Shown: piece by piece, positions 1 to 30,430 of the stretch
Layout of the letters: the number at the start of each line of letters is the position of its first letter
Numbering within the stretch: the first letter of the stretch is position 1
From: a virus
IMG/VR virus record: IMGVR_UViG_3300031999_000145
Span: 1 to 30,430 of that record
Direction: 5' to 3' (one strand)
DNA: 30,430 nt
Made by a program: the position numbers and the translations under genes
The notes under the pieces: model-generated
What the model saw: only the letters and a program-made list of their open reading frames with translations
Databases searched by the model: none
What the model was told of the DNA's origin: nothing

Positions 1-543
1 CACTGTTTCACCGAACACCGACTGTTGCGTGACAGAATCCAATCCCAAGACCATTACTCCGTTTTGATCTGTACCCTGAACAACGATTCTCTTGCCCACG
101 TCGGCTGCATCTGAAATGTAGAACCGTAATTTTTGGGGTGTAGCAAGGAATGACGCGAGCGTGACCGCGTTATCACGCTCATACGCCTGCCTTTGACACC
201 CACAATTGTTACCACAGGCGTTCGGTTGTGTTCCGATCCCAAATTCGAGGTATTCATAAAATCCATTTCGTAACCGCATTGGCTGGTCGCATACGTTGAA
301 TGCTATGACCCTGGCAACTTCCCGTGGTGTGGTGATATACGCCGCGTGGTTTGATTGCGAGACATTGAACAACATCATCGCATGACCTCCGTACCAACCT
401 TCGTCGGGCGCGAGTGGATCGTGCAACAGACGTTCCTGACATTCGTTGACGATTGAGGCGATTTTGGAAAGATTGTCCGCGCATTCACCGATTGCCTCGG
501 GGAATGCGCTGGATCGGACGTGGGCTAAAGTCGGACGTTGCAT
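1..543 (-). CDS. Hypothetical virion-associated protein, C terminus outside window
   Basis: The minus-strand frame from the ATG at 543 stays open for 181 codons to the window edge, so the gene is partial at its 3' end. It begins MQRPTLAHVRSS and has a helical-looking N-terminal third (ECADNLSKIASIVNEC). A middle part is about host or virion interaction of unknown type (CDQPMRLRNGFYEYLEFG, then the Cys cluster ACGNNCGC). The end, near residues 140-170, reads YISDAADVGKRIVVQGTDQN, a beta-rich style I associate with uncultured-phage structural proteins. It starts four bases after the stop of the preceding minus-strand gene, so it is the last visible gene of the virion operon. No Shine-Dalgarno sequence precedes the ATG, so translation may be coupled. 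I do not recognise a named family; a virion role is inferred from context. Confidence 0.75.
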   Translation of the reverse strand, partial: MQRPTLAHVRSSAFPEAIGECADNLSKIASIVNECQERLLHDPLAPDEGWYGGHAMMLFNVSQSNHAAYITTPREVARVIAFNVCDQPMRLRNGFYEYLEFGIGTQPNACGNNCGCQRQAYERDNAVTLASFLATPQKLRFYISDAADVGKRIVVQGTDQNGVMVLGLDSVTQQSVFGETV

Positions 544-547
544 AAAA

Positions 548-1090
548 TCAAGGTAGTATGGAAATCGTAAAACTCAAAGTCGTTGTAACATTTCCCGAAC
601 GGCAGATTGCCCAAAAACTAATACGCAGAATACCACAAGGGCCAACACTAAAATCTATCGGATTATTAAATCTCAAATCGCCACTACCACCATCCCATTC
701 CTCAACAATGCGTGTTCCAGATTCCCCAAATGCGTTTACAAGATAGACTCCTAAAAGCGGCAAATCACCTGTACGAACAGCGGATACACGAAGGTTTATA
801 ACCGCCCCTGTATTGTTCCAAAAAAAGGCACTTGCAGCGACATTTCCATAATCTTCAATCGCACCTCCGCACGATGCGGTCAATGTTCCAGAAGCCCCCG
901 ATGCTGCAACCGATCCGGTTCCGTCTCCAGAATTCGCATCAGGATAATTAACGAAACCATTATTGTACTGTCCTACTGTGCTTTGCGGCCATGTGAGAAA
1001 TGCCAAATCAGAAAATGCGCCATTGCATTCCGTGGCATCATCTTTTATGACAATCGTGAACTCTTTGCAGCATGGAATTCCAACACTCAT
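548..1090 (-). CDS. Hypothetical virion protein, beta-rich
   Basis: This 180-aa product is rich in Gly, Ser, Thr, Asn and Val, with no signal peptide or membrane segment, as expected for a beta-sandwich virion protein. A Gly/Ser/Ala-rich stretch (residues about 52-75) is followed by regular beta-like segments and the closing TTTLSFTISILP. Cysteines occur at CCKEF near the N terminus and singly later. The ATG at 1090 overlaps the stop of the upstream gene by four bases (ATGA) and has GGAGG three bases before it, which supports this start and translational coupling. Its place after an Ig-domain protein suggests a tail or capsid-surface role. No family was recognised. Confidence 0.8.
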   Translation of the reverse strand: MSVGIPCCKEFTIVIKDDATECNGAFSDLAFLTWPQSTVGQYNNGFVNYPDANSGDGTGSVAASGASGTLTASCGGAIEDYGNVAASAFFWNNTGAVINLRVSAVRTGDLPLLGVYLVNAFGESGTRIVEEWDGGSGDLRFNNPIDFSVGPCGILRISFWAICRSGNVTTTLSFTISILP

Positions 1091-2391
1091 ACGCCTCCGT
1101 TACCTCCGTTACCGCCGCCTCCACTGTAATACTGGTCAACACAAATCTCAAAAGTGAAAGTTCCGGCAACCGTTGGAGTTCCAGTTATTGCCCCATAACC
1201 GTCCATAGACAAACCATCGGGTAAAGTATCTCCAGGTTTCAAATTGACGGCTAAAGAATAATCCACATCAGGTTGAAGTAATGGGTTGAGAGTTAGATTA
1301 TGCGTGTATAGGCAACAGGTATTTCCGTCTGGCAATTCTTTATCATCCAAGAAACATCCGTAACCGTGAATGGTCAATACCTGTTGGCATTTTGATATGC
1401 CGTCATCCACTTCAAAGGTAATGTCGTAATCCCCCTCATCAGTGGTCGGTGTTCCAAATAGTTCCCCGGCATCGTTCATAAACAATCCATCGGGTAGTGT
1501 GCCGGACGTGATCGTGAAAGTGTACGAACCAGAACCACCCGCAGCCGTGAGTTGCGCGGAATATGCCACGCCTTCAACCAGATCAGGCAAAGTCGCATTG
1601 GTTATCGCCATAACATTCAGCGTGCGTGTAACGGTGGTGGAATGCCCCATTGCATCCGTGACTTTCATCTGAAACACATACGAACCGTAAATGAGTGGCA
1701 TCCCCTGAATGTAGAAAGTGCCTCCACCTGGCGTTGATACTCCGACAAAACCGATGGGGAACCCACCGACAATTTCCCAAGTGTAAGGACTCACTCCACC
1801 CGAAACTGTCACGGCCCCGTTGAAAAACGTGTTGAGGCAACCGTAGTTTGGAGATAACGCGGATATGACAGGATACACTCCACCGCCGCCACCGCCGCCA
1901 TCACACACCCTGTATGTCTGCGCCATGTAACAGGCGTAATTGTAAGCCATCTCATCGGCGAGAATCTGATTTAAGGCTACGAACGTACCGGCTGGTGTAG
2001 TGAAAGTGTACCCTTCACCTTCGGGACAGGGGGCCGTGCAAGATTTCTCAACGTTGTAAAACAATTCCAATTCTGGAAATGGGGGGCCGGTGGGCGGTTC
2101 ATCGGGCGGTGGTGTTGATGTGCATATTTCTGCGCCTCTCTGAGCGCAGAGAATGGCGTCCTGTAAGGAAACAAATGAAATACATTGAGTGAAACAGTTG
2201 TTCGCCCAAAAAACATTTGTATTTGGGTTCTGTGGATTCAGGGGATCACGCCCCAGCGGATTGAGGTTTGTCCATTTCCCCCAAGAGCGGGCGCGGAAGG
2301 AGATTCCATCTACGCTTTCCGAACTCAAGTTCATATAGGGAGAATCCGTCTCCCCATTGCACTCGTATTTTACGGGGCATTCCCTTAACAT
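1087..2391 (-). CDS. Phage surface protein with three Ig-like (He_PIG-type) domains
   Basis: The 434-aa protein is modular. Residues 1-95 are Cys-rich and unassigned. Residues about 111-163 (FYN start, CPEG, FTTPAGTFVALNQ, ADEMA) resemble DUF5977. A run of seven glycines at 165-171 acts as a linker. Three Ig-like domains follow at about 176-260, 262-342 and 365-421; the last two carry the He_PIG signature LPDGL with G-x-[IL]-x-G-T-P-T. The protein ends in a Gly/Asn-rich tail. Ig-like domains of this kind occur on tail and capsid-surface proteins and usually bind carbohydrate or host surface. A longer in-frame start exists at 2460, but the ATG at 2391 has a well-placed GGAGG six bases upstream and lies next to the upstream stop, so it is preferred. 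Adhesion is inferred. Confidence 0.85.
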   Translation of the reverse strand: MLRECPVKYECNGETDSPYMNLSSESVDGISFRARSWGKWTNLNPLGRDPLNPQNPNTNVFWANNCFTQCISFVSLQDAILCAQRGAEICTSTPPPDEPPTGPPFPELELFYNVEKSCTAPCPEGEGYTFTTPAGTFVALNQILADEMAYNYACYMAQTYRVCDGGGGGGGVYPVISALSPNYGCLNTFFNGAVTVSGGVSPYTWEIVGGFPIGFVGVSTPGGGTFYIQGMPLIYGSYVFQMKVTDAMGHSTTVTRTLNVMAITNATLPDLVEGVAYSAQLTAAGGSGSYTFTITSGTLPDGLFMNDAGELFGTPTTDEGDYDITFEVDDGISKCQQVLTIHGYGCFLDDKELPDGNTCCLYTHNLTLNPLLQPDVDYSLAVNLKPGDTLPDGLSMDGYGAITGTPTVAGTFTFEICVDQYYSGGGGNGGNGGV

Positions 2392-4172
2392 GACATGCCT
2401 CCAAATAGTGATCTGTCGAATTGTTGGGCGTAAAGCAATATGCCGCGAATCCTGCACCAACCTTTGATGACAACGCGGGTCTGGAACTGAAACCCTATGT
2501 CACTTGGACGCTTCATCCCCTGAGCGCATCCAACCGGAGGTTTTCCAAACGTGATGGGAAACTTGTAACCTTCCCGGAAAGGTTGTATGGGATAGCCGCA
2601 TGGGGTGTTCACATTTTCCTCGCATGATCTGGCCACGCAGAATTCTGTGGCCCCCCAAAATATCCAGCAAGGATTTGCGTCTTGGCGGTAGTAAACATCA
2701 ACATTCACTGTGCCGAAAACCTTGTCCAACCAAAGTTCCATTGCCTGCAATCGTTTGGTTTCAAATTCCTTTCCGAAGGTAAAAGAAGGGAACTCCACTT
2801 GCCATGTCACCCTATTATCCCCATTTTCAGTCCGTGAATAAGTCGTTAAATCCCACAAATTGAATGTCCCGTCCACCTGCGAAATCGCCATAGCAAACGC
2901 ACGTTGCAACCCCCCGAAGTCCCCGGTGAATAACTGGAGAACATCCAAACCTTCCCAATGCCCGTACCAAATCGGGTAGGACGTTCCCTGAACCGTATCT
3001 TTCAGCGATGACACTGGATCAAAGTCGAGGGGGACAATTGCCTGATGAATCACCCCCTGTTCCACCCTTCGCGGAAGAACCGTTTGCAGCATTCGATTGT
3101 CAAACTCTATGCCCGACGAAAATCGCATCAACGAACGGTCATTGAATCCGAGTATGCGCCCCACGTTTGCGGAGATGGATTTGTTTCCGAACTGATTGAA
3201 GGCCCGGGTGGCCGTCTTGAAAGAACGAATGGCAGGTTCGAGTGATTGAAAGTATTGATCTCCATTCACACCAACGATAGACGTGTCGTTTACCGCTCCG
3301 TTATTTATCTGGACGACGCTCTGTTCGGGTTGATTATTGGAGGTTGCCCCAATCCAATCGGCGCGGGTGATCGGCACTTTGAGGGCATAGATTGATTTTC
3401 GGGTGTAAACCAAGAGTCGGCCTTGTCCAAGTGCGGCATCCAAATTTGCTTCGGCACCCAATGCGCGGATATTTCCGGCATTGGTAGGCACCTTGAACCC
3501 GTCTCCACCGATGGCCAGTGGATTCTCAGTCACCTTCAAAATGGAATCCCGAAAAGCATACGCGAGTGTTCCATTCGGGCCACCAACAATATCACCTGCT
3601 GAATAGGTTCTACCCTGCGCGTACCACAAGCGACCCATGTAATACGCCATTGCTGTTGCGGCAGGTAATTCCCTTGTCAATCCCGGTGCCGGGTTCAAAC
3701 CATTCGATTTCCGAAGTATTGCCCCATCCCAAAACAGGGGAAGCGTCACGCCGTCACCTGCCTGAATTACAAGAAACTCCTCACCCTGACGGAAAAACGC
3801 TTGGTCGCTGCTCAACGGGGGATTGGATATACCAAACTGCGTGGAGAGATTTGTAACCGTAAGTGTGGTGGGATCGTATTTGATTATCTCCCCACCGATT
3901 GAGAACACGAGATACGGATTCGAGTTGTCCACCGGCTCATACATGTACCCGAACTGATACAACGAAGTGCCATCGTGAACCTTTCCAACAGGTTGCCATC
4001 CCGTGCGCTGCATGATGCCCCCATCGCGCATGATGCAGTTGACACCCCAAGAAATTTCGTTCCGGGAAAGGCCGTCAGTCGTAATCGCCGACTCGACGGT
4101 TGTGGGCTTCGACGCATCACAGCCTCCAGAAAAACTGAAAGAACCGTCCGTAAGTACCGTATCATGTGGCAT
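2385..4172 (-). CDS. Large tail or neck virion protein, propeller-like
   Basis: This 595-aa protein lacks signal or membrane segments and has repeated beta-strand blocks with aromatic-Gly turns (GDGVTLPLFWDG, AYYMGRLWYAQG, NQYF-type segments, QVDGTFNLWDLTTYS). That pattern resembles propeller proteins such as podoviral tail nozzle or stabilisation proteins. I assign it only as a structural candidate because I cannot detect homology by search. It starts MPHDTVLTDG, the same ten residues that start the endonuclease gene immediately upstream. GGAGG lies seven bases before the ATG and belongs to the 3' end of that endonuclease gene, whose stop is at 4162-4164. The 3' end overlaps the next gene by seven bases. 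Minus-strand transcription probably starts in the divergent region at 4948-4996. Confidence 0.8.
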   Translation of the reverse strand: MPHDTVLTDGSFSFSGGCDASKPTTVESAITTDGLSRNEISWGVNCIMRDGGIMQRTGWQPVGKVHDGTSLYQFGYMYEPVDNSNPYLVFSIGGEIIKYDPTTLTVTNLSTQFGISNPPLSSDQAFFRQGEEFLVIQAGDGVTLPLFWDGAILRKSNGLNPAPGLTRELPAATAMAYYMGRLWYAQGRTYSAGDIVGGPNGTLAYAFRDSILKVTENPLAIGGDGFKVPTNAGNIRALGAEANLDAALGQGRLLVYTRKSIYALKVPITRADWIGATSNNQPEQSVVQINNGAVNDTSIVGVNGDQYFQSLEPAIRSFKTATRAFNQFGNKSISANVGRILGFNDRSLMRFSSGIEFDNRMLQTVLPRRVEQGVIHQAIVPLDFDPVSSLKDTVQGTSYPIWYGHWEGLDVLQLFTGDFGGLQRAFAMAISQVDGTFNLWDLTTYSRTENGDNRVTWQVEFPSFTFGKEFETKRLQAMELWLDKVFGTVNVDVYYRQDANPCWIFWGATEFCVARSCEENVNTPCGYPIQPFREGYKFPITFGKPPVGCAQGMKRPSDIGFQFQTRVVIKGWCRIRGILLYAQQFDRSLFGGMSC

Positions 4173-4947
4173 TTACATACCTCCACACGAATCCAAAACA
4201 TTCGTTTCGTTTTCCTTTGCACACCGAATGGATGTTAGACCGCCTTCCAAATATCTGTTCCGCTTTTGTAATGGAATCAAATTGGGCTACAAACTTTCCG
4301 TCTAACGAAAGTTGAACGACCGCCTTATTGCAGGGTGCCGGACATGAATGCCTCCACCTTTCCATCTTCTCTCTTTGGCCGGGAGTCCACTTTGATCCCA
4401 ATTTCATTTTCCGCATCGCCTCTATCTGCTCGGGAGTCCTTTTCTTTCGCTTAATCCCTGTCTGCCCCGCCGACATATTCGCTCTCGCCTCCGCCGTATG
4501 TTTATATCCGCGCAGAGAATTGGCAACACGCTCAACATACTCCCTGCGTCTTTTTATCCCTTTGCAAGATTCCGCCGTCGGCGAAATGTTATATCCATTT
4601 TGGGGAAGGTAAGGCTTGAAGAAATTAAGCCAAAACTGTTCTCGTTCAAGCAGTATTCTTTTATCTGCGTTCGGTATTTCTTCGATTACCTCAACGTAAA
4701 AAGCATCAGGGTCATTCTTGAAATCATTTTGAAGATCGAGGCTATGATAATTTCCTCTCGCAAAACTATGCCTATGTTGCGTGCATCGGTGACTTAGATT
4801 AGCGGTGCCTCCAACGTACATCTTTCCGTTGTTCTGGTTTACGATGGAATAGATGCCGGATTTATGGGTATGGTACGGCCTTGGAAGGAAGTTATGAAAC
4901 TCACGCTTCCCTTTAATCCCATCAGTTAATACCGTGTCATGCGGCAT
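4162..4947 (-). CDS. GIY-YIG homing endonuclease with NUMOD-type DNA-binding repeats
   Basis: The 261-aa protein carries a GIY-YIG nuclease domain: GIY at 31-33, YVG at 44-46, the expected catalytic Arg at R54 and a Glu in LLEREQFW (E101/E103). Helix-turn repeats of NUMOD3 type follow around 146-195 (HTAEARANMS, RTPEQIEAMRKMKLG, WTPGQREKM). A NUMOD1/IENR1-like end lies at about 207-257 (AVVQLSLDGKFVAQFDS to FVWRY). Such proteins cut DNA at a long target and spread their own gene. Residues 1-10, MPHDTVLTDG, are identical to the start of the downstream virion gene but encoded by mostly different synonymous codons. No Shine-Dalgarno precedes this ATG. The stop overlaps the virion-gene start. The domain call is firm; mobility is inferred. 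Confidence 0.93.
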   Translation of the reverse strand: MPHDTVLTDGIKGKREFHNFLPRPYHTHKSGIYSIVNQNNGKMYVGGTANLSHRCTQHRHSFARGNYHSLDLQNDFKNDPDAFYVEVIEEIPNADKRILLEREQFWLNFFKPYLPQNGYNISPTAESCKGIKRRREYVERVANSLRGYKHTAEARANMSAGQTGIKRKKRTPEQIEAMRKMKLGSKWTPGQREKMERWRHSCPAPCNKAVVQLSLDGKFVAQFDSITKAEQIFGRRSNIHSVCKGKRNECFGFVWRYVNAT

Positions 4948-4996
4948 AAATCACATTTGCGTTGAATTCTACTGACTGTCAAGATAAGTTTCTGAA
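4948..4996. promoter_or_regulatory. Divergent promoter region between minus-strand virion operon and terminase
   Basis: Only 49 bp separate the endonuclease start from the terminase start, so promoters for both directions must lie here or inside genes. On the minus strand TTGACA occupies 4982-4977 in the context TCTTGACAGTC, also present before the capsid gene. No clear TATAAT follows at 17 bp. On the plus strand TTGAAT and GATAAG are a weak pair. Promoter activity is inferred. Confidence 0.4.
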
Positions 4997-6808
4997 ATGG
5001 CCGCAGGCTCAAAGTTGTATGGATTCCAATGGAGCGCAGAACAAACACCACTCGACATCGAGATGCACTGCATCCGCAAGGACGGGGCAAGGGACGGAAA
5101 GTGGGGCGTAAAAGAGCAGATTCCGTTGCATTATGAGAACATGCGGAGGATTTTGTGGCCGCGACTGGACGGGGATCACAATGGCCAGAGATGGCATACG
5201 CTGTGCAAGAATGAGATTCTAAAAAACCGCGTAACAGTTCTCATGGGGCCGGGGTCTTCAAATAAAACTCATTCTGCTGCGTGGGTTTACTTATGCGAGT
5301 ATTTCTGCTTTTCCGACGAGACATGTGTACTCGTATCTTCCACGGACATGCGCGGGCTTCGATTGCGCGTGTGGGGAGAAATTGCAATGCTATGGAAGGA
5401 GGCGACTGAAAAGTTCGATCATCTTGCGGGGCATCTTTTGGACAGCAGGGTGGCCATTACCACTGACAATTTAGAGGACGGAGAATTCGGAACACGAACA
5501 GTACGCGACATGCGTAAGGGAATCATCGGAATTCCAACAACACAGGGTTCTACGTATGTCGGTTTGTCGAAATGGTGTGGTGTAAAACAGAAACGCGTCA
5601 GACTGATCGCCGACGAGAGCCAAATGATGGGTGCCAGTTTCCTTTCAGCCTTCGCCAATCTCAACAAGAACGAAGACTTTCGTGCTATCATCATCGGCAA
5701 CCCCGTTGACCCACTTGATCCACTTGGTAAAGCAGCAGAACCCTTGGATGGTTGGTCTGGTCATCTTGAGCCAAAGAAAACCGAAGTCTGGAAGACGCGG
5801 TTTATGAACGGCACCTGCGTTAATCTGATAGGCACAGATTCGCCGAACTTCGATTTCCCCGCCGACAAACCCACACGGTTCAAATATCTCATCAGCCGAG
5901 AGAAGATTGCGGACACCCTCTCATTCTTCCCAAAGGATTCGATTGAGTACTACTCGCAATGTGTTGGCAGCATGAAGATAGGGACACTGGATTACCGTGT
6001 CATCACCCGCGATCTATGCCGACAGTACAATGCCTTGGATGACGTGATATGGGATGGTTCAGAGAAAACGGTGAAGGTGGCTGCCTTGGATGCCGCTTAT
6101 GGTGGAGATCGTTGCGTGTGTGGCCACATAGAGTTTGGAAAGGATGTGAAGGGCGGAATCATCTTAAGCATCAGTCCTCCGCAAATAGTGCCCATATTGG
6201 TCAGCAGTTCCAATACGCCAGAGGATCAGATCGCGGAATGGGTGCGCGACTATTGCACTCAGCATGAGATACCACCCGAAAACTTTTTCCACGACTCTAC
6301 AGGCCGGGGAAGTCTCGGAACCGCACTTGCCCGAGCATGGTCTGCACAATGCAATCCCGTCGAGTTCGGGGGAAAGGCCACGGACAGGCCGGTATCACTC
6401 GACCTCTACATGTTCGACAATGATACACAACAACGCAGGTTGGTCATGTGTTCGGAACACTACGACAGGTTTGTATCCGAGTTGTGGTATCAGGTGAGGT
6501 ACGCCATTGAATCCCGGCAGGTGCGTAATATGCCCGAGGATGTGATGGATGAAATGTGCATGAGAATGTGGCGGAAGAAGAACAACAAGATTTCGATTGA
6601 GACGAAAGAGGAAATGAAGAAACGGACGAGCCGAAGTCCCGACCTTGGGGATTTTTTAGCGATAGCCTGCGAAGGTGCCCGTCGCCTTGGTTTTCAGATC
6701 AGCAAGATTCCAAATAGGCCGGGCGAGAAAGATTCAGAGGATTACCTAAAAAGGGAATTGCAATTGCATCAACGGTTTGTTAAACGACACGAACTCAGTT
6801 ATACGTAA
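4997..6808 (+). CDS. terL: Terminase large subunit
   Basis: The 603-aa protein has both halves of a DNA-packaging motor. The ATPase half has a Walker A-like GPGSSNKT at 84-91, Walker B with catalytic Glu in RLIADESQ (E207), and a motif III/C-type IIIGNP at 231-236. The RNase H-like nuclease half shows three acidic positions: D365 in ALDAAYGGD, D433 in FFHDSTGRG and D552 in SPDLGDF. The enzyme binds the portal, translocates DNA into the prohead and cuts the concatemer. The Walker A is unusual because Asn89 replaces the glycine before the lysine (GxxxxNKT). No small terminase is evident nearby. A zinc-binding hypothetical follows after five bases. Confidence 0.95.
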   Translation: MAAGSKLYGFQWSAEQTPLDIEMHCIRKDGARDGKWGVKEQIPLHYENMRRILWPRLDGDHNGQRWHTLCKNEILKNRVTVLMGPGSSNKTHSAAWVYLCEYFCFSDETCVLVSSTDMRGLRLRVWGEIAMLWKEATEKFDHLAGHLLDSRVAITTDNLEDGEFGTRTVRDMRKGIIGIPTTQGSTYVGLSKWCGVKQKRVRLIADESQMMGASFLSAFANLNKNEDFRAIIIGNPVDPLDPLGKAAEPLDGWSGHLEPKKTEVWKTRFMNGTCVNLIGTDSPNFDFPADKPTRFKYLISREKIADTLSFFPKDSIEYYSQCVGSMKIGTLDYRVITRDLCRQYNALDDVIWDGSEKTVKVAALDAAYGGDRCVCGHIEFGKDVKGGIILSISPPQIVPILVSSSNTPEDQIAEWVRDYCTQHEIPPENFFHDSTGRGSLGTALARAWSAQCNPVEFGGKATDRPVSLDLYMFDNDTQQRRLVMCSEHYDRFVSELWYQVRYAIESRQVRNMPEDVMDEMCMRMWRKKNNKISIETKEEMKKRTSRSPDLGDFLAIACEGARRLGFQISKIPNRPGEKDSEDYLKRELQLHQRFVKRHELSYT

Positions 6809-6813
6809 AGCCT

Positions 6814-7491
6814 ATGACAGAATTTAACCGCCATCAATTTCCCCCGTCTGGTTGGATGTACTACCAACCACAAACTAGGTGGTCTGCGCCAACACCACTC
6901 TCAAGCAGTTTCGATTCTACCGTTGAGTTGATTATCAGGCATCGCAAGGCCAACCCCGCTGTTGTCGCAAAAAACAACCTGTCGCTGAACTTCGACACCG
7001 TAGCCAATGAGCTTGAGGCTTACACGAGAAAGCGGTTGGGCCTCCCCGCATCACTTGCATCTCCAATCCCAAAAACGACGCCTCTACGCCGACTCGCCGA
7101 CGGCGTGGGGGCTGCTGTGGAAGGGGTTAAAAGGCTCGCGGCAGGCGCGGCATTGCTGTTTGAATGGGAGGAATCTAAAACGGAGCCTGTCGCAAACGAA
7201 CTGGCGGCAAAGCGGGCAGAGATATGCGTCAGATGCCCGAAGAATGACCCCGAACACATGTCCAAGTACTTCACCACGGCGGTTTCAGAGATGTTGCGAA
7301 AAAAACTGCAACGATTGCATGAGATGAAGCTGACAACCGTTCACGATCAGCAATTGGGGATATGTGCGGCATGTTTTTGTCCGTTGAAGTTGAAAGTCTT
7401 TTGTCCGTTCGATTTGATTGAGAAGCACATACGGCAAGAAGACAGGCCGCAACTCGATCCGCAATGCTGGATTCTAAAACGGGATGCCTAA
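6814..7491 (+). CDS. Hypothetical zinc-binding phage protein
   Basis: The 225-aa product has an unassigned N-terminal 90 residues, an Ala-rich helix around 97-115 and a C-terminal half with likely metal ligands: EICVRCPKND, then ICAACFCPLKLKVFCP, then CW near the end. Paired CxxC and CxC spacing suggests a zinc knuckle. I have seen the arrangement CVxCPxN followed by CxACxCPLKLKV in uncharacterised phage proteins near glycosyltransferases, but I know no function. The ATG has no Shine-Dalgarno and sits in the context AAGCCTATG, like several other starts here. It sits between the terminase and the sugar island and overlaps the first glycosyltransferase by eight bases. Confidence 0.8.
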   Translation: MTEFNRHQFPPSGWMYYQPQTRWSAPTPLSSSFDSTVELIIRHRKANPAVVAKNNLSLNFDTVANELEAYTRKRLGLPASLASPIPKTTPLRRLADGVGAAVEGVKRLAAGAALLFEWEESKTEPVANELAAKRAEICVRCPKNDPEHMSKYFTTAVSEMLRKKLQRLHEMKLTTVHDQQLGICAACFCPLKLKVFCPFDLIEKHIRQEDRPQLDPQCWILKRDA

Positions 7492-8191
7492 AATCCTTCT
7501 GGCCTACACCTGCGTTGCGAATGGAAATCTCACCGATGAATTTGCAGCCCGGTTTGTCGGAACATATTTGCAATTCCCTCCCGGAGTAGAGCACGAAACT
7601 GTCATCGTCTGCAACGGCGGGCCATTGAAGTTAGGAACACAACTGTTGTTCTCGCCCATCCCCTGCACATTCTTTCCCCGGAGCAACAACGGATGGGATA
7701 TAGGTGGCTACATCGAAGCGGCGAAGAAGTTTGAATGCGACATGCTGGTGTGTCTTGGGGAATCGGTTTATTTCCACCGCGAAGGTTGGCTGAAGAAACT
7801 CGCAGATGCGTGGCAGAGATACGGGCCGGGGATGTACGGGCCTTTTGCAAGTTACAATGTGAGGGCGCATTTACAGACAACGGCATTCTGCTGCGCTCCG
7901 AAGCATTTACAGGATTACTCTCAGCCAGTCAGAACAAAAAGGGATCGCTACCAATTCGAGCATGGAGAGTATGCACTATGGCGAAGGCTGGCATTAAATA
8001 GAACCCCAACAAATCTGGTAACATGGGATGGTGTTTGGGAACCTCGCCAATGGAGGATGCCAGCCAATATACTCTTTCGTGGAGATCAAAGTAATTGCCT
8101 GTTCTTCGCAAATCATACTCAAGACTTTGAAAAGGCTCCAGCCTATGTGAAAGCGGGATGGTCGAGGGCGGCGGACATTCCATTCAAATGA
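7484..8191 (+). CDS. Glycosyltransferase-like protein, paralogue A
   Basis: This 235-aa protein resembles GT-A glycosyltransferases of the rhamnan synthesis F style. It starts with a beta strand (KILLAYTCV), has VIVCNGG at 40-46, and carries the signature RSNNGWDIGGY at 66-76, where an Asn-Gly-x-Asp cluster is usual. Later blocks are ESVYFHREGWL, RYQFEHGEYALW, VTWDGVWEPRQW and FRGDQSN. All of these recur in the next gene. No membrane segment is visible, so it should act in the cytoplasm, transferring a sugar from a nucleotide donor to an unknown acceptor. It overlaps its upstream and downstream neighbours by eight and four bases, so the island is one transcription unit. Confidence 0.78.
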   Translation: MPKILLAYTCVANGNLTDEFAARFVGTYLQFPPGVEHETVIVCNGGPLKLGTQLLFSPIPCTFFPRSNNGWDIGGYIEAAKKFECDMLVCLGESVYFHREGWLKKLADAWQRYGPGMYGPFASYNVRAHLQTTAFCCAPKHLQDYSQPVRTKRDRYQFEHGEYALWRRLALNRTPTNLVTWDGVWEPRQWRMPANILFRGDQSNCLFFANHTQDFEKAPAYVKAGWSRAADIPFK

Positions 8192-8868
8192 ACATCGAAG
8201 TCGTATATGTCTGCCCGGTTGAATCCGGGGATCAGTTCGTAACCTACGGATGGAGATTTCTGCAATCCTATCTGGAGAACAAACCCGGAATGGATCACGG
8301 CACTACCATTGTATGCAACGGCGCATCTCCATCCAATCCAGTCTATGCGATGTTCAAGCTCATGCCAAATTGCAAATTCTTCGAGCGTGATAATTCCGGT
8401 TATGACATAGGGGCGTTCCAGCATATAGCGCGTGAAGTTCCAGCCGATATGATGGTGTTCTTTGGGGCATCCTCGTATGTTCGGGGAGCAGGTTGGTTGC
8501 TTCGGATGATTCGAGCATTCGAGTCAAATCCAGAGTTTCAGTACGGTTCAATGGGTAATCGCGGGAACATACCCGTAAATGTGTGGCCACATATTCGCAC
8601 AACGGGTTTCTGGATGAATCCCGACCTTATGAAGGCATATCCAACAATCGTAACTCGACCAGAGCAGCGATACGAATTTGAACACGGAAAGAACTGCCTC
8701 ACCGAACGGTTGAAGCGCCGTGGAATAAAAAGCTACGTTGTTACGTGGCACGGTCAGTACGATTGGGCGAATTGGGATGATGACCCTAATGGATACCATC
8801 GAGGAAATCAAAGTTCCTTATTATCTGGTGATCGGAATACAGACCCGCCATACCATCCACGGCAATGA
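8188..8868 (+). CDS. Glycosyltransferase-like protein, paralogue B
   Basis: The 226-aa protein is a diverged duplicate of its upstream neighbour. Shared blocks in the same order are TIVCNGAS, FFERDNSGYDIGAF at 65-78, GASSYVRGAGWL, HIRTTGFWMNPDLM, RYEFEHGKNCL, VTWHGQYDWANW and YHRGNQSSLL. The ATG at 8188 overlaps the previous stop (ATGA), which fixes this start over a longer in-frame one at 8158. The two copies probably act in succession on one glycan or with different sugars; this is inference. No signal peptide or membrane segment is present. Confidence 0.78.
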   Translation: MNIEVVYVCPVESGDQFVTYGWRFLQSYLENKPGMDHGTTIVCNGASPSNPVYAMFKLMPNCKFFERDNSGYDIGAFQHIAREVPADMMVFFGASSYVRGAGWLLRMIRAFESNPEFQYGSMGNRGNIPVNVWPHIRTTGFWMNPDLMKAYPTIVTRPEQRYEFEHGKNCLTERLKRRGIKSYVVTWHGQYDWANWDDDPNGYHRGNQSSLLSGDRNTDPPYHPRQ

Positions 8869-9569
8869 ATCCGATTATCATATTCTACCACTGTCTTTTC
8901 TATCTTGGTGATCCCCCGCAATTACTTCCCCCCGCATTGGATATTGTATCGCGCCAAATGAATTTACTAGGAACTTCTGGATTATTGGAAGCTGCAAGCG
9001 AGTTTCATGTTGGAGTTAATGGGGGAACAGAAAGTGAAATCCCGGCGTGCGTCACCATTCCAACAAAGGCGCAGATCATATATCACGGATTACAGAGCAG
9101 AAACGAGAACCTTACAATTGTGATGGTGGAGGAATGGCTAAAGAATCATCCAGATGAGGCATACATTCTCTATTTTCATGCGAAGGGATCAACGCATCCC
9201 ATTTCTGATCCAGTGAGAAATAGATGGCGGGGATGTATGGAGAGAAACCTGATTTCAAAATGGAAAAACTGTGTATCTGACTTGGCGACAGGAAGTGACG
9301 CGGCGGGGTGTCACTGGATGAGTTGGGGGAATTACCCACAAATGCCAAAGGGACAGTCCATCTTTGGTGGAAACTTTTTTTGGGCAAAAGCGTCGTTCCT
9401 AAGAACGCTTCCTTCGATCTTCAGCACTGATCGGGTTAAGCAATCTGGAATACTAGCACTTGAAAGCCGGTATGAAAGCGAAGTATGGATAGGGAATGGC
9501 CCAAGATTGCCAAGGGTTAGAGATTATCATAATGGCTGGAACGTGACCGCATCAACCTGCATCCCATAG
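8865..9569 (+). CDS. Putative glycosyltransferase (FHAKGS type)
   Basis: This 234-aa protein is not an obvious paralogue of the two before it. It carries AYILYFHAKGSTH at 99-111, WRGCMERNLISKW, GCHWMSWGNYP, and SIFGGNFFWAKASFLRTLP, followed by the acidic segment RYESEVWIGN. The combination of FHxKG, a Gly-Asn-Phe-[FW]-Trp segment and a late Glu-x-Trp-Ile is one I associate with small bacterial polysaccharide glycosyltransferases. Donor and acceptor are unknown. The ATG overlaps the preceding stop by four bases, and the next gene starts seven bases after its end. The family call is moderate. Confidence 0.65.
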   Translation: MNPIIIFYHCLFYLGDPPQLLPPALDIVSRQMNLLGTSGLLEAASEFHVGVNGGTESEIPACVTIPTKAQIIYHGLQSRNENLTIVMVEEWLKNHPDEAYILYFHAKGSTHPISDPVRNRWRGCMERNLISKWKNCVSDLATGSDAAGCHWMSWGNYPQMPKGQSIFGGNFFWAKASFLRTLPSIFSTDRVKQSGILALESRYESEVWIGNGPRLPRVRDYHNGWNVTASTCIP

Positions 9570-9576
9570 CTGAAAT

Positions 9577-10263
9577 ATGAAAATCTGTGTATTCTCTCCG
9601 TTTTCAAATCTGAAGGAATTGGCCGAGATTACCGTCCCAAACAAGGCGAATTACTGTGTCCGACATGGATACGATTTTCTGATTAAGCCGCTGGGGGGAA
9701 CCGGATGTAACGAGATCGAAATGTATGGATTCAGAAGACGAATGCCATTGGTGATAGAGCTATTGAAGGCGAACATCTATGACTGGATTTGGGTTGTTGG
9801 CGTGGACGTTCTGGTAACAAACCTTGCGATCAAATTGGAGTCTATTGTTGATGATAATTACGGAATGGTCGTCGGAACGGAGCCGTTGGGAGTGGGAATG
9901 GACTCGTACCTTATCAGAAAGCAGAAAGAGGGACTCGAATTCCTCGAACGTGTGGTAAGCTTCATGGAAAAACCTATCGGGGCATTTCACGAGCAGTCCA
10001 CGATTGACACGCTTTGCAGGCAGGAACCAGAATTTTCAAAAGTGGTTAAACGTGTTCCTCAACGAACGCTTAACTCTTTTCAATACGCCAAAACCAATCT
10101 AAATGTTTACGGTTACATATCTGCCGGATTTGTTACCGGAACCGACTGCCTTGGAAATTCTGGAGAATGGCAACCGGGGGATTTTGTGCTTCATGTTCCG
10201 GGCATCAGGGACGATCAAAAACTAGCTATCCTGAAGGAAACACTTCCGCTGATTCAAGAATGA
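9577..10263 (+). CDS. GT34-like (GMA12/MNN10 family) glycosyltransferase
   Basis: The 228-aa protein resembles the galactosyl/mannosyl transferase family GT34. The segment IYDWIWVVGVDVLVTN at 67-82 corresponds to the family WIWWLDxDAxIxN block, although the first Asp of the usual DxD is replaced by Gly (G75-V76-D77). A downstream EQSTIDTLC and the C-terminal GDFVLHVPG match the family's late EQ and GDF-x-x-H signatures. Loss of the first DxD acid may alter metal use or mark a divergent family. It is cytoplasmic by sequence and part of the sugar island. The stop overlaps the next ATG. Confidence 0.72.
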   Translation: MKICVFSPFSNLKELAEITVPNKANYCVRHGYDFLIKPLGGTGCNEIEMYGFRRRMPLVIELLKANIYDWIWVVGVDVLVTNLAIKLESIVDDNYGMVVGTEPLGVGMDSYLIRKQKEGLEFLERVVSFMEKPIGAFHEQSTIDTLCRQEPEFSKVVKRVPQRTLNSFQYAKTNLNVYGYISAGFVTGTDCLGNSGEWQPGDFVLHVPGIRDDQKLAILKETLPLIQE

Positions 10264-11063
10264 TAATTCTGCTAGGATCGCATGGTTATATTGGAAGCGC
10301 CTTCGCCCAGGAAATGACAGCGCGGGGGATTGACTGGATGCCTGCATCATATCTGAATCTCGAAAAGGTTTCAAAGTGGATAAGCGGGCAAGACATGGTT
10401 ATCAACTGTTCGGCATTCATCCCGAAAGAATCCGTATCACTATGCGACACCCAACCAGAAGCCACCTTGAATGGAAACCTCCTGCTTCCAATTAGATTGA
10501 GCCGTATGTGCGAACAGTCAGGGGCTACACTCGCGCATCTCTCCACCGGCTACCTGTGGAACGATGGCAAAGAACACGGAGAAGATGACCCTCCGCAAAG
10601 AATGTTCCGGGGGTACTGTGGATTTTACATAGGCACGAAGGTTCTGGCTGATCGTGAAGTGCAACGGTGCCCAAAGCACTACATCTGGAGGCTCAGTTTG
10701 GCCTTTGACGAATGCGACAACGACCGAAATTATCTGAGCAAGCTCGCGGGATTCTATGAGATATTTGATCGGGATAATTGCGTTTCCCACCGATTCGATT
10801 TTGTGAGAAGCTGCCTTCAGTTATGGAAAACTCAGGCTCCGTTTGGCGCCTATAATGTGATGAATGAAGGAAGCATCAAGGCAACGCATATCGTTGATCT
10901 GTTGAAGCAAGCTGGAATACGACGCACCGATCCGCGCATTATTTCCGGTGGCCACGGGGATTCAAAGGCAAGCATTTCAAAACTGTTGAGCGCCGGAATA
11001 TCCATGCGTTCTTCCGAGGATGCAGTACTGCACAGCATCAAGAACTGGATTCCCAGAAAGTAA
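10260..11063 (+). CDS. NAD(P)-dependent sugar epimerase/reductase (extended SDR, RmlD-like)
   Basis: This 267-aa protein has the Rossmann nucleotide-binding motif GSHGYIG at 6-12, the acidic/Asn-containing VINCSAF, the catalytic Ser/Thr in LSTGYLWN (95-96) and the catalytic pair in YIGTK (Y123, K127). The layout is that of extended SDR enzymes such as dTDP-4-dehydrorhamnose reductase, which reduce or epimerise nucleotide-bound sugars. A substrate is not determinable. The chosen ATG at 10260 overlaps the previous stop (ATGA); a longer in-frame start at 10167 lies inside the previous gene and is rejected. With the C-methyltransferase downstream it could produce a modified deoxysugar for the glycosyltransferases. 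Confidence 0.85.
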   Translation: MIILLGSHGYIGSAFAQEMTARGIDWMPASYLNLEKVSKWISGQDMVINCSAFIPKESVSLCDTQPEATLNGNLLLPIRLSRMCEQSGATLAHLSTGYLWNDGKEHGEDDPPQRMFRGYCGFYIGTKVLADREVQRCPKHYIWRLSLAFDECDNDRNYLSKLAGFYEIFDRDNCVSHRFDFVRSCLQLWKTQAPFGAYNVMNEGSIKATHIVDLLKQAGIRRTDPRIISGGHGDSKASISKLLSAGISMRSSEDAVLHSIKNWIPRK

Positions 11064-11068
11064 AACCT

Positions 11069-12280
11069 ATGTTCACGAATACTCAGAAATGCCGTGCGTG
11101 CGGAAGCACTGAATTGATTCCTGTATTCAACCTCGGCCTTCAGCCGCTCGCCAACTCATTTCGGAAGACCGGAGAGGAACACGATGGCTATGCCCCGCTC
11201 TCAGTACTCTATTGTCCCCGATGCACCCTCGGACAATTATCGGTCGTAGTGAAGCCCGAAATCCTATACCGGGATTACAAGTACGTCACCAGCCCGAGCG
11301 AGACAATGCGAAGGCACTTTATGTCCATCTTTGAGGACATACGCGCCGAGTGCCCGAGGCTGGATTGCGTGGTTGAAATCGGGAGCAATGACGGGTTACT
11401 TCTCCAGTTCTTTCAAAAGATAACGGGATGCAGTGCTTTGGGAATAGAACCGGCATCCAATCTTGCCACGATTGCTTCAGGAAAAGGTATCCCCACACTT
11501 AACACATTCTTCTCAAAGGAGAATGTCGCGTCATTAGCCGGGTGCAAACGCGAGATTGATCTGATACTTGCCCGTCACGTTTTCTGTCATGTTGACGATT
11601 GGAAAGACTTCGTGGCCGCATTGGAATCCCTCTGTTTCAAGGATACTTTGGTCTGTATTGAAGCGCCTTACGCAGTGGACACATTGGCAAGAGTGGAGTT
11701 TGACCAAGTGTACCATGAGCATCTTTCATTTCTAACAATTAAGTCGGTGAAGTCACTTTTGCGGGACACCAAACTCAGACTTCATAAAATCGTCCGATAC
11801 CCGATCCACGGCGGGTCAATAATGGTTATGCTCAGGCATGTGGACAGTAGCATTCCTATGGATCAAAGTGTAATTGAATTTCTGTCAAAAGAGAACGTCA
11901 CCCTTGATTCATGGAATGCGTTTTCAGAAACAGCCAATCGAAACATTCTATCGTTACGGGAACTCATAAAGGATTTAGCGGATCAGGGCAAATCCATCGC
12001 CGGATTCGGAGCATCAGCCAAGAGCACGGTATGGATCAATGCCGCAGGATTATCCCCGTGGTTGAAGTTCGTAACCGATACCACTGAACAGAAGATAGGC
12101 CGATACGTTCCCGGAACTGGTATTCCGGTTGTTCATCAATCACACCTACTGTCCGAACAACCGGATTACGCGGTAGTCTTCGCGTGGAATTTTCTGAGCG
12201 AAATACTCTCAAGCCAACAGGAATACAGGAATCGCGGGGGAAAGTTCATCATCCCAGTTCCCATCATCGAGATTATCTGA
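11069..12280 (+). CDS. Sugar C-methyltransferase, TylC3/TcaB9-like
   Basis: The 403-aa protein has the three-part architecture of nucleotide-sugar C-methyltransferases. An N-terminal zinc site uses C8/C11 and C49/C52. A SAM-binding Rossmann domain has VEIGSNDG at 102-109. A C-terminal domain has GFGASAKSTVW, typical of the Methyltransf_14 region. The active-site signature YHEH is at 215-218, matching the catalytic Tyr/His/Glu/His segment known in TcaB9-type enzymes. These enzymes add a methyl group to C3 of a dTDP-4-keto sugar. It lacks a Shine-Dalgarno and begins in the context AAAGTAAAACCTATG, repeated exactly before the RecT gene. It closes the sugar island. Confidence 0.9.
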   Translation: MFTNTQKCRACGSTELIPVFNLGLQPLANSFRKTGEEHDGYAPLSVLYCPRCTLGQLSVVVKPEILYRDYKYVTSPSETMRRHFMSIFEDIRAECPRLDCVVEIGSNDGLLLQFFQKITGCSALGIEPASNLATIASGKGIPTLNTFFSKENVASLAGCKREIDLILARHVFCHVDDWKDFVAALESLCFKDTLVCIEAPYAVDTLARVEFDQVYHEHLSFLTIKSVKSLLRDTKLRLHKIVRYPIHGGSIMVMLRHVDSSIPMDQSVIEFLSKENVTLDSWNAFSETANRNILSLRELIKDLADQGKSIAGFGASAKSTVWINAAGLSPWLKFVTDTTEQKIGRYVPGTGIPVVHQSHLLSEQPDYAVVFAWNFLSEILSSQQEYRNRGGKFIIPVPIIEII

Positions 12281-12283
12281 TTT

Positions 12284-12451
12284 ATGAACGCACACCTAAC
12301 ACTGGTATGGGTTCGCAAGTGGGATGATAACTGGATTCATCCCCGCCTCGCAACGGAGGCAGTTTGTCCGGTAAAAGCACATGACGGCTGGATCATGGAT
12401 GGCGGAATCGGATTAAATACCGCCGTGGGTGCGTTGTCGCCCACGGTTTAA
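12284..12451 (+). CDS. Small hypothetical protein, 55 aa
   Basis: A short open frame starts four bases after the methyltransferase stop, giving MNAHLTLVWVRKWDDNW and ending GALSPTV. No domain is recognised. It fills an otherwise empty gap and its last codons run through a GC-rich hairpin. The coding assignment rests on its fit to the gap and to the translation pattern of its neighbours, so it is uncertain. Confidence 0.4.
   Translation: MNAHLTLVWVRKWDDNWIHPRLATEAVCPVKAHDGWIMDGGIGLNTAVGALSPTV
12423..12449 (+). terminator. Hairpin with T-run, possible terminator
   Basis: CCGTGGG at 12423-12429 pairs with CCCACGG at 12440-12446 (seven base pairs, ten-base loop) and is followed by TTT. It lies in the last codons of the small frame and overlaps repeat half R. 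It could end or attenuate transcription after the sugar island. Confidence 0.4.
12430..12446 (+). repeat. Boundary repeat half R, copy 1
   Basis: TGCGTTGTCGCCCACGG is identical to 12794-12810. This copy stands alone, upstream of the first cassette gene (12463). Confidence 0.85.
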
Positions 12452-12462
12452 CCAGAACTCTT

Positions 12463-12783
12463 ATGAAAATACAAAGAACAAAATGCGATCAGTGCGATCA
12501 GGAATCAACAATATCCATTCTTCACAAGCCCCATGATTGCGAATTCATCACTTTGAATCTGTGCATGAAATGCGCCGATGGGTTCTTTGAAAATCATAGA
12601 CCATTTCTTTCAATCGGATATACGCATCAATATCACGGAGGAACGTATTTTAGTTCTGACAAAAAAAGATTTAGACGAGTTAATCCAATTCCATTGACAG
12701 ATGATTCCTGTAAACTGATTGGAATTTATGACGGCGGGGCAATATCTCTTTCTCCTTTTGCCAACCGGCAGTTTAAGGCGTAA
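12463..12783 (+). CDS. Small zinc-ribbon protein
   Basis: The 106-aa product has CDQCDQ near residues 8-13 and LCMKCADGFF around 33-42, a CxxC...CxxC pair that suggests a treble-clef or ribbon zinc site. The C-terminal half has no recognised domain, and its final codons (FKA, stop) form part of boundary repeat L. No Shine-Dalgarno precedes the ATG. It is flanked by repeat half R upstream and repeat half L downstream, so it looks like an exchangeable cassette inserted before the portal. Function is unknown. Confidence 0.75.
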   Translation: MKIQRTKCDQCDQESTISILHKPHDCEFITLNLCMKCADGFFENHRPFLSIGYTHQYHGGTYFSSDKKRFRRVNPIPLTDDSCKLIGIYDGGAISLSPFANRQFKA

Positions 12784-12810
12784 GGCAACGACATGCGTTG
12801 TCGCCCACGG
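12776..12810 (+). repeat. Boundary repeat, complete L plus R
   Basis: Positions 12776-12799 are identical to 13204-13227 (half L, 24 bp), and 12794-12810 are identical to 12430-12446 (half R, 17 bp); the halves overlap by six bases. L begins in the last codon pair and stop of one gene. CAACG...CGTTG forms a small hairpin, and a T-run follows the R half, so a terminator role is possible. Confidence 0.85.
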
Positions 12811-12821
12811 CTTTTTGAATT

Positions 12822-13211
12822 ATGAAAGACTCAGTTGTGGTATTATGCGGCCATACACCAGATGGCCGCAAGGTGATCGGTGGTGCCTTTCAAATGGCAG
12901 ATACGCATGGGTATCCATTGTGGGCGTCACTGGATTGGGCGCAAGAACGTGGAAACGTTATCTCATTCCCCCATTACTTTGCCAGCGCAATAGAGCACGG
13001 CTGGGATGACCGTCAGGCGTTTGGAAGGATACGAGAAGCCTTAACAGATCGTGGCGACATCTCCAATTACGAGCACATCAAGGACAGGTGCGTTATGATG
13101 TTCATGCACTTTGCGAACCAGATGCCAGGGAAGAACGCAATGGAGATAGCGACAGCCATGCGCGAGAGCATGGAACGGTTTGAACTTGCTAAAGAGCCAG
13201 TTGAGGCGTAA
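12822..13211 (+). CDS. Hypothetical protein, 129 aa
   Basis: The protein begins MKDSVVVLCGHTPDGRKV and is otherwise mainly helical, with SLDWAQERGNVISFP and a C-terminal helix ending FELAKEPVEA. No signal peptide, membrane segment or recognised family. The ATG follows repeat half R by 11 bases, and its last codons lie in the L repeat that also contains the portal start. Like its upstream neighbour it is a cassette gene with R before and L after. Confidence 0.7.
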   Translation: MKDSVVVLCGHTPDGRKVIGGAFQMADTHGYPLWASLDWAQERGNVISFPHYFASAIEHGWDDRQAFGRIREALTDRGDISNYEHIKDRCVMMFMHFANQMPGKNAMEIATAMRESMERFELAKEPVEA

Positions 13212-13227
13212 GGCAACGACATGCGTT
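13204..13227 (+). repeat. Boundary repeat half L, copy 2, containing the portal start codon
   Basis: This 24-bp segment is identical to 12776-12799. It contains the last codons and stop of the gene before, a weak AAGG and the ATG CGT start of the portal. The matching ATG CGT at 12793 leads to a ten-codon dead-end frame, as if a portal start had been duplicated. Confidence 0.85.
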
Positions 13228-15548
13228 TCGATACGAGTTCAAAAGTGGAACAGGTTTTGTGGAATGCCCGACGCGCTGATCTGGTGCGCGGCTATGACAG
13301 GGCAATTCTGAATCGCCTTTACAATGGAAATCCTCCATATTCTGAATCTGACGCGGAAGAAAACAACATCCAAGTCAATCGCAACGATCTTTCAGGGGTC
13401 AATCTTCTCTCACAAGCCCGCCGTCAATGGAACCAAGCGTTTCTAAAACCGGGCAATTTCTTCAATGTAACATTGGATTCCGGCCCACCGCATGAGCGCG
13501 TGGAATGGGGCCATACGATCACCCGCGAGATCAACCGAAGATTGAAACGCAATCGCGGAATGTTGGAACAGATACGGGCAACAGGTGCCAATGTGATGCT
13601 ACACGGCATCGGCCCGGTGACGTGGAAGGACAGACAATCTCCGATACCAGTGCCGTTACCTGTGAGTGGACTTCTGATTTCATCAGAGACAGACATTGAT
13701 TTCGAGAATCTTGAGTGGTTCGCCGTTTTCAGGGAGTGGACACCGGAACAACTTTACGATCTCACGCATGGAAAAAAGGTTGATCCCGGTTGGAACATGA
13801 AGCTGGTGAACGACAGGCTTAAACAAACGTACGATGAATACTTCAAGAACGTAAATTCGGCGGCGTTTCATTTGATGCCCGAACGCCTCGAAGAAGCATT
13901 CAAACAGGACAGCGGGCTGTTTGGTACAGACGCCGTTTCCACGGTGGACGTATGGGATTTCTATTTCAGGGACATGAAACAGGGAAATGGATGGTATCGC
14001 AGGGTGTTGCTGGATTGGAGTCTGAATGGAAGTGAAATCAAATCTGTCACCCGAACCACACCCAAACCGGAGTCCAATAACAAGGATGGGGACAATGATG
14101 TGTTCCTTTACACATCCGGCGAACGTATTTACGCAAGCGACCTATCTGAAATCCTCCATTGCCAGTTCGGGGATTGTTCTGCTGTGGCTCCGTTCAAGTA
14201 CCATTCCGTGCGTTCCCTCGGCTGGATGCTGTGGGGTGTCTGTGATCTGAACAACCGGCTTTACTGCAAGTCAATGGAGAACGCATTTGAGCAATTGATG
14301 TGGTTCTTCAGGACTGCATCCGATTCAGATTTGAGGCGATTGAAAAAGGTGAATTTCACGCACATGGGGGTAATCCCCCAAGGCATCTCTTTTGTACCCG
14401 CCAACGAACGATTCAAGCCCGACTTTCAAATCGTAGAAGGTGCATTTGCCCGCAATAGGGCGTTGATGATGGAGTCGGCTTCGTCCTATACCCAAAACGC
14501 AGATAACACATCTGGAGCCAATCAGAAGACAAAGACGGCCACTCAGGTAATGGCCGAGGTAAATTCTGTGAACGCATTGGTCAGTGGGATGCTGTCACTA
14601 GCCTACACGTACGAGGAGTACAAGTACCGGGAGATAGGCAGGAGGTATTGCATTAAGGACAATAAGGACAAGGATGTGCGTGAGTTTCGCAAGGCATGTC
14701 TCAACGCCGGTGTTCCCGCCGAAATGCTGGACGTAGAACGATGGGACATCACAGCCGAACGCACCCTTGGGGCGGGGAATAAGACCCTTGAGTTATCCAT
14801 CGTCCAAGGATTGCAAAGTATCAGGGGGCAACTTTCACCCGATGGACAGAGGAAGGTTGACCATAAATACGTCGAAGCACTTACCGATGATTGGGCGCTT
14901 TCCGAAGACCTTGCCCCAATCGAAGGAGAGAAGAAGATTTCGATTTCGACCCACGACGCTCAACTTTCCAGCGGTCGCCTGCTTTCCGGGTTGCCCTACA
15001 CATTACCGAAGGGCGCAATCGTCGAAGACTTTGTGATTGTATGGATGAACGATTTGGCAACCGTTATCACGACAGCAACAAAAACAGGCAACGTAGCCGA
15101 AATTGAAGAAGTCGCGGGGATGATGAACCTGGCTCAAAACATCGCTCAACTTTTACAACAGATGTCGGCAGATGACGAGCAGAAGGACAAGGTGAGGCAA
15201 TATCAGGATCAACTTGGGCAACTGATGAATCTCGTGAAAGGTTTCGCCCAACGCCTTTCCGAACAGAAACAGGGTGGCAATGGCGCAGGCGGAATTGATC
15301 CCGAAACCCAAGTGAAGTTGCAGGGAAAACAATTGCTCGATCAAGCCAAGGCTGATTCGACCGCAAAAAAGACGGCTCAGAAAATGGCGTTCGATCAAGT
15401 TCGATTTGAAGGCGATGAAGCCAGAAAAGATCGTCAGGCAAACGCCGAATTGCGAAGGAAAGGGTCTGAAAGTTATCACGATATGCTGACAAGGACGATG
15501 GAGGGAGCAGCCGAACAGATGGTTCCAACGGAATCAGTTAAAGAATAG
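13221..15548 (+). CDS. Portal protein
   Basis: The 775-aa protein is called the portal from its order between terminase and scaffold, its length and its layout. The N-terminal region has RGYDRAILNRLYNGNPP, NLLSQARRQWNQAFLKP and a mixed alpha/beta clip/wing region. A long helical C-terminal half follows (residues about 600-760), rich in Gln, Lys and Ala (EEVAGMMNLAQNIAQLLQQM, QLGQLMNLVKGFAQRL), like the barrel of long podovirus-type portals. Twelve copies normally form the DNA entry ring that binds terminase and scaffold. The ATG at 13221 has AAGG upstream and lies in a repeated junction. A hairpin terminator starts at its stop codon. Confidence 0.85.
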   Translation: MRFDTSSKVEQVLWNARRADLVRGYDRAILNRLYNGNPPYSESDAEENNIQVNRNDLSGVNLLSQARRQWNQAFLKPGNFFNVTLDSGPPHERVEWGHTITREINRRLKRNRGMLEQIRATGANVMLHGIGPVTWKDRQSPIPVPLPVSGLLISSETDIDFENLEWFAVFREWTPEQLYDLTHGKKVDPGWNMKLVNDRLKQTYDEYFKNVNSAAFHLMPERLEEAFKQDSGLFGTDAVSTVDVWDFYFRDMKQGNGWYRRVLLDWSLNGSEIKSVTRTTPKPESNNKDGDNDVFLYTSGERIYASDLSEILHCQFGDCSAVAPFKYHSVRSLGWMLWGVCDLNNRLYCKSMENAFEQLMWFFRTASDSDLRRLKKVNFTHMGVIPQGISFVPANERFKPDFQIVEGAFARNRALMMESASSYTQNADNTSGANQKTKTATQVMAEVNSVNALVSGMLSLAYTYEEYKYREIGRRYCIKDNKDKDVREFRKACLNAGVPAEMLDVERWDITAERTLGAGNKTLELSIVQGLQSIRGQLSPDGQRKVDHKYVEALTDDWALSEDLAPIEGEKKISISTHDAQLSSGRLLSGLPYTLPKGAIVEDFVIVWMNDLATVITTATKTGNVAEIEEVAGMMNLAQNIAQLLQQMSADDEQKDKVRQYQDQLGQLMNLVKGFAQRLSEQKQGGNGAGGIDPETQVKLQGKQLLDQAKADSTAKKTAQKMAFDQVRFEGDEARKDRQANAELRRKGSESYHDMLTRTMEGAAEQMVPTESVKE

Positions 15549-15578
15549 GGCGTCTTTGAATAAGATTTGGAGACGCCC
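15548..15578 (+). terminator. Hairpin terminator after portal gene
   Basis: GGGCGTCT at 15548-15555 pairs perfectly with AGACGCCC at 15571-15578 (eight base pairs, 15-base loop). There is no long T-run, so Rho-independent efficiency is uncertain. Confidence 0.55.
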
Positions 15579-15613
15579 CAATCTCAAGTCACCGCACCTG
15601 AAACAATTCCCCC

Positions 15614-15640
15614 TTGACATTCTTGCGCGGTTCTGTTCCT
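15614..15640 (+). promoter_or_regulatory. Candidate promoter upstream of 15651 gene
   Basis: TTGACA at 15614-15619, in the context CCTTGACATTC, lies in the 102-bp gap after a terminator hairpin. The six bases after a 17-base spacer have only weak likeness to TATAAT. The position between a terminator and a gene start supports a promoter. Confidence 0.4.
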
Positions 15641-15650
15641 GTTTCAGGGG

Positions 15651-16019
15651 ATGACTGAAATCGAACAAAGGATTGCCGTTGCAGAGTTTTGCGCGTGGCA
15701 TTTACAACCTTCTGTTTGTGTTGGTGGATGGAACATTCACCACGGAACAACAAAAATCGGGTCTTTCTGGTTTAATTTAGAAAAGGCACCTACACTACTT
15801 GATTGCATCGAAGGTATTCCCGACTACCTCCACGACCTTAACGCAATGCATGATGCGGAAGATTCTCCAAAGTTGGACGGAATTCGTAGTGAATATGTCC
15901 ACCAATTAGGGATTGTAGTGATTGGCGTAGGAGAACCCATTCAATGGATAACTGTTCACGCATCCGCCGCGCAACGTGCCGAAGCCCTGTTGCGAACCGT
16001 CGGAAAATGGAAAGATTGA
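15651..16019 (+). CDS. Small phage protein, ABA-sandwich-like
   Basis: The 122-aa product matches the style of the phage ABA sandwich family: a start IEQRIAVAEFCAWH, the segment PDYLHDLNAMHDAED and the C-terminal ITVHASAAQRAEALLRTVGKW. Small proteins with this ending are common in phage genomes and their role is not established. It is the first gene after the candidate promoter and terminator. The start has AGGGG immediately before the ATG, too close for a good Shine-Dalgarno. The family assignment is from memory of the motif and is moderate. Confidence 0.7.
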   Translation: MTEIEQRIAVAEFCAWHLQPSVCVGGWNIHHGTTKIGSFWFNLEKAPTLLDCIEGIPDYLHDLNAMHDAEDSPKLDGIRSEYVHQLGIVVIGVGEPIQWITVHASAAQRAEALLRTVGKWKD

Positions 16020-16020
16020 T

Positions 16021-16290
16021 ATGACCGCCAAAGATAAATTCATCCAATCACCCCACCGTGAGCCATTTGAAAAGGTGGTGTTGACCCCAATGTTTGAGAC
16101 TGCGTGTGATTACGCCATACTCATCTTGGGTGAGGATATGTCCCGCACATTTGGCAACCCATCAAATTCATGGGACTATGGTTGCCGTATGGAGGGGGCG
16201 CGGAAATTCATGGAAATTCTGAAAACCCTGCATGAACCGGTCACGCAAATGAAAGCAGAGAAATATCAAACGCCTTACCACGAAGATTGA
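16021..16290 (+). CDS. Hypothetical protein, 89 aa
   Basis: Starting at the ATG at 16021 just after the preceding stop, the product is MTAKDKFIQSPHREPFEKV followed by FETACDYAILILGEDM and a C-terminal helix. A longer frame from 15976 overlaps the upstream gene and is less likely. It is soluble and has no recognised domain. It sits among small genes before the scaffold; a head-assembly accessory role is possible but not shown. Confidence 0.7.
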   Translation: MTAKDKFIQSPHREPFEKVVLTPMFETACDYAILILGEDMSRTFGNPSNSWDYGCRMEGARKFMEILKTLHEPVTQMKAEKYQTPYHED

Positions 16291-16302
16291 TGAAGTCAGA
16301 AC

Positions 16303-16518
16303 ATGAACCGAAAATATCTAGTAGCAATCAAAGTCAATTCCGACAATGCCTTCAACACCATCGTTGAAGGCAACACCCTATTCAATACTGATGAGCCGCT
16401 AACAGCCCGACATATCGAAACGGTGAAGGAGCGATACTGTTCCGAAGCAACCTCCAAAGGCATCAAGTGCAGCCCTGAAAAAGCTGTAGTGTATGCAGTC
16501 ATACCACTCGACGCCTAA
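16303..16518 (+). CDS. Hypothetical protein, 71 aa
   Basis: The product begins MNRKYLVAIKVNSDNAF and has a short alpha/beta profile ending KAVVYAVIPLDA. No domain recognised. It follows the 89-aa gene by 12 bases and precedes the scaffold gene by 14, so it belongs to the same transcription unit. Confidence 0.65.
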   Translation: MNRKYLVAIKVNSDNAFNTIVEGNTLFNTDEPLTARHIETVKERYCSEATSKGIKCSPEKAVVYAVIPLDA

Positions 16519-16532
16519 TAATAAATTAACCT

Positions 16533-17813
16533 ATGCCAGCCTCCCCCGCATCAACACCGCCGCCAGCGCCTTCAAAGACTGATGTAACGCCAGCATCCAC
16601 ACAACAGCCAGAAGCTTCAGACGCATTTGCGGGTCTTGAAGATGATCTTATTGCGGTGGATGATGTAAAACCTGAACCAAAGCCATCGGCCAAAGTTGAG
16701 GCTCCGAAGAAGAAAGATGGCGAACCTGATGCTGCCGTGAAGAAACCGGAAGGGGAATCCGACGATGACCTCGGTGGTGATGACAAACCAAAGGTTGAAG
16801 TTCCCAAGACTGAAACTCCGCCCGAGGATGCACCAGACCCGGTGAAGGTTCCGGAGCTTCGCAAGGCATATAATGACCTCAAGAAACGGGCCAAGGCATT
16901 GCGTTCGGAAAAGGAGCAGATCGAAACCAAGTTCAAGGAATTGGAATCCAAACCTGCCCCCGACAACAAACCGTTGCTGACCGAACTTGAAACGGTCAAG
17001 AAACGCCGGGATGAACTGGAAAAACTGGTGGAATTTGAAAACTTCAAGGAATCGAATAGGTACAAAGAGGAATTTGAAAAACCATTTAACAATGCATGGT
17101 TTAAGGCGGTCAAAGATTTTGAACAATTGACGGTCAAAATAGCGGATGGAATTGACGAAGCTGGCCAACCTAAATTCACAACCCGCAAAGCCACGGCTGA
17201 CGATCTCAAAAAATTGGCCAATCTGCCATTGGGTGAAAGAGATACCGCAATCACCGAAATGTTTGGCAATAGCACCGCCCGGGCAACCGTTCACATTGAA
17301 AAAGTGCGCGATCTTGCAGATGCCAAATTTGAAGCGGAAGACAATGCGCAGAAAGAGGCCGGGACTTATGCTCAATTGCGAAAGACCGAGGGATTGAAGT
17401 ACAAAGAACAACGTATTGAACTGTGGAAGAAGGGCAATGCAGAGTACGCCCAAAAATATCCCCGGTACTTCGCGCCAGAGGAAGGGGATGCGGAGGGAAA
17501 TGAAAAACTGGCGAAAGGAAGAATAATGGGAGACAAGATATTTGCACCTACGCCCGAAAGCACCCCCAAGACCGTCGAGGAAATGGTTCAATTGCATGTT
17601 CAGGCTTACAATCGCATCGTTGGATTCCCTAGACTGGCTTTGCGTCTAAAACGTGCCATTGCGGAAAAGGCTGAACTCCAAAAGGCATTGGACGAATACG
17701 AGGCGTCTGCACCGCCCGGAGGTAAAAGTGGCGGACGAGTTGCGGGCAAGACAACGCCAACTTCCGAAGAAGATTTGGATGCAGCATTGAAGGCGGTAGA
17801 TGATGGGACATGA
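16533..17813 (+). CDS. Putative scaffolding protein
   Basis: The 426-aa protein has the composition and position of a capsid scaffold. The N-terminal 110 residues are disordered, rich in Pro, Ala, Glu, Asp and Lys. A coiled coil runs from about 112 to 165 (ELRKAYNDLKKRAKALRSEK and following). Helical segments continue to a basic/acidic C terminus with KRAIAEKAELQKALDEYEA and a Gly-rich linker. Scaffolds direct capsid assembly and then leave or are cleaved. It lies between portal and GroES/capsid, with a four-base overlap to the co-chaperonin gene. The start context is TTAACCTATG, without Shine-Dalgarno. Minus-strand frames within this gene are antisense shadows. Confidence 0.75.
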   Translation: MPASPASTPPPAPSKTDVTPASTQQPEASDAFAGLEDDLIAVDDVKPEPKPSAKVEAPKKKDGEPDAAVKKPEGESDDDLGGDDKPKVEVPKTETPPEDAPDPVKVPELRKAYNDLKKRAKALRSEKEQIETKFKELESKPAPDNKPLLTELETVKKRRDELEKLVEFENFKESNRYKEEFEKPFNNAWFKAVKDFEQLTVKIADGIDEAGQPKFTTRKATADDLKKLANLPLGERDTAITEMFGNSTARATVHIEKVRDLADAKFEAEDNAQKEAGTYAQLRKTEGLKYKEQRIELWKKGNAEYAQKYPRYFAPEEGDAEGNEKLAKGRIMGDKIFAPTPESTPKTVEEMVQLHVQAYNRIVGFPRLALRLKRAIAEKAELQKALDEYEASAPPGGKSGGRVAGKTTPTSEEDLDAALKAVDDGT

Positions 17814-18124
17814 AAATTCTCCCCCTCCCCGGAGATGCCTTGATCGAACTATTCCCACACGATGATAAATCTGATGGGGGAATTGTGATCCCCGATAACG
17901 CAAAGGATAAAAACAGCAAGGATGGGCCTGCACCAGCCGACAAAGGCGTTGTTCGTGAGATAGGCAAGTGGCCTACAACGGAATCGGGTTTGGCTATTAT
18001 CCCCCACTTCAAAAAGGGAGACACGGTATTGCTATCCCATTACGACGGCAAAAAGATGCACAGGGATGCCCTGCATAGGTTCAGAATCATCAAACAGCAG
18101 GATGTGTTGGCGGTCCTTTCCTGA
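17810..18124 (+). CDS. groES: GroES-like co-chaperonin
   Basis: The 104-aa protein matches Cpn10: PLPGDALIELF at the N terminus, SDGGIVIPDNA leading into the mobile-loop region that would touch GroEL, KGVVREIGKW, FKKGDTVLLSHYDG, and a closing FRIIKQQDVLAVLS. It is close to the usual length of about 97 residues, with an insert near 30-45 (KDKNSKDGPAPADKG). Phage co-chaperonins such as T4 gp31 replace host GroES to fit the major capsid protein in the GroEL cage. It lies directly before the capsid gene, which supports that role. Confidence 0.92.
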   Translation: MKILPLPGDALIELFPHDDKSDGGIVIPDNAKDKNSKDGPAPADKGVVREIGKWPTTESGLAIIPHFKKGDTVLLSHYDGKKMHRDALHRFRIIKQQDVLAVLS

Positions 18125-18349
18125 AAATCTTCTCTTGACAGTCTTCTTACTTCGTGTGATTCGTTGACTTAACGAGTCCCACTTGTCGTTGTGGGCGGAA
18201 CAATAACGATACGCCGCGTCAGTGGCGCTCCAATTAACTGACAGCGCACCGCAGCGCCCTTCTGTGAGGACATAAGAACGACGAGCACCCTGCTCGTGCA
18301 GTGTATGCCTCCGTCGCTCTCACCCGTAACCAGTTTAAGAGAACGATTT
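18125..18349 (+). promoter_or_regulatory. Structured 225-base leader upstream of the capsid gene
   Basis: No gene is seen in this gap. TTGACA at 18135-18140 is in the context TCTTGACAGTC. Several hairpins follow. CCCAC/GTGGG is at 18178-18182 and 18191-18195. GTCAGT/ACTGAC is at 18218-18223 and 18237-18242. ACGAGCA/TGCTCGT is at 18281-18287 and 18291-18297 with a CCC loop. A long stable leader could raise mRNA stability or control capsid expression. Confidence 0.5.
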
Positions 18350-19909
18350 ATGATAAATTGCAGAAACTTTTCACACGTCATCGCCACCCGCGCCGAACAT
18401 CTCGACGAGGAAGTAATCAAGGCGATGCACCCGATTGATACCTGGATCGGCCATGTATCCATCGGACGTTTCCCCGCATTGGACGGCGTGGAGCACACCT
18501 TCGACCGTTTCGAGCAGGTATTCCCCGATCTACGAGGCACATGGGAGGATGTGACGAACGCGCCTTGTGTTGGAACACCTTGCGATCCCGACATGACCAC
18601 GATCAACATGGGATTCACCCGGGACTCCTACAAGCTCCAGCGCAAGACATACGCCTCTTGCCTGGTCTGCTTCGACCAGATTTTGTCTCTCGACCGGGCC
18701 AAGACGCAATACGCTTGGTACGTTGAGATGCTGCAACGGGCGGCAAAAATCATCGGTTCCCACCGGCTCCGCACTGAAGGACTCAGAATCTCCGGACAGA
18801 AGTGGTCATTGGCGAACAATACGCTTGTGCCAATCACAGCGACATGGGATGCGACAATGACGTTCCTGACGATCTCGACGTATCCGACGAGCAAGTTGAC
18901 GGCCCGGCACCTGCAACGTAGTGTTCAACCTCAAATTCGGCATGGTGCCCTCGGCCCCAAACTGAACAAATCGCAGGCTCCCATGCTGGAATTCGTCACC
19001 ACCCAAGATGAGATTTGGGATTTGTGCCAAGGCTGTCCTGAGTTGGCGGATCATTGGCGCTTCACAAACTTCGGCACCGACGGCGCGGCCTACTACAAGT
19101 ATGGTTGGACTGGCCGTTGCGGAAACTTCGGCTTGCGCGACGACACGTTCTCGCTCAGGTTCAATCTGGTTCGCACCCTTCCCGGAGGCGGGGCGGTTCT
19201 CCAGTTGGTTTATCCGTATAACAACATATCAGCCACGCAGGGCATCAAAGAGAATGTCAATGCCGACTTCGACGCCGCCCCTGTGCAGATTGACTTCATC
19301 TGGCACCGGGACGCCATGACCTCGATGGTCAGGGATACCACGGTTATCAATCCCGAGATGCCATTTGCCGCCCGAGATTTTGGCGGGAAATGGATGTGGG
19401 CCAACAACAATCTCACATGCGGCACTGACACGAACGGAAACCCTATTGCCGTGGACAACAGTTGGGGGAACAAGGGCCGATTCCAAGCCATGTGGAGTTG
19501 GGCAACCAAAGCCGAGCACCCTGAACTGGCCGAAGTATTCGTGCATCTGCGCGAACCCGCCTGCATCGTTGACATACCTGTGTGTGTCGCCGATCCGGGA
19601 TACCCGGAACAGAACTATGACAGCGCGTGCGAGGAATGCTCCGAAACCGATGTGGTTCTGACATTCACCCCGGAGAAAAATACGGCTACCGGAGGATATG
19701 ACATTGCCGCCAATACCATCAAGTGTAATGGGATGACCATTGTTCACGACGCCATACTGGGAGACACCACATTGACGTTACTGGTTGCCAGTTTGAACCT
19801 CAATCTGTCCGAGTTGGGCACTTGGGCGGTTCTTAATGCGACCACGATCAGGCTGACCGGCACGGTCTGCGCCAGTGTCGTGCTGCCTGGCATCGAGGCC
19901 TCGGCATAA
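18350..19909 (+). CDS. Major capsid protein
   Basis: The 519-aa protein is placed as the capsid because it follows scaffold and GroES, has the right size, and is bounded by a structured leader and a strong terminator. It lacks signal or membrane segments and is Cys-rich (APCVGTPCDP, CLVC, CQGC, SACEECSE), so disulphide cross-links could strengthen the particle. The last 95 residues (from EETDVVLTF-like TDVVLTFTPEKNT) look like a separate beta domain, perhaps an Ig-like or capsid-protruding region. The ATG at 18350 is used; a GTG at 18296 would translate the leader and is rejected. The fold is not recognisable by eye. Confidence 0.78.
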   Translation: MINCRNFSHVIATRAEHLDEEVIKAMHPIDTWIGHVSIGRFPALDGVEHTFDRFEQVFPDLRGTWEDVTNAPCVGTPCDPDMTTINMGFTRDSYKLQRKTYASCLVCFDQILSLDRAKTQYAWYVEMLQRAAKIIGSHRLRTEGLRISGQKWSLANNTLVPITATWDATMTFLTISTYPTSKLTARHLQRSVQPQIRHGALGPKLNKSQAPMLEFVTTQDEIWDLCQGCPELADHWRFTNFGTDGAAYYKYGWTGRCGNFGLRDDTFSLRFNLVRTLPGGGAVLQLVYPYNNISATQGIKENVNADFDAAPVQIDFIWHRDAMTSMVRDTTVINPEMPFAARDFGGKWMWANNNLTCGTDTNGNPIAVDNSWGNKGRFQAMWSWATKAEHPELAEVFVHLREPACIVDIPVCVADPGYPEQNYDSACEECSETDVVLTFTPEKNTATGGYDIAANTIKCNGMTIVHDAILGDTTLTLLVASLNLNLSELGTWAVLNATTIRLTGTVCASVVLPGIEASA

Positions 19910-19945
19910 CAATTCAGGGTTGGGCGAAGTCTGGTTCAACACAAC

Positions 19946-19980
19946 CGGGGCACCTGCGTTGGTGCGGGTGCCCCGAATTT
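19946..19980 (+). terminator. Strong intrinsic terminator after capsid gene
   Basis: CGGGGCACC at 19946-19954 pairs with GGTGCCCCG at 19967-19975 (nine base pairs, 12-base loop) and is followed by AATTT. Confidence 0.75.
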
Positions 19981-19992
19981 AGAAAGACAAAT

Positions 19993-20304
19993 ATGCCTGC
20001 AACTGTAATGCCACCTGATGAGGAAATGGATTCGATGTACTCCGAATCCGAAACTCCCACACCGGAGAAGAAATCCACGGACACCGAAACAGTGGACGAA
20101 GAACTGGATCAATCGAAGGAAATCATCGCATCAAAGGATCAATTGCCCAAAGGGGTGAAAGAGGGCGACACAATCACAATGAAAGTCGTGAAAGGATACG
20201 GTGATGAATTCGGATTGCAGTACGTCAAATCTGATACCACCAAAACCACAAGAAAAACGTCCGATGAAGACTTTGAAGAATTGGACACAGAGGAAGGAAT
20301 GTAA
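19993..20304 (+). CDS. Small acidic hypothetical protein
   Basis: The 103-aa product is very acidic, with repeated Glu/Asp/Ser/Thr runs (MDSMYSESETPTPEKKSTD; DEDFEELDTEEGM). A short ordered segment KGVKEGDTITMKVVKGYGDE looks like a beta element. It follows the capsid terminator and precedes the Cys-repeat array. A head-decoration or completion role is possible from position only. No recognised family. Confidence 0.7.
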   Translation: MPATVMPPDEEMDSMYSESETPTPEKKSTDTETVDEELDQSKEIIASKDQLPKGVKEGDTITMKVVKGYGDEFGLQYVKSDTTKTTRKTSDEDFEELDTEEGM

Positions 20305-20307
20305 TTT

Positions 20308-20694
20308 ATGCCAGAAGGAATACTGAGAGGTGTAGTAGTTGCGACCGAAGGAACGTGTGTTCCATCGGAGAGTCTCAAGGAAATCAAATGCCTGAAATGT
20401 CTGTCCCAATCTCAATTGGCGATGGTCATAATGCTGGCATTGGCCGCATCAGCGCATTATTCGTTGCCCGACGATCTCAACAAACTGATGCGGGATTCGG
20501 CTTGTTATACATGCCTTTCCGACAAACAACTTTTACAGGTCATCGCATCTGTATTGGCCGAACACGAATTGGCCAATTACACGATGGAACAGATTCAGGC
20601 AATGGCGTCCTGTTCCAAATGCGCCAACATCAAACAGATCAAGGCGGCGATCACATACCTGATGTGCAAACTATTCGCCGACGTAGCGCAATAA
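20308..20694 (+). CDS. Three-repeat CxxC helical protein, founder of tail-module array
   Basis: The 128-aa protein contains three related repeats of about 35 residues around CLKCLSQSQL, ACYTCLSDKQLLQVI and SCSKCANIKQIKAAI. Each has a CxxC or Cys-x-x-Cys-Leu, a Gln/Lys position and a helix ending in Leu or Ala. The layout resembles the Cys-Asn-Lys-Phe-x-Cys-Leu module of the following five genes. A 19-residue leader (MPEGILRGVVVATEGT) precedes the repeats. Metal binding or helical packing by the cysteines is possible. Virion-tail function is inferred from the array. Confidence 0.75.
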   Translation: MPEGILRGVVVATEGTCVPSESLKEIKCLKCLSQSQLAMVIMLALAASAHYSLPDDLNKLMRDSACYTCLSDKQLLQVIASVLAEHELANYTMEQIQAMASCSKCANIKQIKAAITYLMCKLFADVAQ

Positions 20695-20700
20695 CAACTT

Positions 20701-20955
20701 ATGGCAACCTGTTCCGTAGCCGAATTGATTGATTCGGCGTGCGCCAATGGATTCTTCCAACTGGCTCACGCCGATCAGAAACAGGCGGATGGAGTCAAAC
20801 TCCAACTGCTCAAAGAGATTGCCGGTGACGAATCCACAATCGGCCAACTGATTCAGGCATCGTGCGACAATGGATTCATGTGTCTGGCGCAAAGTGATGC
20901 CCGGCACGCTAGGGGAGTTACCCTGCAATTGCTCTGCGACATAGCCGAGGGTTAA
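20701..20955 (+). CDS. Two-copy module protein
   Basis: The 84-aa product consists of two copies of a module: SACANGFFQLA to GVKLQLLKEI, then SCDNGFMCLA to GVTLQLLCDI. It has no added head domain, so it may be the base or a linker of the array. The start MATCS is shared with two later genes. It is six bases after the preceding stop. Confidence 0.75.
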   Translation: MATCSVAELIDSACANGFFQLAHADQKQADGVKLQLLKEIAGDESTIGQLIQASCDNGFMCLAQSDARHARGVTLQLLCDIAEG

Positions 20956-20959
20956 TCCA

Positions 20960-21220
20960 ATGTTCACATGCGATCTGCCCACACTCCAGTCTGAGGCTTG
21001 TTCCAACAAGTTTACTTGCTTGGACAGCAAGGTATCCCAGGCGGTGCTGTTGCAGTTGTTGTGCGAGATAAAGACCGCAGCATCTACGGCGATGCCTTCA
21101 GGTGCGATTATTCGGTGGAATGGAACGTCACTGAACATTCCTGATGGTTGGCTGAATTGCGATGGAACCAACGGCACCCCAAGTCTGAGTAACGGGGTGA
21201 TTTACATGATGAAGGCGTAA
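20960..21220 (+). CDS. Tail-module protein with short collar-like head
   Basis: The 86-aa product has the N-terminal module (TCDLPTLQSEAC, then NKFTCLDSK, then VLLQLLCEI, residues about 1-37). A short head follows, with MPSGAIIRWNG, IPDGWLNCDGTNGTP and a short end. The PSGAI...IPxGWxxCDGTxGTP pattern is the core of the phage tail collar domain, but the head is abbreviated. The final codons AAG GCG TAA and following bases repeat part of boundary element L seen at 12776. Receptor binding is inferred. Confidence 0.8.
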   Translation: MFTCDLPTLQSEACSNKFTCLDSKVSQAVLLQLLCEIKTAASTAMPSGAIIRWNGTSLNIPDGWLNCDGTNGTPSLSNGVIYMMKA

Positions 21221-21224
21221 GGCG

Positions 21225-21956
21225 ATGGCAACCTGCTCCATAAAAGACCTGCAAGCTTCCGCCTGCGAGAATAAATTTACTTGTCTCGATCCGAAGGTGT
21301 CCCAAGCGGTTCTCCTTCAACTGCTCTGCAACATACAACAAGCTGGCGGAACGGGTGGGGCAACAAATTTCACAGACCTTGGTGATGTTCCCGGTTCCTA
21401 CGCAGGATCGGGTGGATTCACTGTCAGAGTCAATGCCGCTGGCAACGCACTTGAATTTGTAAATGTAGCGGCAACGGCGCAGTCGGTGTTCTCGGGAAAT
21501 TACGCTGGCGGAACGCCGACCGATGTTCCGACAGTTGGAACCGCCACCGGATTCGACACCAGCAACTCTACAACGTGGTTGTGGTATGGGGCCGCATGGC
21601 ACAGACAACAATACATCAGTGCGAATGTTGCGATAGTTTCGGCAACCCATATTCATTTTACACATGGTCTGGGTGCAAAACCCAAGGATGTGCGTGCGGT
21701 ACTTGTATGCGTGAACGATGACACCAACATGGAATGCGTTGTTGGGGATGAGGTAAACGTTGAGTCGGTTTTTGATACAAACCTATTTGGCCCGGCTGTT
21801 ACCGTAAGTGCCGATGTGACAGCCGTTACACTCTCGTATTCACAAGACCTATTTGGCAGAGAAGGTAATTTTATGTTCAACTCTTTAATTATGGGCGGGC
21901 CTTCAAATCCTTTAGATTGGGCGAACTTCAAACTGAAGGTGTACGCAAGTTTATGA
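21225..21956 (+). CDS. Tail-module protein with long beta-rich head
   Basis: The 243-aa protein has the shared 37-residue N-terminal module (MATCSIKDLQASAC, NKFTCLDPK, VLLQLLCNI). A Gly/Ala linker (GGTGGATNF) comes next. Then a beta-rich head of about 190 residues contains TDLGDVPGSYAGSGGFTVRV, a segment common in phage tail-fibre proteins where it precedes the receptor-binding tip, and later HIHFTHGLGAKPKDVRAVL. The end is a regular beta sandwich. It is probably a tail-fibre or receptor-binding subunit. The stop overlaps the next ATG (ATGA). Confidence 0.8.
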   Translation: MATCSIKDLQASACENKFTCLDPKVSQAVLLQLLCNIQQAGGTGGATNFTDLGDVPGSYAGSGGFTVRVNAAGNALEFVNVAATAQSVFSGNYAGGTPTDVPTVGTATGFDTSNSTTWLWYGAAWHRQQYISANVAIVSATHIHFTHGLGAKPKDVRAVLVCVNDDTNMECVVGDEVNVESVFDTNLFGPAVTVSADVTAVTLSYSQDLFGREGNFMFNSLIMGGPSNPLDWANFKLKVYASL

Positions 21957-22498
21957 ACACCTGCAATTTAACCACACTTCAGGCTGCTGCGTGCGCCAAC
22001 AAATTCACCTGCCTCGATCCCAAGACCCAGGTTGCGGTATTGTTGCAACTGCTCTGCAACATCAAGAACGAGGGTGTTGCTTCTGTAAACTGGTGTTCGA
22101 TAATGCACTGGCCCTTCAATGTTATCATCAATGGTGGTGCGGGTGTCTTTGCGCCAATGACCTCATTTGACGAAGGTTACGCCAATGGATTCACATACGA
22201 TCTGGCAGCCGGAACGATGACCAACAGTGTTGCCGGTTATTACAAATTTGGGATACATCTCTCTGGAATTTCCTTGGATTCTTCCGCGATGTCGTATGGT
22301 GATCTTTTCGTGAATGGAGTCAGAACACGCGGGATAAGTTTTGCCTCGCAATTTGAGGCAGTGCCGAGGACGAAGGACTTAGTGGCATTGGGAGTTACTT
22401 ACCTACAAGCCAATTCAACCATAGATTTTCGGATACAAAGTTCTGGCGCGTCAGGTATTAGTGTCGCTCGCGCCCAATACACCGTAGGAGCACCATGA
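21953..22498 (+). CDS. Tail-module protein with C1q/TNF-like head, copy 1
   Basis: The 181-aa protein carries the shared N-terminal module (MNTCNLTTLQAAAC, NKFTCLDPKTQVAVLL) and a head of about 140 residues. The head has VAGYYKFGIHLSG and ends SSGASGISVARAQYTVGAP; the same endings occur in the product of 23041. A jelly-roll of the C1q/TNF type, usual as a trimeric tip of fibres, would fit the G-Y-Y-x-F strand. The ATG at 21953 overlaps the previous stop, so the longer frame from 21917 is rejected. The fold is inferred. Confidence 0.78.
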   Translation: MNTCNLTTLQAAACANKFTCLDPKTQVAVLLQLLCNIKNEGVASVNWCSIMHWPFNVIINGGAGVFAPMTSFDEGYANGFTYDLAAGTMTNSVAGYYKFGIHLSGISLDSSAMSYGDLFVNGVRTRGISFASQFEAVPRTKDLVALGVTYLQANSTIDFRIQSSGASGISVARAQYTVGAP

Positions 22499-22983
22499 GT
22501 GCGTGCGATCTGCCCACACTTCAGGCAACCGCTCGCGCCAACAAATTCACCTGCCTCGATCCCAAGACGCAGGTTGCGGTGTTGCTTCAGTTGTTGTGTG
22601 AGTTGAAGGAGAAAGGGGGAACGGGGAAATGTTGCCTTCCAGATGCCGACCTTGTGATTGATAACATACCTTTAGACCCCGGATTTGGAATCACGTCCGC
22701 TCACGGATTTGGCGCGATGCCGAAACTGGTCATCGGAAAGATAAAAGTGGTTACAGATTTCCCCGGGTTGTCATTTACAGCCGGACAAGAGTTCGATCTC
22801 CCGTGTTTGTTTGATCTGGGGGATCACCAGCATCGTTGTTCGGTCGGATCGGACACCGTAAATGTTTACTTTGGAATTTCAAACGGCTTGGGCAATTGGG
22901 GTCTTCCGACCATGATTTCCCCAACAGCGGGCACTTCGACTGTTACAGGAACCATAGTTGGAAAAGTTTACGCATGGAAGTAA
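22495..22983 (+). CDS. Tail-module protein with Cys-containing head
   Basis: The 162-aa protein starts with the module, in which one usual cysteine is Arg (TARANKFTCLDPK). The head differs from the neighbours: GKCCLPDADLVIDNIPLDPG, then HGFGAMPKLVIGKIKVV and a Gly-rich beta end. HGFGAMPK resembles the HGLGAKPK segment in the product of 21225, so these two heads may share a distant core. ATGA overlap with the preceding gene shows coupling. A tail-tip role is inferred. Confidence 0.78.
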   Translation: MSACDLPTLQATARANKFTCLDPKTQVAVLLQLLCELKEKGGTGKCCLPDADLVIDNIPLDPGFGITSAHGFGAMPKLVIGKIKVVTDFPGLSFTAGQEFDLPCLFDLGDHQHRCSVGSDTVNVYFGISNGLGNWGLPTMISPTAGTSTVTGTIVGKVYAWK

Positions 22984-22984
22984 T

Positions 22985-23044
22985 ATGGCCACCTGCAATT
23001 TAACCACACTTCAGCACGATGCTTGCGGGAACAAGTTCTTATGA
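22985..23044 (+). pseudogene. Truncated copy of the tail module, 19 codons
   Basis: A start MATCNLTTLQHDACGNKF is followed by Leu and stop at 23044. It matches the first 18 residues of the module in the four neighbouring genes. An apparent five-base insertion (TTATG, 23039-23043) before ACA TCA CTT GAC breaks the frame; the downstream frame resumes with TSLD where the intact module has TCLD. ATGA at 23041 starts the next gene. It may be a broken gene or a translated leader. Confidence 0.75.
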
Positions 23045-23556
23045 CATCACTTGACACAATAAGAAGAATCAGCAAGGAACAGTCTTTAGCGAATGCCGGT
23101 TATCTCGCAGCATCCAACGGAGTTACCCCCCAAGACGTGTGGCAGAAACCTGGTGGTTGGTGTTCGATGATGAAGGTCGAACCTTCTGTGGCTGGCATGG
23201 GAGGGAAATACAGCACCATCGGCGGATTTCAGACGTTCAGGTTGAACGGGTTTACCGCTGACGCGACGAGAGGGCAGGCAATCAATCTCGTGGCCGGGTT
23301 CTACAAGATCGAAATTCACCTGTCCATTCTTGCACTTGACGGCGGGGTAATGGTTGAGGGCAACTTCGTGGATGAGAAAAGCCGGAGTGAAATTGGTTTT
23401 ATTGTCCAATCTGATGACTTGCCGCGAATGCAAAATATAAGCGCGGCTGGAGTCCTTTTTCTTCCGGCAAATTCCATCAACAGTTTTCAGTTGAAAAGTT
23501 CAGGTGCATCAGGTATATCAATCTTACGCGGCCAATTCACAATAGGATCACCATGA
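23041..23556 (+). CDS. Tail protein with C1q/TNF-like head, copy 2, module split off
   Basis: The 171-aa protein starts at the ATG that overlaps the stop of the 19-codon stub. It keeps MTSLDTIRRISKEQ in place of the second half of the module. Its head resembles that of 21953: WCSMM, VAGFYKIEIHLSI, and SSGASGISILRGQFTIGSP. The N terminus no longer has the module's Cys and Leu-Leu-Gln helix, so anchoring would need the stub or another partner. An upstream in-frame start at 23023 exists; the ATGA overlap favours 23041. Function as a fibre tip is inferred. Confidence 0.75.
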   Translation: MTSLDTIRRISKEQSLANAGYLAASNGVTPQDVWQKPGGWCSMMKVEPSVAGMGGKYSTIGGFQTFRLNGFTADATRGQAINLVAGFYKIEIHLSILALDGGVMVEGNFVDEKSRSEIGFIVQSDDLPRMQNISAAGVLFLPANSINSFQLKSSGASGISILRGQFTIGSP

Positions 23557-23867
23557 AAAAACTATTATCCGCCTTCCTCTTGCTGGTTTGCACGGCATGT
23601 GCCAGCACATTCACCTTGCAATGGGATTCATCGCCCAGCGCCGGGGTTGCTAAGTACAAATTGTACGCTTCAACCAATCTCTCAAATTGGTTTTCGTTTA
23701 CGAACACCACGGCGCTTACCGTTGTGGTCACAAATCTATCTCCCGCAAAGTACTGGCTTTATGCAACTGCGGTTTCAACCAACGGGATCGAAAGTGATCC
23801 GTCCAATGTCATCGCCGCCGACATCCCGTCGTCACCCGCCACATTGCGGATCGTGATAATCCCATGA
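23553..23867 (+). CDS. Secreted fibronectin type III protein
   Basis: The 104-aa product has a signal peptide (MKKLLSAFLLLVCTACA, probable cleavage near residue 17; a lipoprotein form at C16 is possible but its box is imperfect). A single FN3-like domain follows, with FTLQWDSSPSAGVAKYKLY, TALTVVVTNLSPAKYWLYA and NGIESDPSNV. FN3 domains in phage proteins usually sit on virions and have no signal peptide, so export of this one is odd. The ATG overlaps the previous stop. It is the first of three genes with export or membrane signals. Confidence 0.82.
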   Translation: MKKLLSAFLLLVCTACASTFTLQWDSSPSAGVAKYKLYASTNLSNWFSFTNTTALTVVVTNLSPAKYWLYATAVSTNGIESDPSNVIAADIPSSPATLRIVIIP

Positions 23868-24166
23868 AAATCGAACGCACTTTTTCTGTCGGCGACCTGA
23901 TTACAGGCGTTACAATGCTGGGTGCCGCTTCATTTTGGGTGATTAACGTGCAGGCAACACGGCAAGTAGACAGACAGGAAGTGTTGAGACAGGGATCGGC
24001 TATCGAGCGATTGCAGGAGGTAGATCGAAAACTGACTGAAAATCAGTCCCTTGTCACAGAAACATTGTCTCAGATCAAGACTTGGATGGTGGCGCGGGAA
24101 AAATATCTCGATGAAGTGAAGCAAAACCTTCAACGGTCAATAGATCAAAAGCAGAACAAGCCATGA
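23864..24166 (+). CDS. Membrane-anchored coiled-coil protein, holin or spanin candidate
   Basis: The 100-aa protein has one hydrophobic segment near residues 12-29 (LITGVTMLGAASFWVINV) and then an amphipathic helix (VLRQGSAIERLQEVDRKLTE onward) that looks like a coiled coil, with a basic end. This is the shape of an inner-membrane spanin or of XhlA-like holin-associated proteins. It overlaps both neighbours by four bases (ATGA). A lysis role is inferred from topology and place, not from a recognised family. Confidence 0.65.
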   Translation: MKIERTFSVGDLITGVTMLGAASFWVINVQATRQVDRQEVLRQGSAIERLQEVDRKLTENQSLVTETLSQIKTWMVAREKYLDEVKQNLQRSIDQKQNKP

Positions 24167-24693
24167 AAACACACATGAAAATTATCTGGTCAACATTACT
24201 CGCGGTATCGCTCACCCTCGCCGCATTCAACGTCAAAGCACAGACAAATCCGCCAATCATCACCGGGCCGGGAACTGAGATAATCAAGTTCCTGTCCTCT
24301 GGAACGAACTGGATGATTTCCACCTATGGCATATACGACACCGGCACCAAGAGGGGTGGTGGTGGAATCGCCGTGCTCAAGGATGTGACGGATTATATCG
24401 CTGTCGGTATTCGCGTGGATTACCTCAACAAAAACTTCTGGATGCCGCAAGCCGACTTTCAATTGCAGGCACCATTTCAATTGTTCGGAAAAGTGACGGT
24501 GATACCGTTTGCGTTCACCGGAATTGCCACGCCCCTCGGCGGAAGGGGATCGGAAAACCATACCCCCATTGGAATCGTGGGCATTGGTGCGGCAATACGC
24601 ATTTACAAGGGATTAGATGCGGTCACATCATACGAAAAATGGAATACGATGGATGGAAACCAGATTCGGCTTGGGGTGCTTTACAAATTCTGA
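24163..24693 (+). CDS. Signal-peptide outer-membrane beta-barrel-like protein
   Basis: The 176-aa protein begins MKTHMKIIWSTLLAVSLTLAA and has a probable cleavage site after VKA (residue 26). The mature part is a run of beta strands with alternating hydrophobic residues (TDYIAVGIRVDYLNKNF, FGKVTVIPFAFTGIATPLGG, GIVGIGAAIRIYKG). It ends in aromatic YKF, the typical C-terminal signal for outer-membrane barrels. A phage-encoded barrel could block superinfection or assist lysis; neither is shown. The start overlaps the preceding stop. Confidence 0.8.
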   Translation: MKTHMKIIWSTLLAVSLTLAAFNVKAQTNPPIITGPGTEIIKFLSSGTNWMISTYGIYDTGTKRGGGGIAVLKDVTDYIAVGIRVDYLNKNFWMPQADFQLQAPFQLFGKVTVIPFAFTGIATPLGGRGSENHTPIGIVGIGAAIRIYKGLDAVTSYEKWNTMDGNQIRLGVLYKF

Positions 24694-24712
24694 TTTCTGT
24701 TCCTCGCCACTA

Positions 24713-24747
24713 CCCCGGGATGAGGTTTCGACGGCCTTGTTCCGGGG
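24713..24747 (+). terminator. Weak hairpin in gap 24694-24762
   Basis: CCCCGG at 24713-24718 pairs with CCGGGG at 24742-24747 across a 23-base loop. There is no T-run. It may stabilise an mRNA end or act on Rho; nothing else is seen in this 69-base gap. Confidence 0.25.
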
Positions 24748-24762
24748 CACTTGATTTACAAC

Positions 24763-25380
24763 ATGAATCGCGCACATTTCTTTGTTCCTGGAATTAACAC
24801 ATTTCCCGGAGCGATAACCAACTGGAGCGGTAGGGCGGTGACATGGATGCATACAAACAACGCTGTGGAGATTCCGGTTCAAGCGGAGAAAGTTGAATAC
24901 TTTTGCGGGCCAGTAGGTCGTGCATTTGGTCAACTTGGTCGCGTGGACAAATTATCCAGAACAATGAGTTTCTACCACAATCACAAAAATACTGTGATTG
25001 GTCACAGTAATGGAGCGGACGTGGTTTTGAAATGTCTCAACGATTACAGGGATATTCCGCTCATAGAGTCAGTGCATTTAGTTTGTGGCGCGTGCAATTC
25101 CGACTTTGAGACAAACGGATTAAACCGACTGCTTTCCTCTGGCGCAATTGACCGGGTTGTGGTTTATATCGCGGCAAAAGATTTCATGTTGTGGTTGGCG
25201 CACACGATCCCCGGAAGACTACTTGGTTATGGGATGATGGGATTGCGCGGCCCATGCAATGTGGCTGAAAATGTTAGGCATCGCGTAAAAGTTGTACGCG
25301 ACTACCCGTGGAATGATTACGGCCATTCGGATTGTTGGGAGGATTCCGAATTCGACCAGACGATGCAGAATTTTATATGA
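24763..25380 (+). CDS. Alpha/beta hydrolase-fold esterase or lipase candidate
   Basis: The 205-aa protein has a nucleophile elbow GHSNG at 80-84 (Ser82) after a hydrophobic strand (TVIG). A late His (DYGHSD, near residue 188) could complete the triad; the acid is unassigned. The fold is that of serine hydrolases such as lipases and cutinases. No signal peptide is seen. Its position after export/membrane genes suggests an envelope-directed lysis esterase, as in phages that use LysB, but the substrate is unknown. A TTG start four codons upstream (24751) is possible; the ATG at 24763 is preferred. Confidence 0.75.
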   Translation: MNRAHFFVPGINTFPGAITNWSGRAVTWMHTNNAVEIPVQAEKVEYFCGPVGRAFGQLGRVDKLSRTMSFYHNHKNTVIGHSNGADVVLKCLNDYRDIPLIESVHLVCGACNSDFETNGLNRLLSSGAIDRVVVYIAAKDFMLWLAHTIPGRLLGYGMMGLRGPCNVAENVRHRVKVVRDYPWNDYGHSDCWEDSEFDQTMQNFI

Positions 25381-25384
25381 GTGG

Positions 25385-25414
25385 TTGACACATTACAATA
25401 CCTTGGTCTATTAT
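25385..25414 (+). promoter_or_regulatory. Sigma70-like promoter
   Basis: TTGACA at 25385-25390, an 18-base spacer and TATTAT at 25409-25414 make the best promoter in the window. Transcription would begin near 25421, in a gap with no convincing gene and towards the convergent operon. Confidence 0.55.
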
Positions 25415-25419
25415 GATTT

Positions 25420-25512
25420 CCGATGACATTAGAACATCGGTTTCCGTAACACGCACCTACTCCAGGACATCCCCTGCCAACGGAACAGTTCCACGGTATT
25501 TTCGTCGTGGAA
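25420..25512 (+). ncRNA. Candidate small RNA between convergent operons
   Basis: Starting at the predicted transcription start, CCGATG/CATCGG (25420-25425, 25435-25440) forms a hairpin. A second, TTCCACG/CGTGGAA (25489-25495, 25506-25512), would end the RNA after about 93 bases. A 39-codon frame at 25413-25532 also exists but its ATG precedes the expected start. It could instead be a convergent terminator region. Confidence 0.35.
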
Positions 25513-25528
25513 TGCCGAAACTCGGTCA

Positions 25529-26671
25529 TTAGACTTCATCAATCTGTCCTTCTCCACGTTTTCTTTCAATGCAATGGTCGAGGACTTCCCTGAACAGCCA
25601 TTCCTCGGTCTTGGACTTGGATTCTCCGGTTAATATCTTCACGCAGTTCACGAGCCGATCTTTTCCAAAAGTCAAAGAATTCCATAATGCCGTCCTGACT
25701 TGCTCTCCGCCCAACTCCGGTTTTAAGGCGTGCACTGCTTTTTCCACTGCGTTGAACGCCCCAACTATATCTGTAATCGGATCAAGTTTTCGTCCCTCTT
25801 TGATATACAACCCCATATCCTTGCGTTCCTCATCGCTCAGGCTTTTAATACGCGTATTGACCGATTCCAACACCTTTTTTATCACCCCCGACTTCTGCCA
25901 GATGGTCTTGAGGTCTTCATGTGACAGATGTTGAACCATCTCAACGGGGTTCTCGCCGATGACAGCGGGCACTAGGGAATAAGCTGCGGCTTCCCGACAG
26001 AACGGTTTTGCAGGGCAGTAGAAACAATGCTCTCCACCAAATCGGGGAGCATCCGGTTGACGCGAAGCCCAAAGGGTGTGCAAGACTTGCTGTTCCACCC
26101 GCTGCAAGTTGGCCTCATTGTAATCCGTCGCATCAATCTTGTTCTGTTTGGGCAGGACGAATGCGACCCGGATGTTTTTCACTCCATACTCTTTTTGGAT
26201 TAGGAAGGCCAGCAGACGTAATTGGGAGTTGCGTTCGGAGGATGTGAGACGGCGATTAAATCCCGATTTCAAATCCAAACACAGTGCATAATCGTCACAC
26301 AGAAACAGTCTGTCATACTGGCCGGAGAGCATTGGTTCTAAGGTGTCGGGATCGCAGTACCAAAGACGTTGCTCTTTTTTCTCTGTCATTCCCGGAGCAG
26401 AAAGAAGCCAATCCTGCCATTGACTTGCCGCCTGATCCGCAAGCATCACGGTCTTTGTTAAATCCTCCAACTCATCCTCGGCCAACTTCGATGTGTTGCC
26501 CGTCTCCCATGCTTTGTGGATTCGCCTCCCCCGCTCGGCCATCTCATCCGGCATCTCAATCACGTTGTCCAGTTCCGGAAGGGTGTTGACCAGATTTTGT
26601 GATCCGGGGCAATTTTCGAGAATGCTCCACCGTGAAGCGGAGGGGAGATTTTGGCGGATTGGGTCAGTCAT
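25529..26671 (-). CDS. Cas4-like PD-(D/E)XK exonuclease, RecT partner
   Basis: The 380-aa protein has the features of a Cas4/DUF2800-type phage nuclease. These are RGRRIHKAWE with His52, D120 in SGQYDRL, the D133-x-K135 catalytic pair in CLDLKSG, and Gln150. An iron-sulphur staple is likely from C21 (ENCPGS) and C216, C219, C225 (CFYCPAKPFC), the CxxCxxxxxC pattern of AddB/Cas4. The C-terminal 150 residues form a helical extension without recognised domain. It would resect DNA ends to give single strands for the RecT protein encoded further upstream in the same operon. It is the last gene of the operon. Confidence 0.88.
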   Translation of the reverse strand: MTDPIRQNLPSASRWSILENCPGSQNLVNTLPELDNVIEMPDEMAERGRRIHKAWETGNTSKLAEDELEDLTKTVMLADQAASQWQDWLLSAPGMTEKKEQRLWYCDPDTLEPMLSGQYDRLFLCDDYALCLDLKSGFNRRLTSSERNSQLRLLAFLIQKEYGVKNIRVAFVLPKQNKIDATDYNEANLQRVEQQVLHTLWASRQPDAPRFGGEHCFYCPAKPFCREAAAYSLVPAVIGENPVEMVQHLSHEDLKTIWQKSGVIKKVLESVNTRIKSLSDEERKDMGLYIKEGRKLDPITDIVGAFNAVEKAVHALKPELGGEQVRTALWNSLTFGKDRLVNCVKILTGESKSKTEEWLFREVLDHCIERKRGEGQIDEV

Positions 26672-26948
26672 GGTTAAGAATGGTTGCGAGCATCAAACCT
26701 ATCTGAGCAGTCGAAAGCATTTCTCCCTGCATCGAAACAAATCGTCCGCGCCAAGGAAGTTCGCAGAGAGACAGCCTCAACTTGTCACCAATGCGATGAT
26801 CTTCAAACGTCAACGTGAACCGGACTTTGGAGCGTGGAATGCTAACCTTGCGACGCGGTTCTGTCGCGGGTTCGGACTCGGCTTGCTCAACTCTCAATCT
26901 CGCCTTGGCTAAAACTGCGTTCCGAGAATGTCTTTTCGTCCAGCGCAT
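26664..26948 (-). CDS. Hypothetical protein, 94 aa
   Basis: The product has a basic N terminus (MRWTKRHSRNAVLAKARLR) and a C-terminal half with beta-like KVRFTLTFEDHR and ELPWRGRFVSMQGE. AAGGA lies upstream of the ATG. It overlaps the nuclease gene by eight bases, suggesting coupled expression and perhaps a recombination accessory role. No family recognised. Confidence 0.65.
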   Translation of the reverse strand: MRWTKRHSRNAVLAKARLRVEQAESEPATEPRRKVSIPRSKVRFTLTFEDHRIGDKLRLSLCELPWRGRFVSMQGEMLSTAQIGLMLATILNHD

Positions 26949-26957
26949 TGCGTTTCC

Positions 26958-27299
26958 TTAGTCGGCTTTGCTGTCGCATAATACACTGTTCGGCGGATTG
27001 ACCGGGCCGCTCCACAGCGCGCCCTCCCATTCGTGCATCTCCCAAGGAACACACCACGCGATGCGCTTGTCGGGCGCGTTGTCGGTCGGAGACCAGTAGG
27101 CGCAGACGCAGTGCATGTATCCGTATATGTTGCCGTTCCACTCTTTGGTTGTCCATGCGAGCCAGTTGCCGGGAGAGTCTGGAGGTTCACGACGCCATAC
27201 CGCCGAACAAGACGCTGCACGATAATCGCCCTTGCGCTGGGCAGTTCGTGAGGTTTTGGCTTCGGTCAGCCGTTTGGGTTGTCGAGAGTCGGTTTTCAT
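26958..27299 (-). CDS. Hypothetical protein, 113 aa, Trp-rich
   Basis: The N-terminal 25 residues are basic and polar. The rest is Trp/Cys-rich: NWLAWTTKEWNGNIYGYMHC, RIAWCVPWEMHEWEGALW. The spacing suggests a small folded domain with possible metal-binding cysteines. It overlaps the upstream gene by four bases and ends nine bases before the next. Function unknown. Confidence 0.65.
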   Translation of the reverse strand: MKTDSRQPKRLTEAKTSRTAQRKGDYRAASCSAVWRREPPDSPGNWLAWTTKEWNGNIYGYMHCVCAYWSPTDNAPDKRIAWCVPWEMHEWEGALWSGPVNPPNSVLCDSKAD

Positions 27300-27682
27300 T
27301 TTGACGGGCGATTCGTGAGCTTACCGTTGGAGCGCCGGTCGGACGCGCCATGTTTGCTCCACGCCGAATACAGCGCACACCATTCAGGCGTGTCTTTGAG
27401 TCGCCATTGGTCATACGCCCAGCGCACGTTACGGACGCCCTCGACGATTTCCACGAGGTTGTTCACGGCTGCCACCAGCTTGTCGTGTTCGTCGGCGCGG
27501 ACATACTTTTCGTGTCCCTCTTTGGGTTCTTCACCGCACACGAGGTCGGTGTCGGCGTAGATTTCGCTTGGATATTTCATGTTTGTTATGGCCTGCATTT
27601 TGAGCGCGAATATTTCACGCTCGATTTGTTTCGTCGCCCGTTGGTTTTCTACACCGTCAGGATTTTCTCGGTATGCTTTCAT
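27296..27682 (-). CDS. Hypothetical protein, 128 aa
   Basis: Mainly helical: TKQIEREIFALKMQAITNMK, then LVAAVNNLVEIVEGVRNVRW and a Trp-rich WRLKDTPEWCALYSAW. A start at 27697 is possible, but the ATG at 27682 overlaps the preceding stop (ATGA) and is preferred. No recognised family; early-region context. Confidence 0.65.
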   Translation of the reverse strand: MKAYRENPDGVENQRATKQIEREIFALKMQAITNMKYPSEIYADTDLVCGEEPKEGHEKYVRADEHDKLVAAVNNLVEIVEGVRNVRWAYDQWRLKDTPEWCALYSAWSKHGASDRRSNGKLTNRPSK

Positions 27683-27855
27683 TTGCAGCTTTTGCATTTG
27701 CGGCCAGTGCTGTCGGCGTCACGCCACTGCACCAGCACGAGGCCGCATTTCATTTTCGCCACCATGCCAGGCTCGAAGCGTTCGAGTGTGTGGATGATGC
27801 CGCCGTGTTTGTTTGTCAGCCGCAGGTCGCGGTCAGTTGATTTGTGCTTGCTCAT
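27679..27855 (-). CDS. Small Cys-containing protein, 58 aa
   Basis: The frame from the ATG at 27855 gives MSKHKSTDRDLRLTNKHGG, EPGMVAKMKCGLVLVQW and an end GRKCKSCK. CxxC near the C terminus suggests metal binding. Both ends show ATGA overlaps with neighbours, which supports translation. Function unknown. Confidence 0.65.
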   Translation of the reverse strand: MSKHKSTDRDLRLTNKHGGIIHTLERFEPGMVAKMKCGLVLVQWRDADSTGRKCKSCK

Positions 27856-28037
27856 ATTTTCGGGCCGGCGTGATTGAAGATGAGACCCTGCCGCTCCAGC
27901 CGCTCGGCCATCGCCAGGCCATCGCCACGCTCGATCTTGGCAGTGAGGATGGCTAGACGATCCGTATGCTCCAACAAGTCACTGCACGCAACCGGCGTTG
28001 GCGCTGCCGGTTGTTCAGGAAGGTTTGGGTTGTTCAT
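27852..28037 (-). CDS. Small helical protein, 61 aa
   Basis: Starting at the ATG that overlaps the preceding stop, the product is MNNPNLPEQPAAPTPVACSD followed by a helix (RLAILTAKIERGDGLAMAER). A longer frame from 28091 is less likely. No domain recognised. Confidence 0.55.
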   Translation of the reverse strand: MNNPNLPEQPAAPTPVACSDLLEHTDRLAILTAKIERGDGLAMAERLERQGLIFNHAGPKI

Positions 28038-28306
28038 GGGTTTTTGGTCGCCGGTGCGTGAGTTCCAGCGTTGTGCGCTTTCCAGTTCCAACAGTCAGCG
28101 CATATTTGGTTGCTCCATTTTCTCTGTGCTTTGTAGTCACAGTCCGCCAGTAGTGCGAGCAGCACGTCCATGATTAAGAGCACAGGCCAGCCGACGATGA
28201 CGTGATAGCGCAACGACCAGCGCACAACAATTCGCTGGACACGAATGAGAGGGAGCGCGGTCATCCCACTCTTGCATCCGAACGTCATTGGCGCGCTCCC
28301 TCTCAT
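28034..28306 (-). CDS. Small membrane protein, 90 aa
   Basis: The product contains one hydrophobic segment YHVIVGWPVLLIMDVLLALL, followed by DCDYKAQRKWSNQICADCWNW with CxxC. The start at 28306 overlaps the upstream stop. A membrane-associated early protein is inferred; the start could also be at a later Met. Confidence 0.5.
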   Translation of the reverse strand: MRGSAPMTFGCKSGMTALPLIRVQRIVVRWSLRYHVIVGWPVLLIMDVLLALLADCDYKAQRKWSNQICADCWNWKAHNAGTHAPATKNP

Positions 28307-28914
28307 CGGTCAGCTTTTTCGTTCGGCTTCCAGAACGCGCACCAGTGCGTTTTCTGCGCCTTGCCGCTCGGATGTCCAAAGAGCGGCTTTTGGTTCGTGC
28401 ATTTCAGGACTTCCGAGAGCGGCACGTCGCACTCGTTCCATTTGAAAATCAGGACGCCGCCAGTCTTGAGGACGCGGAAGCACTCGCTGAATCCACGCGC
28501 CAAGTCATCGCGCCATGTTTCCTTTTCGAGCCGTCCGTAGCTTTGAGCCATGAAGCTATACGCACCGAGGAACAGATGCGGCGGGTCGAACACGACCATT
28601 TGAAAAGATTCGTCCGGGTATTCCATTGCTCGGAAGTCGTGGACACAGTCCGGCAGACATCGGCGCGTGCGAGCATCCTTGCCAGTGCCGACCACTTTGT
28701 CCGGCATCACGCGGCAGTCAGCGAACAGCACGTTTGGATTTTCCTTGTCGAACCAGAATTGCCGACCACCACAGCAGGCGTCCAGTATCGGCGGCAGGGA
28801 AGCCGAACCATGCGCTCCAGCGAACTGGCGCTCCGCCTCTGGTTCTCGGATGTCAGCAGTTTCGATCATGGTTTCTGGTTTTCGACCGTGCGATTCGTGA
28901 GCTTTTCGCCCCAT
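28303..28914 (-). CDS. Class I SAM-dependent methyltransferase with DPPH motif
   Basis: The 203-aa protein has SAM motif I ILDACCGG (43-50), FADCR at the end of the next strand, and the catalytic-type motif FDPPHL (109-114). DPPH belongs to the [DNS]PP[YFWH] class of amino-methyltransferases, typical of DNA adenine or cytosine-N4 enzymes; small phage proteins of this type are of uncertain substrate. The start at 28914 has AGGAAA upstream and lies after the RecT stop; the longer frame overlaps RecT. Virion-DNA protection by methylation is possible but not shown. Confidence 0.82.
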   Translation of the reverse strand: MGRKAHESHGRKPETMIETADIREPEAERQFAGAHGSASLPPILDACCGGRQFWFDKENPNVLFADCRVMPDKVVGTGKDARTRRCLPDCVHDFRAMEYPDESFQMVVFDPPHLFLGAYSFMAQSYGRLEKETWRDDLARGFSECFRVLKTGGVLIFKWNECDVPLSEVLKCTNQKPLFGHPSGKAQKTHWCAFWKPNEKADR

Positions 28915-28922
28915 GTGTTTTC

Positions 28923-30047
28923 CTACTGTTTTACTTTTTTCTCCGCAGTCCATTTTTTCATGGAGGCAACAACCCCATTGGGTTTGGCCCACGCATTGAT
29001 GATCTTACCGATAGCCGAAGACCTGTCATTGCCCTGCGCGTCCTTCGTGTAGAAGTCGGCCAACACCTGCTCAGTTTTGACAATCTGCATCTTCTTGTCG
29101 CGCATCCACTCAAACAATGATGCTTCGAGGATACCGGCATCGGCCATGAGATTCCGTAATTGCACCAAATACGGGTGTTCTGCGGGTTCAGACTGCTCCA
29201 CTTGGCCCTCCACTGCCCCGCCATTGAGAGATTCGGAGTCGTCGGGTGGGGTGTTCATACCCTCCAATTCATCCTCGGGGGTTCGCGGCATTGACACGGC
29301 AGGTTTTGCTGGTGGCTGCGCTTCTTGGGGTATTGGGATGCGGGCCACAGGCTTTGGCGGTACTTGTGACACTTTAGGAGTGGGGAGTGCAGGCACCGGG
29401 CCAGGGGGCAGAACAGGTTGTTTCACCCTCGGCTCCGTAACCACTGGCGCGGTATCCACCACTTCAACGTCAATCACTTCTTCGTCGGTCTGGATGCCCA
29501 TTGTAAGTTCGGGGGCGTACAGTCGGGCAAACAGGGTTGCCGTCCGATAACGGAGCATCAATTCCGGCATCGTCCGCCATTTGCTCCCATTCTTCTGATA
29601 CCACCCTTCTGCTTTGGCCGTGGCAATGGTGATCTCGGGAGATTCCAACCGCTCACCGCTCTTATCGGTTGCCCACGCGATGCAACCCCATGTGTCGGTG
29701 TTCTTCTCTCCGGTGATACGGTAACGGATCGGGGAAAATCTACCGCTGGCATTTACGCAGGATATGAGGAACTGACTCGACCACGCCGGACGCCCGTAAA
29801 CAATGTAAAGGTTTTGCATCACCGCCAAGACGTTTGCCCCGATGCGGTTTGCGATTTCCAAGGCAATCAGACAATTGCCAAGGTTCTGTGGCCCCCGGTA
29901 GGTTTCGGGGACGATGGTTGACGATGATAGCGCGGTTGCCATCCGTTGCGCGTCTGTGAAGTGTTGGAGTGATCCGAAGGCACTGAATGCCGCAGTATCA
30001 ACAGATAATGCCTGTTCCGATTTTATGAGAGTTTGATTTTCTGCCAT
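28923..30047 (-). CDS. recT: RecT-family single-strand annealing protein
   Basis: The 374-aa protein has an N-terminal RecT core of about 200 residues. It includes SSTIVPETYRG, NCLIALEIANRIGANVLAV and the family ending TMPELMLRYRTATLFARLYA. A Pro-rich linker (residues about 215-290) follows, then a C-terminal helical domain. RecT proteins anneal single-stranded DNA and work with an exonuclease, here probably the Cas4-like gene. The start context AAAGTAAAACCTATG is identical to that of the sugar C-methyltransferase. A TATAAC lies 18 bases upstream, a weak -10 candidate. Confidence 0.92.
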   Translation of the reverse strand: MAENQTLIKSEQALSVDTAAFSAFGSLQHFTDAQRMATALSSSTIVPETYRGPQNLGNCLIALEIANRIGANVLAVMQNLYIVYGRPAWSSQFLISCVNASGRFSPIRYRITGEKNTDTWGCIAWATDKSGERLESPEITIATAKAEGWYQKNGSKWRTMPELMLRYRTATLFARLYAPELTMGIQTDEEVIDVEVVDTAPVVTEPRVKQPVLPPGPVPALPTPKVSQVPPKPVARIPIPQEAQPPAKPAVSMPRTPEDELEGMNTPPDDSESLNGGAVEGQVEQSEPAEHPYLVQLRNLMADAGILEASLFEWMRDKKMQIVKTEQVLADFYTKDAQGNDRSSAIGKIINAWAKPNGVVASMKKWTAEKKVKQ

Positions 30048-30097
30048 AGGTTTTACTTTTTAGTTATACTGTGAAAAGAGAAGGAGAAAGTAAAGGA

Positions 30098-30226
30098 TTA
30101 TTTTGTAAACGATCCTGACAGCAACATCGTTGTCAGTATGAAGAACAGCATTCCTATGATGATGAGAAGGGCGTGCCCCATTTTATTCAAGCCGTCGCAG
30201 AGGATTTTGAATTGTTCCGGTGTCAT
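30098..30226 (-). CDS. Small membrane protein, 42 aa
   Basis: The frame starts MTPEQFKILCDGLNKMGHA and has one hydrophobic helix LLIIIGMLFFILTTMLL, then a short tail. GGAGG six bases before the ATG is one of the best ribosome sites in the window. It overlaps the end of the upstream frame. Function unknown. Confidence 0.65.
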   Translation of the reverse strand: MTPEQFKILCDGLNKMGHALLIIIGMLFFILTTMLLSGSFTK

Positions 30227-30430
30227 TTCTTACCTCCATCGTGCTCATAGCCGCATCCAGGTCATACGGTTCGATTAAGAGTTGGACATATCTTTTGCGC
30301 CTTTCACCTTTTGAATTGATTTCCCGGACGTGCATCAGAAATACACCAAGACCTTTTATGAACAATTTCTTACCGTCATAACTGCGGGTCTGTTCATTAT
30401 CGAGCACCCATTCATCTTCTTTCACTTTGT
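30183..30430 (-). CDS. Hypothetical protein, start uncertain or outside window
   Basis: The visible frame reads KEDEWVLDNEQTRSYDGKK, IKGLGVFLMHVREIN and ends NPLRRLE. A GTG at 30425 could start it, but the frame is open to the window edge, so the 5' end may be missing. It overlaps the 42-aa gene by 44 bases. No family recognised. Confidence 0.55.
   Translation of the reverse strand, partial: KVKEDEWVLDNEQTRSYDGKKLFIKGLGVFLMHVREINSKGERRKRYVQLLIEPYDLDAAMSTMEVRNDTGTIQNPLRRLE

Follow-up and report, generated by a model that had tools for sequence, protein, structure and literature searches.

The viral DNA analysed here, a stretch of 30,430 nucleotides spanning positions 1 to 30,430 of the IMG/VR record IMGVR_UViG_3300031999_000145 (hereafter the window), contains a putative GIY-YIG homing endonuclease gene directly upstream of a gene for a P22 gp10-like tail nozzle protein, and both genes begin with the same ten residues, MPHDTVLTDG, encoded by different synonymous codons. 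We consider it probable that an endonuclease element entered the essential nozzle gene at its 5' end, took over its native start and left a recoded second start behind (Table 1). The copy at the start of the endonuclease gene (copy 1, 4947-4918) reads ATG CCG CAT GAC ACG GTA TTA ACT GAT GGG and the copy at the start of the nozzle gene (copy 2, 4172-4143) reads ATG CCA CAT GAT ACG GTA CTT ACG GAC GGT. As the earlier note on this DNA had described, the two copies differ at seven bases, all synonymous (7/7), and the two proteins are identical over the ten residues and unrelated from residue 11. The seven differences are located in six codons. The probability that seven random substitutions in codons 2-10 keep the peptide intact is about 7e-6, and thus both copies look like starts with separate histories in which the peptide mattered. 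The stop codon of the endonuclease gene (TGA at 4164-4162) lies within the start of the nozzle gene, and the same type of overlap is found at four related loci (L003, L012, L014 and L204). The putative mobile unit consists of the inferred insert plus copy 2 (4173-4917 and 4143-4172).

Table 1 Features of the window locus and of other loci with duplicated gene ends flanking an endonuclease gene.
Locus	Feature	Position	Strand	Remark
Window	Putative GIY-YIG homing endonuclease gene	4162..4947	-	261 aa; residues 1-10 equal the nozzle start; domain at residues 29-123
Window	First ten nozzle codons, copy 1, in frame with the rest of the endonuclease gene	4918..4947	-	Probable native start, by position
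Window	Putative inserted DNA, endonuclease codon 11 to second start	4173..4917	-	Missing from L009, L094-L108 and other empty-site relatives
Window	Copy 2, present nozzle start; synonymous recoding with 7 base changes in ten codons	4143..4172	-	
Window	Target gene, P22 gp10 / T7 gp12-like tail nozzle protein, 595 aa	2385..4172	-	Named from Foldseek matches
Window	Overlap of endonuclease and nozzle genes	4162..4172	-	Endonuclease stop formed by the first nozzle codons, out of frame (ATGCCACATGA)
Window	GGAGG before the recoded start	4180..4184	-	Formed by the conserved C-terminal W-[KR]-Y codons of the endonuclease
Window	49-nt spacer between divergent terminase-like gene and endonuclease gene	4948..4996	.	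Inferred native nozzle leader
Window	Divergent neighbour, putative large terminase, positional landmark	4997..6808	+	Motif reading; no family profile matched
L036 (also L037)	Endolysin: 46-codon dead start fragment, GIY-YIG gene, full endolysin with foreign start	5782-7303		
L035	Mirror image at a 3' end: head morphogenesis gene with recoded C terminus RPLKLSDLRAKYTN before the GIY-YIG gene, other C terminus RSLKLSDLKAKYTQ after it	5857-7028		
L044	Downstream gene poly-ADP-ribose-polymerase-like; a 5' fragment of it lies beyond the endonuclease	5877-8035		
L087	Downstream gene thymidylate synthase; a 5' fragment of it lies beyond the endonuclease	2492-4362		
L038	Downstream gene tail protein; a 5' fragment of it lies beyond the endonuclease	1895-3680		

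The GIY-YIG domain of the endonuclease was recognised by Pfam PF01541 (37.9 bits, cutoff 22.6) and by PHROG 314 (E=4e-26), and the catalytic domain of I-TevI (1LN0/1MK0) matched it with E=7e-13, with GIY/YVG, the conserved Glu and Asn aligned. Since this domain begins at residue 29, the ten shared residues lie outside of it. No match to Rfam intron families was found between positions 3900 and 5100 at E<=1, and the reading frame of the nozzle gene is complete without splicing. Judged from its sequence, the gene encodes a putative free-standing GIY-YIG homing endonuclease. Free-standing homing endonucleases are usually described between genes. The earlier note had also contrasted the GGAGG before the nozzle ATG with the upstream region of the endonuclease gene; the motif is present and has no counterpart before the endonuclease ATG. 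As most genes in the window have no Shine-Dalgarno motif, we set this weak contrast aside.

The product of the downstream gene had been labelled a virion protein, a label for which family profiles gave no support: there was no significant match for the protein itself, and the best match within the nozzle group was PHROG 3287 'virion structural protein' (E=0.0035) in the relative L012. The label is backed by the fold instead. An AlphaFold model of moderate quality (18 sequences, mean pLDDT 56) matched P22 gp10 (8eap, E=2.4e-8), the Pa223 tail (9nwi, 6.3e-11) and the PhiM1 nozzle (8vbx, 3.0e-9) in Foldseek and also the T7 tail, with TM values of 0.3-0.4 to solved nozzle proteins. Since the model matches podovirus tail nozzle folds, we refer to the target as a P22 gp10-like tail nozzle protein; it is predicted to have the same fold as P22 gp10 and T7 gp12 but shares only about 11% sequence identity and no significant family profile match with them. 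With P0001 as the sole query, no relatives were found among viral contigs or annotated phages, and searches of genome contigs yielded nothing useful; the relatives of the locus were reached through relatives of the endonuclease.

The closest endonuclease relatives in viral contigs (L003/L004 at 53%, L012/L093 at 47%, L013 at 42%, L014 at 33% and also L204) are each encoded directly 5' of a homologous nozzle gene, and at least five further phage lineages thus carry a related endonuclease at exactly the site occupied in the window. Among the relatives retrieved, no closer endonuclease was found at any other site. The site is occupied in the window, L003, L012, L013, L014 and L204 and empty in L009-L011, L091 and L094-L108, and homologues of the terminase-like neighbour lie beside it in L009, L012, L013, L204 and the empty-site loci. 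In the window, L012, L013 and L204, the endonuclease ATG and the divergent terminase-like ATG are 42-49 nt apart; in most empty sites, the corresponding distance of the nozzle ATG is 44-57 nt, a range that leaves out the L098-L100 group with no clean measurement. Because the two spacings agree, the endonuclease occupies the native nozzle start position in the measurable cases.

The earlier note had taken the peptide for the old start of the nozzle gene and had proposed to check whether the first codons of relatives with an empty site are closer to 4947-4918 and run directly into codon 11. In the closest such relative, L009, the endonuclease is absent and the nozzle protein, 60% identical to that of the window, starts with MPHDVYLTDGSFDWSGG: its first codons (ATG CCT CAC GAT GTC TAT CTT ACA GAT GGC) encode MPHDVYLTDG and continue straight into SFDWSGG, and the ATG lies 57 nt from the divergent terminase-like gene. 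More than 12 further endonuclease-free relatives have nozzle starts of the type M...xDG(S/Q)xxx(S/A)GG. Since the endonuclease-free L009 begins with MPHDVYLTDGSFDWSGG, MPHDTVLTDG is the ancestral nozzle start by descent. That the endonuclease had taken over this old start as its own N terminus, as likewise proposed beforehand, is supported by its position, by L009 and by the copied starts in L014 and L204 described below, but L009, with a nozzle protein of 60% identity, is too divergent to tell at the DNA level which of the window copies is native. Since no empty-site allele closely related to the window phage turned up, the assignment of copy 1 as native in the window rests on position and on the analogy with L204 and L036.

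In L204, the endonuclease gene begins with ATGGCAAATGGC (MANG, four codons), which is identical at 12/12 bases to the native starts of the empty loci L099 and L102, whereas the nozzle start ATGGCTAACGGA matches at 9/12 bases, with all three codons after the ATG synonymously changed. Read directly from these sequences, the endonuclease of L204 carries the native start and the nozzle gene the recoded one. The copy in L014 extends over 18 codons (endonuclease start MANSPFTPQAIYDRLDSF versus nozzle start MPNSPFTPQAIYDRLDDF) with ten synonymous and two non-synonymous codon changes, and the nozzle gene of L091, a relative of L014 with an empty site, starts with homologous sequence. In L003, L012 and L013, the endonuclease is located at the same site but shares no more than one or two of its first residues with the nozzle protein; a copied start is therefore not obligatory.

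Recoded starts are not confined to occupied sites. Between L102 (3983-4072) and L098 or L103, all of them empty, the upstream DNA is 94% identical, and the first ~24 codons are synonymously recoded in L102. Recoding at the nozzle start thus needs no resident endonuclease, and starts of the L102 type are possibly either resistant alleles, relics of lost elements or the result of ordinary mosaicism. Since the empty pair L102/L103 shows the same pattern, we downgraded as evidence the comparison of L003 with the empty L010, in which the first 24 codons are 0.59 identical versus 0.89 elsewhere (Fisher p=1.6e-4). The start-segment exchange in the empty L102 pair would fit a rival explanation, in which the window locus is a scar of homeologous recombination: two phages would have recombined at the gene start, with the endonuclease as a passenger that did not drive the event, the copies would be a foreign and a native start, and the recoding would not serve immunity. 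Such a scar would account equally well for the synonymous-only divergence of the two copies, and the endonuclease-free locus L111 has a foreign-type endolysin start, too (see below). We nevertheless consider this explanation rather unlikely, since six lineages carry related endonucleases at one and the same codon-level site and since flank duplications are found at other target genes, both of which indicate endonuclease-directed events.

Such duplications were searched for as peptides repeated on both sides of the endonuclease in 64 endonuclease loci, each representing one family, with 400 mismatched pairings between different loci as control. Flank duplications were detected in 7/64 loci with scores of 54-128 compared to 0/400 controls, of which the maximum score was 47. 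The seven positives are the window (score 56), L014, L036, L044, L087, L038 and L035. In the window (4947-4918), L014 and L204, an abandoned gene end, in the window probably the native one, lies beyond the endonuclease, and abandoned ends are present as fragments in L036, L044, L087 and L038. No flank duplication was found at eight loci of annotated phages whose endonucleases are distantly related to that of the window, nor at T4 segA, segF, mobB and I-TevII.

The origin of the two ends could be followed best at the endolysin gene of L036. Among the empty-site endolysins, 76/78 are closer to the abandoned upstream fragment than to the current start, e.g. the endolysin start of L171 with 91% to the fragment versus 61% to the current start, even though the remainder of the gene is at about the same distance. 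At the nucleotide level, five empty relatives gave values of 0.74-0.80 to the fragment versus 0.60-0.65 to the current start. The exceptions to this polarity are L111, which is 94% identical to the current start, and L113. In the endonuclease-free endolysin of L111 (2501-3115), the 94% identity to the foreign start of L036 covers the first 49 codons and the remainder is ~74% identical at the protein level; L111 and L113 may be in or near the donor lineage of the L036 start.

Based on these data, the favoured course of events would be as follows. A GIY-YIG element would have cut the native nozzle start, and repair of the break from a donor phage with both the endonuclease and a homologous gene start, the latter differing at synonymous sites, would have installed both. 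The original nozzle leader, ATG and ten codons now begin the endonuclease gene, as indicated by position and relatives, and the second start at 4172, from which the frame is intact, would restore the whole nozzle protein. The two copies would accordingly represent two working nozzle starts that diverged under selection at the protein level, the upstream copy being native and the downstream copy derived from another phage lineage, as the relatives indicate for L204 and for the endolysin of L036. Since an exact copy would rebuild the target beside the endonuclease, a durable element needs a changed copy; the changed codons probably destroy the putative recognition sequence of the endonuclease, and a putative immunity through recoding is plausible.

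Two further explanations of the codon differences fit less well than such an invasion. On the one hand, the endonuclease might only have captured the expression signals of the nozzle gene. The fused start would then serve the translation of the endonuclease, and the codon differences would stem from selection at the second start, either on codon usage or on the structure of the mRNA. The endonuclease is found at the native start position in every measurable same-site case, and the third-position GC (GC3) is lower at the start regions of most empty genes as well, both in accordance with signal capture. As this explanation leaves unaccounted for the other-lineage origin of the second start in L036 and the 3'-end case L035, where start signals are irrelevant, we regard it as very unlikely. 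Third-position GC had been considered as a marker of foreign starts and was rejected because AT-rich starts are common in empty genes. On the other hand, a tandem duplication or a target-site repeat that arose with the insertion and of which one copy then drifted would explain why two copies flank the insert in the manner of insertion repeats. Drift, however, would yield neither 7/7 synonymous differences in the window nor the ratio of ten synonymous to two non-synonymous codons in L014, and the downstream start of L036 is the sequence of another lineage rather than a drifted copy, which makes this origin highly improbable.

A coincidence or a start peptide common to unrelated genes, for which a parallel could be seen in T4, where mobC and nrdG apparently each have their own family's similar start, can practically be dismissed, as the score of the window exceeds the control maximum and as MPHDTVLTDG is lacking in the same-site endonuclease relatives and nearly present in the nozzle relative L009, contrary to what the earlier note had named as a sign of a common start. 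The T4 genes themselves (L190, 42906-43538 and 42446-42916) both start with MNYDRIY, with two synonymous differences, probably by coincidence; we rejected them as a laboratory example because mobB, mobD and mobE share an MNYxxIY-type start wherever they are located.

The comparison with Allomyces atp6 drawn in the earlier note is apt, and the arrangement is more fully documented in Glomus, where endonuclease ORFs of the mitochondria bring along replacement C-termini for atp6, atp9, cox2 and nad3 (PMC3630166). In that study, which also cites Allomyces atp6, the native ends beyond the ORF agree with a close relative in 91-98% of bases, compared with 64-81% for the inserted ends (PMC3630166). A study on Phlebia offers a transposition reading of C-terminal duplications (PMC4019555). 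As in the window, the endonuclease of the Allomyces/Glomus systems is located within a needed gene and the copies differ mostly synonymously. In these systems, and probably in the window too, the native end is abandoned on its far side and a foreign homologous end restores the gene. The rule that the abandoned end is native and the current end foreign applies to L036 (76/78) and L204 (12/12 versus 9/12), while the nearest empty relative of the window is too distant for this comparison. In contrast to the window, where a phage gene is affected at its 5' end and the native start has become the N terminus of the endonuclease, the Allomyces/Glomus cases are mitochondrial and concern the 3' end; L035 is a 3'-end case in a phage contig. 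The window element works like the Allomyces/Glomus type without being a strict member of it.

Among phage systems, the T4 Seg (GIY-YIG) and Mob (HNH) endonucleases are likewise free-standing beside their target genes, with a GIY-YIG domain in Seg, but these T4 examples are intergenic (PMC2988022). None of the T4 seg/mob genes inspected has a copied target start, apart from the coincidental mobC/nrdG resemblance. T4 mobA in gene 39/60 resembles the window in that an endonuclease sits inside a needed phage gene and a device keeps this gene working; there, the split gene is read by ribosomal hopping, whereas in the window a second coding start would restore it (PMC3014915). I-TevI, the catalytic domain of which is homologous to that of the window endonuclease, resides in a self-splicing group I intron, in contrast to the window, where no intron family was detected. 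The searched passages of a T4 endonuclease review (PMC2988022) and of a phage endonuclease survey (PMC10448857), a search that covered no subscription papers, contain no phage example of a replacement-end endonuclease. Accordingly, replacement-end endonucleases of fungal mitochondria are known; what would be new here is that the same logic operates in a phage and on the 5' end of a gene, whose old start has become the endonuclease N terminus.

These results suggest a route for endonucleases into the coding sequence of essential phage genes that needs neither an intron nor an intein, and extend a mitochondrial mechanism to phages and to the 5' end, with predictions that are testable with short synthetic DNA. 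A broader reading, which we consider slightly less likely than not, is that of a recurrent class of phage homing endonucleases that capture the end of an essential gene and carry a replacement end, coding for the same protein and selected to be uncuttable, by which the victim is both restored and immunised. If this were true, recoded empty starts such as that of L102 would represent either resistant alleles or traces of an earlier invasion. For annotation, abandoned gene ends beside endonucleases should not be taken for separate genes, and virion and lysis genes can have a start segment of foreign origin.

Two other regions of the window are of note. Positions 20701-22983 contain tandem genes with a common 104-nt start (at 20960, 21225, 21953 and 22495; 63-80% identical) and different C-terminal parts. 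Positions 7484-12280 contain a cluster that reads like putative sugar or glycan modification genes, including glycosyltransferase-like, nucleotide-sugar reductase-like and methyltransferase-like genes.
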